From Rhodocyclaceae bacterium (lineage in GTDB: Bacteria > Pseudomonadota > Gammaproteobacteria > Burkholderiales > Rhodocyclaceae): 64,000 nucleotides of DNA. This document shows positions 1 to 64,000 of the stretch, in pieces. Each line of letters begins with the position of its first letter. Position 1 is the stretch's first letter. The translations under genes were made by a program, and so were the position numbers. The stretch is taken from NCBI GenBank assembly GCA_019455325.1, contig JACFMQ010000005.1:207017-271016 (forward strand). The letters are read 5' to 3'. Under the pieces are notes generated by a model that searched no databases, was not told where the DNA came from, and saw only the letters and a list, made by a program, of their open reading frames with translations.

Positions 1-3000
1 CTGGTCGCGCTCGCCGAATCGCTGCGCACCGGCGAGGCGCCGAAGCCGGCGCCGGCCGCCGGGCCTGTCGAGGCGACTGCGCCGGTTGCGGTCGACGAAA
101 CTCCGGTCGACGCGGATGCCGCCCCGCTCGCAGCGGACGGCGGCGCGTCGCCGGCGTCGAACGTCGTGCACGCCGACTTCGGCCGCCGCGAGCCGGCGTC
201 CGCCGAGGCCGATGGACTGCCGGAGCCGCCGGCGGACGATGCCGCGGAAACCGCCGGGGCGCCGCACGAGCCCGCTCCGACGGACGTCGCCACGCCGTCG
301 CCGGCGCGCGGCGCCAGCCTCGGCATTTCGCCGACGCTCTACGACATCTTCCTCGAAGAGGCGCGCACCCACGTGGCGACGCTGCGCCGGGAATTCGCCG
401 CCTTCGCCGCCGACCCGTGGCAGCCGACGCCGTTCCCGATGGCGCGCGCCGCGCATACCCTCGCCGGCATCTCCGGCACGGTCGGCATCGCCGCCGTCAA
501 CCGCCTCGGCGCGACCCTGGAGCACGCGCTGCTGCGCCGCGAGACGACCGAGCATCCGGAAAGCGCCGACGGCGTGGCCGTCGTCGGCCAGGCCATCGAC
601 GCCCTCGCGTCGATGATCGAGGACGTCGCCGAGGAGCGCCCGCCCGAGGCGCAGCCGGCGCTGCTCGACGCGCTGGCCGCGCTCTACCCGCCGGCGGCGC
701 ATGCCGCGGCCGGCCCGGAAGACGCGGCGCCGGCCGAGGCGCCGGTCGTCGACGACGGGCGGACCGCGGCGCCGGCGGCGGCCGGCATCGCCGCCGACCT
801 GGGCGGCGTCCACGACGAAATCGACGAGCAGTTGCTGCCGATCTTCCTCGAAGAGGCGGCCGAGCTCACCGCCGCCATCGACGAGCAACTGCGCGCCTGG
901 CGGGCTGCGCCCGACGACGCGCAGACGCTGCGCGCGCTGCACCGCCTGTTCCACACGCTCAAGGGCAGCGCGCGCATGGCCGGCGCCATGACGATCGGCG
1001 AGATCACCCACGCCATCGAATCGAGCGTCGAGCAGGCCGACAAGGCGGGCGGCGCGGCGCCGGCGCTGATCGACGAGGTCGAGGCGGCGTTCGACGGCGT
1101 CGTGCACCTCGTCGAGCGCCTGCAGCGCGGCGAGACGCCGGCGCCGGCCGAGCCTGGCCCGCAGCCCGAACCGGCCGGCGAGCCGGCGGCCGAAGCGCCG
1201 CCGGACGAAGCCGCGCCGGCAGCCGTCGCCGGCGACGCCGGCGGCGACGAGGCGAGCGGCCAGAAGGCGGTGATCCGCGTGCGCGCCGACCTCGTCGACC
1301 AACTGGTCAACGAGGCCGGCGAGCTGTCGATCGCGCGCACGCGCATCGAGGGCGAGATGGCCGGCCTGAAGAACTCGCTGCTCGACCTCACGGAAAACGT
1401 CGTCCGCCTGCGCCGGCAACTGCGCGACATCGAGATCCAGGCCGAGACGCAGATGCAGTCGCGCATCGCGCAGAGCGAGGAAGCGCACGCCGGCTTCGAC
1501 CCGCTCGAATTCGACCGCTTCACCCGCTTCCAGGAGCTGACGCGGATGATGGCCGAGTCGGTGAACGACGTCGCCACCGTGCAGCAGAACCTGCTCGGCA
1601 ACCTCGACGAGGCCAACGCCGCCATCCTCGCGCAGGCGCGCATGAACCGGCACCTGCAGCAGTCGCTGATGAGCGTGCGCATGGTGCCCTTCGCCAGCCA
1701 GGCCGACCGCCTGCACCGTATCGTGCGGCAGACGGCGAAGGCGCTCGGCAAGCGCGCCAACCTGGAAATCCGCGGCGGCCAGGTCGAGGTCGACCGCTCG
1801 GTGCTCGACAAGATCGGCGCGCCGCTCGAACACCTGCTGCGCAACGCCGTCGCGCACGGCCTGGAAACGGGCGCGGCGCGGCTCTCTGCCGGCAAGCCGG
1901 AGATCGGCGAGGTGACGCTGACGCTGGCGCAGGAAGGCAACGAAATCATCCTGACCATGGCCGACGACGGCGCCGGTCTCGACTTCGAGCGCATCCGCGC
2001 GCGCGGCGTCGAGGCCGGTCTACTCGCGCCCGACGAGACGCCCGACGAGGGGCGGCTGATCAAGCTGATCTTCGCCCCCGGCTTCTCGACCGCCGACGAG
2101 GTCAGCCAGATCGCCGGCCGCGGCGTCGGCATGGACGTGGTCAAGACCGAGATCGGCGACCTCGGCGGCCGCATCGAGGTGAACTCGGCGCCGGGCCAGG
2201 GCACCACCTTCCGCCTCTACATTCCGCTGACGCTGGCCGTCACACAGGCGCTGCTGGTGCGCGCCGGTGCGGGCGTCTACGCCATCCCGTCGTCGATGAT
2301 CGAGCAGGTGCTGGATCTGAAGGAAGCCTTCCTTGCGCGCATCCGCGAGGCCGGCGAGGCCGAGTGGCTGGGCAACCGCTATCCCTACCGCTTCCTGCCG
2401 CAGCTCCTCGGCGACGCCGCGGCGCTGCCGGAGGCGCGCCGCCAGTACTGGGTGCTGCTGCTGCGCTCCGGCGCGCAGCGGGCGGCGGTGCACGTCGACG
2501 AGCTGCGCGGCAACCGCGAAATCGTCGTCAAGAACATCGGGCCGCAGCTCGCCCGCGTCGTCGGCATCGCCGGCGCGACGGTGCTCGGCGACGGTCAGGT
2601 GGTGCTCATCCTGAACCCGGTGGCGCTCGCCTCGCGCGCGCACGCCGCGCACCCCGGCGCCGCCGCGGCGCCGGCCGAAACCCGGCTGCCGGCGGCGACG
2701 CTGCCGACGGTGATGGTCGTGGACGACTCGCTGACCGTGCGCAAGATCACCGGCCGCCTGCTCGAACGCGAGGGCTACCAGGTGCTGACGGCGAAGGACG
2801 GCGTCGACGCGCTCGAACAGATGCTCGACGTCGTTCCCGACGTGCTGCTGGCGGACATCGAGATGCCGCGCATGGACGGCTTCGACCTGGTGCGCAACGT
2901 GCGTGCCGACGAGAAGCTGAAGCACGTGCCGGTCATCATGATCACCTCGCGCACCGCCGACAAGCACCGCAACTACGCCTTCGAGATCGGCGTGGACCAC

Positions 3001-3081
3001 TACCTCGGCAAGCCCTACCAGGAAGAGGAGCTGCTCGCGCTGGTCGGCGACTATACCCGGGCGAAGCGGCAGCAATCCTGA
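1..3081 (+). CDS. pilL: CheA-type hybrid histidine kinase, PilL/ChpA-like (5' truncated by window edge)
   Basis: The reading frame is open from base 1, so the true start lies left of the window; 1026 residues are visible. In order it shows an Ala/Pro-rich linker, an Hpt-like domain (about residues 110-200, with AHTLAG around His152), a second Hpt domain (about 275-370, HTLKGSAR with His318), another Ala/Pro linker, a CheA dimerisation region (QLVNEAGEL), the ATPase domain (N box near 611, G box GRGVGMDVVK near 706), a CheW-like domain (about 740-870) and a C-terminal receiver (VVDDS near 907, acceptor Asp952). Multiple Hpt domains with a fused receiver are the hallmark of ChpA/PilL, which controls type IV pilus twitching. 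The presence of pilT and pilU in the window fits but is not linked. A different chemosensory CheA hybrid is possible. Confidence 0.85.
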   Translation: MVALAESLRTGEAPKPAPAAGPVEATAPVAVDETPVDADAAPLAADGGASPASNVVHADFGRREPASAEADGLPEPPADDAAETAGAPHEPAPTDVATPSPARGASLGISPTLYDIFLEEARTHVATLRREFAAFAADPWQPTPFPMARAAHTLAGISGTVGIAAVNRLGATLEHALLRRETTEHPESADGVAVVGQAIDALASMIEDVAEERPPEAQPALLDALAALYPPAAHAAAGPEDAAPAEAPVVDDGRTAAPAAAGIAADLGGVHDEIDEQLLPIFLEEAAELTAAIDEQLRAWRAAPDDAQTLRALHRLFHTLKGSARMAGAMTIGEITHAIESSVEQADKAGGAAPALIDEVEAAFDGVVHLVERLQRGETPAPAEPGPQPEPAGEPAAEAPPDEAAPAAVAGDAGGDEASGQKAVIRVRADLVDQLVNEAGELSIARTRIEGEMAGLKNSLLDLTENVVRLRRQLRDIEIQAETQMQSRIAQSEEAHAGFDPLEFDRFTRFQELTRMMAESVNDVATVQQNLLGNLDEANAAILAQARMNRHLQQSLMSVRMVPFASQADRLHRIVRQTAKALGKRANLEIRGGQVEVDRSVLDKIGAPLEHLLRNAVAHGLETGAARLSAGKPEIGEVTLTLAQEGNEIILTMADDGAGLDFERIRARGVEAGLLAPDETPDEGRLIKLIFAPGFSTADEVSQIAGRGVGMDVVKTEIGDLGGRIEVNSAPGQGTTFRLYIPLTLAVTQALLVRAGAGVYAIPSSMIEQVLDLKEAFLARIREAGEAEWLGNRYPYRFLPQLLGDAAALPEARRQYWVLLLRSGAQRAAVHVDELRGNREIVVKNIGPQLARVVGIAGATVLGDGQVVLILNPVALASRAHAAHPGAAAAPAETRLPAATLPTVMVVDDSLTVRKITGRLLEREGYQVLTAKDGVDALEQMLDVVPDVLLADIEMPRMDGFDLVRNVRADEKLKHVPVIMITSRTADKHRNYAFEIGVDHYLGKPYQEEELLALVGDYTRAKRQQS

Positions 3082-3100
3082 GCGGGCTTCGCCCCCTGGA

Positions 3101-3127
3101 AAGGCCGGCCGTTCAGCCGGCCTTTTT
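3101..3127. terminator. bidirectional hairpin terminator between pilL and phrB
   Basis: A 9-bp perfect stem (aaggccggc / gccggcctt) with a 6-base loop is followed by a T-run on the plus strand and preceded by A's that would read as U's on the minus strand. It lies between two convergent genes. Its right arm is also the last codons of phrB (Lys-Lys-Ala-Gly), so the signal is shared with coding sequence. Confidence 0.8.
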
Positions 3128-4534
3128 CACGACCTCGTAGCGGGCCAGCGTTCGCTGGCGCGCGGTATCGTGGTCGATCAACGGTAGCGGGTAGTCGTGG
3201 CCGATCGTCACGCCGCAGGCCGCCTGCTCGGCCGCTGGCATCTGCCACGGCGCGTGCAGCCAGCGCAATGGCACCGTCGCCAGCTCGGGCACGTAGTGGC
3301 GGATGAAGCGGCCTTCCGGATCGAAATTTTTCGACTGCGTCACCGGGTTGAAGATGCGGAACCACGGCTGCGCGTCGCAGCCGGTCGAGGCTGCCCACTG
3401 CCAGCCGCCGTTGTTGGCGGCGAGGTCGAAATCGAGCAGGTGCACGGCGAACCAGCGCTCGCCATGCCGCCAGTCAATGCCGAGATCCTTGCACAGAAAG
3501 GAGGCGGCGACCATGCGCAGGCGGTTGTGCATGTAGCCCGACGCGGCGAGCTGGCGCATTGCCGCGTCGACCAGCGGGTAACCGGTGCGGCCTTCGCACC
3601 AGGCGGCCAGTCCTTCCGGCCAGTCGTCCCAGACGATGCGGTCGTATTCCGGCCGGAAGCTGCGGTCGACGACGTGCGGGAAATGGTCAAGAACCATGAA
3701 GTAGAAGTCGCGCCAGACCAACTCGGCGAGCCAGCAGTCGGCACCTTCGCCGCCTTCGTGCCAGGCGTGCGCGGCGAGTTCACGCACCGAGATCGTGCCG
3801 AAGCGCAGATGCGGCGACAGGTAGGATACGCCCTTCACCGCCGGGAAATCGCGCTGTGCCCGGTAGCGCGAAAGGCGCTCGCGAAAATCGTCGAAGTTCG
3901 CGCGGGCGCCGGACATGCCCGGTACGACGCCGAGCGCGGCCAGGTCGACGGCGGCGAAGCCGATCCCGGCGAGCGGTGGCACGCCGGGCGGCAGCGCTGG
4001 CGCCGCCAGCCGACCGGTGATGCTCGGCCGCGGCGCCAGATCGTCTTCGGCAAGTCGGCGCTGCCAGGCGTTGCGGTACGGCGTGAACACGGAAAACGGC
4101 GTGCCGGCTTGCGTCAGTACGGCGCTGCCATCGAAAATCGACTGGTCGCGCAGAAGTTCGAGCCGGCGGCCGTCGGCGGTGAGTGCGGCGGCGACCGCCG
4201 CGTCGCGCGCCTTCGCCGCCGGCTCGTAGTCGCGACCGGCGAACACTATCGCCGCGCCGAGCGCTGCCGCCAGCGTCGGAATTTCGCGCACCGGGTTGCC
4301 GCGACGGACGATCAGGCCGCCGCCGCGCGCGGCGAGCGCCGCGTCGAGTTCGACCAGCGCGGCGTGGATGAAGGCGACGCGCGCGTCGGTGCGCGTCGGC
4401 AGCGCGTCGAGGATCGTCGCGTCGAAGACGAAGGCGCAGTAAACCGGACCGCCGGCGGCGAGCGCCGCCGCCAGCGGGGCGTGATCGGCGTCGCGCAGGT
4501 CGCGGCGGAACCAGACAAGGGAAGGTGCGTTCAT
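3113..4534 (-). CDS. phrB: deoxyribodipyrimidine photolyase
   Basis: This gene encodes a 473-residue class I CPD photolyase that splits UV-induced pyrimidine dimers using blue light and FAD; E. coli PhrB is of nearly the same length. The N-terminal antenna domain starts with LVWFRRDLR. The C-terminal FAD domain carries the family blocks [26 protein letters not shown] and [18 protein letters not shown]. The start at 4534 (MNAPSLVW) is chosen because it puts the Rossmann strand at the N-terminus; an upstream in-frame ATG at 4609 would overlap the divergent algH gene. The gene is a single transcription unit, convergent with pilL. Confidence 0.93.
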
Positions 4535-4595
4535 TGGCGACGGAAGGGCGGCGTCCGGTTTGTCTCGGGGGGATGCGGCGATTAAAATGCCGGAC

Positions 4596-5156
4596 ATGCA
4601 GTCCGTCAATCTGACCGATCACTTCCTCATCGCCATGCCGGCGATGGCCGACCCGTATTTCTCCGGCACCCTCATCTACGTCTGCGAGCACAACGAGCAG
4701 GGGGCGCTCGGCGTCATCGTCAACCGCCCGCTCGACATGACGCTCGCCGCGCTCTTCGAGAAGATCGAGGTGCCGCTGGAGGCGGAGGGCTTCGAGCGCA
4801 TGCCGGTCTATTTCGGCGGCCCGGTGCAGACCGACCGCGGCTTCGTGCTGCACCGCCCGGTCGGCGGCTGGCAATCGACGCTGGCGGTGAACGGCGAGAT
4901 CGCGCTGACCAGCTCGCGCGACGTGCTGCAGTCGGTCGGCCGCGAGGGCGATCCGAGCGAGATCATCGTCACCCTCGGCTATTCCGGCTGGTCGGCCGGG
5001 CAGATCGAGGACGAGCTGGCGCAGAACGCCTGGCTGACGGTGCCGGCGCAGCCGGGCATCCTCTTCGGCACGCCCTTCGAGGGGCGCCTGCCGGCGGCGA
5101 TGAGCGCGCTGGGCATCAGCTTCGCCAACCTCGCCGGGGACGCCGGACATGCCTGA
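4596..5156 (+). CDS. algH: YqgE/AlgH family protein
   Basis: A 186-residue protein of the UPF0301 (YqgE/AlgH) family, whose molecular role is not settled; in Pseudomonas it is named for an effect on alginate. The conserved opening [12 protein letters not shown] and the block [19 protein letters not shown] are present, and the length equals that of E. coli YqgE. The ATG at 4596 matches family N-termini; ATG 4587 is an alternative. It begins the operon algH-ruvX-pyrR-pyrB, a well-known betaproteobacterial order, and overlaps ruvX by 8 bases. Confidence 0.9.
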
Positions 5157-5604
5157 ACCGGCCGGCACCGTGCTGGCCTTCGACTACGGCGAGAAGCGCA
5201 TCGGCGTCGCCGTCGGCGAATCCCTGCTGAAGAGCGCACATCCGCTGACCGTCATCCACGCGCACGCCAACGACGAACGCTTCGCCGCCATCGCCGCGCT
5301 GATCGACGAATGGCGGCCGGTGCGGCTGGTGGTCGGCATGCCGACCACCGCCGACGGTGCGCCGCACGCGCTGGCCGCGCGCTGCACGCGCTTCGGCAAC
5401 CGCCTGCACGGCCGCTTCGGCCTGCCGGTGGCCTTCGCCGACGAGCGCCTGAGCTCGGCCGACGCGGCTGCGCAACTGCGCGCGGCCGGCCGCGACGCGA
5501 GAAGCGCCAAGGCGCACCTCGATGCCGTCGCCGCCCAGCTCATCCTGCAAACCCATTTCGACAGCGAACCCGAAGAGACCCATGTCCACGCGACCCCTAC
5601 CTGA
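5149..5604 (+). CDS. ruvX: Holliday junction resolvase-like protein RuvX (YqgF)
   Basis: A 151-residue RNase H-fold protein of the YqgF/RuvX family, implicated in pre-16S rRNA 5' maturation and proposed as a Holliday junction resolvase. The catalytic first strand [14 protein letters not shown], the DERLSS motif and the final [15 protein letters not shown] helix with its acidic residue are all present. The start overlaps the end of algH, so translation is probably coupled. It also overlaps the 5' end of pyrR by 23 bases. Confidence 0.93.
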
Positions 5605-6085
5605 CGCCGAGCAGCAGTGCGCGGCGCTGGCCGAGCAACTGCGGCCGCACGTCGGCCGAGAGACGGCCCTGATCGGCATCCACAGCGGCGGCGTCTGGAT
5701 CGCCGAACGCCTGCGCGAACTGCTCGGCATGGCCGACGCGCCGGGCAGCATCGACGTCTCCTTCTACCGCGACGACTTCGCCGAAAAGGGCCTGCACCCG
5801 CAGGTCAAGCCGACCTCGATCCCCTTCGAGGTCGAGGGCCGGCACATCGTGCTCGTCGACGACGTGCTCTACACCGGCCGCACGACGCGCGCCGCGTTGA
5901 ACGAGATCTTCGACTACGGCCGGCCGGCCAAGGTCGAACTGGCCGTGCTCGCCGACCGCGGCGGCCGCGAGCTGCCGGTGGCGGCGCAGTACAACACCTG
6001 GGACGTGACGCTGGCGCCCGGCGAGACGCTGGTGCTGGCGCGCGACGATGACGGGCGGCTGGCGTGGAGGCTCGACCATGAGTGA
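5582..6085 (+). CDS. pyrR: PyrR-type uracil phosphoribosyltransferase / pyr regulator
   Basis: A 167-residue member of the PyrR family. The PRPP loop [16 protein letters not shown] is intact, so uracil phosphoribosyltransferase activity is expected. In Bacillus PyrR also controls attenuation by binding pyr mRNA; in Gram-negatives a regulatory role is less clear, and I saw no obvious PyrR-binding anti-terminator here. The start [12 protein letters not shown] at 5582 follows directly on the end of ruvX. The gene overlaps pyrB by 8 bases. Confidence 0.9.
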
Positions 6086-7049
6086 CGCGCGGCGCAATCC
6101 GCAGTTGAACGCCAACGGCGAACTGACCCACCTGCTGTCCACCGAGGGTCTGCCGCGCGAGGTGCTGGTGCACATCCTCGACACCGCCGCGTCGTTCATG
6201 GAGGTCTCTGCGCGCGACGTGAAGAAGGTGCCGCTCCTGCGCGGCAAAAGCGTCTTCAACCTCTTCTTCGAGAACTCGACGCGCACGCGCACGACCTTCG
6301 AGATCGCCGCCAAGCGGCTCTCCGCCGACGTGCTCAACCTCGACATCACGCGCTCGTCGACGGCCAAGGGCGAGACCCTGCTCGACACCATCGACAACCT
6401 GTGCGCGATGCACGCCGACATGTTCGTCGTCCGCCACGCCGCCTCCGGCGCGCCCTACCTGATCGCCGAGCACCTGGCGCGCGTCGGCCGCAACGACATC
6501 CACGTGGTGAACGCCGGCGACGGCCGGCACGCGCATCCGACGCAGGGCCTGCTCGACATGTACACCATCCGCCACTACAAGGAGGCGTTCGACGGCCTGA
6601 CCGTGGCCATCGTCGGCGACATCCTGCACTCGCGCGTCGCCCGTTCCGACATCCACGCGCTGAACACGCTCGGCGCCGGCGAGGTGCGCGCCATCGGCCC
6701 GCAGACGCTGTTGCCGACGCAACTGGAAAAGCTCGGCGTGCGCGTCTTCCACGACATGGAGAAAGGGCTCGCCGGCTGCGACGTGGTGATCATGCTGCGC
6801 CTGCAGAACGAACGCATGAACGGCGCGCTGCTGCCGTCGGCCGGCGAATACTTCCGCCGCTACGGGCTGACGCCGGAGAAGCTGGCGCTGGCCAAGGCCG
6901 ACGCCATCGTCATGCATCCGGGGCCGATGAACCGCGGCGTCGAGATCGACTCCGAGGTCGCGGACGGGCCGCAGGCGGTGATCCTGCCGCAGGTCACCTT
7001 CGGCATCGCCGTGCGCATGGCGGTGATGAGCATCGTCGCGGGGAACTGA
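6078..7049 (+). CDS. pyrB: aspartate carbamoyltransferase catalytic chain
   Basis: A 323-residue ATCase that joins carbamoyl phosphate and aspartate in the second step of pyrimidine synthesis. The carbamoyl-phosphate motif [13 protein letters not shown], the block [12 protein letters not shown] and the C-terminal [12 protein letters not shown] are present. Length is in the range of the class A (Pseudomonas-type) ATCases that assemble with PyrC'. The start at 6078 overlaps pyrR. Its stop codon lies one base before the ATG of an inserted restriction endonuclease gene, where pyrC' would normally follow. Confidence 0.96.
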
Positions 7050-7050
7050 G

Positions 7051-7641
7051 ATGGGTACGGAACTTCTCCCCGATGTCATTCTCGATCACTACGAAGTTCA
7101 TGAGTGGAAGCATGCAACGGCAATCCTTGCCCAGGATTTTCCGGGTGAATGGGAAGACATCATAGATGTACTTTCTGCGTTTCGATTGCATCGAAGCTGG
7201 ATCGAAGTTGGCGGAAAGAATAAATCTGATGTATCGAAGCGGATCGATTCCGAGTTCTACGCACGTGGTTGGGAGGAGAAGCAGTTCGAAACATCTATCG
7301 TTGTAGACGGCCACAAGATCGAGTCGCCGACACACAAAGTAGACTGCTTCAAGAACCGCGTTGCTCTTGAAATCGAATGGAACAACAAGGATCCCTTTTA
7401 CGATCGTGATCTCAATAATTTCCGCCTGCTTTTCGATCTGCGTGTCGCAAGCGTCGGCGTTATCATCACTCGCTGTGACGAGTTACAAAGTGTTTTCAAC
7501 GAACTTGGGCGCGGGTCGAGTTTTGGTAACTCTACGACGCACATGGGGAAATTGCTCCCTCGAATAAACGGCGGTAGTGGCGGTGGTTGTCCACTGCTGG
7601 TGTTTGGTATTACCCGGAGGCTATATGACGAAAACAAGTGA
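7051..7641 (+). CDS. type II restriction endonuclease, BglII/BstYI-like
   Basis: A 196-residue protein resembling the BglII/BstYI family of type II endonucleases. The candidate catalytic set is D98, E107 and E109 in VALEIEWNNKD, with spacings of 9 and 2 that match what I recall for BglII (D84, E93, Q95). The EWNNKDPFYDRDLNNFRLLFD segment is typical of the family. GC content is about 50% against about 70% around it, and codon use differs, indicating transfer. The start codon comes one base after the pyrB stop, with a GGGGA ribosome site inside pyrB. It overlaps the methyltransferase gene by 17 bases. Cleavage specificity is not determinable; a GATC-centred site would be expected from the family (inference). 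Confidence 0.78.
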   Translation: MGTELLPDVILDHYEVHEWKHATAILAQDFPGEWEDIIDVLSAFRLHRSWIEVGGKNKSDVSKRIDSEFYARGWEEKQFETSIVVDGHKIESPTHKVDCFKNRVALEIEWNNKDPFYDRDLNNFRLLFDLRVASVGVIITRCDELQSVFNELGRGSSFGNSTTHMGKLLPRINGGSGGGCPLLVFGITRRLYDENK

Positions 7642-8344
7642 CGCGGTGTTGGCCCGGGCTACAAGCGAATTGATCGAAGTGGCTAATGGCCAGAGATTCT
7701 CGACCATTCTGGCCGATCCTCCGTGGCGATTTCAAAACCGCACCGGCAAGATGGCTCCGGAGCACAAGAGGTTGGCGCGTTACGGAACCATGATTACCGA
7801 CGATATCTGCACGTTACCCGTCGAGTCTATCTCGGCAGAAACGGCGCATCTCTATCTCTGGGTCCCTAATGCTCTGTTGCCGGACGGATTGGAGGTCATG
7901 AGGCGGTGGGGCTTTCAGTACAAAACCAATATCGTCTGGAACAAGGTTCGTAAGGACGGAGGGCCGGACGGGCGAGGCGTCGGCTTCTATTTTCGCAACA
8001 CGACTGAACTGCTGTTGTTCGGTACTCGTGGGAAAAACGCCCGAACGTTGGCACCTGGTCGCAGGCAGGTCAATGTCTTGTGCACGATGAAGCGGGAACA
8101 TTCCCGCAAGCCGGACGAGGCATACGATTTGATTGAGCAATGCAGTTGGGGACCGTTCCTCGAAATGTTCGCCCGAGGTTCGCGTGAAGGCTGGACGACA
8201 TGGGGAAATCAGGCACAAGGCTATTACCCGGACTGGCCGACTTACTCGAATCACTCGCAACAAGCTGCCGCCATTCCGCCAATAGCTGATGAAAATCAGC
8301 AGCGACTATTGTGCAGACAAGCTAAGTACGTCATAGAGACATGA
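7625..8344 (+). CDS. MT-A70 family DNA adenine methyltransferase
   Basis: A 239-residue MT-A70-type methyltransferase with the catalytic DPPW motif at residues 31-34 (ILADPPWRFQN). Such enzymes methylate adenine N6 and often form the modification half of a restriction pair. The start at 7625 has a good GGAGG site and overlaps the endonuclease gene, so the two form an R-M cassette with R first. The stop overlaps the ATG of pyrC' (ATGA at 8341-8344), so pyrC' translation is probably coupled to this gene. GC content is clearly lower than that of the neighbours, as in the endonuclease gene. An RNA methyltransferase is possible but unlikely in this setting. Confidence 0.82.
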   Translation: MTKTSDAVLARATSELIEVANGQRFSTILADPPWRFQNRTGKMAPEHKRLARYGTMITDDICTLPVESISAETAHLYLWVPNALLPDGLEVMRRWGFQYKTNIVWNKVRKDGGPDGRGVGFYFRNTTELLLFGTRGKNARTLAPGRRQVNVLCTMKREHSRKPDEAYDLIEQCSWGPFLEMFARGSREGWTTWGNQAQGYYPDWPTYSNHSQQAAAIPPIADENQQRLLCRQAKYVIET

Positions 8345-9588
8345 AAATCTCCATCAAGAACGGCCGCCTGATCGACCCGAAGCACGGCGTCGACGCCCGC
8401 CTCGACCTGCACCTTGCCGACGGCCGCGTCGCCGCCGTCGGCGGCGCGCCGGACGGCTTCGCCGACGCGGCCGTGATCGACGCCGCCGGCTGCGTCGTCT
8501 GCCCGGGCCTGGTCGACCTGGCGGCACGCCTGCCCGGCCTCGAAAGCGAGCTTGCCGCCGCCGTCGCCGGCGGCGTCACGTCGCTGGCCTGTCCGCCCGA
8601 CGCCCGGCCGCCGCTCGACGCGCCGGGCCTCGTCGAACGCCTGGTCGGCCGCGCCGAGGATGCGGGGCTGGCCCGCGTGCTGCCGGTCGGCGCGCTCACC
8701 GCGCGCCTCGCCGGCGAGGCGCTGGCCGAGTTCGACGGCCTGACGCGCGCCGGCTGCGTCGCCTTCTCGCAGGGCGGCGCGGCGCCGGTCGATACGCAGG
8801 TGCTGCTGCGCGCCATGCAGTACGCCGCCACCTTCGGCCACGCCGTCTGGCTCCGGCCGCAGGACAGGCACCTCGTCGGCGAGGGCGTGGCCCACGACGG
8901 CGAGGTCGCCGCCCGCCTCGGCCTGCCGGGCATTCCCGCCGCCGCCGAGACGGTGGCGATCGCCGCCGCGCTCGAACTGGCGCGGGCCACCGGCGTCCGC
9001 CTGCACCTCATGCGCCTGTCCACCGCCGGCGGCGTCGCCCTGGTCCGCCGCGCGCGCGCCGAGGGCCTCGCCGTCACCTGCGACGCGGGCGTGCATCACC
9101 TGCACCTCACCGAGGCGGACATCGGCTTCTTCGACAGCGACGCCCGCTTCGACCCGCCGCTGCGCGAAGCGCGCGACCGCGAGGCGCTTTCGGCGGCCGC
9201 CGCCGAGGGCCTGCTGGCGATCTGCTCCGACCACACGCCGATCGACGAGGACGGCAAGCAGTTGCCGTTCGGCGAGGCCGAGGCCGGCGCCAGCGGCCTC
9301 GAACTGCTGCTGCCGCTGACGCTGAAATGGGCGGAGTCGGCGGGCGTGCCGCTGCCGGCGGCGCTCGCCCGCATCACCTGCGATCCGGCGGCGATCCTCG
9401 GCGTTGCCGGCGGCGAGCTGGCGGCCGGTGCGCCGGCCGACGTCTGCGTCTTCGATGCGCAGGCGACCTGGCGCGTCGGCGCCGACACGCTGCGGAGCGA
9501 GGGCAAGAACACCCCGTTCCTGGGCCGCGAGGTGCAGGGCCGCGTGCGCGCGACCGTGGTCGGCGGCCGCGTCGTCTTCGGCGGCTGA
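8341..9588 (+). CDS. pyrC': PyrC', dihydroorotase-like non-catalytic subunit of ATCase
   Basis: A 415-residue amidohydrolase-fold protein related to type I dihydroorotase. The metal-binding DxHxH motif expected after PGLVD is replaced by PGLVDLAARLPG, and the later DHAPH block reads SDHTPI, so the histidine ligands are missing. This matches the inactive PyrC' (PyrX) of Pseudomonas, which holds PyrB in a dodecamer and is needed for ATCase stability. A true pyrC must therefore exist elsewhere in the genome. The gene is high-GC like pyrB but is separated from it by the R-M cassette; its start overlaps the methyltransferase stop, and no strong ribosome site precedes it. Confidence 0.88.
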   Translation: MKISIKNGRLIDPKHGVDARLDLHLADGRVAAVGGAPDGFADAAVIDAAGCVVCPGLVDLAARLPGLESELAAAVAGGVTSLACPPDARPPLDAPGLVERLVGRAEDAGLARVLPVGALTARLAGEALAEFDGLTRAGCVAFSQGGAAPVDTQVLLRAMQYAATFGHAVWLRPQDRHLVGEGVAHDGEVAARLGLPGIPAAAETVAIAAALELARATGVRLHLMRLSTAGGVALVRRARAEGLAVTCDAGVHHLHLTEADIGFFDSDARFDPPLREARDREALSAAAAEGLLAICSDHTPIDEDGKQLPFGEAEAGASGLELLLPLTLKWAESAGVPLPAALARITCDPAAILGVAGGELAAGAPADVCVFDAQATWRVGADTLRSEGKNTPFLGREVQGRVRATVVGGRVVFGG

Positions 9589-9605
9589 GAGCGTCGCACA
9601 AACGC

Positions 9606-9634
9606 AAACGGGCGACCCGCGGGTCGCCCGTTTT
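9606..9634. terminator. bidirectional terminator after pyrC' and the DHH gene
   Basis: A 13-bp perfect stem (aaacgggcgaccc / gggtcgcccgttt) closes on a 2-base gc loop and ends in a T-run on both strands. It lies between the convergent pyrC' and the DHH phosphoesterase gene. Confidence 0.88.
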
Positions 9635-9651
9635 GCTTCCGCGCGGCTTCT

Positions 9652-10584
9652 TCAGCCGTCGGCGTTGATCTTCGTGATCAGCGTCTGCAGCGTCTCAGCC
9701 GCCTTGTCGTTGTCCACCTGGCAGGTGCCGGCCGCCTGATGGCCGCCGCCGCCGTACTGCAGCATCAGCTCGCCGACGTTCGTCCTGCTGCCGCGGTCGA
9801 GGATCGACTTGCCGGTGGCGAACACCGTGTTCTGCTTCTGCACGCCCCACAGCACGTGGATCGAGATGTTGGTCTGCGGGAACAGCGCGTAGATCATGAA
9901 GCGGTTGGTCGCCCAGATCGTCTCCTCGTCGCGCAGGTCGAGCACGACCAGGTTCCTGTGCACCGTGGCGCAGCGCAGGAGCTGTTCCCTGGCCTTCTCC
10001 GCGTGCTCGAAGTACAGCTCGACGCGTTCCTTGACGTCGGGCAGCGCCAGGATTTCGTCGATGCCGTGGTTCCGGCAGTACTTGATGAGATCCATCATCA
10101 GCGTGTAGTTGCTGATGCGGAACTCGCGGAAGCGGCCCAGGCCGGTGCGCGCGTCCATCAGGTAGTTGAGCAGCACCCAGCCCTGAGGGTCGAGGATCTC
10201 GTCGCGCGTGAACTGCGCCGAGTCGGCCTTGTCCACGGCCACCATCATGTCGTCGGCGATGTTCGGGAAAGTCTTCTTGCCGCCGTAGTAGTCGTAGACG
10301 ACGCGCGCCGCCGACGGCGCCCTGGCGTCGATGACGTGATTCTTGCGCTCGCCGGTGTTGCGCAGCGTCTCCGACTCGTGGTGGTCGAAGGCCAGGTGCG
10401 CGCCCGGCACGTAGGGCAGGTTGGTGGTGATGTCGCGCGGACCGATGTCGATCTTGCCGTCCTGCATGTCCTTCGGATGGACGAACTTGATGTCGTCGAT
10501 CAGGTCGAGTTCGTTGAGCAGCACGGCGCAGACCAGGCCGTCGAAGTCGCTGCGCGTGACCAAGCGGAATTTCTGTTCGCTCAT
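9652..10584 (-). CDS. DHH family phosphoesterase (exopolyphosphatase-related)
   Basis: A 310-residue DHH/DHHA1 protein. The N-terminal metal site shows SDFDG and FDHHES, and the C-terminal DHHA1 domain carries the GGGGHQAAG signature. Members of this superfamily hydrolyse phosphoesters such as nanoRNA, cyclic dinucleotides or polyphosphate; the substrate here cannot be told from sequence alone. It follows yggU on the same strand after 62 bases, so it may be the last gene of the yggS-proC-yggT-yggU unit, and it is closed by the terminator at 9606-9634. Confidence 0.82.
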   Translation of the reverse strand: MSEQKFRLVTRSDFDGLVCAVLLNELDLIDDIKFVHPKDMQDGKIDIGPRDITTNLPYVPGAHLAFDHHESETLRNTGERKNHVIDARAPSAARVVYDYYGGKKTFPNIADDMMVAVDKADSAQFTRDEILDPQGWVLLNYLMDARTGLGRFREFRISNYTLMMDLIKYCRNHGIDEILALPDVKERVELYFEHAEKAREQLLRCATVHRNLVVLDLRDEETIWATNRFMIYALFPQTNISIHVLWGVQKQNTVFATGKSILDRGSRTNVGELMLQYGGGGHQAAGTCQVDNDKAAETLQTLITKINADG

Positions 10585-10646
10585 TTCCCTTTCATTCCCC
10601 CAAGTAGCTCACCGGAAAGCCGCATCTTAGCAGCAGCCGGGGCGCT

Positions 10647-10949
10647 TCAGCCGGGCGACAGGCGCTGGACGAGGTCCGCCGGCGGCGCCGTCACCTCGAC
10701 CACCTTGCGCCGCGAGGTCTGGCCGCTCTTCAGCGTCAGCGCGGCCTTCGGCAGATCCAGCCGCTCGCCGAGGAAGGCAAGCAGCGCCGCGTTCGCCTTG
10801 CCGTCGACCGGCGGCGCGGCGAGGCGCAGCTTGAGCGCGTCGCCGTGGACGCCGGCGACCTCGGTCTTCTTCGCGCCCGGCTGGACGTGCAGCGTCAGCG
10901 TCGCGCGGCCGTCGGCGCCGCGCCGCAGCCAGGCGCCGTCGTCGCTCAC
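10647..10949 (-). CDS. yggU: DUF167 (YggU) family protein
   Basis: A 100-residue protein of the DUF167/YggU family, of unknown function. The conserved LTLHVQPGAKKTEVAG and PVDGKANAALLAFL blocks are present. The start is a GTG at 10949 that overlaps the yggT stop (GTGA), giving an N-terminus SDDGAWLRR. The yggS-proC-yggT-yggU order is widely conserved. Confidence 0.88.
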   Translation of the reverse strand: MSDDGAWLRRGADGRATLTLHVQPGAKKTEVAGVHGDALKLRLAAPPVDGKANAALLAFLGERLDLPKAALTLKSGQTSRRKVVEVTAPPADLVQRLSPG

Positions 10950-11485
10950 AGCAGGATGAGCACGACCTGCAGCAGCAGGATGGCGACCAGCGGCGACAGG
11001 TCGATGTTGGCGATCGGCGGCAGGAAGCGCTGGATCGGCCGCAGGATCGGCCGGTTGAACTGGTACACCGGCGCGGCCAGCGGCGAATGCGGATTCACCC
11101 AGGAGAGCACGGCCTGGACGAGAAGCGCGCCGATGAACAGGTAGACGGCCAGGCGCAGCGTGGCGGTGGCGCCGCGCCAGAGGACGAGCAGCGCGATCTC
11201 GCCGGTCTGCCCGAATTCGGGGGCGATGCCGCGCAGCGAGAGGACGACGAGAAGCAGCAGGCACTGCAGCCACCAGGCCGGCAGCAGGGTCGCCAGGTCC
11301 CAGCCCATGATGCCCGGGATGACGCGGCGCAGCGGCTTCACCGCCCAGTTGGTCAACTGCACGACGAAGGTGCCGAGCTGGTTGGCGAAGGAGACGCGGT
11401 TCAACTGCATGAAGAAACGGGCGAGCAGCAGCAGCGTGAAGAAGCTGGCGAGCGCGTCGATGAGGAACAGCAGGGCCTGGGCCAT
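10946..11485 (-). CDS. yggT: YggT family integral membrane protein
   Basis: A 179-residue protein with two YGGT repeats and about four to five hydrophobic segments, beginning LLFLIDALASFFTLLLLARFF. YGGT proteins sit in the inner membrane; roles in osmotic tolerance and, for the plant/cyanobacterial relatives, in cytochrome b6f maturation have been suggested. It lies 16 bases after proC and overlaps yggU by four bases. Confidence 0.88.
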   Translation of the reverse strand: MAQALLFLIDALASFFTLLLLARFFMQLNRVSFANQLGTFVVQLTNWAVKPLRRVIPGIMGWDLATLLPAWWLQCLLLLVVLSLRGIAPEFGQTGEIALLVLWRGATATLRLAVYLFIGALLVQAVLSWVNPHSPLAAPVYQFNRPILRPIQRFLPPIANIDLSPLVAILLLQVVLILL

Positions 11486-11501
11486 GGTCGGGTCTCCCGG
11501 A

Positions 11502-12314
11502 TCAATCCTTGCCGAGCTGCTCGCCGAGTTCGCGGCCGCGCGCGTCGGCGGCGAGCACGCCGGCGACGATGCCGGCGAGCACGCCGCGTTCCTCCATCGT
11601 CGCCAGCGCCGCGGCGGTGGTGCCGCCCTTCGAGGTGACGCGCTCGCGCAGCACGCTCGCCGGCTCGGCTGACTGCGCGGCGAGCTTCGCCGCGCCGAGC
11701 GTCGTCTCGATGGCCATCTGCCGCGCCTGTTCGGGCGTGAAGCCGAGGTCGAGCGCGGCCTGCTGCAGCGCCTCGATGAACAGGAAGACGTAGGCCGGGC
11801 CGCTGCCGGAGACGGCGGTCACCGAATCCATCAGCGCCTCGTCGGCGATCCACAGCGTGCTGCCGACGGCCTGCAGCACGCGCTCGGCAGCGGCGCGGCC
11901 GGCGGCGTCGACCTCCGGCAGCGCGTAGAGGCCGGTGACGCCGGCGCCGATCAACGCCGGCGTGTTCGGCATCGTGCGCACCAACTGGCGGTGGCCGCCG
12001 AGCCAGCGCGACAGGTCGGCGAGGCGCAGGCCGGCGGCGATGCTCACCACCAGTTGCGCCTTCAGGTGCGGCAGCAGCGGCGCGCAGGCCGCCTGCATCT
12101 GCTGCGGCTTGACGGCGAGGACGATCAGGTCGCAGTCCCAGGCCGCGGCGTCGGAGCCGGCGAAGGTGCGCACGCCGTAGTCGGCGGCGAGCTTCGCCCG
12201 GTTGTCCGCGTTGAGTTCGACGACGGCGACGTCGGCGGCGGCAAAGCCCTTGCCGACGAGGCCGCCGATCAGCGCGGCGGCCATGTTGCCGCCGCCGAGG
12301 AAGGTGATCTTCAT
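11502..12314 (-). CDS. proC: pyrroline-5-carboxylate reductase
   Basis: A 270-residue NADPH-dependent enzyme for the last step of proline synthesis. The nucleotide-binding GGGNMAAALIGGL is at the N-terminus, and the C-terminal TVSGSGPAYVFLFIEAL and LRERVTSKGGTTAAAL blocks form the catalytic/dimer region. Length is standard. Its start overlaps the yggS stop (ATGA). Confidence 0.96.
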   Translation of the reverse strand: MKITFLGGGNMAAALIGGLVGKGFAAADVAVVELNADNRAKLAADYGVRTFAGSDAAAWDCDLIVLAVKPQQMQAACAPLLPHLKAQLVVSIAAGLRLADLSRWLGGHRQLVRTMPNTPALIGAGVTGLYALPEVDAAGRAAAERVLQAVGSTLWIADEALMDSVTAVSGSGPAYVFLFIEALQQAALDLGFTPEQARQMAIETTLGAAKLAAQSAEPASVLRERVTSKGGTTAAALATMEERGVLAGIVAGVLAADARGRELGEQLGKD

Positions 12315-13000
12315 GCTTTCTCCCGTTCTCCGAAAATGGCGGTGCCGACGCGCACCAGCGTCGCGCCTTCGGCGATGGCCGCCTCCAGGTCGTGGCTCAT
12401 GCCCATGGACAGCGTGTCGAGCGCCAGCCCCTCACCTTGCAGCCGCTCGTACAGCGCGCGCAGTTCGCGGAACGGCGCGCGCTGCGCTGCGGCGTCGTCG
12501 CTCGGCTCCGGGATGCACATCAGCCCGCGCAGGCGCAGGTTCGGCAGCGCGGCGACGGCGTGCGCCAGCGCCGGCGCGTCGGCCGGCGCGCAACCGCTCT
12601 TCGTCGCCTCGCCGCTGACGTTCACCTGCAGGCAGACGGCGAGCGGCCCCTTCGCCGCCGGCCGCTGCGCCGAGAGGCGCTCGGCGATCTTCAGCCGGTC
12701 GACCGAGTGCACCCAGTCGAAGGCTTCGGCGACCGGCCGCGTCTTGTTGCTTTGCAAGGGGCCGATGAAGTGCCATGCGAGGCCGAGCGGCGCCAGTTCG
12801 GCGGCCTTCGCGCAGCCCTCCTGCACGTAGTTCTCGCCGAAGGCGCGCTGTCCGGCGGCGGCCGCCGTGCGTACGTCGTCGGCCGGCCAAGTCTTGCTCA
12901 CGGCGAGCAGCGAGACGCCCGCCGGATCGCGTCCGGCGGCCCGGGCGGCGGCGTCGATGCGGCGGCGCACGGCTTGCAGCTTGGCGGAAATTGACGTCAT
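12311..13000 (-). CDS. yggS: PLP homeostasis protein YggS
   Basis: A 229-residue PLP-binding protein of the YggS/PROSC family, involved in pyridoxal phosphate homeostasis. The PLP lysine lies in LLAVSKTWP; FGENYVQEG, WHFIGPLQSNKTRP and the C-terminal LSMGMSHDLEAAI, TLVRVGTAIFG blocks are all present. The ATG at 13000 is chosen because the family starts a few residues before this amphipathic helix. It is divergent from pilT across 69 bases, the usual arrangement. Confidence 0.95.
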   Translation of the reverse strand: MTSISAKLQAVRRRIDAAARAAGRDPAGVSLLAVSKTWPADDVRTAAAAGQRAFGENYVQEGCAKAAELAPLGLAWHFIGPLQSNKTRPVAEAFDWVHSVDRLKIAERLSAQRPAAKGPLAVCLQVNVSGEATKSGCAPADAPALAHAVAALPNLRLRGLMCIPEPSDDAAAQRAPFRELRALYERLQGEGLALDTLSMGMSHDLEAAIAEGATLVRVGTAIFGEREKA

Positions 13001-13069
13001 AATCGATCGGCCTGCAGGGCAGCGAAGTATAGCAGCAGCGCCCTCCACCCCGCCCCCGAGGATTCCCCG

Positions 13070-14113
13070 ATGGACATCACCGAACTGCTGGCCTTCGCCG
13101 TCAAGAACAAGGCGTCCGACCTGCACCTCTCCGCCGGCCTGCCGCCGATGATCCGCGTCCACGGCGACGTGCGCCGCATCAACCTGCCGCCGATGGAGCA
13201 CAAGGACGTGCACGCCATGGTGTACGACATCATGAACGACGGCCAGCGCAAGATCTACGAGGAGACGCTGGAGTGCGACTTCTCGTTCGAGGTGCCGAGC
13301 CTCGCCCGTTTCCGCGTGAACGCCTTCAACCAGCACCGCGGCGCCGGCGCCGTGTTCCGCACCATTCCGTCGAAGGTGCTGACGCTCGAAGATCTGAACT
13401 GCCCGAAGATCTTCAAGGACATCTCCGAGTATCCGCGCGGCGTCGTGCTCGTCACCGGGCCGACCGGCTCGGGCAAGTCGACGACGCTGGCGGCGATGGT
13501 CAACCACATCAACGAGAGCGAGCACGGCCACATCCTCACCGTCGAGGACCCGATCGAATTCGTGCACGAGCCGAAGAAGTGCCTGATCAACCAGCGCGAG
13601 GTCGGCCCGCACACGCAGTCGTTCAGCAACGCGCTGCGCTCGGCGTTGCGCGAGGACCCGGACGTGATCCTGGTCGGCGAGATGCGCGACCTGGAAACCA
13701 TCCGCCTGGCGCTGACCGCGGCCGAGACCGGCCACTTGGTGTTCGGCACGCTGCACACCTCGTCGGCGGCGAAGACCATCGACCGGATCATCGACGTCTT
13801 CCCGGCGGCGGAGAAGGAGATGGTGCGCGCCATGCTCTCCGAATCGCTGCGCGCGGTGATCTCGCAGACGCTCCTGAAGACCAAGGACGGCCAGGGCCGC
13901 GTCGCCGCGCACGAGATCATGATCGGCACGCCGGCGATCCGCAACCTGATCCGCGAGGCCAAGGTGGCGCAGATGTATTCGGCGATCCAGACCGGCCAGC
14001 AGTTCGGCATGCAGACGCTCGACCAGTGCCTGATCGACCTGGTCCGCCGCAACGTCGTCTCCGGCAACGAGGCGCGCGCGAAGGCGGCGAACAAGGACGC
14101 GATTCCGGGCTGA
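13070..14113 (+). CDS. pilT: type IV pilus retraction ATPase PilT
   Basis: A 347-residue hexameric ATPase of the secretion superfamily that powers pilus retraction. It shows the Walker A GPTGSGKSTT (residues 130-139), the Asp box (LTVEDPIEF), Walker B (DPDVILVGEMRD), the His box (GHLVFGTLHT) and the PilT-specific AIRNLIRE motif needed for retraction. It is followed by pilU after 27 bases. Confidence 0.97.
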   Translation: MDITELLAFAVKNKASDLHLSAGLPPMIRVHGDVRRINLPPMEHKDVHAMVYDIMNDGQRKIYEETLECDFSFEVPSLARFRVNAFNQHRGAGAVFRTIPSKVLTLEDLNCPKIFKDISEYPRGVVLVTGPTGSGKSTTLAAMVNHINESEHGHILTVEDPIEFVHEPKKCLINQREVGPHTQSFSNALRSALREDPDVILVGEMRDLETIRLALTAAETGHLVFGTLHTSSAAKTIDRIIDVFPAAEKEMVRAMLSESLRAVISQTLLKTKDGQGRVAAHEIMIGTPAIRNLIREAKVAQMYSAIQTGQQFGMQTLDQCLIDLVRRNVVSGNEARAKAANKDAIPG

Positions 14114-14140
14114 GGCGCCGGACGCAGGAGATAGCGGACC

Positions 14141-15277
14141 ATGGAACGCGACCAGTCGCTGAAATTCATGCACGACCTGCTGCGCCTGATGGTGCAGAAG
14201 AAGGGCTCGGACCTGTTCATCACCGCCGGCTTCCCGCCGGCGATCAAGCTCGACGGCAAGGTCACGCCGGTGTCGAACCAGACGCTGTCGGCGCAGCACA
14301 CCGCCGAACTGGCGCGGGCGATCATGAACGACCGCCAGGCCGCCGACTTCGAGGCGACGAAGGAGTGCAACTTCGCCATCTCGCCGTCGGGCATCGGGCG
14401 CTTCCGCGTGAACGCGCTGGTGCAGCAGGGGCGCGTCGCCGTCGTCTGCCGCACGATCAACACCGCCATCCCGAACATCGACGAGCTCGGCCTGCCGTCG
14501 GTGATCAAGGACATCGGCATGGCCAAGCGCGGCCTCGTCGTCTTCGTCGGCGGCACCGGCACCGGCAAGACGACCTCGCTGGCGGCGATGGTCGACTACC
14601 GCAACGCCAACAGCCACGGCCACATCATCACCATCGAGGATCCGATCGAGTACGTGCACGAGCACAAGAACTGCATCGTCACGCAGCGCGAGGTCGGCAT
14701 CGACACCGAGGACTGGGAAGCGGCGCTGAAGAACACGCTGCGCCAGGCGCCGGACGTGATCCTGATGGGCGAGATCCGCGACCGCGAAACCATGGACCAC
14801 GCCGTCGCCTTCGCCGAGACCGGCCACCTGTGCATCGCCACGCTGCACGCCAACAGCGCCAACCAGGCGATCGACCGCATCATCAACTTCTTCCCGGAAG
14901 AGCGGCGTCCGCAGTTGCTGATGGACCTCTCGCTCAACCTCAAGGCCATGGTCTCGCAGCGCCTGCTGCCGCTGAAGGACGGCAAGGGCCGCGTCGCCGC
15001 CATCGAGATCATGCTCAACTCGCCGCTCGTCTCCGACCTGATCTTCAAGGGCGAGATCCATGAGATCAAGGAGATCATGAAGAAGTCGCGCGAGCTGGGC
15101 ATGCAGACCTTCGACCAGGCGCTGTTCGACCTCTACGAGGCGGGCCGGATCAGCTACGAGGACGCGCTGCGGAACGCCGACTCGGTGAACGACCTGCGCC
15201 TGCAGATCAAGCTGCACGGCAAGGAAGCGAAGGACCGCGACCTGACCACCGGCATCGGCCACCTCGACATCGTCTGA
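14141..15277 (+). CDS. pilU: PilT-dependent retraction ATPase PilU
   Basis: A 378-residue PilT paralogue. Walker A reads GGTGTGKTTS, the Asp box ITIEDPIEYVHEH and Walker B DVILMGEIRDRE. PilU needs PilT to drive retraction under load in the bacteria where it was studied. It shares an operon with pilT. Its C-terminal extension of about 30 residues beyond PilT is typical. Confidence 0.96.
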   Translation: MERDQSLKFMHDLLRLMVQKKGSDLFITAGFPPAIKLDGKVTPVSNQTLSAQHTAELARAIMNDRQAADFEATKECNFAISPSGIGRFRVNALVQQGRVAVVCRTINTAIPNIDELGLPSVIKDIGMAKRGLVVFVGGTGTGKTTSLAAMVDYRNANSHGHIITIEDPIEYVHEHKNCIVTQREVGIDTEDWEAALKNTLRQAPDVILMGEIRDRETMDHAVAFAETGHLCIATLHANSANQAIDRIINFFPEERRPQLLMDLSLNLKAMVSQRLLPLKDGKGRVAAIEIMLNSPLVSDLIFKGEIHEIKEIMKKSRELGMQTFDQALFDLYEAGRISYEDALRNADSVNDLRLQIKLHGKEAKDRDLTTGIGHLDIV

Positions 15278-15292
15278 GCGGCCCGCGCCCGC

Positions 15293-16462
15293 CTACGCGT
15301 CGCCGGCGGGCGGCGCGGCGCCTTTCCTGTTGCTCCCCGCCACCATCCTGATCTCGAACAGCCGGCATTCCAGCGCGCCGTTGTAGAGCGGCGTCTTCCG
15401 GCTCGGCGCGAGGCGCATCAGCTTCGGCATGCGCAGGTCGGCGGTGAAGAAGTGGCAGGTCCAGCCGGCGAAGTTTTTCTTCAGCGCGGTCGAGAGCTTC
15501 GGATAGAAGGCGGCGAGCGATTCCTGCTCCTCCAGCCGCACGCCGTAGGGCGGGTTGCAGACGAGGATGCCGCGTTCGGCCGGCGCCGCGACTTCGAGGA
15601 TGTCGGACTGGATCAGCTCGACCGCGTCGAGCAGGCCGGCGCGGTCGAGGTTGGCCGTTGCCGCGCGCAGCGCCTGCGCCGAGACGTCGGCGCCGAAGAG
15701 CTGCGCCCAGGCGACCGGCTTCTCGGCGGCCAGCGCTGCCTCGCGCATACGCCGCCAGGCTTCGGCGTCGAAGCCGCGCAGGCGCTCGAAGGCGAAGTCG
15801 CGGCGGCTGCCCGGCGCGATGCCGTGCGCGATCTGCGCGGCTTCGAGCAGGAAGGTGCCGCTGCCGCACATCGGATCGAACAGCGGCGTGCCCGGCTGCC
15901 AGCCGGCCAGCCGCAGGATGCCGGCGGCAAGGTTCTCCTTCAGCGGCGCGTCCACCGTCTTCCGGCGTAGGCCGCGCTGCCACAGCGGGTCGCCCGAGGT
16001 GTCCACGTACAGCGTGCATTCGGTTTCGCTGAGGAAGGCGTGCACGCGCACGTCGGGGCTGCGCGTGTCGATGCTCGGCCGCAGGTCGCCGCAGTCGCGG
16101 CGGAAGCGGTCGCAGATGCCGTCCTTGACGCGCAGCGTGACGAAGTCGAGGCTCTTCAGCGGCGACTTGATCGCAGTGACGTCGACGCGCAGCGTCTGCG
16201 TCGGCGCGAACAGGGCCGGCCAGTCGGCGTCCAGCGCCAGCCGGTAGATGTCGTCCTCTTTCGCATAGCCGCGGCTGGCGATGCGCCAGAGCACGCGCGT
16301 GGCCAACCGCGAATGCAGGTTGACGGCGTAGCAGACGGGCCATTCGCCGGCGAACAGGACGCCGCCGCCGACGGCGCGCACATGCTGCCCGCCGAGCGCG
16401 GCGATGTCGTCGGCGAGCAGCGCTTCAAGGCCGCGCGGGCAGGAGGCGAAATAGTTGTTCAT
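15293..16462 (-). CDS. rlmL: 23S rRNA (guanine-N2)-methyltransferase, RlmL-type (single-domain form)
   Basis: A 389-residue THUMP plus class I methyltransferase that would modify G2445 of 23S rRNA. The THUMP region is N-terminal (about 1-160). The catalytic domain has FDPMCGSGTFLLEAA (SAM site) and the NPPYG motif. E. coli RlmL is a fusion with RlmK of about 700 residues; this protein matches only the first half, as is usual in betaproteobacteria. The start at 16462 shares one base with the hemJ stop. Confidence 0.9.
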   Translation of the reverse strand: MNNYFASCPRGLEALLADDIAALGGQHVRAVGGGVLFAGEWPVCYAVNLHSRLATRVLWRIASRGYAKEDDIYRLALDADWPALFAPTQTLRVDVTAIKSPLKSLDFVTLRVKDGICDRFRRDCGDLRPSIDTRSPDVRVHAFLSETECTLYVDTSGDPLWQRGLRRKTVDAPLKENLAAGILRLAGWQPGTPLFDPMCGSGTFLLEAAQIAHGIAPGSRRDFAFERLRGFDAEAWRRMREAALAAEKPVAWAQLFGADVSAQALRAATANLDRAGLLDAVELIQSDILEVAAPAERGILVCNPPYGVRLEEQESLAAFYPKLSTALKKNFAGWTCHFFTADLRMPKLMRLAPSRKTPLYNGALECRLFEIRMVAGSNRKGAAPPAGDA

Positions 16463-16878
16463 CAGAAGGGCTTGAGCACGGCGAGGAAGACGACGGCGAA
16501 GAGCACCAGCACCGGCAGTTCGTTGAACCAGCGGAACCAGACGTGGTTCTTCGTCGAGGCGCCGGCGACGAAGGTGCGCAGCAACTGGCCGCAGTACAGG
16601 TGGTAGACGATCAGCAGCACGACCAGCGTCGTCTTCGCGTGCAGCCAGCCGCCGGCAAAGCCGAAGCCGAGCCACAGCCAGAGGCCGAGGCCGACGGCGA
16701 GGATGCCGAGCGGCGTCATGAAGCGGTAGAGCTTGCCGGCCATCAGCAGCAGGCGTTCGCGCTCGGCGGCGCTCTCTGCCGGCACCATGGCGAGGTTCAC
16801 GAAGATGCGCGGCAGATAGAAGAGGCCGGCGAACCAGGCGACGACGAACGAGATGTGCAGGGCCTTCACGACGAGCAT
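16462..16878 (-). CDS. hemJ: protoporphyrinogen IX oxidase HemJ
   Basis: A 138-residue membrane protein of the HemJ (UPF0093) family with four hydrophobic segments and the conserved N-terminal LHISFVVAWFAGLFYLPR, as well as GWLHAKTTLVVLL. It converts protoporphyrinogen IX to protoporphyrin IX in many Gram-negatives lacking HemG or HemY. It overlaps the SDR gene upstream by 13 bases and rlmL by one base. Confidence 0.88.
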   Translation of the reverse strand: MLVVKALHISFVVAWFAGLFYLPRIFVNLAMVPAESAAERERLLLMAGKLYRFMTPLGILAVGLGLWLWLGFGFAGGWLHAKTTLVVLLIVYHLYCGQLLRTFVAGASTKNHVWFRWFNELPVLVLFAVVFLAVLKPF

Positions 16879-17768
16879 GCGGATTTCCTTTCCTGTTGTT
16901 CCTGACGCGCGGCGGCGATGCCGGCGTCGACGGTGGGGTGGGCGAGCGCGAGACGAAGCTCCTCGCGCAGGCGGCGGTTGGTGAGCTGCCGCGACTCGCG
17001 CATGAACGAGAGCTGCAGCGGCGTCAGCGTCCGCTCGGCCTCGGCGCGCGCGAGGCGCGGCGGGCGCGGCAGGCCGAAGGCGTCGGCGACGCGGTCGAAG
17101 TATTCGCCCATCTTCAGTTGCGAATCGTCGCAGGCGTTGTAGGCGCGGTTCGGCCGCGCGCGGACGAGCGCCGCGCAGCAGGCGGCGGCGAGGTCGTCGG
17201 CGTGGATGTGGTTGGTGAACACGTCGTCGGCCGCGGCCAGCGCCGGCGTGCCTTTCGTCAGGCGCGCCAGCGGCAGGCGGTCGGCGGCGTAGATGCCGGG
17301 CGCGCGCAGGATGCCGACGGCGACGCCGGTTTCGCGGCCGAAGGCGCGCAGCGCGCGCTCGGCGTCGAGGCGGCGGACGGCGCGCGCGCTCTCCGGATGC
17401 GGCGTCCGCGTCTCGTCGACGACGGCGCCGCCGCAGTCGCCGTAGATGCCGCTGGTACTAATGTAGATGAGGCGCTGTGGTAGACTTTTTCCCCGTCCGA
17501 GCGCGGCCAGCAGGTGGCGCGTGCGCGTGTCGCGGTCGCCGCGGTCCGGCGGCGGCGCCAGATGCAGCACGCGGTCGGCGAGGCCGGCGAGGCGGTCGAG
17601 GCTGGCCGGGTCGTCGAGGTCGCCGACGAGCGGCACGGCGCCGGCCGCGCGCCAGCGCGCGCAGTCGCCCGCCTCGCGCAGCAGCGCGAAGACGCGATGG
17701 CGCCGGAGGAGTCGGGGCAGCGCCCGCCAGGCGACGTCGCCGCAGCCGACGATCAATAGCTTTTGCAC
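16866..17768 (-). CDS. NAD(P)-dependent epimerase/SDR family protein
   Basis: A 300-residue extended-SDR-like protein. The N-terminal Rossmann motif is atypical: LLIVGCGDVAWRALPRLL. YISTSGIYGDCGG lies where the YxxxK-type active region of epimerases would be, but I do not see a standard YxxxK. It resembles YeeZ-like SDR proteins of unknown substrate. The only usable start is the GTG at 17768. It begins a minus-strand overlapping unit with hemJ and rlmL. Confidence 0.75.
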   Translation of the reverse strand: MQKLLIVGCGDVAWRALPRLLRRHRVFALLREAGDCARWRAAGAVPLVGDLDDPASLDRLAGLADRVLHLAPPPDRGDRDTRTRHLLAALGRGKSLPQRLIYISTSGIYGDCGGAVVDETRTPHPESARAVRRLDAERALRAFGRETGVAVGILRAPGIYAADRLPLARLTKGTPALAAADDVFTNHIHADDLAAACCAALVRARPNRAYNACDDSQLKMGEYFDRVADAFGLPRPPRLARAEAERTLTPLQLSFMRESRQLTNRRLREELRLALAHPTVDAGIAAARQEQQERKSACSS

Positions 17769-17834
17769 CGCGGCATTGTACCAACCCGCTCCCGCCGCCG
17801 GAGCGGCCGGCGCGGAAGACGAACAAGGGGATCC

Positions 17835-18854
17835 ATGAGCTTTTCGGTCAGCATCCGGCCTTCCGGCCACACGCTCGCCGTCGAGGGCGACGAAACCATT
17901 CTCGAAGCGGCGCTGCGCCAGGGGCTGACCCTGCCCTACGGCTGCCGCGACGGCGCCTGCGGCGCCTGCAAGGGGAAGGTGCTGTCCGGCGAGGTGGATC
18001 ACGGCAAGGCGCAGCCGCACGCGCTCTCTGACGCCGAGCGCGCCGCCGGCCAGACGCTGTTCTGCTGCGCGCGGCCGAAGTCCGATCTGGTCATCGAGTC
18101 GCGCGAGGTCAGGAAGGCCGGCGACATTCCGCTGAAGACGCTGCCGGCACGCGTGCAGCAACTGGAGCGGGCGGCGCCGGACGTGATGATCGTCCGCCTG
18201 AAGCTGCCGGCGAACGAGCGCCTGCAGTTCCTCGCCGGCCAGTACATCGACATCCTGCTCAAGGACGGCAAACGGCGCAGCTTCTCGCTGGCCAACGCGC
18301 CGCACGACGACGCGCTGCTCGAACTGCACGTCCGCCTGGTGCCGGGCGGCGAGTTCACGGCGCACGTCTTCTCGGCGATGAAGGAGAAGGACATCCTGCG
18401 CTTCAACGGCCCGCACGGCAGCTTCTTCCTGCGCGAGGAGTCGGTGAAGCCGATGCTGATGGTCGCCGGCGGCACCGGTTTCGCGCCGATCCGGTCGGTG
18501 GTCGAGCACGCCCTCGCCGAAGGCTGCACGCGGCCGATCGTCGTCTACTGGGGCGGCCGCGCCGCCGCCGACCTCTACCAGCGCGCGGTTGCCGAGCGCT
18601 GGGCGGCCGGGTACGGCGTCGGCTTCGTGCCGGTGCTCTCCGAGCCGGCCGCCGGCGACGCCTGGCCGGGCCGCACCGGCCTCGTGCACGAGGCGGCGAT
18701 GGCCGATTTTCCGGATCTTTCCGGCCACCAGGCGTATGTTTGCGGTGCGCCGGCGATGGTCGCCGCGGCCCGGCGCGATTTCTGCGGGCGCTGCGGCCTG
18801 CCGGAAGAAGAATTCTTCGCCGACGCCTTCGACTTCGCCAACGACAAGGGATAG
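17835..18854 (+). CDS. 2Fe-2S ferredoxin-FNR-like reductase (CDP-6-deoxy-glucoseen reductase family)
   Basis: A 339-residue electron-transfer protein. The N-terminal ferredoxin domain binds [2Fe-2S] through CRDGACGAC and a later cysteine in FCC. It is followed by an FAD domain (RRSFSLAN) and an NAD(P) domain (VAGGTGFAPIRS). Such proteins are commonly annotated as CDP-6-deoxy-delta-3,4-glucoseen reductase, but no deoxysugar genes are nearby, so the partner oxygenase or acceptor is unknown. The ATG at 17835 has an AAGGGG site. It is divergent from the SDR gene and 41 bases before the HDOD gene. Confidence 0.85.
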   Translation: MSFSVSIRPSGHTLAVEGDETILEAALRQGLTLPYGCRDGACGACKGKVLSGEVDHGKAQPHALSDAERAAGQTLFCCARPKSDLVIESREVRKAGDIPLKTLPARVQQLERAAPDVMIVRLKLPANERLQFLAGQYIDILLKDGKRRSFSLANAPHDDALLELHVRLVPGGEFTAHVFSAMKEKDILRFNGPHGSFFLREESVKPMLMVAGGTGFAPIRSVVEHALAEGCTRPIVVYWGGRAAADLYQRAVAERWAAGYGVGFVPVLSEPAAGDAWPGRTGLVHEAAMADFPDLSGHQAYVCGAPAMVAAARRDFCGRCGLPEEEFFADAFDFANDKG

Positions 18855-18895
18855 CCGGCGCCGCCGCGCGCCCGCGCCAACGAGAGGGAGTTCCG

Positions 18896-20065
18896 ATGAG
18901 CCTGTTTCTCACCCGCCAGCCGGTGATCAATCGCCAGGGGAAGATCATCGCCACCCGCCTCTGCATCTACGACCGCGGCGGCAACGCGGCGGCGGCGATC
19001 GACGCGCTGAACGACCTGACCGACAGTTGGCCGCAGGGCGAGCGCGGCCTGTTCGTGCATTTCGACGCCCTGCCCGGCGGCGCGTCGCTGCTCGACTGGG
19101 TGGCGCCGGCCAACGTCACCGTCGAGCTGCCGGGCGCGCCGTTCGGCGACGCGCAGGCAGCCGGCTTCGTCGCTGCGCTGCGCGAATCGGGCCTGTCGCT
19201 GTGCTATCACTTCGACGAGGATGCGGCGCAGGTGCTCGCCGGCGGCGTGCGTTTCCGCTTCATCGGCTTCGACGCCACCAGCTTCTCGCCGGCGCAGTTG
19301 CAGGCGCTGGCGGCGAAGACCGAGTCGTCCGGCATCCCGCTGGCCCTCAACGTCGAGGGGCCGCAGGAATTCCTGGCCTGCCTCGACGCCGGCATGAGCG
19401 CCGCCGCCGGCTGGTTCGTCAAGCGGCCGGCAGAGGCGCCGGCGAAGCAGCTCAACGCCAGCCAGGCGCACATCGTGCGCGTGCTCAACCTGGTGCGCCG
19501 GAACGCCGACGTCGGCGAGATCGAGACGGCGCTGAAGCAGGACGTGGCGCTTTCGTACAAGCTGCTGCGCTACATCAACTCCGTCGGCTTCGGCCTGTCC
19601 TGCGAGGTGCAGTCGTTCAAGCACGCGGTCGCCATCCTCGGCTACGACAAGCTGAACAAGTGGCTGTCGCTGCTGCTGGTGACGGCGAGCAAGGACCCGC
19701 TGGCGCCGACGCTGATGCACACGGCGGTGGCGCGCGGCCGGCTGATGGAGCAACTGGGCGAGGGCTTGGTCGATCCGTCCGAGTACGACAACCTGTTCAT
19801 CACCGGCGCCTTCTCGCTGCTCGACCTGCTGCTCGGCGTGGAGATGGAGCAGGCGCTCGACGCGATGTACCTGCCGCCGCCGATCACCGACGCGCTGCTC
19901 GGCGGCGACGGCCTCTACGCGCCCTTCCTCGATCTGGCCCGGGCCTGCGAGGACGGCGGAGGCGCCGCGCTGGCGGCGAAGGCCGATCTCCTCGGGCTGT
20001 CGTCGGAGCGGGTCAACCGCGCGCATCTGGCCGCGCTGGCCTTCGCCGACGCGATGGAATACTGA
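18896..20065 (+). CDS. HDOD domain protein with degenerate EAL-like N-terminus
   Basis: A 389-residue signalling protein of the YuxH type. The N-terminal half (about 1-185) has the shape of an EAL domain, but the EAL signature is absent: the first block reads LTRQPVINRQGKIIATRL, so no c-di-GMP hydrolysis is expected. The C-terminal half (about 190-385) is an HDOD domain (VALSYKLLRYINS, FKHAVAILGYDKLNKWL). The GAGAGGGA site supports the start at 18896. Signalling partner unknown. Confidence 0.85.
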   Translation: MSLFLTRQPVINRQGKIIATRLCIYDRGGNAAAAIDALNDLTDSWPQGERGLFVHFDALPGGASLLDWVAPANVTVELPGAPFGDAQAAGFVAALRESGLSLCYHFDEDAAQVLAGGVRFRFIGFDATSFSPAQLQALAAKTESSGIPLALNVEGPQEFLACLDAGMSAAAGWFVKRPAEAPAKQLNASQAHIVRVLNLVRRNADVGEIETALKQDVALSYKLLRYINSVGFGLSCEVQSFKHAVAILGYDKLNKWLSLLLVTASKDPLAPTLMHTAVARGRLMEQLGEGLVDPSEYDNLFITGAFSLLDLLLGVEMEQALDAMYLPPPITDALLGGDGLYAPFLDLARACEDGGGAALAAKADLLGLSSERVNRAHLAALAFADAMEY

Positions 20066-20072
20066 GGCCGGC

Positions 20073-20810
20073 TCACTCGCCGAGATAGGCCTCGCGCACC
20101 TTCGGGTCGTGCAGCAGCGCGGCGGCCTCGGCGGTCAGCGTGATCCCGCCGCTCTCCATGACGTAGCCGCGCTGCGCGGTCTCCAGCGCCAGCTTGGCGT
20201 TCTGCTCGACGAGCAGGATGGTCATGCCCTCCGCCGCCACCGTGCGGATCACCTCGAAGATCTTCTGCACCATGATCGGCGCCAGACCCATCGACGGTTC
20301 GTCGAGCAGCAGCAGCTTCGGCCGGCTCATCAGCGCGCGGCCGATCGCCAGCATCTGCTGCTCGCCGCCGGAGAGCGTGCCGGCGAGCTGCTTCTCGCGC
20401 TCCCTGAGGCGTGGGAAGAGGCCGTAGACGTGGTCGAGGTCGTGCGCGATGCCGGCCTTGTCGCTGCGGCTGAAGGCGCCCATCGCCAGATTCTCGGCGA
20501 TGGTCAGGCGCGGGAAGACGCCGCGGCCCTCCGGCACCAGCGCGATGCCTTCGTGCACCAGCCGGTGCGGCGGCAGCGCCGAAATCTCGCGGCCCTGGTA
20601 GCGGACGCTGCCGCCGGCGGGGTCGAGCATGCGCGCCAGCGCGCGCAGCGTGCTCGTCTTGCCGGCGCCGTTGGCGCCGATCAGCGCCACCGTTTCGCCC
20701 TCGTCCACGTGGAAGGTGATGCCGCGCACGGCCTGGATGCCGCCGTAGGCGACGCGCAGGCCCTCGGCGATGAGCAGCGGCCCCTTGCCGTTGTTGCCGT
20801 TGCCGCTCAT
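20073..20810 (-). CDS. livF: branched-chain amino acid ABC transporter ATPase LivF
   Basis: A 245-residue ABC ATPase, with Walker A GANGAGKTS, signature LSGGEQQM and Walker B LLLLDEPSMGLAP. The SMGLAP form is typical of LivF. It energises import of branched-chain amino acids or related amides together with LivGHM. It is the last gene of the minus-strand liv operon; its start overlaps the livG stop (ATGA). Confidence 0.94.
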   Translation of the reverse strand: MSGNGNNGKGPLLIAEGLRVAYGGIQAVRGITFHVDEGETVALIGANGAGKTSTLRALARMLDPAGGSVRYQGREISALPPHRLVHEGIALVPEGRGVFPRLTIAENLAMGAFSRSDKAGIAHDLDHVYGLFPRLREREKQLAGTLSGGEQQMLAIGRALMSRPKLLLLDEPSMGLAPIMVQKIFEVIRTVAAEGMTILLVEQNAKLALETAQRGYVMESGGITLTAEAAALLHDPKVREAYLGE

Positions 20811-21577
20811 GCCGCGACTCCGATGTAGGCTTCGATCACGCGCGGGTCGTGCTGGACCACCGCCGGCACGTCCTCGATCACCAGCGCGCCGTAGTCGAGC
20901 ACGGCGACGCGGTCGCACAGGCCCATGACCAGTTTGACGTCGTGCTCGATGAGCAGGATGGTGACGCCGTCGGCGCGGATGCCCTCGATCAGCACGCGCA
21001 GCTCCGCGGTCTCGGCGCCGTTCATGCCGGCGGCCGGCTCGTCGAGGCAGAGCAGCTTCGGCTCGGCGGCGAGCGCGCGGGCGATTTCCAGGCGGCGCTG
21101 GTCGCCGTAGGAGAGGTTCTTGGCGAGGTCGTCGGCGCAGTCTTCGATGCCGACGTAGTGCAGCAGCTCCTCGGCGCGGCGGCGGATCGCCGCTTCCTCG
21201 GCGCGCGTCGCGCCGTTGCGCAGGATGGCGCCGAAGACGCCGGCGCGGGTGCGCACGTGGCGGCCGACCATGACGTTCTCCAGCGCCGTCATGTTGCCGA
21301 ACAGCCGGATGTTCTGGAAGGTGCGGGCGATGCCGCGCTCGGCCGCGCGGTGCGGCGCGTCGGCGACGAGCGGCGCGCCGGCGAAGACGAAGCCGCCGCC
21401 GTCCGGCACGTAGAGGCCGGTCATGCAGTTGAAGAAGGTGGTCTTGCCGGCGCCGTTCGGGCCGATCAGGCCGTAGACTTCGCCTTGGCGGATGGTGAGC
21501 GAAACGTCGCGCAGCGCCTTGACGCCGCCGAAGTGCTTGGCGACGGCGCGGGCTTCGAGCAGCACGGGGGCGCTCAT
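20807..21577 (-). CDS. livG: branched-chain amino acid ABC transporter ATPase LivG
   Basis: A 256-residue ABC ATPase. Walker A is GPNGAGKTT and the signature motif reads NLSYGDQRRLEIARAL, the SYGxQRRLEIARAL form characteristic of LivG, followed by LLCLDEPAAGMN. The start at 21577 overlaps the livM stop. Confidence 0.94.
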   Translation of the reverse strand: MSAPVLLEARAVAKHFGGVKALRDVSLTIRQGEVYGLIGPNGAGKTTFFNCMTGLYVPDGGGFVFAGAPLVADAPHRAAERGIARTFQNIRLFGNMTALENVMVGRHVRTRAGVFGAILRNGATRAEEAAIRRRAEELLHYVGIEDCADDLAKNLSYGDQRRLEIARALAAEPKLLCLDEPAAGMNGAETAELRVLIEGIRADGVTILLIEHDVKLVMGLCDRVAVLDYGALVIEDVPAVVQHDPRVIEAYIGVAA

Positions 21578-22635
21578 TGCGTCTTCTCCGCCAGCTCTCG
21601 CCGCCGCTCCGGCGACGGCCACAGACCGGCCGGCCGGAAGCGCATGACGAGCACCAGCGCCAGGCCGAAGACGAGCATGCGCAGGCTCTCCGGATCGGCC
21701 AGCACCTCGCCGAAGAGCGCCTTCTGCACCGGCACCACGGCGTAGCGCAGCGCCTCCGGCAGGATGGCGAGCAGCACCGCGCCGAGGATGACGCCGGGGA
21801 TGTGGCCCATGCCGCCGAGCACGACCATGGCCAGGATCATGATCGACTCGATCAGCGAAAAGCTCTCCGGCGAGACGAAGCCCTGCATGGCCGCGAAGAT
21901 GCCGCCGGCGATGCCGCCGAACGAGGCGCCCATGGCGAAGGCGAGCAGCTTGACGTTGCGCGTGTTGATGCCGATCGCCTTGGCCGCGATCTCGTCCTCG
22001 CGGATCGCCTGCCAGGCGCGGCCGATGCGCGAGTGCTGCAGGCGGTAGTTCACCAGGATGACGCCGAGCGCCAGCAGCACCAGCAGGTAGTAGTACTTCT
22101 GCGGGCCGGTGACGGTCAGGCCGAAGATCGTCGACGTCGCGCTGAACTTGAACTGGCCGACGACCACCGGATCGATCAGCGTGATGCCCTGCGCGCCGTT
22201 GGTGATGTTCACCGGCGCGTTCAGGTTGTTCATGAAGATGCGCACGATCTCGCCGAAGCCGAGCGTGACGATGGCCAGGTAGTCGCCCCTGAGCTTGAGC
22301 GTCGGCGCGCCGAGCAGGGCGCCGGCGATGCAGGCGAAGACGGCGCCGATCGGCAGGATCGCCCAGAACGGCAGGTGCAGGCCGAAATGCGGGCTGGCGA
22401 GCAGCGCCCAGGTGTAGGCGCCGACCGCGTAGAAGGCGACGTAGCCGAGGTCGAGCAGGCCGGCGAAGCCGACGACGATGTTCAGCCCGAGCGCCAGGAA
22501 GGCGTAGAGGATGGCGAAGTTGAGGATGCGCACCCAGGCCTGGCCGCCCATGCCGACGACGAAGGGCAGCACGATCAGGGCGGCGGCGACGAGCACGAGG
22601 CCGAGCGTCGAGCGCGGCGTGAGCCACTTGTTCAT
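21574..22635 (-). CDS. livM: branched-chain amino acid ABC transporter permease LivM
   Basis: A 353-residue inner-membrane permease with about nine to ten hydrophobic segments. Family blocks include LNIVVGFAGLLDLGYVAFYAVGAY, GDYLAIVTLGFGEIVR and the cytoplasmic ATPase-contact region AWQAIREDEIAAKAIGIN. The start overlaps the livH stop. Together with LivH it forms the transport channel. Confidence 0.94.
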   Translation of the reverse strand: MNKWLTPRSTLGLVLVAAALIVLPFVVGMGGQAWVRILNFAILYAFLALGLNIVVGFAGLLDLGYVAFYAVGAYTWALLASPHFGLHLPFWAILPIGAVFACIAGALLGAPTLKLRGDYLAIVTLGFGEIVRIFMNNLNAPVNITNGAQGITLIDPVVVGQFKFSATSTIFGLTVTGPQKYYYLLVLLALGVILVNYRLQHSRIGRAWQAIREDEIAAKAIGINTRNVKLLAFAMGASFGGIAGGIFAAMQGFVSPESFSLIESIMILAMVVLGGMGHIPGVILGAVLLAILPEALRYAVVPVQKALFGEVLADPESLRMLVFGLALVLVMRFRPAGLWPSPERRRELAEKTQ

Positions 22636-23555
22636 GCGCGGTCTCCCGTCTTCTCGCCGAACAGGCCGGAGGGCCGGAACATCAGCACGAGAATGAGCAC
22701 GGCGAAGGCGAAGATGTCCTGGTAATGGCTGCCGAAGAAGCCGCCGGTGAGGTCGCCGATGTAGCCGGCGCCGAGCGCCTCGATCAGGCCGAGCAGCACG
22801 CCGCCGGCCATGGCCCCGGCGAAGTTGCCGATGCCGCCGAGCACGGCGGCGGTGAAGGCCTTGAGGCCGAGCATGAAACCCATCTGGTAATGGGCGACCT
22901 CGTAGTAGGTGCCGACCATGACGCCGGCGATGGCGCCGAGCGCCGAGCCGACGACGAAGGCCGAGGAGATGATGCGGTTGGCGTTCACCCCCATCAGGCC
23001 GGCGACGGCCGGGTTCTGCGCCGTCGCGCGCATGGCCATGCCGAGCCGGGTGCGGTAGACGAGCAGCAAGAGGCCGCTCATCGACAGCGCGGCGACGACG
23101 ACGATCATCACCTGCACGCTGGTGAAGGCGGCGCCGGCGAACTCGTACTGCGTCTTCTCGATCAGCGGCGGAAAGGTCATGTAGTTGCGCCCCCAGATCA
23201 TCATCGCCAGGTTCTGCAGCACGATCGACATGCCGATGGCGGTGATCAGCGGCGCCAGCCGCTGGGCGCGGCGCAGCGGCCGGTAGGCGATGCGCTCCAG
23301 GCTCCAGCCGAGCGCCATGCAGACGAGCGCGGCGCCGGCGACGCCGAAGGCGCCGGCAAGCGCCGGCGGCATGCCGCTCTGCACGAGCAGCGTGACGATG
23401 CTGATGGCGACCAGGGTGCCGATCATCACCACTTCGCCGTGCGCGAAGTTGATCAGGCCCATGATCCCGTAGACCATCGTGTAGCCGAGCGCCACCATCG
23501 CGTAGATGGAGCCCTGCACGAGGCCGTTGATGATCTGCTGGAAGAGAATGTCCAT
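22632..23555 (-). CDS. livH: branched-chain amino acid ABC transporter permease LivH
   Basis: A 307-residue permease with about eight hydrophobic segments. It begins QQIINGLVQGSIYAMVALGYTMVYGIMGLINFAHGE, the classical LivH opening, and has the coupling loop MRATAQNPAVAGLMGVN. It is 86 bases downstream of the binding-protein gene, with a hairpin in between. Confidence 0.94.
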   Translation of the reverse strand: MDILFQQIINGLVQGSIYAMVALGYTMVYGIMGLINFAHGEVVMIGTLVAISIVTLLVQSGMPPALAGAFGVAGAALVCMALGWSLERIAYRPLRRAQRLAPLITAIGMSIVLQNLAMMIWGRNYMTFPPLIEKTQYEFAGAAFTSVQVMIVVVAALSMSGLLLLVYRTRLGMAMRATAQNPAVAGLMGVNANRIISSAFVVGSALGAIAGVMVGTYYEVAHYQMGFMLGLKAFTAAVLGGIGNFAGAMAGGVLLGLIEALGAGYIGDLTGGFFGSHYQDIFAFAVLILVLMFRPSGLFGEKTGDRA

Positions 23556-23585
23556 GCCGTCGTTCGGGTCGTTCGGTGGATACAG

Positions 23586-23609
23586 AAACGGCGCCTGGCG
23601 GCGCCGTTT
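23586..23609 (-). terminator. hairpin between livJ and livH, likely partial terminator
   Basis: A 10-bp perfect stem (aaacggcgcc / ggcgccgttt) with a tggc loop lies in the 86-base gap between the binding-protein gene and livH. The downstream T-run on the minus strand is short (TTTCTGT). Such hairpins often lower expression of the permease genes relative to the binding protein by partial termination or mRNA stabilisation (inference). Confidence 0.55.
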
Positions 23610-23641
23610 CCTAGTTGTCGGACAGGATTATACCGGCCCGC

Positions 23642-25021
23642 CTACTTCTTCTCCACCGCCGCCTTGGTCGCTTCGGCGGCGCCCTTGACGGCGTCGGCCG
23701 CCTCCTTCACCGCTTCCTTGGCGGCTTCGGTGGCGGCGCCGGCGACGGCCTTGGCCGCGTCGCCGGTGGCTTCGGCCGCTTCCTTGACCGCCTCGGCGAC
23801 GCCGGCAGCACTGGCGGCGCCGGCACCGCCGCCGAGCGTCTCGACGTAGGCCAACTGGCCGCCCGCGTACTGGTAGATGGAGATGGCGCCGCCCTTCAGG
23901 TCGCCCTTCTCGTCGAACTCGATCCTGGCGGTGACGCCGTCGTGGCTGGTCTTGCCGATCTCCGGCAGGTACCTGGCCGGTTCGGCCGAGCCGGCGCGCT
24001 TCATGGCGTCGGCCATGACCATCACCGCGTCGTAGACGTTCGGCGCGTAGAGCTGGATCTCGGCGCCGAACTTCTTCGTGAACTTGTCGCGGAACTCCGG
24101 CCCCTTGGCCATCTTGTCCAGCGGCACGCCGGGCAGCGAGCAGTAGTGGCCCTCGGTGGCCGGGCCGCCGAGCTTCATGAACTCCGGCGTGCACACGCCG
24201 TCGCCGCCGAGGAACTTCGCCTTCAGGCCGAGCTCCTTCATCTGCTTGGCCATCGGGCCGCCCTGCGCGTCCATGCCGCCGTAGAAGACCAGTTCGGCCT
24301 TGGTCGACTTGATCTTGGTCAGGATCGCCTTGAAGTCGGTGGCCTTGTCGTTGGTGTACTCGTTGGCGACGACCTTCAGGCCGACCGCCTCGGCGGACTT
24401 GCGGAATTCGTCGGCGAGGCCCTGGCCGTAGGCGGTGCGGTCGTCGATGATGGCCACCGTCTTGACGCCCAGCTTGGCGACGAATTCGCCGAGCACCTTG
24501 CCCTGCTGGATGTCGTTGGCCATCACGCGGAAGGCGGTGGCGAAGCCCTGCTGGGTGTACTTCGGGTTGGTCGCGGACGGCGAGATCTGCGGGATGCCGG
24601 CATCGGCGTAGAGCTTCGAGGCCGGGATCGTGGTGCCGGAGTTGAGGTGGCCGATGACGCCGTTGACCTTCGCGTCGACCAGCTTCTGGGCGACGAGCGT
24701 GCCCTGCTTCGGATCGGCCTGGTCGTCTTCGGGGAGCAGTTCGAACCTGGCCTTGGCGCCGCCGATCTCGACGCCCTGCGCGTTCAGTTCCTCGATCGCC
24801 AGGCGGGCGCCGTTCTCGTTGTCCTTGCCGAGGTGCGCCTGCGGCCCGGTGATCGGCGCCACGTGGCCGATCTTCACGACCACCTCCGGCTTCGGCGCCG
24901 ATGCGGCCGAATCCGCCGGCGCGGCGGCCTGAGGCTTCGGTTCTTCCTTCTGGCCGCAGCCGATCAGCGCGATGGAGGCGGCGAGGACGAGGGTGATGCC
25001 GGGGAAGCGGGAAAGTTGCAT
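23642..25021 (-). CDS. livJ: branched-chain amino acid ABC transporter substrate-binding lipoprotein with Ala/Lys-rich tail
   Basis: A 459-residue Leu/Ile/Val-binding-type protein. The signal peptide ends in a lipobox (IALIGC, Cys20), so it should be a lipoprotein. The periplasmic binding fold runs from about residue 40 to 395 (VKIGHVAPITGPQAHLGKDN, GVIGHLNSGTTIPAS, GGDGVCTPEF). The last 63 residues (about 397-459) are an unusual Ala/Lys/Glu helix of repeated AAKEAVKEAAD-like units not found in standard family members. The start at 25021 is set by the signal peptide. The livHMGF genes follow, and specificity could be amino acids or amides. Confidence 0.9.
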   Translation of the reverse strand: MQLSRFPGITLVLAASIALIGCGQKEEPKPQAAAPADSAASAPKPEVVVKIGHVAPITGPQAHLGKDNENGARLAIEELNAQGVEIGGAKARFELLPEDDQADPKQGTLVAQKLVDAKVNGVIGHLNSGTTIPASKLYADAGIPQISPSATNPKYTQQGFATAFRVMANDIQQGKVLGEFVAKLGVKTVAIIDDRTAYGQGLADEFRKSAEAVGLKVVANEYTNDKATDFKAILTKIKSTKAELVFYGGMDAQGGPMAKQMKELGLKAKFLGGDGVCTPEFMKLGGPATEGHYCSLPGVPLDKMAKGPEFRDKFTKKFGAEIQLYAPNVYDAVMVMADAMKRAGSAEPARYLPEIGKTSHDGVTARIEFDEKGDLKGGAISIYQYAGGQLAYVETLGGGAGAASAAGVAEAVKEAAEATGDAAKAVAGAATEAAKEAVKEAADAVKGAAEATKAAVEKK

Positions 25022-25090
25022 GGACGTGTCTCCAGTGTTGTCGTTGTACCGAAAACCTTCGCAGGCCGCGCAGGGGCACGAAAGCGAACG

Positions 25091-25119
25091 ATTCTCCCTA
25101 GCGCGCAAAGGCTTGTCAA
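25091..25119 (-). promoter_or_regulatory. candidate sigma-70 promoter of the liv operon
   Basis: On the minus strand a perfect TTGACA (25114-25119) is followed after 17 bases by GAGAAT (25091-25096), about 70 bases before the livJ start. Strength and use are inferred from the match only. Confidence 0.5.
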
Positions 25120-25137
25120 TAACGGACGCCGACAACG

Positions 25138-25165
25138 AAAAAGCCGGCGCGGACGCCGGCTTTTT
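25138..25165. terminator. terminator downstream of the cytochrome c gene
   Basis: A 12-bp perfect stem (aaaaagccggcg / cgccggcttttt) with a 4-base loop and T-runs on both strands. It ends the minus-strand cytochrome c transcript and insulates the liv promoter. Confidence 0.88.
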
Positions 25166-25181
25166 CGGGGAGCGGGAAGAC

Positions 25182-25490
25182 TCACTTCAGGCTGAGAATC
25201 CAGCTGACCAGCTTCTTGGCTTCGTCGGGCGTGACCTTCGGGTTGGGGGGCATCGGCACGGCACCCCAGTTGCCCTTGCCGCCCTTGATGATCTTTTCGG
25301 CCAGCGTGGCTTCGGCGCCCTTGCCGGCGTACTTCGCTGCCACGTCCTTGTAGGCCGGGCCGACGACCTTCTTGGCGACCTGGTGGCAGGTCATGCAGTT
25401 CTTTGCCTTTGCCAGTGCCTCATCGGCCTGCACGGCACCGGCGGACAGGATGCCGGCGGCAGCCAGCAGGGACACGGTGATCGCTTTCAT
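25182..25490 (-). CDS. small class I cytochrome c (c551/c552-like)
   Basis: A 102-residue periplasmic monohaem cytochrome. A Sec signal peptide of about 20 residues (ends AVQADE) precedes the mature protein of about 80 residues. The haem site is CMTCH, and the axial methionine is probably in AVPMPPN. Small c551-type proteins carry electrons to terminal oxidases or to nitrite reductase. The start at 25490 is supported by a purine-rich leader and the signal peptide. No oxidase or denitrification gene is close by. Confidence 0.9.
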   Translation of the reverse strand: MKAITVSLLAAAGILSAGAVQADEALAKAKNCMTCHQVAKKVVGPAYKDVAAKYAGKGAEATLAEKIIKGGKGNWGAVPMPPNPKVTPDEAKKLVSWILSLK

Positions 25491-25554
25491 CTCTCTCTCG
25501 CTCCGTATTTTCGGTTGGTGATCAATCGGGAGCGCCGATCTTATTCCACAATCT

Positions 25555-25594
25555 CCAACCATGAAAATAAGATGCATCAAATTTTCATGGTTGG
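25555..25594. repeat. 14-bp perfect inverted repeat between ilvD and the cytochrome c gene
   Basis: The arms ccaaccatgaaaat (25555-25568) and attttcatggttgg (25581-25594) are perfectly complementary across a 12-base AT-rich spacer. A shortened third copy, attttcggttgg, lies at 25507-25518, close to the cytochrome c start. No T-run follows, so a simple terminator for ilvD is doubtful; an operator for a dimeric regulator of the cytochrome gene is an alternative. Confidence 0.7.
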
Positions 25595-25667
25595 CGACCG
25601 GCGCTGTTTATATAACGGCGTGAGGCGGCGAATCGTTGACACGAGGCGCCGCCCCGGCCGGGGCGGC

Positions 25668-27524
25668 CTATTTCCGGCGCTGGATCTGCGTGACGTCGCG
25701 CACCGCGCCCTTGTCGGCCGAGGTGGCCATCAGCGCATAGGCCTGCAGCGCGGCGGAGACGGTGCGCTGCCGCGTCGCCGGCTGCCACGCCTGCTCGCCC
25801 TTCGCGGCCATCGCCGCCTGGCGCCTGGCCAGCTCCGCGTCGGAGATCGCCAGGTGGATGCGGCGGCCGGGGATGTCGATCTCGATGGTGTCGCCGTTCT
25901 CGACCAGGCCGATGGCGCCGCCGTCGGCCGCCTCGGGCGAGGCGTGGCCGATGGACAGGCCGGAGGTGCCGCCGGAGAAGCGGCCGTCGGTCAGGAGTGC
26001 GCACTGGGCGCCGAGGCCGCGCGACTTCAGGTACGAGGTCGGATAGAGCATCTCCTGCATGCCCGGGCCGCCCTTCGGGCCCTCGTAGCGGATGACGACG
26101 ACGTCGCCGGCGACGACCTCGCCGCCGAGGATGCCCTCGACCGCGTCGTCCTGGCTTTCATAGACGCGCGCCTTGCCGGTGAATTTCCAGATCGACTCGT
26201 CGACGCCGGCGGTCTTGACGATGCAGCCGTCCGCCGCGATGTTGCCGTAGAGCACGGCGAGCCCGCCTTCTTGCGTGTAGGCGTGCTCCCTGTTGCGGAT
26301 GCAGCCGTTGCTGCGGTCGAGGTCGAGCGAGTTGTAGCGGCGGTCCTGCGAGAAGGCGGTCTGCGTCGGGATGCCGCCGGGCGCCGCCTTGAAGAAGTCG
26401 TGGACCTTGATGTCGTGCTCGCGGATCACGTCCCAGCGGTCGATCGCCTCGCCGAGCGTCTTGGTGTGCACGGTCGGCACGTCGCGGTGGATCAGGCCGG
26501 CGCGGTCGAGTTCGCCGAGGATGCCCATGATGCCGCCGGCGCGGTGCACGTCCTCGATGTGGTAGTCCTGCGTCGCCGGCGCCACCTTGGCCAGACAGGG
26601 CACCTTCCGGGAGATGCGGTCGATGTCGGCCATGGTGAAGTCGACGCCGGCCTCGCGCGCGGCGGCGAGGATGTGCAGCACGGTGTTGGTCGAGCCGCCC
26701 ATGGCCACGTCGAGCGCCATCGCGTTCTCGAAGGCGGCCTTGCCGGCGATCGAGCGCGGCAGCACCGAGGCGTCGTCCTCTTCGTACCAGCGCCGGCACA
26801 GGTCGACGGCGGTGCGGCCGGCCCTGAGGAACAGCTCCTTGCGCAGCGCGTGCGTGGCGACGACGGTGCCGTTGCCCGGCAGCGAGAGGCCGAGCGCCTC
26901 GGTCAGACAGTTCATCGAGTTGGCCGTGAACATGCCGGAACAGGAGCCGCAGGTCGGACAGGCGGAGCGCTCGAACTCGGCGACCTCGGCGTCCGAGCAA
27001 CTGCTGTCGCCGGCCTTGATCATGGCGTCGATCAGGTCGACGGCGATGGTCTTGCCTTCCCACTTCACCTTGCCGGCCTCCATCGGGCCGCCGGAGACGA
27101 AGATCGCCGGGATGTTCAGGCGCATCGCGGCCATCAGCATGCCCGGGGTGATCTTGTCGCAGTTCGAGATGCAGACCATGGCGTCGGCGCAGTGCGCGTT
27201 GACCATGTATTCGACCGAGTCGGCGATCAGGTCGCGCGAGGGCAGCGAGTAGAGCATGCCGGCGTGGCCCATGGCGATGCCGTCGTCGATGGCGATGGTG
27301 TCGAATTCCTTGGCGATGCCGCCGGCCGCCTCGATCTCGCGCGCGACGAGCTGGCCGAGGTCCTTCAGGTGCACGTGGCCGGGCACGAACTGCGTGAAGG
27401 AGTTCACGACGGCGATGATCGGCTTGCCGAAATCGCCTTCCTGCATGCCGGTGGCGCGCCACAGGGCGCGTGCGCCGGCCATGTTGCGGCCGTGGGTGGA
27501 GGTGCGGGAACGATACTGGGGCAT
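25668..27524 (-). CDS. ilvD: dihydroxy-acid dehydratase
   Basis: A 618-residue enzyme of valine/isoleucine synthesis, the same size as E. coli IlvD. The iron-sulfur cysteines lie in SNCDKITPG and [10 protein letters not shown]; the C-terminal [14 protein letters not shown] block is intact. Next to ilvD is lgt, divergently transcribed. A monocistronic unit is likely. Confidence 0.96.
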
Positions 27525-27579
27525 GACGGAACTCCGTGGGAAACGCGGGGCCGCGAGGGACTGCCGGGGGCGGCCCGAC

Positions 27580-27585
27580 TATAAT
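27580..27585 (+). promoter_or_regulatory. candidate -10 element for lgt
   Basis: A perfect TATAAT lies 36 bases before the lgt start in the divergent ilvD/lgt gap. No good -35 is seen at the right distance, so this is only a candidate. Confidence 0.4.
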
Positions 27586-27620
27586 CGGGAACCCTGAATT
27601 TTAGCCGAATCCCTTAGACG

Positions 27621-28406
27621 ATGCTGACCCACCCTCAGTTCGATCCCATCGCCGTTGCCGTCGGCCCGCTCGCCGTGCGCTGGTACGGCCTCATGTACCT
27701 CGTCGCCTTCGTCCAGTTCTGGTGGCTCGGCAAGCGGCGCATCGAGCGCGGGCTGGCGCCCGGCTTCAGCGTCCGGGCGCTCGACGACCTGCTCTTCTAC
27801 GGCGTGCTCGGGGTGGTCGTCGGCGGCCGCCTCGGCCAGGTGCTGTTCTACGAGCCCGGCTACTATCTGGCGCATCCGCTCGAAATCCTCGCCGTCTGGA
27901 AGGGCGGCATGTCCTTCCACGGCGGCTTCCTCGGCGTGCTCGCGGCAATGATCTTCGTCGCGCGCAAGTACGAGCGGCGCTGGCTGGAGGTGACCGACTT
28001 CATCGCGCCGCTGGTGCCGCTCGGGCTGGCCGCCGGCCGGCTCGGCAACTTCATCAACGGCGAGCTGTGGGGGCGCGTCGCCGATCCGGCGCTGCCGTGG
28101 GCCATGGTCTTTCCGCACGTGGACGCGCTGCCGCGCCATCCGTCGCAGCTCTACCAGATGGCCGGCGAGGGGCTGGCGCTGTTCGCGCTGCTCTGGCTGT
28201 TCTCCTCGAAGCCGCGCCCGGTCGGCGCCGTCTCCGGCGCTTTCCTCGTCGGCTACGGCGTCTTCCGCTTCCTCGCCGAGTTCTTCCGCACGCCGGACGA
28301 GGGCATCTTCGGCCTCTCCTACACGGTCAGCATGGGGCAGTGGCTGTCGCTGCCGATGGTGCTCGCCGGCATCGCGCTGCTCGTTGTCGCCGGCCGGCGG
28401 CGCTGA
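27621..28406 (+). CDS. lgt: prolipoprotein diacylglyceryl transferase
   Basis: A 261-residue inner-membrane enzyme that attaches diacylglycerol to the lipobox cysteine of prolipoproteins. Family landmarks are [11 protein letters not shown], the HGGFLG motif and the signature [14 protein letters not shown]. About seven membrane segments are visible. The only good start is the ATG at 27621. Confidence 0.96.
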
Positions 28407-28428
28407 CGCCGGCCAGGAGCGGCTCGTG

Positions 28429-28460
28429 TAAAATCTCCGTAATTATGAATTCTTGATTCA
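28429..28460 (+). promoter_or_regulatory. promoter/operator candidate of the epimerase gene
   Basis: A TAAAAT -10-like element (28429-28434) is followed by TAATTATGAAT (28440-28450), which also occurs in the mcm/GntR divergent promoter at 37747-37757. Directly after comes an inverted repeat TGAAT-N5-ATTCA (28446-28460). The motif would lie around the transcription start, as expected of a repressor site. The link to the GntR regulator is inferred. Confidence 0.5.
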
Positions 28461-28472
28461 AAGGAGCTTTTC

Positions 28473-28946
<474 letters not shown>

Positions 28947-29016
28947 TCTCGCTCGTCATGAAGCCCGCGCCAAGCGGGCCGCTGCAATGGGGGGGACCAT
29001 CCTAGGAGATGAGGCG

Positions 29017-30600
29017 ATGACCTGGTTTTCCTTGCCCCCGGCGCGTTCGGGAACGCCGCCGCCGTTCGTCGACAGGGCCGGCTGCGAGCGCTGGCTGGCG
29101 ACGCAGCCGCTGACCGACGCAGCCCGCATGCAGGACGAACTGGCCGACCGGCTGGCGGACCTGAACGCCTGGCCGATCGCGCCGCCGGAGCGCTACCGCA
29201 TCGTCGAAACCCTGCGCCGGACCAGCCTCGCCGTCGACGCGGAAAGCGCCAAACGCTACGCGCATCGCCCGCTGCCGCTGTCGCCCGCCGAACGGAAGAC
29301 GCTGGACGCGTCCTGCCGGCTCTGGCGCGAGACGGCCACCGCCTACCTGCACTGCCTGCGCGCCTGCCTCGACGGCGGACCGGCGCCGGCCGTCGACGCG
29401 GCCAAGGTCTGCCACCGGGCGATCTCGGCGCTGCGCCGCGAACAGCTCGCCCGCCATCGCGGCGGCGCAGCCGTGCCGGGCGCGTGGTGGCGCTGCCTGC
29501 ACGCGGTGTTCGCCGCCGCCGAGCAACTGGGCGTCGCCGCGACGCCGGTGGCCGACCGCCTGCTCGTGGAGACCCGCGAATCCACGGTCCGCGGCCATTA
29601 CGCGATGGCCGTGCTGCTCCACCTCGCCCGTCCGGCCGAGCTGTCGCGCGGCGAGTTCGCCGCCGTCGTGCGCTGGCTGGCGCGCTGGCGCGAGCAGGCC
29701 GTCGTCCATGCCGCGCCGCCGCCGGACGACGAGCGCTGCGTCGTCGTCGACCTGGCTGCGGACGCGCCGCTGCACGGCGGCGAGGGCGCGCCGTCGATGC
29801 CGCGCTGGATCGCGCTCGACGCCGTCCTCGGCAAGATCAGGCGCCGCGCCAGATCGCTGCAGGCGGGCGCCTCGCCGGAGGAGCTCAGGCTCGGCAGCGA
29901 CCTGCCGGCCGAGGCCTGCGTCGCGCTGCTGCAGGCGCTGCACGGCCGCCTGCAGCAAGCGCCGCCGCCGCTGCCGGCGGCGCGCGAGGATGCGCGCACG
30001 GTCGACGTCGCCGGCGGCGTCGAGCGCGCCTACCGCCTGCTCGGCGGCGGCGGCCTGGCCGGCGGCGCGCTGCCGTCCTCGGTGAGCGCGCGCCGCGAGC
30101 ACGAGCAGATCGCCATCTTCGGGCACGTCGTCAGGCCGGCGGCCGGCGGCGCCGTCGCCGTTCCCACCGAGCCCTGGCAGGCGCTCGCCGAGGATGCCGG
30201 CGAACCAATCCTGCGCCGGCCGCCCGGCGAAGCCGGCGAGGTCCGCCTGAGCTGCCGCGGCCTGGTCGCCGTGCGCGACGCCGACGGCTGCCGGCTGGCC
30301 GTCGTGCGCAGCCTGGCGACGCAGGAGGACGGCAGCCTGGTCGCCGTGCTCCGCCCGCTGGCCGGACGCGCCCTGCCGCTGCTGGCGGCCGGCGAGGAAA
30401 AAGGCAGCCGGCGCGCGCTCGATCTGCCGGCGATCTTCCTGCCGCCGGCGCCGGACGCGGGAACGCCGGCGAGCGTGCTCGTGCCCGGCGGCCTGCTCGC
30501 CCGGCTGGCCCGGCTGGAGATCGCCGGCCTGCCGGACGGGCTGCGCCTCGGCGAGGCGATCGAGCGCGGCGCCGACTTCGAGCGCCTGCGCTGCGAGTAG
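29017..30600 (+). CDS. uncharacterised 527-residue soluble protein
   Basis: I do not recognise this protein. It is 527 residues, rich in Ala, Arg and Leu, with no signal peptide or clear membrane segment. The N-terminal two thirds looks mainly helical. The last part (about 380-480: [39 protein letters not shown]) reads as alternating beta strands and could be a PilZ-like barrel, but the RxxxR and DxSxxG motifs of c-di-GMP-binding PilZ domains are not evident. The start at 29017 has a TAGGAGA site. It lies between the epimerase and the convergent pccA; no functional link is clear. Confidence 0.75.
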   Translation: MTWFSLPPARSGTPPPFVDRAGCERWLATQPLTDAARMQDELADRLADLNAWPIAPPERYRIVETLRRTSLAVDAESAKRYAHRPLPLSPAERKTLDASCRLWRETATAYLHCLRACLDGGPAPAVDAAKVCHRAISALRREQLARHRGGAAVPGAWWRCLHAVFAAAEQLGVAATPVADRLLVETRESTVRGHYAMAVLLHLARPAELSRGEFAAVVRWLARWREQAVVHAAPPPDDERCVVVDLAADAPLHGGEGAPSMPRWIALDAVLGKIRRRARSLQAGASPEELRLGSDLPAEACVALLQALHGRLQQAPPPLPAAREDARTVDVAGGVERAYRLLGGGGLAGGALPSSVSARREHEQIAIFGHVVRPAAGGAVAVPTEPWQALAEDAGEPILRRPPGEAGEVRLSCRGLVAVRDADGCRLAVVRSLATQEDGSLVAVLRPLAGRALPLLAAGEEKGSRRALDLPAIFLPPAPDAGTPASVLVPGGLLARLARLEIAGLPDGLRLGEAIERGADFERLRCE

Positions 30601-30623
30601 GTGGCTCCGGCCGGGCCCCCCGC

Positions 30624-30654
30624 GCAAAAAGAAACGGCCCGCATGCGCGGGCCG
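30624..30654 (-). terminator. terminator of the pccA transcript
   Basis: An 8-bp stem (cggcccgc / gcgggccg, 30635-30654) is followed on the minus strand by a TTTCTTTTT tract (down to 30626), just after the pccA stop. It ends the mcm-meaB-pccB-pccA unit. Confidence 0.8.
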
Positions 30655-30677
30655 TCGTTCCTCGGGCGGCGCGCCGC

Positions 30678-32681
30678 CTATTCGAACTCGACGATGACCT
30701 GATCCACCGACAGGCTTTCGCCCGGCTGCGCGGCGATCTTCTTCACCTTGCAGTCCTGCTCGGCCTTGAGGATGTTCTCCATCTTCATCGCCTCGATGAC
30801 CGCCAGCTTCTCGCCGGCCTTCACTTCCTGGCCGACCTGCACCGCCACTTCGCGCAGCAGGCCCGGCATCGGGGAGAGCAGGAACTTGGAGAGGTCGGGC
30901 GCCGGCTTGTCCGGCATCAGCGCCAGCAGCTCGGCGGCGCGCGCGCTCATGACCATGAAGTCGGCGCGCGTGCCCCAGTGGAACAGGCTGTACTTGGTTT
31001 TGTGGCGCTCGACCTGCAGCGTGAACTCATCGCCGTTGCAGGTGCCGCGGAACAGCGACTCGCCGAGCTTCCAGTCGGACAGGATGGTGTACTGCTCGCC
31101 CTTGTACTCGACGTGGTAGCCGCCGGCCACCGGCCGCGCGACGACTTCGTGCGGCTCCTTGCCGTCGGCGGTCAGGCGCACCACCACCCACTTGTCGCCG
31201 ACCAGGCGCTCGTGGCCTTCGAGCTGGCCCGAGACCGAGGCCGAACGGTCGGTGTAGGAGCGGTAGACGAAGGCGGCGACCGAGACCAAGAGCGCCGGGT
31301 CGTCGTGCGGCACCATCGAGGGGTCGAAGCCCTTCGGGTATTCCTTGGCGATGAAGCCGGTGTCGAAGATGCCGGACTGGAAGCGCGGATGCTGCATCAG
31401 CGCCGCCTGGAACGGGATGTTCGACGAGATGCCGCGGATGACGAAGGCGTTCAGCGCGTCGCGCATGCGGGCGATGGCCTGCTCGCGCGTGGCGCCGTGC
31501 ACGATCAGCTTGGCGATCATCGAGTCGTAGAACATCGAGATCTCGCCGCCGTCGTAGACGCCGGTGTCGACGCGCACCTGGCCGGGAATCTCGGCCGGCG
31601 GCTGGAACTTCACCAGGCGGCCGGTGGACGGCAGGAAGCCGCGGAACGGGTCTTCGGCGTTGATCCTGCACTCCATGGCCCAGCCGTTGATGCCGACGTC
31701 GGCCTGCGCGAGCGGCAGCTTCTCGCCGTAGGCGACGCGGATCATCTGCTCGACCAGGTCGAGCCCGGTGATCAGCTCGGTGACCGGGTGCTCGACCTGC
31801 AGGCGGGTGTTCATTTCCAGGAAGTAGAACTCCTTGGTCGCGCCGGAAACCACGAACTCGACCGTACCGGCCGATTCGTAGTTCACCGCGCGCGCCAGCG
31901 CCACGGCCTGTTCGCCCATGGCCTTGCGCATCTCGGCGTCGACGAAGGGGCTCGGCGCCTCCTCGATGACCTTCTGGTGGCGGCGCTGGATCGAGCAGTC
32001 GCGCTCGTTCAGGTACACGTAGTTGCCGTGGCTGTCGCCAAGCACCTGGATTTCGATGTGGCGCGGTTCGAGCACGTACTTCTCGATGAACACGCGGTCG
32101 TCGCCGAAGGAGTTGCGCGCCTCGTTCACGCACGAGGAGAAGCCCTCGTGCGCCTCGGCGTCGTTGTAGGCGACGCGCAGGCCTTTGCCGCCGCCGCCGG
32201 CGGAAGCCTTGATCATCACCGGATAGCCGATCTTCTGCGCGATCTTTACCGCCTCGTCCGGGCCGGCGATGGCGTCGTTGTAGCCGGGAATCGTATTCAC
32301 CTTGGCTTCGATGGCCAGCTTCTTCGACTCGATCTTGTCGCCCATCTTGGCCACCGAGTAGTGCTTCGGGCCGATGAACTTGATGCCTTCCTCTTCCAGC
32401 CGGCGCGAGAACTCGGCGTTCTCGGAGAGGAAGCCGTAGCCCGGATGCACTGCCTCGGCGCCGGTCTGCTTGCACGCGGCGATGATCTTGTCCATCACCA
32501 GGTACGACTCTTTCGACGCGGCCGGACCGATGCACACGGCCTCGTCGGCGAGGTCGACGTGCAGCGCATCCTTGTCCGCTTCCGAATAGACGGCGACGGT
32601 CTGGATGCCCATTTTGCGGGCGGTCTTGATGACGCGGCAGGCGATTTCGCCGCGGTTCGCGATCAGAATTTTTGTGAACAT
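30678..32681 (-). CDS. pccA: propionyl-CoA carboxylase alpha chain (biotin carboxylase + BCCP)
   Basis: A 667-residue protein with biotin carboxylase domain (FTKILIANRGEIACRV, ATP loop KASAGGGGKGLRV, catalytic EEAPSPFVD and MNTRLQVEHPVTE), a linker/BT domain and a C-terminal biotinyl domain with EAMKMEN (biotin Lys633). It carboxylates biotin with bicarbonate and ATP; PccB then transfers the carboxyl to propionyl-CoA. The clustering with methylmalonyl-CoA mutase supports propionyl-CoA over acetyl-CoA or methylcrotonyl-CoA. It is preceded by a 171-base gap carrying GA-rich repeats. Confidence 0.92.
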   Translation of the reverse strand: MFTKILIANRGEIACRVIKTARKMGIQTVAVYSEADKDALHVDLADEAVCIGPAASKESYLVMDKIIAACKQTGAEAVHPGYGFLSENAEFSRRLEEEGIKFIGPKHYSVAKMGDKIESKKLAIEAKVNTIPGYNDAIAGPDEAVKIAQKIGYPVMIKASAGGGGKGLRVAYNDAEAHEGFSSCVNEARNSFGDDRVFIEKYVLEPRHIEIQVLGDSHGNYVYLNERDCSIQRRHQKVIEEAPSPFVDAEMRKAMGEQAVALARAVNYESAGTVEFVVSGATKEFYFLEMNTRLQVEHPVTELITGLDLVEQMIRVAYGEKLPLAQADVGINGWAMECRINAEDPFRGFLPSTGRLVKFQPPAEIPGQVRVDTGVYDGGEISMFYDSMIAKLIVHGATREQAIARMRDALNAFVIRGISSNIPFQAALMQHPRFQSGIFDTGFIAKEYPKGFDPSMVPHDDPALLVSVAAFVYRSYTDRSASVSGQLEGHERLVGDKWVVVRLTADGKEPHEVVARPVAGGYHVEYKGEQYTILSDWKLGESLFRGTCNGDEFTLQVERHKTKYSLFHWGTRADFMVMSARAAELLALMPDKPAPDLSKFLLSPMPGLLREVAVQVGQEVKAGEKLAVIEAMKMENILKAEQDCKVKKIAAQPGESLSVDQVIVEFE

Positions 32682-32693
32682 TTTATGTTCCCA

Positions 32694-32842
32694 AGTGAGG
32701 AGTGAGGGGTGAGGAGTGAGGAGTAAACCCCCATCACAAGCCCAGCCTCTTTCCGTAGTTAATTTGTGTATTCCGATTCATTCACCGGAGCTTGAAGCAG
32801 CGGCAGGTTTTCTCCTGCCTCCTCACTCCTCGCTCCTCCCTG
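32694..32842. repeat. GA-rich tandem repeat and its inverted copy between pccB and pccA
   Basis: Units of gaggagtgag recur four times at 32697-32726, and the complementary series (cctcactcctcgctcctccc) lies at 32821-32840, about 95 bases away. On the transcript the two would pair into a long imperfect stem. The segment in between has lower GC than its surroundings. The repeat lies inside the presumed mcm-meaB-pccB-pccA operon and is not CRISPR-like, since there are no regular spacers. Confidence 0.75.
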
Positions 32843-32852
32843 AAACATCCCG

Positions 32853-34388
<1,536 letters not shown>

Positions 34389-34430
34389 AACGGATTCTCC
34401 CTGGAAGGTTCCGGTCACTCAAAAACGAAA

Positions 34431-35441
34431 TCAGTGCTGCAGGCGGGCGAGCAGCGCGTGCGCCGCCGCCGCCGGGGTGGTCAGTCCGTCCTCGACGGAG
34501 CGGGCGAGACGCGGCAGGCTTTCGCGCACGCCGGGGTGCTCCCTGAAGCGCTGCTGCAGGCCGGCCTCGATCAACTGCCACATCCAGGCCAGCGACTGGC
34601 GCCGGCGCTTCTGCGCGAATTCGCCGCTGGCGGTCAGCGCGTCGCGGTATTTCTCGACCTGCGCCCAGAAGTCGGCCATGCCTTCCTTCTTCAGCGCGCT
34701 GAGGGCCAGCACCGGCGGCTCCCAGTTCGGCGAGGCACGGCGCACCAGGTGCAGCGCGTTCTTCCACTGCGCGCGCGCCACCGCCGTCGCCTTCGGGTCG
34801 ATGTCGGCCTTGTTGATCGCCACCATGTCGGCGATCTCGACGATGCCCTTCTTGATCGCCTGCAGGTCGTCGCCGGCGTTCGGCAGTTGCAAGAGGCAGA
34901 ACAGGTCGACCATGCCGGCGACCGTCGTCTCGCTCTGGCCGACGCCGACCGTCTCGACGATGACTACGTCGTAGCCGGCGGCCTCGCAGAGCAGCATGGC
35001 CTCGCGCGTCTTCTCGGCGACGCCGCCGAGCGAGCCCGCCGACGGGCTCGGCCGGATGAAGGCTTCCTCCTTCTGGCAGAGCGTCTCCATGCGCGTCTTG
35101 TCGCCGAGGATCGAGCCGCCGGTGATCGACGACGACGGATCGACGGCGAGCACCGCGACGCGGTGCCCCTGGCCGATCAGCCAGACGCCGAGCGCCTCGA
35201 TGAAGGTCGACTTGCCGGCGCCGGGCACGCCCGAGATGCCGACGCGGATCGCGTTGCCGGTCTGCGGCAGCAGCGCGTTCAGCACGTGCTGCGCGCGCGC
35301 GCGGTGGTCGGCGCGGGTGGATTCGATCAGCGTGATCGCCTTGGCGAGCGCGCGCCGCCGGCCGGCCAGCACGCCCTCGACGAGCGCCCGGTCCTCCGGC
35401 GGCAACGTGTCCGCCGACAAGGGCGTTTCCCGCGCGCTCAT
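34431..35441 (-). CDS. meaB: methylmalonyl-CoA mutase-associated GTPase MeaB
   Basis: A 336-residue G3E-family GTPase. The P-loop is GVPGAGKST, with [19 protein letters not shown], the switch ETVGVGQSE and the NKAD base-recognition motif. It gates adenosylcobalamin loading and protects the mutase from inactivation. It sits 11 bases after mcm, the usual partnership. E. coli ArgK/YgfD is the same family. Confidence 0.95.
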
Positions 35442-35452
35442 CCGTGGGATGG

Positions 35453-37609
35453 TCAGCCGCGCGCCTTGCGGATCTCTTCGAGCACGCGCTTGGCCGAATC
35501 CTCGATGCGCGTGCCCGGACCGAAGATGGCCTTGGCGCCGGCCGCGTACAGCGCGTCGTAGTCCTGCGCCGGGATGACGCCGCCGGCGAAGACGATGATC
35601 TCCTCCGCCCCCTGCGCCTTCAGCGCCTGGATCAGCTGCGGCACGAGGGTCTTGTGGCCGGCGGCGAGCGACGAGCAGCCGATGGCGTGCACGTCGTTCT
35701 CGACCGCGAGGCGCGCCGCCTCGTCCGGCGTCTGGAAGAGCGGGCCGACGTCGATGTCGAAGCCGAGGTCGGCGAAGGCCGTGGCGACGACCTTGGCGCC
35801 GCGGTCGTGGCCGTCCTGGCCGAGCTTGGCGATCATCACGCGCGGCCGGCGGCCTTCTTCCTGCGCGAACTGCTCGACGTCCGCCTTGATGCTTTCCCAG
35901 CTTGTCTGCCCGGCCACGACGCCTCCGTAAACGCCCGAGATGGTCTGGTTGTTGGCGCGGAAGCGGCCGAAGATTTTTTCCAGCGCGTCCGACACCTCGC
36001 CGACGGTGGCGCGCAGGCGGATCGCCTTCACCGACAGGTCGAGCAGGTTGCCCTCACCGGTCTCGGCGGACTTCGTCAGCGCGTCGAGCGCGGCCTGCAC
36101 CGCGGCCGCGTCGCGCGTCGCGCGAATCTTCTGCAGGCGGGCGATCTGCGCCTCGCGCACCGCGTGGTTGTCGATGTCGAGGATGTCGATCGGGTCTTCC
36201 TTGGCCAGCTTGTACTTGTTCACGCCGACGATCACGTCCTTGCCCGAGTCGATGCGTGCCTGCTTGTCGGCGGCGCAGGTCTCGACCTGCATCTTCGCCC
36301 AGCCCGACTCGACGGCCTGGGTCATGCCGCCCATGGCCTCGATCTCCTGGATGATGCCCCAGGCCTTGTCGGCCATGTCCTGGGTGAGTTTCTCCATCAT
36401 GTACGAACCGGCCCACGGGTCGACCACGTTACAGATGTGCGTCTCTTCCTGGATGATCAGCTGCGTGTTGCGCGCGATGCGCGCCGAGAACTCGGTCGGC
36501 AGCGCGATCGCCTCGTCGAGCGCGTTGGTGTGCAGCGACTGCGTGCCGCCGAAGACCGCGGCCATGGCCTCGATGGTGGTGCGCACGACGTTGTTGTACG
36601 GGTCCTGCTCGGTCAGCGACCAGCCCGAGGTCTGGCTGTGCGTGCGCAGCATCATCGACTTCGGGCTCTTGGCCTCGAAGCCGCTCATGATGCGGTGCCA
36701 CAAGAGGCGCGCGGCGCGCATCTTGGCGATTTCCAGGTAGAAGTTCATGCCCACGGCCCAGAAGAACGACAGGCGGCCGGCGAAGACGTCCACGTCCATG
36801 CCGGCCTTGATGCCGGTGCGCACGTACTCCATGCCGTCGGCGAGCGTGAAGGCCAGTTCGATCGCCTGATTCGCCCCGGCTTCCTGGATGTGGTAGCCGG
36901 AGATCGAGATCGAGTTGAACTTCGGCATGTGCTGCGCCGTGTAGCCGAAGATGTCGGCGATGATCTTCATCGACGGCGTCGGCGGATAGATGTAGGTGTT
37001 GCGGACCATGAACTCCTTGAGGATGTCGTTCTGGATGGTCCCCGAGAGCTTGTCCTGCGACACGCCCTGCTCCTCGGCGGCGACGATGTAGCCGGCGAGG
37101 ATCGGCAGCACGGCGCCGTTCATGGTCATCGACACGGAAATCTTGTCGAGCGGGATGCCGTCGAAGAGGATCTTCATGTCCTCGACCGAGTCGATGGCCA
37201 CGCCGGCCTTGCCGACGTCGCCGGTGACGCGCGGATGGTCGGAGTCGTAGCCGCGGTGCGTGGCCAGATCGAAGGCCACGGACACGCCCTGGCCGCCGGC
37301 GGCGAGCGCCTTGCGGTAGAAGGCGTTGGACGCCTCGGCGGTGGAGAAGCCGGCGTACTGGCGGATGGTCCACGGCTTGCCGGCGTACATCGTCGCCTGC
37401 GGGCCGCGCAGGAAGGGCGCGAAGCCGGGCAGCGTGTCGGCGTACGGCAGTTCGGCCGCGTCCTGCTTCGTATACAGCGGCTTGACGACGATGCCTTCCG
37501 GCGTCGTCCAGTTCAGCGCGGCGACGTCGCCGCCGGGCGCCGACTTGGCGGCGGCCTTCTGCCAGGCGTCAAGGTTGCTGGAATCGAAAAAACCGCTCTC
37601 GCTGGACAT
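35453..37609 (-). CDS. scpA: methylmalonyl-CoA mutase, adenosylcobalamin-dependent
   Basis: A 718-residue single-chain mutase that interconverts methylmalonyl-CoA and succinyl-CoA. The N-terminal TIM-barrel domain has [21 protein letters not shown] and [18 protein letters not shown]. The C-terminal cobalamin domain carries the base-off/His-on motif QDGHDRG near residue 600 and the GCSSLAAGH block. Length is that of a full homodimeric enzyme. It is the first gene of the mcm-meaB-pccB-pccA unit and is divergent from the GntR regulator, with a palindrome in its promoter. Confidence 0.96.
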
Positions 37610-37707
37610 GGGAACCTCGTGCTGTTTGGGCCGTGGCGCGCGAATGCGGCGGGCCGGGTCGGGTCATTGTCGGAAATTCACCGGCCATGCCCGCGACATG
37701 ACGCCGC

Positions 37708-37736
37708 TTGACACGCCGGAGAAGGGCTTCAATAAT
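37708..37736 (+). promoter_or_regulatory. promoter of the GntR-ech-mcd operon
   Basis: TTGACA at 37708-37713 and AATAAT at 37731-37736 are spaced by 17 bases, a near-consensus sigma-70 promoter about 50 bases before the GntR start. The opposite promoter for mcm (TTGCAT-N18-TATTAT on the minus strand, about 37732-37761) overlaps it. Confidence 0.6.
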
Positions 37737-37744
37737 ACTTTATC

Positions 37745-37757
37745 CATAATTATGAAT
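37745..37757. promoter_or_regulatory. palindromic operator candidate in the mcm/GntR divergent promoter
   Basis: The perfect palindrome CATAATTATG (37745-37754) lies just after the GntR promoter -10 and within the spacer of the mcm promoter. TAATTATGAAT (37747-37757) recurs before the epimerase gene at 28440. Its position would allow one bound dimer to block both promoters. Binding by the adjacent GntR protein is inferred. Confidence 0.55.
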
Positions 37758-37789
37758 GCAAGACTGGCCACGCAAGGTATAATCCCGCC

Positions 37790-38482
37790 ATGAATCCCGC
37801 CCGCATCGCCCAGACCGCACTCTATCAGGAAGTCGCCGAACGCCTGCGCCAGCGCATCTTTTCGCACGAGCTGCCGCCCGGCACCTGGATCGACGAGCAG
37901 GCGCTGGCCGTCGACTACGGCATCAGCCGCACGCCGCTGCGCGAGGCGCTGAAGGTGCTGGCCGCGGAAGGGCTGGTGACGCTGAAGCCGCGCCGTGGCT
38001 GCTACGTCACCGAAATCTCCGAGCGCGACCTCGACGAAATCTTCCCGCTGATGGCCATGCTCGAAGGCCGCTCCGCGTTCGAGGCGACGCAGAAGGCGAA
38101 GGCCGAGGACGTGGTCCGGCTCGAAGGCATCCACGCGCTGCTCGAACGATACGCCGCGGTCGGCGACAAGGAACGCTTCTTCGACGCCAACCAGGAATTC
38201 CACCGCATCGTGCAGGAGCTGGCCGACAACCGCTGGCTGCTGCAGGTGATCCAGGACCTGCGCAAGGTGCTGAAGCTCACCCGCCTGCATTCGCTGTCGC
38301 TCGAAGGCCGCCTGCAGCAGTCGCTGGAGGAGCACCGGGCGATCATGGCCGGCTTCAAGGCGCGCGACGCCGCCCGCGCCGAGAAGGCGATGCACGACCA
38401 CCTGCTCTCCGGGCGCGAGGCGCTGGCGCGCATCTACGCCAGGGAGGCCGCGGAAGGCGCCAGGAGCGCCAAGGCCGCCTGA
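37790..38482 (+). CDS. GntR family (FadR/FCD subfamily) transcriptional regulator
   Basis: A 230-residue regulator with an N-terminal winged helix (about 10-75: LPPGTWIDEQALAVDYGISRTPLREALKVLAAEGLV) and a C-terminal all-helical FCD ligand domain containing the metal-site residues (DANQEFHRIV, EEHRAIMAGFKARD, HDHLLSG). FCD regulators respond to acids or acyl-CoAs. Its position, divergent from mcm and upstream of ech and mcd, suggests that it senses a propionate or malonate pathway intermediate (inference). A TATAAT at 37778 right before the ATG could give a second, nearly leaderless start. Confidence 0.88.
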   Translation: MNPARIAQTALYQEVAERLRQRIFSHELPPGTWIDEQALAVDYGISRTPLREALKVLAAEGLVTLKPRRGCYVTEISERDLDEIFPLMAMLEGRSAFEATQKAKAEDVVRLEGIHALLERYAAVGDKERFFDANQEFHRIVQELADNRWLLQVIQDLRKVLKLTRLHSLSLEGRLQQSLEEHRAIMAGFKARDAARAEKAMHDHLLSGREALARIYAREAAEGARSAKAA

Positions 38483-38498
38483 GCCCGCTGCCCGCGCC

Positions 38499-39278
38499 AT
38501 GCCCGGCAGCATCCTGTCTTCCATCGACGGCGGCGTCGCCACCGTCCGCATCGCCAACCCCGGCAAGCTCAACGCCGTCGACCTCGGCATGTGGCGGCAA
38601 CTGGCGGCGACCCTGGCCGAGCTGTCGGCCGACGACGCGCTGCGCTGCGTGGTTCTGCGCGGCGACGGCGTGGACGCCTTCGCCGCCGGCGGCGACCTCG
38701 AAGAATTCCTGACCGCGCGCGCCACCGTCGACCAGGCCATGCACTACCACGGCTGCGTCGGCGAGGCGCTCGCCGCCATCGCCGACTGCCCGCACCCGAC
38801 CGTGGCCATGATCCAGGGCCCGTGCATCGGCGGCGGGCTGGAGATCGCCGGCCAGTGCGATCTGCGCCTCGCCGGCGAATCGGCGAAGTTCGGCGCGCCG
38901 ATCAACCGCGCGGGTTTCTCGATGTACCCCGGCGAGATGGCCGGCCTGCTGCGCCTCGTCGGGCCCGCGGTGCTGCTCGAAATCCTGCTCGAAGGACGCA
39001 TCCTGCCGGCGGCCGAGGCGCTGCAGAAAGGGCTGGTCGGCCGCGTCGTGCCTGACGAACGGCTGGCCGACGAGGTCGCCGCCGCCGTCCGCCGCATTTG
39101 CGACGGCGCGCCGCTGGTCGCGCGCTGGCACAAGCAGTGGGTGCGCCGGCTGCAGCGCGAGGCGCCGCTTTCCGAGGCCGAACTGCGCGATTCGTTTGCC
39201 TTCCTCGACACCGAGGACTACAAGGAAGGCCTCGCCGCCTTCCTGGAAAAACGCAAACCCGTGTTCAAGGGGCGCTGA
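38499..39278 (+). CDS. enoyl-CoA hydratase/isomerase family protein
   Basis: A 259-residue crotonase-fold protein. The CoA/oxyanion-hole regions DDALRCVVLRGDGVDAFAAGGDL and MIQGPCIGGGLEIAGQCDLRLAGE are conserved. The first glutamate equivalent is present (GGGLE); the second region reads GFSMYPGEMAGLLRLVG, not the PGxGG form of a standard hydratase, so the reaction may differ. Crotonase relatives include methylmalonyl-CoA decarboxylases, which would fit the neighbourhood, but this is unproven. It lies 16 bases after GntR and 41 before the malonyl-CoA decarboxylase gene. Confidence 0.82.
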   Translation: MPGSILSSIDGGVATVRIANPGKLNAVDLGMWRQLAATLAELSADDALRCVVLRGDGVDAFAAGGDLEEFLTARATVDQAMHYHGCVGEALAAIADCPHPTVAMIQGPCIGGGLEIAGQCDLRLAGESAKFGAPINRAGFSMYPGEMAGLLRLVGPAVLLEILLEGRILPAAEALQKGLVGRVVPDERLADEVAAAVRRICDGAPLVARWHKQWVRRLQREAPLSEAELRDSFAFLDTEDYKEGLAAFLEKRKPVFKGR

Positions 39279-39319
39279 CGCCGCCCGCCGGCCGTGCCCC
39301 TCGCCCAGGAGACCCGCCC

Positions 39320-40645
39320 ATGCCGGAATCGAACCTCGTCCGCCGCGGCCTGCAGCGCCTGCGTTCCGCCATCGCGGCGCCGCCGCCGGGGCTGCCGCCG
39401 CACCGCCGCAGCCAGGTGCGCCGGCAGTTGCAGGAATGCGCCGAAGGGCTTGGCGGCGAAGTGTCGACGCGCCAGCGCGCGGCGCGCCTCGCCGAAACCT
39501 ACCTCGGCCTCGACGACGCCGGCCGGCGCGAGTTCCTGCGCCTGATCGCCATCGAGTTCGGCCCGGACCCAGCGGCGGTGGCCGCGGCGCACGCCGCCTA
39601 CCAGGCCGCCGTCGGCAGCGACGCGCAGTGGGACGCCGAGGCCGGCCTGCGTCGCGCCGTGCGCTCGGCGCGCATCCGCATCCTCACGCAGTTCAACGCC
39701 ATCCCGCAGGGCGTCAAGTTTCTCGTCGACCTGCGCGCCGATCTGCTGCGCCATCTCGACGCTGATCCGCAGCTTGCCGCGCTCGACCGCGAGCTGGAGG
39801 CGCGCCTCGGCGCCTGGTTCGACGTCGGCTTCCTCGAACTGCAGCGCATCACCTGGAACTCGCCGGCGGCGCTGCTGGAAAAGCTGATCCAGTACGAGGC
39901 GGTGCACGAGATCCGCTCCTGGGACGACCTCAAGAACCGCCTCGACGCCGACCGCCGCCTCTACGCCTTCTTCCACCCGCGCATGCCGCTCGAACCGCTG
40001 ATCTTCGTCGAGGTCGCGCTCACCGACCACCTCGCCGACGACGTGCAGGAACTGCTCGACGTGAACGCCCCGGTGTTCGACGCCGAGCGCGCCGACACGG
40101 CGATCTTCTACTCGATCTCGAACACGCAGGACGGCCTGCGCGGCGTTTCCTTCGGCAACTTCCTGCTCAAACGCGTCGTCGACGATCTCAAGCGCGACTT
40201 CCCGCGGCTGAAGACCTTCGCCACGCTCTCCCCGATGCCGGGGCTGGCGTCGTGGGTGCGCAGGCACCCGGAGGCGCTCGCCGAGGCCGGCGTCGCGCTC
40301 GACGCCGAGGCGCTGGCCGGCGGCGAGTGGCGCGCCGACAAGGCGCTGCTGCGCGCGCTGCGCGACAAGCTGCCGCGGCTGGCGGCGCGCTACCTGCTGG
40401 AAGCGCGCCGCAACGACAAGCCGTGGGATCCGGTGTCGCGCTTCCACCTCGGCAACGGCGCCCGCGTCGAGCAGATCGACTGGCTCGCCGACGACAGCGA
40501 GAAAGGGCTGCGCCAGTCCTTCGGGATGATGGTGAACTACCTCTACGATCCGGACGAGATCGAGGCCAACGTCGAAGCCTTCGCGCGCGCGACGCGCATC
40601 GCCGCGTCGGCGACGGTGCGCCGCCTGGGGCGGCGCACGCCCTGA
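39320..40645 (+). CDS. malonyl-CoA decarboxylase
   Basis: A 441-residue protein of the malonyl-CoA decarboxylase family, which makes acetyl-CoA and CO2 from malonyl-CoA. The N-terminal part is a helical bundle. The catalytic GNAT-like domain includes AIFYSISNTQDGLRGVSFGNFLLK (catalytic serine region) and SRFHLGNGA (catalytic histidine region), and the C-terminal MMVNYLYD block. The AGGAGA site supports the ATG at 39320. Together with GntR and the crotonase it forms a three-gene operon facing away from mcm. Confidence 0.92.
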   Translation: MPESNLVRRGLQRLRSAIAAPPPGLPPHRRSQVRRQLQECAEGLGGEVSTRQRAARLAETYLGLDDAGRREFLRLIAIEFGPDPAAVAAAHAAYQAAVGSDAQWDAEAGLRRAVRSARIRILTQFNAIPQGVKFLVDLRADLLRHLDADPQLAALDRELEARLGAWFDVGFLELQRITWNSPAALLEKLIQYEAVHEIRSWDDLKNRLDADRRLYAFFHPRMPLEPLIFVEVALTDHLADDVQELLDVNAPVFDAERADTAIFYSISNTQDGLRGVSFGNFLLKRVVDDLKRDFPRLKTFATLSPMPGLASWVRRHPEALAEAGVALDAEALAGGEWRADKALLRALRDKLPRLAARYLLEARRNDKPWDPVSRFHLGNGARVEQIDWLADDSEKGLRQSFGMMVNYLYDPDEIEANVEAFARATRIAASATVRRLGRRTP

Positions 40646-40646
40646 A

Positions 40647-41443
40647 TCAGCCGAACACGCCCCACAGCATCTTCGCCACCAGCAGCATGAGCACGCCGGC
40701 GAAGACGCGTTTGAGCGTCGCCACCGGTAGCCGGTGCGCGAGCCGGGCGCCGAACGGCGCCGTCGCCATGCTGACGACGACGACCAGCACCAGCGCCGGC
40801 AGGTAGACGAAGCCGAACGAGGCCGGCGGCAGGTTGGGGTGGCCCCAGCCGTTGATCAGGTAGCCGGCGGTGCCGGCGAGCGCGATCGGCAGGCCGATCG
40901 CCGCCGAGGTGCCGATGGCGTGCCGCGCCTTGACGTTGCACCAGGTCATGAACGGCACCGACAGCGTGCCGCCGCCGATCGCCACCAGTGCCGAGACGCC
41001 GCCGATGCCGACGCCGACGGCGCTCATGCCGAGCGTTCCCGGCAGCTCGCGGTGCGGCTTCGGCTTGATGTCGAGCAGCATCTGCACGGCCACGTAGGAC
41101 ATGAAGACGGCGAAGAACAGCGTCAGCGCCATCGTCGGCGCGCGCGCCGCGAGGAAGGTGGCGCCGAAGGTGCCGAGCAGGATGCCCGGCGTGATGCCGC
41201 GCACCACGTTCCAGAGCACGGCGCCGTGCGCGTGGTGCGCGCGCAGCGAGGAGATCGACGTGAACACGATCGCCGCCATCGAGGTGCCGAGCGCGAGGTG
41301 CACGACCTCGCTCCGGGCGAAACCCTCGGCGAGGAAGATCGTCGTCAGGATCGGCACCATGATGCCGCCGCCGCCGAGGCCGAGCAGCCCGGCCATGAAG
41401 CCGGCGAAGGCGCCGAGCAGCAGGTAGGCCCACCACAGCTCGC

Positions 41444-41447
<4 letters not shown>
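40647..41447 (-). CDS. TauE/SafE family permease
   Basis: A 266-residue membrane protein with about eight hydrophobic segments. The GLLGLGGGGIMVPIL motif and the second repeat GVSALVAIGGGTLSVPFM are typical of TauE/SafE (DUF81) proteins, which export sulfite, sulfoacetate or related anions. The substrate is unknown. The gene starts inside the end of the EVE gene (4-base overlap) and is convergent with the malonyl-CoA decarboxylase gene, with one base between stops. Confidence 0.88.
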
Positions 41448-41896
<449 letters not shown>

Positions 41897-41914
41897 CGCC
41901 TCTCCGAAATGAAA

Positions 41915-41939
41915 ACAGCGCGGAAATCTTCCGCGCTGT
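41915..41939 (-). terminator. terminator downstream of 6S RNA
   Basis: An 11-bp perfect stem (acagcgcggaa / ttccgcgctgt) with a 3-base loop is followed on the minus strand by TTTTC. It lies between the 3' end of ssrS and the EVE gene start. Confidence 0.8.
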
Positions 41940-41944
41940 CTTGG

Positions 41945-42127
41945 GTATGGACCCCCGCCTGTGCCGTTCGGCCGGCATCCTGAACCTGGGTTCAGAGTGG
42001 CTGCTTTCCTTCCGCATCAGGCACACCCGACGAAGGGCGCGCACAACAGCGGTTTCGTGGTTCGCAACCGATGCCAATCAGCATTGGTTCAAGGAATGTA
42101 TGGCCTTGGCGAACACCGCAGGGGACG
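41945..42127 (-). ncRNA. ssrS: 6S RNA
   Basis: About 183 bases on the minus strand between zapA and the EVE gene, the classical 6S location. The 5' strand (CCCCTGCGGTGTTCG) pairs with the 3' strand (CGAACGGCACAGGCGGGG) to form the closing stem. Typical 6S segments are present, including TTCGCCAAGGCC and CCTTGAACC. 6S RNA mimics an open promoter and binds the sigma-70 holoenzyme in stationary phase. The exact ends are estimated from the stem. Confidence 0.85.
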
Positions 42128-42154
42128 CTCTGCGGAGGCTGGCGACCAAGAACC

Positions 42155-42496
42155 CTAGGGCTCCTGGAACAGCTTTTCCTGCGGTGCGAGCACCACGTCG
42201 AGCTGTGCCTCCATGTCGGCGATTCTACGCCTCGCGGCCGCGAAATCAAGGCCGCCGACCGGCTCGCCGCCCTTCGCCCGCGCGCTCAGGAATTCGTGCG
42301 CGATGTTCAGCGCGGCCATCACCGCGATGCGCTCGGCGACGTTGCTTTTCGTGCGGTCGGAGATCTCGTGCATCTTCTCGTCGACGTAGGAGACGGCGGC
42401 CTGCAGGGCCTCGCGTTCCTCGGGCGGACAGGCCACCCGGTACTCCTTGCCGAGCAGCGTGATGTCGAGATGGCTGGGGGCGTTCTGGTCGGCCAT
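42155..42496 (-). CDS. zapA: cell division protein ZapA
   Basis: A 113-residue FtsZ-associated protein. The N-terminal strand-helix domain (LDITLLGKEYRVACPPEEREALQAAVSYVDEKM) is followed by the coiled coil (VAERIAVMAALNIAHEFL). It cross-links FtsZ filaments. It lies 8 bases after a ZapB-like coiled-coil gene and immediately upstream of ssrS; the 6S RNA promoter must overlap its 3' end. Confidence 0.94.
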   Translation of the reverse strand: MADQNAPSHLDITLLGKEYRVACPPEEREALQAAVSYVDEKMHEISDRTKSNVAERIAVMAALNIAHEFLSARAKGGEPVGGLDFAAARRRIADMEAQLDVVLAPQEKLFQEP

Positions 42497-42504
42497 GCGC
42501 GCGT

Positions 42505-42705
42505 TCAGTCTTTCGCTTCGGGGAGCTGCCCGGCCAGGGATTCGAGGCGCTCGCGCGCGCCGTTCATGCGTTCGACCAGCTGCCGCTTTTCGGCTTCCAG
42601 CGCGGCGAGGCGCTGCTGCAGGTCGCGGTTCTCGCTGCGCAGCGTGCGGCACAGGTCCGTCACCTGGGCGATCTTGCCTTCGAGCGCGGTCAGTTCGTTG
42701 ATCAT
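42505..42705 (-). CDS. small coiled-coil protein, ZapB-like
   Basis: A 66-residue protein that is almost wholly a heptad coiled coil (MINELTALEGKIAQVTDLCR, then leucine-spaced heptads). Proteins of this kind precede zapA in many beta- and gammaproteobacteria and are classed as ZapB-like. The start at 42705 is preferred; an upstream in-frame ATG at 42732 adds nine residues. Confidence 0.75.
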   Translation of the reverse strand: MINELTALEGKIAQVTDLCRTLRSENRDLQQRLAALEAEKRQLVERMNGARERLESLAGQLPEAKD

Positions 42706-42798
42706 GGCGGCAACTATAGGAGTAGAAATCAAGACGAGTCAAGGAGTAAGGATGTGTTTTGAATGTGATTTGTGGCGACGGCGCCCGGCGCATTCTCT

Positions 42799-42827
42799 TT
42801 TATCCATACCGGGGCGCACGGTATAAT
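42799..42827 (+). promoter_or_regulatory. promoter of the corrinoid operon
   Basis: A perfect TATAAT (42822-42827) lies about 40 bases before the riboswitch, with a weak TTTATC 17 bases upstream as -35. Confidence 0.55.
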
Positions 42828-42865
42828 CCGCGACCCGCCGATCACGGGCTGTTTTCGTGACCGGC

Positions 42866-43075
42866 GGACCGTGCAAGGTGCCGCAGCGCAGATTTCTCTG
42901 CCGCGGTGAAACGGGAAAGCGGTGCGCGTCCGGCCTCCACCGGTACGCAATGCCGCTGCTGCCCCCGCAACGGTAAGCGAGTGAAGTCGCGCCACACAGC
43001 CACTGGGCGAAAGCCTGGGAAGGCGGCGCGTCGCAGCCTCGCGAGCCCGGAGACCGGCCTTCGCACGACCATCAG
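42866..43075 (+). promoter_or_regulatory. cobalamin (AdoCbl) riboswitch
   Basis: The leader before btuB carries the hallmark elements in order: GTGCAAGGTGCCG of P3, the GAAACGGGAAAGC region, the B12 box core GCCGCTGCTGCCCCCGCAAC with GGTAAGCGAG, then CACTGGGCGAAAGCCTGGGA with AGGCGG, and the closing CCCGGAGACCGGCC. Cobalamin binding would lower expression of the downstream uptake and salvage genes. The B12 box matches the class strongly; the ends are approximate. Confidence 0.92.
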
Positions 43076-43218
43076 CGGACGTGTCGCGGGGAGGCGGCAA
43101 CAGCGCGCGGGCCATCGGCCGCACGTGCATTCGGACAGAAAAGAACTCCCCCGATGCGTTCATTCGCCAGCCTGCCGGTTTTGCGGGGACGCAAGCCGGG
43201 ATTGGGGGAGTACGTCAT

Positions 43219-45141
43219 ATGCACAATCAGTTTCGCCGGGCCGGACTCGTCTCCGCCCTCCTTCTTGCCCTGCCCTCGCATGCGACCGAGATCGCGCTCG
43301 CGACCACCGTCGTCACCGCGACGCGCACGCCGACCCAGAGCAGCGACCTGCTGTCCGACGTGACCATCGTCGACCGCGAGCAGATCGACCGCCTCGGCGC
43401 CGACACCCTGTCCGACCTGCTCGGCCGCCTGCCCGGCGTGCAGGTGGCCGGCAACGGCGGCCGCGGCGCCACCGGCTCGCTGTCCCTGCGCGGCACGAAC
43501 ACCAATCACACGCTGGTGCTGGTCGACGGCCTGCGCCTGTCGTCGGCGACCACCGGCGCCACCGCCATCGAGAGTCTGCCGCTCGACCAGATCGAGCGCA
43601 TCGAGATCCTGCGCGGACCGGCCAGCTCGCTCTACGGCAGCGACGCCGTCGGCGGCGTCATCCAGATCTTCACGCGCGCCGGCGACGGGGCGCCGGCGCC
43701 GCGCGCGAGCTTCGGCGCCGGCACCTATCGCACGCGCCAGGGCAGCGTCGGCTACGGCGGCCAGGTCGGCGACACCCGCTTCGACCTGCAGGCCGGCTGG
43801 GAGGAAAGCGACAGCTTCAGCTCGATCCGTGCGCCCAAGGGCGGCCTCTACGACATGTACAACCCGGACGACGACGACTACCGCAACGGCAACGTCGCCG
43901 CGCGCTTCAGCCACCGCCTGAACGAAGACCTCAGCTTCGGCGGCGAACTGCTGCACGTGGATGCGAAGAAGCGTTTCGACAGCACCAACTGCGACGACTT
44001 CGGCTTCGTCTGCACGGCGGACTTCGACAACCGCCAGCGGCAGCGCCTCACGGCCTACGCCGCGCACGTCGACTATCGTGTCTCGTCGTTCTGGAAGACC
44101 TCGCTGCGCCTCGGCCAGAGCCAGGACAGGATGAGCACCTGGCGCCACGATCCGAGCGCGGCCGTCTACGAGGTCCGCCAGCGCTACGACACCACGCAGG
44201 ACCAGTTGACCTGGCAGAACGATTTCGTCTTCTCGCCGGCGCACCGCCTGACGGCCGCCGCCGAGTGGCGCCGCGTGCGCGTCGACTCGACGCAGGTCTT
44301 CGTCCACGACGCGCAGACCACGCGCTCGCTGATGCTCGGCTACCAGGGGCGCTACGGCAATCATTCGCTGCAGGCCAGCGCGCGCACCGACGACATCGAG
44401 CGGATGGGCAGCCACGAGACCGGCTCGCTGGCCTACGGCTACCACCTCGACGACGCCTGGACGCTGCGCGCCGGGGTCGGCACTGCCTTCCATGCGCCGA
44501 CCTTCAACGACCTCTACTGGCCGCTCGACCTGGTCAACTTCTACCAGGGCAACCCGAACCTGAAGCCGGAGCGCGCGCGCAACCGCGAGCTGGGTGTCGG
44601 CTACGAGCGCGGCGGCACCCGCGCCGGACTCAGCTTCTTCCACAACCGTCTCCGCGATCTGCTCGACTACGTGCCGGGCTCGGCGCCGACCTGGATCGGC
44701 ACCTACGGCAACGTCCACAGCGCGACGCTCAAGGGTGCCTCCTTCCACTTCGCGCACCGCGCCGGGGTCTGGGAGTACCGGGCGGCGCTCGACTGGCTGA
44801 GCGCGAAGGACGACGCCTCCGGCAACACCCTGCAGCGCCGGGCGCCGCGCACCGGCACGCTGGAACTGCGCCGCCGCTTCGACGCCGCCGAAGTCGGCGT
44901 GCAATTGCAGGGCGTCAGCCAGCGTTACAACGACCGCAACAACACGCAGACGCTGGCCGGCTACGGCCTGCTCAACGTCGACGCCGCCTACCGGCTGGAC
45001 CGCGACTGGACGCTGTTCGCGCGGCTGAACAACGCGCTCGACAAGGAATACACCGTGGTCCGCAGCACCATGGGGCCGTTCAACGACTACGCCACCGCCG
45101 AGCGCAACCTGTTCGTCGGCGTGCGCTACGCACCGCGCTAG
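43219..45141 (+). CDS. btuB: TonB-dependent vitamin B12 receptor BtuB
   Basis: A 640-residue outer-membrane receptor. A signal peptide (to about SHA23) is followed by the TonB box TTVVTATR, the plug domain (LSDLLGRLPGVQV, LRGTNTNHTLVLVDG, EILRGPASSLYGSDAVGGVI) and a 22-strand barrel ending in the aromatic C-terminal segment. The GGGGGAG site fits the ATG at 43219. The riboswitch directly upstream identifies the ligand as cobalamin or a cobamide. Confidence 0.93.
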   Translation: MHNQFRRAGLVSALLLALPSHATEIALATTVVTATRTPTQSSDLLSDVTIVDREQIDRLGADTLSDLLGRLPGVQVAGNGGRGATGSLSLRGTNTNHTLVLVDGLRLSSATTGATAIESLPLDQIERIEILRGPASSLYGSDAVGGVIQIFTRAGDGAPAPRASFGAGTYRTRQGSVGYGGQVGDTRFDLQAGWEESDSFSSIRAPKGGLYDMYNPDDDDYRNGNVAARFSHRLNEDLSFGGELLHVDAKKRFDSTNCDDFGFVCTADFDNRQRQRLTAYAAHVDYRVSSFWKTSLRLGQSQDRMSTWRHDPSAAVYEVRQRYDTTQDQLTWQNDFVFSPAHRLTAAAEWRRVRVDSTQVFVHDAQTTRSLMLGYQGRYGNHSLQASARTDDIERMGSHETGSLAYGYHLDDAWTLRAGVGTAFHAPTFNDLYWPLDLVNFYQGNPNLKPERARNRELGVGYERGGTRAGLSFFHNRLRDLLDYVPGSAPTWIGTYGNVHSATLKGASFHFAHRAGVWEYRAALDWLSAKDDASGNTLQRRAPRTGTLELRRRFDAAEVGVQLQGVSQRYNDRNNTQTLAGYGLLNVDAAYRLDRDWTLFARLNNALDKEYTVVRSTMGPFNDYATAERNLFVGVRYAPR

Positions 45142-45150
45142 GAGACGGCG

Positions 45151-47328
45151 ATGAACGCGAACAAGACACACGCCCTGCACTCCTCGCTGCTCGCCGCGCT
45201 CCTCGCCTGGGCGCCGGCCCCGTTCGCCGAGGAGGCGCTCGCCCCGGTGCTGGTCACCGCCACGCGCAACCCGACGCCGCTGGAGAACGCGCCCGGCCAG
45301 GTCGAGGTCGTCACCGCCGCCGACATCGAAAAGCGCAACGTGCACCGCGTCAGCGATGCGTTGAACGAACTGCCCGGCGTCTTCATCCAGACCGGCCGCG
45401 GCATGGCGCAGCACGTGCAGAGTCTGGCGCTGCGCGGCATCCCCGACGAGAAGCGCACGCTCATGCTGCTCGACGGCGTGCCGCTCAACGACGGCTACAC
45501 CGGCGGCCTGCCGTTCGGCGGCCTGTCGGTCGTCAATCTCGAACGCGCCGAGGTGCTCTACGGTCCGATGTCCTCGCTCTACGGCGGCAACGCCATGGGC
45601 GGCGTCGTCGCCTTCACGACGCGCATGCCGAAGGAAGCCGAGTTCCGCCTGCGCACCGGCTTCGGCGATCCCTTCCAGTCCGGCAAGGGGCCGGAGAAGG
45701 TGCGCCGGACCAGCGTCTCGATCGGCAACCGCTTCGCCAACGACCTCGCCGTGCTGTTCGGCGGCTCGTGGGCGTCCACCGACGGCTACCGCACCGAGTG
45801 GGTGACCAGCACGACGGCGCCGGCCGCCGGCCTGACGGGCGGGTCGGTCGTGCCGCAGCGCACCGGCGCGCCGACCTGGCTGATCGGCGACAAGGGGCGC
45901 ACCGAGTGGGACGAGCACAACTACTTCCTGAAGCTCGAACAGCGCCTCGGCAACGGTTCCCGCTGGCGCTTCGGCTGGCAGCAGCAGGCCTACAGCTACG
46001 GCCAGGACGATCCGCGGACCTATCTGCGCACGGCCGCCGGCGCGCCGACCTACAGCACCTACACGCAGTCGCTGTTCATCAACGGCGACGCCGAATACCG
46101 CCGCGACCTGTTCAACGTCGGCTACGAGACCGCGCTGGCGGACGGCCTGCTCACCGTGAACGCCGGCTACAGTCGCGTCGCCGTGAACACCTACGTGACG
46201 CCGACCGGCAACGTCGTCGGTGGCGGCGGCCGCGTCAACGACAGCCCGACGCGCTCGCGCTTCCTCGACGCCTACTGGAACCGGGCCTTCGGCGCGCACG
46301 CGCTGACCACCGGCGTCGCCTGGCGGCAGGACCGGGCGACGAACAACGAGCACACGCTCGCCGACTGGACCGACGACGGCTCGAAGAGCGCCCTCTATGC
46401 GACCGCCGAAGGGGAGACGACGACCGTCGGTATCTATGTCCAGGACGACTGGCAACTGCGCCCCGACCTCATCGCCCACCTCGGCCTGCGCTACGACCAC
46501 TGGGAGAACAGCGACGGCAGCATCCGCACGCCGGGCTGGCCGGCGGCCAGCCGCATCACCCGCGACTACCCGTCGCGCAGCGAGTCGGCGCTGAGTCCGA
46601 AGCTGGCGCTGGTCTGGCAGGCGCAGCCCGGCCTCGCGCTGCGCACCTCGCTCGGTTCCGCGTTCCGCGCGCCGACGGTGTATGAGCTCTATCGCAGCAC
46701 GCGCATCGGCACCACGACCTACCGCGCCAACCCGGATCTCGATCCGGAAACCGTGGCAACCTGGGACGTCGGCGTCGACCTGAAGCCCTGGCAGGGCGGC
46801 GAACTGAAGGCGACGCTGTTCCTCAACCGCATGCGCGACCTGATCTACGTGCAGGGGAGCGGCGCCGTGCGCGACCGCGTGAACGTCGAGCGCGCCGAAA
46901 GCCGCGGCCTCACGCTCGGCCTCGCGCAGCGGATCGGCAGCGGCAGCCGCCTGTTCGCCAACGCCACGTTCGCCGATTCCGAGGTGAAGAAGCACTCCCT
47001 GTCGCCGGCCATCGAGGGCAAGCGCCTGACCAACCTGCCCAGGGTGCAGGCCACCGTCGGCGGCGAGACGCGGATCGGCGCGTGGACGTTCGCCGCCTCC
47101 GGCCGCTACGCGAGCAAGCAGTACTCGACCGACGACAACAGCGACAGGGCGAGCCACGCCTACTCCGGCTACGACGCCTATTTCGTCGCCGACGCCAAGC
47201 TCGGCTACCGCTTCGACAAGCACGTCGCCGTCGCGCTGTCCGTCGACAATCTGTTCGACCGCGAGTATTTCTCGTATTACCCTGCACCCCGCCGCACCTG
47301 GTTCGCCGAACTGCAGCTCGACTACTGA
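45151..47328 (+). CDS. second TonB-dependent receptor, corrinoid-regulated
   Basis: A 725-residue TonB receptor 9 bases after btuB. The signal peptide ends near FAEEA; the TonB box is VLVTATRNP and the plug contains LPGVFIQTGRGMAQ and VLYGPMSSLYGGNAMGGVV. The barrel ends with a C-terminal Tyr (LQLDY). It is longer than BtuB by about 85 residues and only distantly similar. Its position under the B12 riboswitch suggests a different cobamide, a corrinoid precursor or cobalt complex as ligand (inference); iron-siderophore uptake is the alternative. Confidence 0.88.
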   Translation: MNANKTHALHSSLLAALLAWAPAPFAEEALAPVLVTATRNPTPLENAPGQVEVVTAADIEKRNVHRVSDALNELPGVFIQTGRGMAQHVQSLALRGIPDEKRTLMLLDGVPLNDGYTGGLPFGGLSVVNLERAEVLYGPMSSLYGGNAMGGVVAFTTRMPKEAEFRLRTGFGDPFQSGKGPEKVRRTSVSIGNRFANDLAVLFGGSWASTDGYRTEWVTSTTAPAAGLTGGSVVPQRTGAPTWLIGDKGRTEWDEHNYFLKLEQRLGNGSRWRFGWQQQAYSYGQDDPRTYLRTAAGAPTYSTYTQSLFINGDAEYRRDLFNVGYETALADGLLTVNAGYSRVAVNTYVTPTGNVVGGGGRVNDSPTRSRFLDAYWNRAFGAHALTTGVAWRQDRATNNEHTLADWTDDGSKSALYATAEGETTTVGIYVQDDWQLRPDLIAHLGLRYDHWENSDGSIRTPGWPAASRITRDYPSRSESALSPKLALVWQAQPGLALRTSLGSAFRAPTVYELYRSTRIGTTTYRANPDLDPETVATWDVGVDLKPWQGGELKATLFLNRMRDLIYVQGSGAVRDRVNVERAESRGLTLGLAQRIGSGSRLFANATFADSEVKKHSLSPAIEGKRLTNLPRVQATVGGETRIGAWTFAASGRYASKQYSTDDNSDRASHAYSGYDAYFVADAKLGYRFDKHVAVALSVDNLFDREYFSYYPAPRRTWFAELQLDY

Positions 47329-47331
47329 TCC

Positions 47332-48309
47332 ATGCCCTCCCACCGCCGCGCCGTCCTCGTCCTCGCCCTGCTCGTCCTGCTCGGCGCGGCGAGCTTCGCG
47401 GCGGCGCTGGCCATCGGCAGCCTGTCGGTGCCGCTCGCCGACGTCGTCGGCGCGCTCCTCGGCGAGCCGGTCGAGCACGCGGCCATCGTGCGCGAGCTGC
47501 GCCTGCCGCGCGCGCTCGCCGGCTTCGCCTGCGGCGGCCTGCTGGCGCTGGCCGGCGCGCTGATGCAGGTGCTGCTCCGGAATCCGCTGGCCGACCCCTA
47601 CGTGCTCGGCATCTCCGGCGGCGCCGGCGTCGGCGCCATGTTCGCCATCCTGCTCGGCTTCGCCGCCGCCGGCATCAACGGGCTGGCCTTCCTCGGCGCG
47701 CTCGCCGCCATGTTCGTCGTTTTCGGCCTGGCGCACGGCGACGGCGCGTGGACGCAGACGCGGCTGCTGCTCACCGGCGTCATCGTCGCCGCCGGCTGCG
47801 GCGCGCTGGTCGCGCTGATGCTGTCGATTGCGCCCGAGCACAAGCTGCGCGGCATGCTCTTCTGGCTGATGGGCGACCTGTCGCAGACCGGCGCGCCGTG
47901 GGCGGCGCTGGCCGTGCTCGCCGCCGGTTTCGCCGTATCGCTGCCGTTCGCGCGCGAGCTGAATCTGCTCGCCCGCGGGCAGGATACGGCGCAGTCGCTC
48001 GGCGTCGACGTCAAGCGCCTGCGATACGCCGTCTATGGCATCGCCTCGCTGGTCACGGCGGTGGCCGTCACCAGCGCCGGCTCGATCGGCTTCGTCGGGC
48101 TGGTCGTGCCGCACCTGGTGCGGCTGGCCATCGGCAACGACCAGCGCCTGCTGCTGCCGGCCGCGGTGCTCGCCGGCGGCGCGCTGCTCACCTTCGCCGA
48201 CACGCTGGCGCGCACCGTCGTCGCGCCGCAGCAACTGCCGGTCGGCGTGCTCACCGCGCTGATCGGCGTACCGGTGTTCCTCTTCCTGCTGGCGAGGCAT
48301 CGGCAATGA
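47332..48309 (+). CDS. btuC: corrinoid ABC transporter permease BtuC (FecCD family)
   Basis: A 325-residue FecCD-family permease with about ten hydrophobic segments. Blocks LRLPRALAGFACGGLLALAG, LLRNPLADPYVLGISGGAGV and SIGFVGLVVPHLVRL are conserved. It imports corrinoids across the inner membrane with the downstream ATPase. It is 3 bases after the second receptor gene. It is followed by a 139-base gap with a long inverted repeat. Confidence 0.9.
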   Translation: MPSHRRAVLVLALLVLLGAASFAAALAIGSLSVPLADVVGALLGEPVEHAAIVRELRLPRALAGFACGGLLALAGALMQVLLRNPLADPYVLGISGGAGVGAMFAILLGFAAAGINGLAFLGALAAMFVVFGLAHGDGAWTQTRLLLTGVIVAAGCGALVALMLSIAPEHKLRGMLFWLMGDLSQTGAPWAALAVLAAGFAVSLPFARELNLLARGQDTAQSLGVDVKRLRYAVYGIASLVTAVAVTSAGSIGFVGLVVPHLVRLAIGNDQRLLLPAAVLAGGALLTFADTLARTVVAPQQLPVGVLTALIGVPVFLFLLARHRQ

Positions 48310-48328
48310 GTTTGAGAGACGAGAACGT

Positions 48329-48415
48329 CCACCGCAGAGGCGCAGAGGCGCAGAGATTCGCAGAGAAAACCGGAATTTCTCTGCGTTTCCTCTGCGCCTC
48401 TGCGCCTCTGCGGTG
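48329..48415. repeat. long inverted repeat between btuC and btuD
   Basis: The left arm (from 48329, ccaccgcagaggcgcagagg onward, about 40 bases) is complementary, with only a few mismatches, to the right arm ending at 48415. Each arm holds internal direct repeats of gcagaggc. The transcript would fold into a very stable hairpin in the middle of the riboswitch-controlled operon. This looks like a dispersed MITE-like or palindromic repeat unit rather than a designed terminator; no T-run follows. Confidence 0.85.
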
Positions 48416-48448
48416 GGTGTCGTCGTTTTCATTTACCAAGGTGGCCGC

Positions 48449-49219
48449 ATGAGTGCGCTGATCGAAGCCCGCGGCCTCGCCGTCAGCGTCGGCGGCCACG
48501 TCGTCTGCCGCGATCTCGGCTTCGCGCTCGCCGCCGGCGAGCGGCTGGCCATCCTCGGCCGCAACGGCGCCGGCAAGTCGACGCTGCTCTCGGTGCTTGC
48601 CGGCCTGCGGCCGGCGGACGCCGGCGAGGTGCGCCTCGGCGGCGAGACCTACGCTGCGCTCGGCCCGCGCGCCGCGGCGCAGCGCCGCGGCTGGCTGCCG
48701 CAGCGGCACGGCGACGCCTTCGCCTCGTCCGTGCTGGAGACGGCGCTGACCGGCCGCCACCCGCACCTCGGCCGCTGGGACTGGGAATCGAAGCGGGACG
48801 CCGAGATCGCGCGCACGGCCATCGCCGCCGTCGGCCTCGCCGGCATGGAGCAGCGCGACGTGCAGACGCTGTCCGGCGGCGAGCGCCAGCGCCTGGCCAT
48901 CGCCACGCTGCTGACGCAGGCGCCGCCGCTCTACCTGCTCGACGAACCGCTCGCCCACCTCGACCTCAACCACCAGATCGCCGTGCTCGACCTGTTCGCC
49001 GCCGCGGCGCGCGACCGCTGCGCCGGCGTCGTCATGGTCCTGCACGAGCCCGGCCTCGCCGACCGCTACTGCGACCGCGCGCTGCTCGTCTACGGCGACG
49101 GCCGCTGCGAGCTGGGCGCCTGCCGCGAACTGCTCACCGCCGACCGCCTCGCCGAACTCTACGGCCATCCGCTGAAGGAAGTCGAAAGCGACGGCCGCCG
49201 CTGGTTCATCCCCGCCTGA
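48449..49219 (+). CDS. btuD: corrinoid ABC transporter ATPase BtuD
   Basis: A 256-residue ABC ATPase of the FepC/BtuD type. Walker A is GRNGAGKST, the signature TLSGGERQRLAIA and Walker B LYLLDEPLAHLD. The start at 48449 follows a weak AAGGTGG site. It pairs with BtuC. The cobalamin-binding protein BtuF that normally completes the system is not in the window. Confidence 0.9.
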   Translation: MSALIEARGLAVSVGGHVVCRDLGFALAAGERLAILGRNGAGKSTLLSVLAGLRPADAGEVRLGGETYAALGPRAAAQRRGWLPQRHGDAFASSVLETALTGRHPHLGRWDWESKRDAEIARTAIAAVGLAGMEQRDVQTLSGGERQRLAIATLLTQAPPLYLLDEPLAHLDLNHQIAVLDLFAAAARDRCAGVVMVLHEPGLADRYCDRALLVYGDGRCELGACRELLTADRLAELYGHPLKEVESDGRRWFIPA

Positions 49220-49241
49220 AAACGCCCGCGAAGGAATCCGC

Positions 49242-49853
49242 ATGAACGAAGACAGCACGCGCGAGCAGCGCCACCACGACCGCATGCAGCGCAAGAAGGA
49301 GGTGATCGACGCCAAGATCGCCGCCGCGCAGGAGGAGCGCGGCGTCCTGCTGGTGAACACCGGCACCGGCAAGGGCAAGTCGTCGGCGGCCTTCGGCGTC
49401 GTCGCGCGCGCGCTCGGCCACGGCCACAAGGTCGCCGTCGTGCAGTTCGTGAAGAGCCGTTCGGACACCGGCGAGCAGGCCTTCTTCCGCCGCTTCCCGG
49501 AAGCGGTGCGCTGGCACGTCTGCGGCGAGGGCTTCACCTGGGAGACGCAGGACAGCGGCCGCGACGCGCAGGCCGCGCAGGCGGCGTGGCAGCTCGCGCG
49601 GGAATGCCTCGCCGACGACGCGGTGAACCTGGTCGTCCTCGACGAGCTGACCTACGCCTTCAAGTACGGCTGGCTCGACCTCGCCGAGGTGCTGGCGGCG
49701 ATCGCCGCGCGGCCGAGGATGCAGACGGTGATCGTCACCGGCCGCGCCGCGCCCGAGGCGCTGGTCGCGGCCGCCGACACCGTCACCGACATGGGCATGG
49801 TCAGGCACGCCTTCAAGGCCGGCGTGAAGGCGATGCCGGGCGTCGAGTACTGA
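49242..49853 (+). CDS. cobO: cob(I)yrinic acid a,c-diamide adenosyltransferase
   Basis: A 203-residue CobO/BtuR/CobA-type corrinoid adenosyltransferase. The P-loop for ATP is NTGTGKGKSSAAFG, followed by VVQFVKS, WHVCGEGFTWETQD and LVVLDELTYAFKYGW. It makes the adenosyl form of the corrinoid, the cofactor of methylmalonyl-CoA mutase. It lies 22 bases after btuD. Confidence 0.95.
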   Translation: MNEDSTREQRHHDRMQRKKEVIDAKIAAAQEERGVLLVNTGTGKGKSSAAFGVVARALGHGHKVAVVQFVKSRSDTGEQAFFRRFPEAVRWHVCGEGFTWETQDSGRDAQAAQAAWQLARECLADDAVNLVVLDELTYAFKYGWLDLAEVLAAIAARPRMQTVIVTGRAAPEALVAAADTVTDMGMVRHAFKAGVKAMPGVEY

Positions 49854-49902
49854 GCCGCGCGACCGGCGAACGGAAGCGGTGCCGGCTGGTAGACTGCGCC
49901 CC

Positions 49903-50412
49903 ATGAAAAGACCGTTCCTTTCGCTGCTGCTCTGCCTCGCCGCGCTGGCTTCGCCGGCGCAGGCGAAGACGCCGGGCGAGGTCGAGGTCGGCGGCACGCT
50001 GCGCGAGGCGCGCATGCAGGGGCTGACCGGGCCGGATCGTCCGCTCTCCGCGTTTCGCGGCAAGCCGCTGATCATCAACGTCTGGGCCAGTTGGTGCGGC
50101 CCGTGCCGCGCCGAGATGGCTTCGATCGACCGCCTCGCGCGCCGCTACGGCGGGCAGTTCAACGTGATCGGCATTTCCACCGACGACTACACGGCGCGCG
50201 CCGACGCCTTCCTCAAGCAGGCGAAGACCGCGTTCCCGCATTTCATCGACAACCGGCTGGCGCTGGAGAACATGCTCGGCGCCGACCGCATCCCGCTGAC
50301 GGTGCTGGTCGATGCCCAGGGCAAGGTGCTCGCCAAGTACTACGGCGCCAAGGAGTGGGACAGCCCGGAGGCGATCGCCGTGATCGGCAAGGTCTTCGGC
50401 TTCAGGCCGTAG
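49903..50412 (+). CDS. TlpA-like periplasmic thioredoxin
   Basis: A 169-residue thioredoxin-fold protein with a Sec signal peptide (cleavage near AQAKT) and the redox motif WCGPC in VWASWCGPCRAEM. Such proteins reduce disulfides of periplasmic clients, for example in cytochrome c maturation. Its placement between cobO and cobB (3 bases before cobB) is unusual; a role in keeping a corrinoid-uptake component reduced is conceivable but unproven. There are 49 bases between cobO and this gene, so an own promoter is possible. Confidence 0.88.
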   Translation: MKRPFLSLLLCLAALASPAQAKTPGEVEVGGTLREARMQGLTGPDRPLSAFRGKPLIINVWASWCGPCRAEMASIDRLARRYGGQFNVIGISTDDYTARADAFLKQAKTAFPHFIDNRLALENMLGADRIPLTVLVDAQGKVLAKYYGAKEWDSPEAIAVIGKVFGFRP

Positions 50413-50415
50413 ACG

Positions 50416-51702
50416 ATGCCGTCCTGCCCCGCCCTCGTCGTCGCCGCGCCCGCCTCCGGCCAGGGCAAGACCACCGTCGTCGCCGCGCTGGCGCGGCTGC
50501 ACGCGCGGCAGGGGCGAAAGGTGCGCGTCTTCAAGTGCGGTCCGGATTTCCTCGACCCGCAGATCCACGCGGTGGCGAGCGGCGCGCCGTGCCACAACGT
50601 CGACCTGTGGATGTGCGGCGAGGACGACGCGCGCTGGCGGCTGGCCGAGGCGGCGCGGGACGCCGACCTGATTCTCGTCGAAGGCGTCATGGGCCTGTTC
50701 GACGGCGACCCGTCGGCGGCCGAACTGGCGCAGCGGCTCGGCCTCCCGATCCTGACCGTGATCGACGGCGCGGCCATGGCCGCGAGCTTCGGCGCCATCG
50801 CCTACGGCCTCAAGCACTACCGGCCGGGCACGCCGCTGGCGGCGGCCTTCGCCAACCGCGTCGGCAGCGACTACCACGCCGGGCTGCTGAAAGAGAGCCT
50901 GCCCGCCGACATCCGCTGGATGGGCCATCTGCCGCGCGACGACGAAGCGGCGATGCCCGAGCGCCACCTCGGCCTGCTGCCGGCGGCCGAGATCGCCGAT
51001 CTGTCGGCGCGCCTCGACCGCATGGCCGACGCGCTGGCGAAGACCGACGCCGCCGCGCTGCCGCCGCCGGTCGAGTTCGCCGCCGCCGGACGCCCGGCGC
51101 TGCCGCCGCTGCTTGCCGGCCGGACCATCGCGGTGGCCCGCGACGCGGCCTTCTGCTTCCTCTATCCGGCGAACCTGGAATGCCTCGAAGCCATGGGCGC
51201 GCGGCTGCTCTTCTTCTCGCCGCTCGCCGATGCCGCGCTGCCTGCGTGCGACGCCCTCTGGCTGCCCGGCGGCTATCCCGAGCTGCACGGCGCGCGGCTC
51301 GCCGCCAACCGGCCGCTGTGGGACGCGCTCGCTGCGCACGTCGCCGCAGGCAAGCCGGCGCTCGCCGAATGCGGCGGCATGATGGCGCTGTTCGAGACGC
51401 TGGTCGACGTCGATGGCGGCGAACACCGCCTCGCCGGCCTGCTGCCCGGCCGCGTGTCGATGCAGAAGCGGCTCGCCGCGCTCGGCATGCAGGAAGTCGC
51501 GCTCGCCGGCGAGGCGCCGCTGCGCGGTCACACCTTCCACTACTCGCGGGCGGAATGCGCGCTCGCGCCGCACGCGCGGGCGACGAAGAAGCAGGGCGCC
51601 GGCGACGGCGAGCCGGTGTGGCGCGTCGAACGGCTCATCGCCAGCTACCTGCACCTCTACTTCCCGTCGGCGCCGGCCGCGGCCGCGCGCCTGTTTTCCT
51701 GA
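50416..51702 (+). CDS. cobB: cobyrinic acid a,c-diamide synthase
   Basis: A 428-residue CobB/CbiA glutamine amidotransferase. The N-terminal ATP-binding domain has APASGQGKTTVVAALARL and VFKCGPDFLDP, EGVMGLFDG. The C-terminal GATase domain has the nucleophile cysteine in LAECGGMMAL and PGGYPELH. It amidates the a and c side chains of cobyrinate or hydrogenobyrinate. With cobO this points to corrinoid salvage or a wider cobalamin pathway located elsewhere. Confidence 0.94.
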   Translation: MPSCPALVVAAPASGQGKTTVVAALARLHARQGRKVRVFKCGPDFLDPQIHAVASGAPCHNVDLWMCGEDDARWRLAEAARDADLILVEGVMGLFDGDPSAAELAQRLGLPILTVIDGAAMAASFGAIAYGLKHYRPGTPLAAAFANRVGSDYHAGLLKESLPADIRWMGHLPRDDEAAMPERHLGLLPAAEIADLSARLDRMADALAKTDAAALPPPVEFAAAGRPALPPLLAGRTIAVARDAAFCFLYPANLECLEAMGARLLFFSPLADAALPACDALWLPGGYPELHGARLAANRPLWDALAAHVAAGKPALAECGGMMALFETLVDVDGGEHRLAGLLPGRVSMQKRLAALGMQEVALAGEAPLRGHTFHYSRAECALAPHARATKKQGAGDGEPVWRVERLIASYLHLYFPSAPAAAARLFS

Positions 51703-51706
51703 GAGT

Positions 51707-52138
51707 TCAGCGGCGCGGCTCGGGCAGCGGCTCGCCGCGCGGCACGAAGCGCAGCGCCACGCCGTTGTTGCAGTAGCGCAGACCGGTCGGCGCCGGCCCG
51801 TCGGCGAAGACGTGCCCCTGGTGGCCGCCGCAGCGCGCGCAGTGGTATTCGGTGCGCGGCCGCGCCAGCTTGCGGTCGACGCGCGTGGCGACGGCGTCCG
51901 GCAGCGCGCGCCAGAAGCTCGGCCAGCCGGTGCCGCTGTCGTACTTCGCCGAACTCTCGAAGAGCGGCGTCAGGCAGGCGGCGCAGACGAAGGTGCCGTC
52001 GCGCTTCTCGGCGTTGAGCGGGCTGCTGCCGGGGTATTCGGTCGCTTCCGCGAAGAGCACGTCGCAGGCCTGCGGCGTCAGGCCGTCGGCCAGGTCCGCC
52101 GGCGGTGCGGCGGCGTCGTTGTCGGGGTCGTCTCGCAT
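51707..52138 (-). CDS. msrB: peptide-methionine (R)-S-oxide reductase
   Basis: A 143-residue MsrB. The zinc-binding CxxC pairs are CAACL and CARCG; GTGWPSFW and the catalytic-cysteine block RYCNNGVALRFVP are present, with NNGVAL where the family often has INSASL. It reduces methionine-R-sulfoxide in proteins. The start at 52138 (MRDDPDND) is the one that leaves a short, family-like N-terminus. It is convergent with cobB, 4 bases apart. Confidence 0.93.
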   Translation of the reverse strand: MRDDPDNDAAAPPADLADGLTPQACDVLFAEATEYPGSSPLNAEKRDGTFVCAACLTPLFESSAKYDSGTGWPSFWRALPDAVATRVDRKLARPRTEYHCARCGGHQGHVFADGPAPTGLRYCNNGVALRFVPRGEPLPEPRR

Positions 52139-52238
52139 GGCTGCTTCCTGAGATCGGTGGCGGGAGCGGCGGCAGCGGACGGATTCCGCCGCCGCCTTCG
52201 TTCTCGACCGCAACGGCCGGCGCGAGTTTCCGGGACGC

Positions 52239-53069
52239 CTAGGCGAAGCGCTCGCGCAGCTCCTCCAGGCCGAAGGTGGCCAGCAGCTCGGCCAGCCGCT
52301 CGGCCGGCTTCCTCGTCGGCAGTTGCCTGTCCACGGCGACGATCAGCTCGTTCTTCAGCGAGTGCTCCCAGCCGGTCAGCTCGGTCACCGTCACGTCGTA
52401 GCCGTGCGCCTGCAGGCGCAGGCAGCGCAGCACGTTGGTCAGGTGGCTGCCGAACTCGCGCGTGTGGATCGGATGCCGCCAGACCTCGCCGAGCGCGTCG
52501 GCGAGCGCCGTCGCCTTGTGCTTCCTGAGCGTCGCCGCCACCTCGGCCTGGCAGCAGGGCACGAGCACGACGTACTTCGCCTTCTTCGCCAGCGCGAAGC
52601 GGATCGCGTCGTCGGTGGCGGTGTTGCAGGCGTGCAGCGCGGTGACGACGTCGACGCGCTCCGGCAGCGCGGGCGAGACGACCGCATCGGCCGCCGACAG
52701 GTTGAGGAAGCGCATGCCGGCGAAGCCGAGGCGCTCGGCCAGCGCGTGCGAGCGCGCGACCAGCTCGTCGCGCGTCTCGATGCCCCAGACCGTCGATGCC
52801 GGCGCCCGCTCCTTGAAGAACAGGTCGTAGAGGATGAAGCCGAGGTAGGACTTGCCGGCGCCGTGGTCCACCAGATGCACGTCGGCGTGCGCCTGCCGCG
52901 CCTCGGCGAGCAGCGGCTCGATGAAGTTGAACAGGTGGTAGACCTGCTTCAGCTTGCGCCGGCTGTCCTGGTTCATCCGCCCGTCGCGGGTCAGGATGTG
53001 CAGTTCCTTGAGCAGTTCGACCGACTGGCCGGGGCGGATGTCGTGGGTTTTCTCCTGCTTCGCCTTCAT
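52239..53069 (-). CDS. SAM-dependent methyltransferase-like protein
   Basis: A 276-residue protein with a Rossmann-type SAM region VHLVDHGAGKSYLGFILYDLF, then WGIETRDELV and VVTALHACNTATDDAI. The HACNTATDDAI and VPCCQAE motifs match a family of class I methyltransferases (methyltransferase_32-like) whose substrate is unknown; related eukaryotic proteins act on RNA. The start at 53069 shares one base with the rhodanese stop, so the two are translationally coupled. Confidence 0.8.
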   Translation of the reverse strand: MKAKQEKTHDIRPGQSVELLKELHILTRDGRMNQDSRRKLKQVYHLFNFIEPLLAEARQAHADVHLVDHGAGKSYLGFILYDLFFKERAPASTVWGIETRDELVARSHALAERLGFAGMRFLNLSAADAVVSPALPERVDVVTALHACNTATDDAIRFALAKKAKYVVLVPCCQAEVAATLRKHKATALADALGEVWRHPIHTREFGSHLTNVLRCLRLQAHGYDVTVTELTGWEHSLKNELIVAVDRQLPTRKPAERLAELLATFGLEELRERFA

Positions 53070-53533
53070 CAGCAGCGCGCCCCCGCCGGGCACGCCGCCA
53101 GCGCCTCGGCCGCCGGCGCCAGCGGGCGCTTCTCGCCGATCCAGGCGCGGATGCCGTTCTTCACGTTGTACACCGTGGCGTAGCCGCCCTGCTCGGCGAG
53201 CAGCCGGCTGGCCGCCTTGGTCCGGTTGCCGCTGCGGCAGATGACGACCACCGGCTGCGCCGGCGGCGCCGCGCGCTTCACCTGCTCCAGCCAGGCCGGC
53301 GCGTCGGCGCGGCCCTGCTCGTCGAAGAGGGTGATCAGCCGGCTGCCGGGCACGACGCCGGTCTCCTTCCATTCCCTTTCGGTGCGGATGTCGATGACCG
53401 GCACGCCGGCCGCCGTCAGCCGCGCCAGCTCGCCGCTGTCGATGTCGACCACCCCGGCGTGCGCCGGCGGGGCAGGCAGGAACAGCGCCGCGGCGAAGGC
53501 GAATACAAATGAATAATGACGGAAGGAAATCAT
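53069..53533 (-). CDS. periplasmic rhodanese-like sulfurtransferase
   Basis: A 154-residue single-domain rhodanese with a signal peptide (cleavage near AHAGV). The active-site loop is CRSGNRT, with the catalytic cysteine in VVVICRSGNR, and the IDIRTEREW motif is present. It would transfer or bind sulfane sulfur in the periplasm. The start codon overlaps an in-frame ATG of the divergent J-like/protease gene. Confidence 0.87.
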   Translation of the reverse strand: MISFRHYSFVFAFAAALFLPAPPAHAGVVDIDSGELARLTAAGVPVIDIRTEREWKETGVVPGSRLITLFDEQGRADAPAWLEQVKRAAPPAQPVVVICRSGNRTKAASRLLAEQGGYATVYNVKNGIRAWIGEKRPLAPAAEALAACPAGARC

Positions 53534-53600
53534 GGCAAAATCTCGTGAGTCGACGAGGCACGATTTTAGACTGCGGAAGACCCGACGGAGTTTTCAACGC

Positions 53601-54719
53601 GTGAATCCCGAGAACACCCTTTACGCCGTGCTCGGCGTCGCGGCCGACGCCGGCGCGGCCGAGATCGAGGCCGCGCACGCCGCGCGGCTGCGTTCGCTGC
53701 AGGGCGACGCCGACGCGCTGTCGCTGCTGCGCGTGGCCTACGACACGCTGCGCGACCCGGCACAGCGCGCCGCCTACGACCGGCGGCTGGCGCGGCGGCA
53801 GGCGGACGCCGGCGTCGCCCTCGCCGGGGACGGGCCGCCGCGCGCGCGCCTGCGCAACTGGCTGCTGCTCGCCGCCGTCGTCGGCGGCAGCGCCTTCTTC
53901 CTCGCCGCCTCGCCGCCGAAGGTCGCGGCGCCGCCGGCGCCCGAAATCTCCCTCGCCGACGAACCGCAGGCGTTGCCGTCGCCCGCGCCCGTGGCGGCGG
54001 AAGAGGTGCCGCTCCCGGCGTCGGCCGAGCCGCAGAATGCGCCCACCGAGGCGTCGCCGGTTGCCGCCGCCGCCGTCTTGCAGCCGCCGCCGCGGCGCGG
54101 CAGCAAGAATCCCGGCTTCGACGCGCAGTACGTCGCCTGGTCGGTGTTCGCCATCCATCAGCGCAACAAGTCCGGCTCGGGCGTGCTCATCGCGCCGGAC
54201 CGCATCCTCACCAACTGCCACGTGCTGGCCGGCGCCGCCAGCAACGGCATGGTCGCCGTGCACGGCCTGACCGGACGCAGCGTCCGGGTCGAGAAGTACG
54301 CCCGCCTCGACGACGTGGACGCCTGCCTGCTGCTCGCGCCCGGCGCCGGCGGCGAGGCCGTCGAGTGGGGCAGTTCGGCCGCGCTGCGGCCGGGCGACAC
54401 CGTGCACGCCATGGGCCACCCGGGCGGCATCGCCGACGTCGCCTGGTCGGAAGGCCCTTTCCGCCAGCGCACCGAGCGCGGCGGCGAGACCTTCCTGCTG
54501 TCCGAGAACTACTGCCGCCCCGGCTCTTCCGGCGGCCCGCTGCTCGACGGCGAGGGCCGGCTGGTCGGCATCGTCACCGCCGTGCAGCGCATCCAGTCCG
54601 GCGGCGAAGCGCCGCGCTTCGGCGCCTGCATCTCGGTCACCGAGGCCGCGGCGCGCGCGCTGCTGGCCAAGCCGCTCTTCCCGATCGCGCTGGCGCCGGC
54701 GCAGTACCTGCCGCGCTAG
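53601..54719 (+). CDS. J-domain-like / membrane-anchored trypsin-like serine protease fusion
   Basis: A 372-residue protein (GTG start at 53601 with GGAG upstream; an in-frame ATG at 53532 with its own AAGGAAA would add 23 residues). Residues 1-62 form a J-domain-like region (TLYAVLGVAADAGAAEIEAA, YDTLRDPAQRAAYDRRL) but lack the HPD motif. A single membrane segment (about 85-103, WLLLAAVVGGSAFFLAAS) is followed by a Pro/Ala linker and a trypsin-like domain with His in LTNCHVL, Asp in DDVDACLL and Ser in GSSGGPL. The protease would be periplasmic and the J-like part cytoplasmic. The stop overlaps that of the convergent MFS gene in CTAG. Confidence 0.85.
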   Translation: MNPENTLYAVLGVAADAGAAEIEAAHAARLRSLQGDADALSLLRVAYDTLRDPAQRAAYDRRLARRQADAGVALAGDGPPRARLRNWLLLAAVVGGSAFFLAASPPKVAAPPAPEISLADEPQALPSPAPVAAEEVPLPASAEPQNAPTEASPVAAAAVLQPPPRRGSKNPGFDAQYVAWSVFAIHQRNKSGSGVLIAPDRILTNCHVLAGAASNGMVAVHGLTGRSVRVEKYARLDDVDACLLLAPGAGGEAVEWGSSAALRPGDTVHAMGHPGGIADVAWSEGPFRQRTERGGETFLLSENYCRPGSSGGPLLDGEGRLVGIVTAVQRIQSGGEAPRFGACISVTEAAARALLAKPLFPIALAPAQYLPR

Positions 54720-55939
54720 CCGCCGCGCTGCAGCCGCCAGGTCGCCCACGGTCCGACGACGGCGACCACGCCGAGCAGCGTCCACGCCCAGCCCCAGGCC
54801 GCCGGCCCGCCGCCGCCGGCGTCGAGCACGCGGCCGAACAGCCACGGCGCCAGCACACCCATGCCGAAGCCGAGGATCGAGCGCGCCGAATAGGCGGTGG
54901 CCAGGTGTTCGGCCGGAATGCGCTCGGAGAGGCTCGCCGAGTGGATCGCCGAGTCGCCGATGGCGGCGAGGTTGAAGAGCACGGCCAGCGCCACCAGCAG
55001 CCACAGCGGCAGCGTCATCGCCCAGCCGAAGACGAGCGCGCAGGCGATGCTGGCGAGCGACATGACCAGGATCACCTGCGTCCGCCCCCGGCGGTCCGAC
55101 CAGTGACCGCCGAACAGGCTGCCGACGGTGCTGACGAGGTGCGTCAGCGCCGCCAGCCCGGCGCCGGCGAAGACCAGCGCGCCGCCGTCGCCGGCGTGCT
55201 GCGCCGCCGCCGCGCTGAGGAAGGCCGGCAGCCAGGCCCACAGGCCGAGCAGTTCCCAGGCGTGGAAGGTATAGCCGAGGATGACGTAGCGCGCCGCCCG
55301 GTGCCGCCACAGCCAGGCGATCGAGGCGAGCGAGATCAGCGGCCCGCGCGCGGCAACGATCACGTTCGGCGTGCGGCGCAGCGTGGCGATCGCCAGCGCC
55401 TGCCCGAGCAGCGTGCCGGCGGCGGCGAGCAGGAAGCCGGCGGCGCCGCCGCCGCGTTCGGCGAGGAGGCCGGCGCCGACCAGGCCGACGGCATAGCCGA
55501 GCGAGGCGGCGGCGATGTAGGCGCCCATCGCCCGGCCGCGCGCCGCCGGCGGCACGCGCTCGGCGATCAGCGTCAGGCCGGGCACGTAGGAGCCGCCGGC
55601 GAACAGCCCGGCCAGCCCGTAGAGGACGAGCGCGCTGGCGTAGTCGACGGCGCCGAGCGCGAACACCAGGCTGCTGGCGCAGGCCGCCCAGCCCATGCCG
55701 AGGAAGGTGCGGCGGGCGCCGTAGCGGCCGGCGAAGAGGCTGGCCGCGACCAGCGAGACGATGTAGCCGGCGTACCAGGCCGACTGCACCGACCCCGCCT
55801 GGCTCGCCGACATGCCCCAGGCCGGCCGCAGCAGCGGGATCAGCGCCGCGTAGACGGTGTTGATCAGCGAGAAGCCGAGGCGCGCGAGGCACAGGCCGAG
55901 CAGCCAGCGGCCGGCGTCCGGGTCGGAGGTGGGGTGCAT
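54716..55939 (-). CDS. MFS transporter
   Basis: A 407-residue major facilitator protein with about 12 hydrophobic segments. Family cues are GRYGARRTFLGMG (the loop 2-3 motif), GAGLLAERGGGAAG, and HWSDRRGRTQVILVM after helix 6. Substrate unknown. It is divergent from a LysR regulator that may control it, with an inverted repeat in the shared promoter. The start at 55939 (MHPTSDPDAGRWLLG) precedes the first helix by about 10 residues. Confidence 0.87.
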   Translation of the reverse strand: MHPTSDPDAGRWLLGLCLARLGFSLINTVYAALIPLLRPAWGMSASQAGSVQSAWYAGYIVSLVAASLFAGRYGARRTFLGMGWAACASSLVFALGAVDYASALVLYGLAGLFAGGSYVPGLTLIAERVPPAARGRAMGAYIAAASLGYAVGLVGAGLLAERGGGAAGFLLAAAGTLLGQALAIATLRRTPNVIVAARGPLISLASIAWLWRHRAARYVILGYTFHAWELLGLWAWLPAFLSAAAAQHAGDGGALVFAGAGLAALTHLVSTVGSLFGGHWSDRRGRTQVILVMSLASIACALVFGWAMTLPLWLLVALAVLFNLAAIGDSAIHSASLSERIPAEHLATAYSARSILGFGMGVLAPWLFGRVLDAGGGGPAAWGWAWTLLGVVAVVGPWATWRLQRGG

Positions 55940-55994
55940 GACGGTCAATCGTTCTGATTCGGTCCGATGATCATGACGTAACGGAATACTGGCG

Positions 55995-56026
55995 CTCAAG
56001 CGAAAAAATGTGCGCTTTCGGTTGAG
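55995..56026. promoter_or_regulatory. imperfect inverted repeat in the MFS/LysR divergent promoter
   Basis: CTCAAGCGAAA (55995-56005) and TTTCGGTTGAG (56016-56026) match as inverted arms at 9 of 11 positions across 10 bases. It is 21-52 bases before the LysR start, where autoregulatory LysR sites usually lie. Confidence 0.45.
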
Positions 56027-56046
56027 TTATCTACAATCGAAAGATC

Positions 56047-56931
56047 ATGCCTGCCCTGCCGCTCAACGCCATCCGCGTCTTCGTCGCCGCCGCCCGCCAC
56101 GCCAGCCTGAAGGTCGCCGCCGCCGAACTGTGCGTCACGCCCGGCGCCGTCAGCCGGCAGGTGCAGGCGCTCGAGGCGCATCTCGGCGCGCCGCTGTTCG
56201 AGCGCCGCCACCGCGCCATCGAGCTGACGCAGCTCGGCCGCCTGTTCCTCGCCCAGGTGGCGCCGGCGCTCGCCGCCGTCGAGCAGGCCGCCGAGCGCGT
56301 GCGCGGGCTGGCGCGCGGCAGCGTGTGCATCGACGCGACGCCGACCTTCGCGCTGCACTGGCTGATTCCGCGGCTGGCCGAGTTCCGCGCCGCGCATCCG
56401 CACATCGAGGTGCGCCTCGGCACCTCGCAGGAGACCATCGTGCGCAGCGGCGCCGTCGACCTGCACATCCGCCGCGACCCGGCGCACTTCGCCGGCCTCG
56501 CCGGCGAGCCGTTCATGTGCGAGCACGCGACGCTGGTCTGCAGCCCGCGGCTGGCCGGCCGCGGCGGCTGGCGCACGCCTGCCGATCTGCTGGCGGCGCC
56601 GCGGGTGGGCATGCGCACGCGTCCGGACCTGTGGCCGAAGTGGTTCGCCGCCGCCGGCCTCGGCGAGGCGCCGGCCGCCGCGAACGCCGCGCATTTCATC
56701 GAACTCGACAACACCATCCTCGCCATCCAGGCAGCGGTCGAGGAGCTTGGCGTCGCGCTGGTGCCGCGCCTCTTCGTCGAGGGCCTGCTGCTCGGCGGCG
56801 CGCTGGTCGAGCTGCCGCTCGCCGCGCCGTTCGAGAGCGGCGCCTACCACCTGCTGCGCGAGGGCGAGCCGGCGACCGAGGCGGCGCGCGTCTTCGCCGA
56901 CTGGCTGCGCCGCCGCGCCGCCGACGGTTGA
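56047..56931 (+). CDS. LysR family transcriptional regulator (GcvA-like)
   Basis: A 294-residue LTTR. The N-terminal HTH (residues 1-62) reads LNAIRVFVAAARHASLKVAAAELCVTPGAVSRQVQALEAHLG, in the style of GcvA/AmpR-type regulators. The effector domain includes GLARGSVCIDATPTFALHWLIPRL. It is divergent from the MFS gene, which is the likely target. Confidence 0.88.
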   Translation: MPALPLNAIRVFVAAARHASLKVAAAELCVTPGAVSRQVQALEAHLGAPLFERRHRAIELTQLGRLFLAQVAPALAAVEQAAERVRGLARGSVCIDATPTFALHWLIPRLAEFRAAHPHIEVRLGTSQETIVRSGAVDLHIRRDPAHFAGLAGEPFMCEHATLVCSPRLAGRGGWRTPADLLAAPRVGMRTRPDLWPKWFAAAGLGEAPAAANAAHFIELDNTILAIQAAVEELGVALVPRLFVEGLLLGGALVELPLAAPFESGAYHLLREGEPATEAARVFADWLRRRAADG

Positions 56932-56935
56932 GCCG

Positions 56936-57316
56936 ATGCACGCGCTGCTCGCCGACCTGGTCGTCGCCGTCCATTTCGCCTTCATCGTCTTCGCCGTCGC
57001 CGGCGGCGCGCTCGTGCTGCGCCGGCCGCGGCTGGCCTGGCTGCATCTGCCGGCCGTGCTCTGGGGCGCGGCGGTCGTCGCCTTCGGCTGGATCTGCCCG
57101 CTGACGCCGCTGGAGAACCGGCTGCGCGCGGCGGCCGGCGAGGCGGGCTACACCGGCGACTTCGTCGAGCGCTACCTGGTGCCGCTGATCTACCCGCCGG
57201 GGCTGACGCGCGAGCTGCAGATCCTGCTCGGCGTCGGCCTGCTGCTGCTCAACCTGGGCGTCTATCTCCGGCTGTGGCGGCGCGGGCGTCCGCGCAAGGG
57301 GGGGCGCGTGCGATGA
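56936..57316 (+). CDS. DUF2784 family membrane protein
   Basis: A 126-residue protein with three to four hydrophobic segments. It has the DUF2784 layout: an N-terminal VVAVHFAFIVFAVAGGALVLRR helix, CPLTPLENRLR after the second helix, and YTGDFVERYLVPLIYP. Function unknown. It begins four bases after the LysR stop and is probably co-transcribed. Confidence 0.82.
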   Translation: MHALLADLVVAVHFAFIVFAVAGGALVLRRPRLAWLHLPAVLWGAAVVAFGWICPLTPLENRLRAAAGEAGYTGDFVERYLVPLIYPPGLTRELQILLGVGLLLLNLGVYLRLWRRGRPRKGGRVR

Positions 57317-57345
57317 AATACGGGTGTAACGCCGGCTTTCGACAA

Positions 57346-57372
57346 TCGGGTCGATTTTTCAAACCGACCCGA
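57346..57372 (+). repeat. inverted repeat in the leader of the small lipoprotein gene
   Basis: An 8-bp perfect repeat (tcgggtcg / cgacccga) with an 11-base AT-rich loop ends at the first bases of the GAGGAG ribosome site. It may influence translation of the lipoprotein or serve as an operator. Confidence 0.5.
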
Positions 57373-57381
57373 GGAGTGTCC

Positions 57382-57615
57382 ATGCGTTACCCGATCATTG
57401 CCGCCGCCGCGCTCGCCCTTGCCGCCTGCGCCACCCAGGAAGCCGCTCCCGCCAGGCAGGCCGCCGCGCCGGCGGCGAAGGCGCCGCAGTGCTGGTCCGG
57501 CGATCACGGCAGGTTCTTCGACGTCGGCGCCAGGACGACGATCTCCGGCGTCGACGTCTCCTGCGAGAAGACGACCGACGGCAAGAGCGCCCAGTGGATG
57601 GGCAAGAAGCACTGA
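57382..57615 (+). CDS. small lipoprotein of unknown function
   Basis: A 77-residue protein with a lipoprotein signal (ALALAACATQ, lipobox LAAC). The mature part has an Ala/Pro-rich linker and a small domain with two cysteines (QCWSGDHGRFFDVG and VSCEKTTDGKSAQWMGKKH). I do not recognise the family. The GAGGAG site and lipobox support the ATG at 57382. It has its own leader and terminator. Confidence 0.75.
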   Translation: MRYPIIAAAALALAACATQEAAPARQAAAPAAKAPQCWSGDHGRFFDVGARTTISGVDVSCEKTTDGKSAQWMGKKH

Positions 57616-57641
57616 TCCCGTCCGCCGCCGCCGGGACCGGC

Positions 57642-57667
57642 AGGCCGCCCCGCGAGGGCGGCCTTTT
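57642..57667 (+). terminator. terminator of the lipoprotein gene
   Basis: A 9-bp perfect stem (aggccgccc / gggcggcct) with a 5-base loop is followed by TTTT. It also faces the convergent DUF1439 gene. Confidence 0.82.
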
Positions 57668-57684
57668 CGTTCCGGCGCGTCACT

Positions 57685-58236
57685 TCAGACCGGCGACAGC
57701 ACCGCGACCACGCGCCCCGCTTCGATGCGCACCGACTTCAGCAGCCAGCGCGCGGTCAGTTCCTGTGGCGAGCCGTCCTCGCGCAGCACATACACCGGCT
57801 TCGTGCGGAAGTAGCTCGCCATCAGTTGCGTGATCGCCAGCCGCGCCGCCGGCGCCGCCTCCTTGCCCAGCGTCGGTGAAGCGACCGAATCGGCGACCGG
57901 ATTTTCGAGGTAGAAGGCCTTGCTGCGGTCGTCGTAGCGGATGCCGGCGCGGCCGCTGAAATCGATGCGGATCGGCGGCCGGCCCGGCGTCTCCAGGTCG
58001 ATGCCGGCGTCGATGCGGGCGCGGCCGTCGTCGCCGTCGAGCCGGATGCGCGGCGGCGCGTTGAGCGCGACGGTGATCAGCCCGCCGTAGGACAACTGCT
58101 GCGGCGTCGTCCTGTCGAGCTCGGCCTGGATCTCGGCCTCCGAGAACGCCACCTCGCGTTCGAGGAAACCGGCGGCCGCGGCGAGGCCGCCGGCGAGCAG
58201 CGCGGCGGCGAGAAACGAGCGTCGGACGAGCTTCAT
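57685..58236 (-). CDS. DUF1439 family protein
   Basis: A 183-residue exported protein resembling DUF1439 (YceB-like) proteins, which are lipid-binding-like periplasmic proteins of unknown function. The N-terminal segment RRSFLAAALLAGGLAAAAGFL is a signal peptide or anchor without a lipobox cysteine. The body is mostly beta (LSYGGLITVALNAPPRIRLDGDDG). It is divergent from the spermidine-synthase-like gene. Confidence 0.75.
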   Translation of the reverse strand: MKLVRRSFLAAALLAGGLAAAAGFLEREVAFSEAEIQAELDRTTPQQLSYGGLITVALNAPPRIRLDGDDGRARIDAGIDLETPGRPPIRIDFSGRAGIRYDDRSKAFYLENPVADSVASPTLGKEAAPAARLAITQLMASYFRTKPVYVLREDGSPQELTARWLLKSVRIEAGRVVAVLSPV

Positions 58237-58284
58237 GGTCTTCCCTGTGCGAGCCTGTCGGCGTGGGGCGCATAATGTACCGCG

Positions 58285-59226
58285 ATGAGCGCCTTACCGT
58301 TCGACCGCCGCCGCGCCGGCGCGTTTTCCGCCGAGCCGATGCCGCCCGACCTCGCCGCCCGCTTCTTCGCCATGCCCAGCCCTTTCGAGACGGAAGCCGG
58401 CACACTGCTGCTGCGCGAGCCGCCGACGGCGAGCGCGGGCGAACTGCGCGCGCGCCTGCTCGCCGGCCGCTACGACAGGCCCTTCGTCGTCGACGACGGC
58501 GAGCTGCGATACCTCTACTTCGACACGCGCCTGATGCAGAGCGCCATGCGCATCGCCGCGCCGGACGCGCTGGAACTGCGCTACACGCGCAAGATGATGA
58601 GCTTCCTGCTGTTCCAGCCGCGGCCGGCGCGCATCGCGCTGATCGGGCTGGGCGGCGGCTCGCTGCTCAAGTTCTGCCGCCGCCGGCTGCCGGAGGCGCA
58701 TTTCACCGCGGTCGAGATCGACGCCGACGTGCTCGCCTTCGGCGATGCCTTCGCGCTGCCGCCGCCGGGGCCGCTGCTGGAGATCGTGCAGGGCGACGGC
58801 GGCGAATGGCTGGCGGCCGCCGAGCCCGGCCTCGACGCGCTGCTGGTCGACGCCTTCGACGCGCACGGCTTCGCCTCCGGGCTGGCCGGCCGCGACTTCC
58901 TGCGCTGCGCGTGGGACCGGCTGGCGGCGAAGGGCGTGCTGGTGATCAACCTCGCCGGCGAGGGCGCGTGCTACGCCGGGCTGATCGCGGCGGCGATGGA
59001 CGCCTTCGACGAACAGGTGATCGTCGTGCCGGTGCCGGAGGATGGCAACCACGTGCTCTTCGCCTTCCGCGAACGGCATTTCGCGCCGCGCTGGCGCTGG
59101 CTGCACAGCCATGCAAAGGAGCTGCGCGCGCGCCACGGGCTGGATTTCCCGGCCTTCGCGCAGAAGATCGAGCGCGCCGCGCGGCTGTCCGTGGCGCGCG
59201 GGCTGGCCGGGCGCCGCGGCGGCTAG
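58285..59226 (+). CDS. spermidine synthase-like (SpeE-fold) methyltransferase-like protein
   Basis: A 313-residue protein with a spermine/spermidine synthase fold. The nucleotide-site LIGLGGGSLLKFCRRRLPEAHFTAVEID and the GDGGEWLAA, DALLVDAFDA blocks correspond to family motifs. The usual substrate gatekeeper motif D-x-x-x-Y is not clear; DAFDAHGFASGL replaces it. It could be a polyamine synthase or another SpeE-like enzyme; no SpeD or polyamine gene is near. The stop overlaps that of the TauE gene. Confidence 0.8.
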   Translation: MSALPFDRRRAGAFSAEPMPPDLAARFFAMPSPFETEAGTLLLREPPTASAGELRARLLAGRYDRPFVVDDGELRYLYFDTRLMQSAMRIAAPDALELRYTRKMMSFLLFQPRPARIALIGLGGGSLLKFCRRRLPEAHFTAVEIDADVLAFGDAFALPPPGPLLEIVQGDGGEWLAAAEPGLDALLVDAFDAHGFASGLAGRDFLRCAWDRLAAKGVLVINLAGEGACYAGLIAAAMDAFDEQVIVVPVPEDGNHVLFAFRERHFAPRWRWLHSHAKELRARHGLDFPAFAQKIERAARLSVARGLAGRRGG

Positions 59227-59990
59227 AAGCCCAGCCCGCGCGCGATCATCAGCGCCGCCGTGACGAGCAGCAGCAGCGCGAACAGCCGGCGCAGCCGCCG
59301 CTCCGGCAGCCGGTGCGCCCAGGCCACGCCGTACGAGATGGTCGCCATGCCGCCGGTGGCGAGCAGCATGCCGGTCTGCCAGTCGACCTGCCGCGCCTGC
59401 GCGAAGGTGGCGAGCGCCAGCGCGCTGCCCGGCACCACCATGGCCAGCCCCATGCCCTGCGCCGCCGCCTGGCGCAGGCCGAAGCCGCGCACCAGCAGCG
59501 GCGCCGCGACGAGGCCGGCGCCGACGCCGAAGAGGCCGGACATGAAGCCGCCGGCGAGCCCGACGCCGGGCAGGTAGCGCGGATGCCAGCGGGCGCCGCC
59601 CGCGTCCGCCGGCGCGGCGGCGCGCGTGCCGTAGAGGAAGTAGAGCGAGAGTCCGACCAGGAAGACGGCGAAGCACAGGCTCAGCACGCGCGAATCGAGG
59701 CGGATCGCCAGCCACGCCGCCGGCCAGGTGGCGAGCATGGCGCAGGCGCCGAGCAGGCCGACCGTGGCGAGCGACATGGGGTGGCGCTGGCGGTAGCGCC
59801 AGAAGGCGAGCAGCACGTTCGGCATGATCATCACCAGCGCCGTGCCCTGCGCCATCTGCTGGCTCATGCCGAAGCCCATGGCCAGCACCGGAATGGCGAC
59901 GATGCCGCCGCCGACGCCGAGCAGACCGCCGACGCCGCCGAGCACGGCGCCGAGCAGCAGCGGTTCGAGCATGGCCGGAGAGAGGTCCAT
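59223..59990 (-). CDS. TauE/SafE family permease
   Basis: A 255-residue membrane protein with about seven to eight hydrophobic segments. The first repeat has LGGVGGLLGVGGGIVAIPVLAMGFG and the second GGFMSGLFGVGAGLVAAPLLV. It differs from the other TauE protein in the window and may export an organic or sulfur anion. It is 10 bases after the tartrate/malate dehydrogenase gene on the same strand, so an operon is likely; a dicarboxylate-related substrate is possible (inference). Confidence 0.86.
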   Translation of the reverse strand: MDLSPAMLEPLLLGAVLGGVGGLLGVGGGIVAIPVLAMGFGMSQQMAQGTALVMIMPNVLLAFWRYRQRHPMSLATVGLLGACAMLATWPAAWLAIRLDSRVLSLCFAVFLVGLSLYFLYGTRAAAPADAGGARWHPRYLPGVGLAGGFMSGLFGVGAGLVAAPLLVRGFGLRQAAAQGMGLAMVVPGSALALATFAQARQVDWQTGMLLATGGMATISYGVAWAHRLPERRLRRLFALLLLVTAALMIARGLGF

Positions 59991-60000
59991 GCGCGGTCCC

Positions 60001-61089
60001 TCAGAGCGCGGCGGCGATGGCTTCGCCGACCGCCGTGGTGTCCGCCGTGCCGCCCATGTCCGGCGTGCACGGGCCGCCGGCGATGGTCGCCTCGACGGCG
60101 CGCAGGATCGCGTCGTGCGCCGCCGTGAAGCGCGCATCCCCGCATTCGTCGTCGTTGCCGAGGAAGTCGAGCATCATCGCGCCGGACCAGATCATGCCGA
60201 TGGGGTTGGCGACGTTCCTGCCGAAGATGTCCGGCGCCGAGCCGTGCACCGGCTCGAACAGCGACGGAAAGGTCCGCTCCGGGTTGAGGTTCGCCGACGG
60301 CGCGATGCCGATGGTGCCGGCGCAGGCCGGGCCGAGGTCGGAGAGGATGTCGCCGAACAGGTTGGTGCCGACGACCACGTCGAAGCGTTCCGGCTGCAGC
60401 ACGAAGCGCGCGCAGAGAATGTCGATGTGCTGCTTGTCCCACGCCACGTCCGGGTAGTTCGCCGCCATCGCCGCGACGCGCTCGTCCCACCAGGGCATGG
60501 AGATGGCGATGCCGTTCGACTTGGTCGCCGCGGTCAGCAGCTTCCTCGGCCGGCTCTGCGCCAGCGCGAAGGCGTACTTCAGGATGCGGTCCGCGCCCTT
60601 CTTCGTGAACACCGATTCCTGCAGCACGGTCTCGCGCTCCGTGCCTTCGTACATCCGGCCGCCGACCGCCGAATACTCGCCCTCGGTGTTCTCGCGCACC
60701 ACGTAGAAGTCGATGTCGCCGGGCCGCTTGCCGGCGAGCGGACAGGGCACGCCGGGCATCAGCCGCACCGGGCGCAGGTTCACGTACTGGTCGAAGTCGC
60801 GGCGGAACTTCAGCAGCGAGCCCCACAGCGAGACGTGGTCCGGCACCAGCGCCGGCCAGCCGACGGCGCCGAAGTAGATGGCGTCGAAATCCTTCAGCTG
60901 CGCGAACCAGTCGTCCGGCATCATGCGGCCGGTGCGCTGGTAGTAGTCGCAGTTCGCCCAGTCGAAGGGCTGGAACGACAGCGGCAGGTCGAACTTCGCG
61001 GCCGCCGCCTGGACGACGCGCAGCCCCTCGGGCATCACCTCGTTGCCGATGCCGTCGCCGGGAATGACGGCGATGCGCCGGGTCTTCAT
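60001..61089 (-). CDS. tartrate/D-malate dehydrogenase (decarboxylating)
   Basis: A 362-residue beta-decarboxylating dehydrogenase of the isopropylmalate/isocitrate dehydrogenase superfamily. IAVIPGDGIGNEV at the N-terminus, YVVRENTEGEYS and the C-terminal NLFGDILSDLGPACAGTIGIAPSANLNP, EPVHGSAPDI blocks match tartrate dehydrogenase/decarboxylase and D-malate dehydrogenase (TtuC/DmlA) rather than LeuB. The AGGAG site supports the ATG at 61089. It is divergent from a LysR regulator, the dmlA/dmlR layout. Confidence 0.88.
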   Translation of the reverse strand: MKTRRIAVIPGDGIGNEVMPEGLRVVQAAAAKFDLPLSFQPFDWANCDYYQRTGRMMPDDWFAQLKDFDAIYFGAVGWPALVPDHVSLWGSLLKFRRDFDQYVNLRPVRLMPGVPCPLAGKRPGDIDFYVVRENTEGEYSAVGGRMYEGTERETVLQESVFTKKGADRILKYAFALAQSRPRKLLTAATKSNGIAISMPWWDERVAAMAANYPDVAWDKQHIDILCARFVLQPERFDVVVGTNLFGDILSDLGPACAGTIGIAPSANLNPERTFPSLFEPVHGSAPDIFGRNVANPIGMIWSGAMMLDFLGNDDECGDARFTAAHDAILRAVEATIAGGPCTPDMGGTADTTAVGEAIAAAL

Positions 61090-61153
61090 GCGGGTCGACT
61101 CCTGGAAAGGGGAAAGACCGGCAAGGATATCAATCACGGATCGAACTAAAATC

Positions 61154-61174
61154 CGGTGAATCGTCACTTCACCG
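61154..61174. promoter_or_regulatory. inverted repeat in the dehydrogenase/LysR divergent promoter
   Basis: CGGTGAA-N7-TTCACCG is a perfect 7-bp inverted repeat 11 bases before the LysR start. The sequence gaatcgt is repeated directly at about 61159 and 61180. It is a candidate operator for the LysR protein. Confidence 0.45.
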
Positions 61175-61184
61175 TTTACGAATC

Positions 61185-62078
61185 GTGAAAAATACGCCGC
61201 AACTCGACGACCTGCGCCTGTTCTGCGCCGTCGCCCGCAACCGCAGCTTCGCCGCCACGGCGCGCGAGCTGGGCGTTTCCAACGCCTTCGTCAGCAAGCG
61301 CATCGCCGTCCTCGAAGCGACGCTGGCCGCCGCGCTGCTGCACCGGACGACGCGCAGCGTGGCGCCGACCGAGCCGGGCGAGACCGTGCTGCTGTGGGCG
61401 CAGCGCATCCTCGACGACGTCGACCAGCTGGCCGATGCCGTGTCGCAGACGCGCGCCGAGCCGGCCGGCCTGCTGCGCATCTGCACCAGCGCCGGCTTCG
61501 GCCGCAACCGCGTGGCGCCGGCGCTCTCCGCGCTGGCGAAGCGCCATCCGGCGCTGGAAATCCAGCTCGAACTCCTCGACCGGCCGGTGGACCTGATCGA
61601 GGAAGGCTTCCACCTCGACGTCCGCTTCGGCGAGGCGCGCGAGCCCTATCTCATCTCGCGCCGGCTGGCCGCCAACGAGCGCGTGCTCTGCGCGGCGCCG
61701 TCCTACCTCGCCGAACGCGGCGCGCCGGCGACGCTGGCCGAGCTCGCCCGGCACCGCTGCATCGTCATCCGCGAGCGCTACCAGGACTTCGGCCGCTGGA
61801 CCCTGCACGGCCCGCGCGGCGAGGAGACGGTGAAGGTCGGCGGCCCGCTGTCGGCGAGCAACGGCGAGATCGTCCACCAGTGGGCGATCGACGGCCACGG
61901 CGTCATCCTGCGCTCGATCTGGGACGTCGGCCCGAGCCTCGAACGCGGCGACCTGGTGCGCGTGCTGCCGGAATACGCGCAGCGGGTGGACGTCTGGGCG
62001 GTGTATCCGTCACGGCTGTCGGCGTCGGGGCGGCTGAAGGCGTGCGTGGAGTTCCTGGCGGAACGTCTGGCGGAGTGA
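61185..62078 (+). CDS. LysR family transcriptional regulator (DmlR-like)
   Basis: A 297-residue LTTR with GTG start at 61185. The HTH region is LRLFCAVARNRSFAATARELGVSNAFVSKRIAVLEATL. The effector domain continues in the CrgA/DmlR style (GLLRICTSAGFGRNRVAPAL, LDVRFGEAREPYLISRRL). It is divergent from the malate/tartrate dehydrogenase gene, which it probably activates in response to the substrate. Confidence 0.88.
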   Translation: MKNTPQLDDLRLFCAVARNRSFAATARELGVSNAFVSKRIAVLEATLAAALLHRTTRSVAPTEPGETVLLWAQRILDDVDQLADAVSQTRAEPAGLLRICTSAGFGRNRVAPALSALAKRHPALEIQLELLDRPVDLIEEGFHLDVRFGEAREPYLISRRLAANERVLCAAPSYLAERGAPATLAELARHRCIVIRERYQDFGRWTLHGPRGEETVKVGGPLSASNGEIVHQWAIDGHGVILRSIWDVGPSLERGDLVRVLPEYAQRVDVWAVYPSRLSASGRLKACVEFLAERLAE

Positions 62079-62191
62079 CGTGTCGTAGAAGCCGTCGGAC
62101 ATCGGCATGCATCGGCTTCGATGCCCGCGTATGTGAAACGGCTTCGAGAAGGATTCGTACGGCATGTGCGTCCTTCGGCCGATAGACAACA

Positions 62192-62208
62192 TTGTCGTAA
62201 TACGACAA
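62192..62208. promoter_or_regulatory. 17-bp perfect palindrome upstream of the sensor kinase gene
   Basis: TTGTCGTAATACGACAA is a perfect palindrome with one central base in the 219-base gap (62079-62297) before the kinase gene. This size and symmetry suit a TetR-, MarR- or Cro-like dimer. The rest of the gap shows short repeats of gccgtcgg/catcggc and no gene I can support. Confidence 0.5.
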
Positions 62209-62297
62209 CATAAACGGCTTGGGTGACTCCATGTCCCCGGTGATTATCGTGATCGATCCGCTGTTCCCGTAGCCAGAGGGGAAAGGGTGGTACGGCA

Positions 62298-64000
<1,703 letters not shown>

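Follow-up and report, generated by a model that had tools for sequence, protein, structure and literature searches.

The window, a stretch of 64,000 nt with a GC content of 70%, carries two genes between pyrB and pyrC' on the forward strand: a restriction endonuclease gene of the BglII family (R, 7051-7641) and a DNA methyltransferase gene of the MT-A70 family (M, 7625-8344), which overlap each other by 17 nt. The operon around them runs on the same strand. It is headed by an algH/yqgE-like gene (4596-5156; PF02622, E = 1e-48) and continues with a ruvX/yqgF-like gene (5149-5604; PF03652, E = 1.3e-40), a phosphoribosyltransferase gene that overlaps pyrB (5582-6085; PF00156, E = 6e-17) and that we take to be pyrR from its position and from general knowledge, pyrB itself, encoding aspartate carbamoyltransferase (6078-7049; PF02729 and PF00185), and, past the cassette, the dihydroorotase-like pyrC' (8341-9588; PF07969 and PF01979). 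The cassette fits closely at both ends. The pyrB stop codon TGA (7047-7049) is followed by one base and then by the ATG of R at 7051, giving the left junction TGA-G-ATGG (7047-7054), and the stop codon of M, read from the sequence, overlaps the start of pyrC' as ATGA (8341-8344). An earlier, sequence-only reading of this DNA had the coordinates of both genes and both tight joins right. It had also reported no transposase, integrase or flanking repeats, and this was borne out: R and M are the sole genes between pyrB and pyrC' in the window, with no recombinase gene there, and no pair among the repeats listed for 6700-8700 brackets the insert.

A GGAGG lies 4 bases ahead of the ATG of M. A sigma-70-type scan of positions 4400-9700 gave a single promoter-like site on the forward strand, at 4560-4588 and thus upstream of the operon, and none inside the cassette, which is weak evidence either way. 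Towards the end of R, at 7578-7599, the same scan placed a weak forward-strand site resembling a terminator; this too is weak evidence, with six such sites seen against 3.7 expected by chance. The sequence-only reading also predicted that R and M expression would track pyrimidine demand and that PyrC' supply would hinge on translation through the cassette, and the sequence would fit both predictions.

The identification of the pair as a restriction-modification (R-M) system, also proposed by the sequence-only reading, is upheld by two full-profile matches. R matches PF09195 (Endonuc-BglII) over positions 1-163 of 163 (E = 2.2e-48), and M, which carries an ADPPW motif, matches PF05063 (MT-A70) over positions 1-172 of 172 (E = 9.3e-32) and is classed by PADLOC as a Type II methyltransferase (MTase_II, 9.4e-87). 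Residues D98, E107 and E109 of R, to which we assign a presumed catalytic role, align with D, E and Q of a BstYI-like endonuclease from genome G789. All three are invariant in 12 close R homologues; eight divergent ones keep D98 and E109 without exception and have E or D at position 107. We infer that the two genes make up a Type II-like R-M system. Other resources added little: NCBIfam gave no match for either protein at E≤0.1, the best PHROGs value for R was only 0.07, phmmer against solved chains returned none for R at E≤0.1, and a PDB sequence search with R alone or an R profile found nothing credible. The AlphaFold model of R is poor, with a mean pLDDT of 62.9 and 67 of 196 residues below 50.

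By composition the pair looks foreign. GC content is 0.489 in R and 0.546 in M (about 50% in the sequence-only reading), against 0.680 in pyrB and 0.770 in pyrC', and GC3 is 0.53 in R and 0.63 in M, where pyrR, pyrB and pyrC' have 0.93-0.96. Under a codon model trained on the called genes of the window, R and M both score -0.48 per codon, while the lowest score among the 52 called genes longer than 450 nt is 0.25. A gene caller with a universal codon prior recovers the pyr genes and misses both R and M, which were placed by homology.

R and M each have one match in their own genome, and pyrC' is present there as a single copy (E≤0.001). The HxH motif is absent after LVD in the PyrC' protein, a criterion that we take to mark an inactive dihydroorotase-like chain, and on this account PyrC' is probably an inactive partner chain. 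In Pseudomonas aeruginosa ATCase, the part of the source available to us describes a pyrB chain that is inactive without its pseudo-dihydroorotase partner and regains activity in a 1:1 mixture (PMC7053772).

Comparison with relatives lacking the cassette, which the sequence-only reading had proposed, shows an empty junction in all four same-genus genomes that could be read (G001, G002, G005 and G006), where pyrC' starts 1-2 nt past the pyrB stop; the other two, G003 and G004, gave no close pyrB match in incomplete assemblies. PyrB of the window is 94-95% identical in amino acids to that of G001. The junction of G002 and G006 is GGGGAACTGAGATGG, identical to the window as far as the start of R, so R starts exactly where pyrC' starts in those two genomes. 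The PyrC' N-terminus is MKISIKNGR in the window and MTTQKIS, MATDKIS, MASDKIS or MEKIS in the congeners; because of this difference, the pyrC' start was probably altered at the insertion event. Window pyrB and pyrC' are no less identical to the four congeners near the junction than further away, so a flank, if one was imported at all, is very short.

The wider sample of relatives comprised 60 genomes. An orthologous pyrB was read in 55 of them (29 + 26), and pyrC' was also in view in 54; the remaining genome (G054; L198, L280) has pyrB and no pyrC' match within 11.5 kb. In 53 of the 54 the two genes are at most 171 nt apart, too little for R or M, and the one exception, G030, has an M there. 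The earlier reading would have been in difficulty had all relatives shown the same two genes here with matching GC, and these counts are the opposite of that. Counting the window's own genome, homologues of R turned up in 4 of 61 relatives and in 17 of the 395 genomes searched in the family. The 171-nt spacer itself, in G007 (L020), contains a short open frame running from just past the pyrB stop to the pyrC' start, and it resembles a simple repeated element.

Restriction or modification genes of at least four kinds nevertheless occupy the pyrB/pyrC' junction in eight genomes from four genera and two families. M was searched for in 395 family genomes (43 matches, the surroundings of 40 read), in 399 genomes of the order (14, all read), in the 22 genomes of the family of G766 (5, all read) and in 369 genomes of the class (9 including the window, all read); short M matches in G085, G380 and G405 and second M copies in other genomes fall partly outside what was read. 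M stands at the junction in six genomes, namely the window (G000), G030, G114, G213, G766 and G790. In G030, the sole occupied genome among the 54 relatives, an MT-A70 gene is alone at the junction, and in G114 M is likewise alone. G766 has the closest R that we found, 80% identical to that of the window, with an M at 70%. G790, a congener of G766, combines M with a divergent BglII-type R that is 59% identical to the R of G213 and 41% to that of the window. G213 itself holds an R of a second type (type B), M and a third gene, a BstYI relative cut down to 161 aa (6e-19 to BstYI; 32% to the gene in G789). The two remaining junctions hold other systems: in G789 an N6_N4 methylase (PF01555, 1.1e-49) is followed by an R that matches BstYI over its full length (1-203, E = 9.2e-94), and G688 has a DpnI-like gene in pieces (PF06044, DpnI, 8e-34; PF17726, DpnI_C, 8e-24; 1.1e-23 to DpnI), interrupted by N in the record. 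G789 and G790 have an estimated contamination of 7%, so that their contigs, though carrying pyrB, are less sure.

G766, G790, G789 and G688 all belong to genus g139, in which eight genomes were read: these four are occupied, each by a different system, and four are empty. The genus was examined because G766 had turned up there, and the M search was what led to G213, G114, G766 and G790, so these occupancy rates are biased upwards. Outside g139 the site is mostly empty, with one of 54 relatives not chosen by M or R occupied; in the genus of G213, the sister sites in G025 and G109 are empty. The last cassette stop overlaps the pyrC' start in six of the eight occupied junctions (G000, G766, G213, G789, G030 and G114). 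Such an overlap is common and not required, since spacers of 14 nt in G790 and 27 nt in G688 stand ahead of pyrC' instead.

Beyond this junction the R-M family is widely distributed: among 84,980 species genomes scanned, at least 562 confirmed R relatives came to light, and the best 80 were retained. Among these 80, M is in tandem with R in 72, convergent in four (L063, L087, L108 and L130), an arrangement that alters how the genes could be coupled, and not found in four, three of which end within about 130 nt past R. The pair has a lower GC than its flanks in 70 of the 80. A check of 138 loci (L036-L173) for pyr genes returned G213 once more (as L039) and, in L125, a 35% PyrB-like match about 5.5 kb from R and not adjoining it. 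R relatives are also found on 39 viral contigs, on 37 of which M lies no more than 1.5 kb away, and viruses are a possible vehicle of the pair.

Several individual loci are of interest in their own right. In an Azonexaceae MAG (L120 / L002), the same R-M family lies between two genes that we take from their translations to be metH-like and murB-like, and the called start of the downstream gene falls over the end of M in a nearly seamless fit. In two further MAGs (L104 and L124), a gene of 981/982 codons, which by eye resembles a topoisomerase in L104, precedes the pair by 60 and 52 nt, a possible second shared site. Copies of R or M in L240 (G086) and L239 (G384) look broken, with an internal stop or split matches, and the pair may be decaying in some lineages. 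In genus g19, 16 loci (L206, L208, L211-L213, L216, L218, L219, L221 and L223-L229) have close relatives of M and no R match in the locus, with a 753-nt called gene nearby in 11 of the 16; this M is probably a solitary methyltransferase kept vertically.

The reading that we favor, with a probability of roughly 60%, is that compact restriction cassettes repeatedly land and are exchanged at the pyrB/pyrC' junction in this order, the window holding one allele. The sequence-only reading had proposed an insertion into the pyr operon. That much stands, with a foreign-looking pair that none of the readable congeners has; the insertion is no isolated event, however, because other restriction genes occupy the same junction in other genera and eight genomes share it. 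Under this recurrent-site reading, cassettes would arrive by horizontal transfer and enter by recombination, either through the conserved pyrB and pyrC' flanks of a donor already occupied there or, for a first entry, by short homology around the start and stop codons; among the occupied junctions found, no donor-recipient pair with shared flanks was seen. Most random inserts would be lost, and the survivors would be those on the same strand with almost no gaps, because PyrC' must be made together with PyrB, if the P. aeruginosa rule holds here, and inserts that block pyrC' would be eliminated. Translation of R would then begin in the initiation context used by pyrC' in G002 and G006, and pyrC' would be translated mainly by ribosomes finishing M, via the overlap. 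The pair would restrict unmodified DNA and, like other Type II R-M systems, would persist partly because its loss does harm.

A contrasting history is a single ancestral insertion followed by many losses and by replacement of R in place. The constancy of the junction fits it, and so do the identities: the M genes at the site are 67-73% identical in five pairs and thus closer to one another than the R types A (window, G766) and B (G213, G790), which are 34-41% identical in the pairs compared, and the M genes of g25, with a host-like GC of 0.66-0.69, may be old. The empty junctions speak against it, in all four readable congeners, in G025 and G109 and in half of the g139 genomes, as do the unrelated systems in G789 and G688. 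Boundaries also vary, the offset of the R start from the end of pyrB being -4, 0, 1 or 2 nt, and the M of G031, located elsewhere, is nearer to the window M (78%) than any M at the site. The low GC of the cassettes in the window, G213, G766 and G790 points to recent arrival; those in G030 and G114 have a host-like GC, so that cassette ages may differ between sites. In trees of 108 R and 133 M rows, from which duplicate loci and short proteins had been dropped, the four pyr-site R genes need at least three site changes and the six pyr-site M genes likewise need three; the trees are weakly supported (13 of 103 and 16 of 127 inner branches starred), and such counts are blind to gain versus loss. 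The nearest neighbor of the G766 R is the window R, whereas that of the G766 M is the M of G790, a discrepancy suggesting that R and M may have been shuffled within the site. Taken together, we regard one old insertion as rather unlikely.

At the other extreme, the window could hold a single chance illegitimate insertion, the other occupied sites being coincidence. The insert is indeed missing from the readable congeners, and R starts at a short GATGG match to the pyrC' start of two of them, but eight genomes in four genera have this junction in common. If a restriction gene is assumed to occupy 0.3-3% of junctions, four or more occupied genomes out of eight in g139 has a probability of 6e-9 to 5e-5, in a genus that was not blindly chosen, and coincidence seems to us very improbable. 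We give equally scant credence to a dedicated integrase, transposase or phage that targets the junction: phages could carry the pair, to judge from the viral contigs, but the window site has no recombinase or bracketing repeats, and different cassettes with different ends share one place. A further proposal is that the position was selected for regulation, a coupling of restriction to pyrimidine synthesis being useful to the cell or to the cassette. The operon position, the overlaps and the promoter scan of the cassette agree with it, but the family lies mostly elsewhere. Among the best 80 of at least 562 R loci, only four have co-directional, well-scored genes within 60 nt on both sides (a count based on the gene caller), and in none does pyrB or pyrC' stand beside R, which leaves regulatory selection a long shot.

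Beyond the recurrent site itself, a more specific possibility is that the junction is specialised for kin that cut at GATC (the BglII, BstYI and DpnI types) across families of one order, and that its cassettes take over the pyrC' start, so that synthesis of the second subunit of an essential enzyme depends on ribosomes finishing the cassette. We offer this tentatively, as something that may be so and probably is not; if true, a host whose cassette was lost or broken would be left without ATCase, so that addiction would be added to restriction. BglII, BstYI and DpnI all cut GATC-containing sites, and kinship with BglII and BstYI leads us to guess that the target of the window system contains GATC as well.

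If the recurrent-site reading is correct, restriction cassettes have entered the middle of an operon repeatedly and almost seamlessly, between genes whose two products probably must assemble together. Different restriction systems sharing one place make this a small, bounded natural experiment on R-M movement without mobility genes, which also bears on how foreign genes survive in biosynthetic operons and on whether translation coupling by the host retains them. The literature searched, which omits most subscription journals, gave no description of a restriction site at pyrB/pyrC'.

The components have known relatives. The window R resembles the BglII/BstYI family in its full-profile match to PF09195 and in the residues kept at catalytic positions, and the G789 endonuclease at the same junction matches BstYI along its whole length. 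Unlike BglII and BstYI, whose partners are N4-cytosine methylases, the window R is paired with an MT-A70 methylase. The DpnI and DpnII systems of Streptococcus pneumoniae occupy the same locus, and we know of no biosynthetic operon involved there. The dpn locus resembles the pyrB/pyrC' junction in holding alternative restriction systems of related DNA target in one place, with a DpnI-like gene at the G688 junction, and differs in that its variation lies within one species; as far as the accessible part of the source goes, a strain carries either DpnI or DpnII, and replacement of dpnI by dpnII has been made (PMC3573125).

Fixed places with changing defence content are also known from a variable locus of Streptococcus suis (PMC5398294) and from core defence hotspots of P. 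aeruginosa (PMC10250203); compared by their descriptions, in the portions of these papers at hand, nothing puts those sites inside an operon for enzyme subunits. For enterobacteria, the available excerpt describes defence hotspots between conserved genes (PMC12707154). Movement of R-M systems linked to insertion sequences, and their insertion with target duplications, are documented in the available parts of two further sources (PMC3031569, PMC3874152). The window site has neither the recombinase gene nor the bracketing repeats of a transposon or integrative element.

The closest parallel is pheS/pheT of Neisseria, where, in the sections of the sources available to us, R-M cassettes differ between strains (PMC3082526, PMC7973814) and NmeDI lies between pheS and pheT (PMC7973814). 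As in N. meningitidis, differing restriction cassettes stand between the genes for two subunits of one enzyme, and no mobility genes are seen at pyrB/pyrC'. A minimal mobile element is described, in the same limited text, as different whole-gene cassettes between two conserved genes, taken in by homologous recombination (PMC3082526). Different cassettes are what we find at pyrB/pyrC', between species rather than strains. Homologous exchange in the flanks may occur there too; no recombination tract was seen in the window pyrB or pyrC' against four congeners. The genes and the clade are also different, the variation extends across species, genera and families, and start/stop overlaps mark most of the occupied pyrB/pyrC' junctions. 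With these differences, our best reading by analogy is that pyrB/pyrC' would be an exchange site resembling Neisseria pheS/pheT, at which only inserts that leave pyrC' translated survive.
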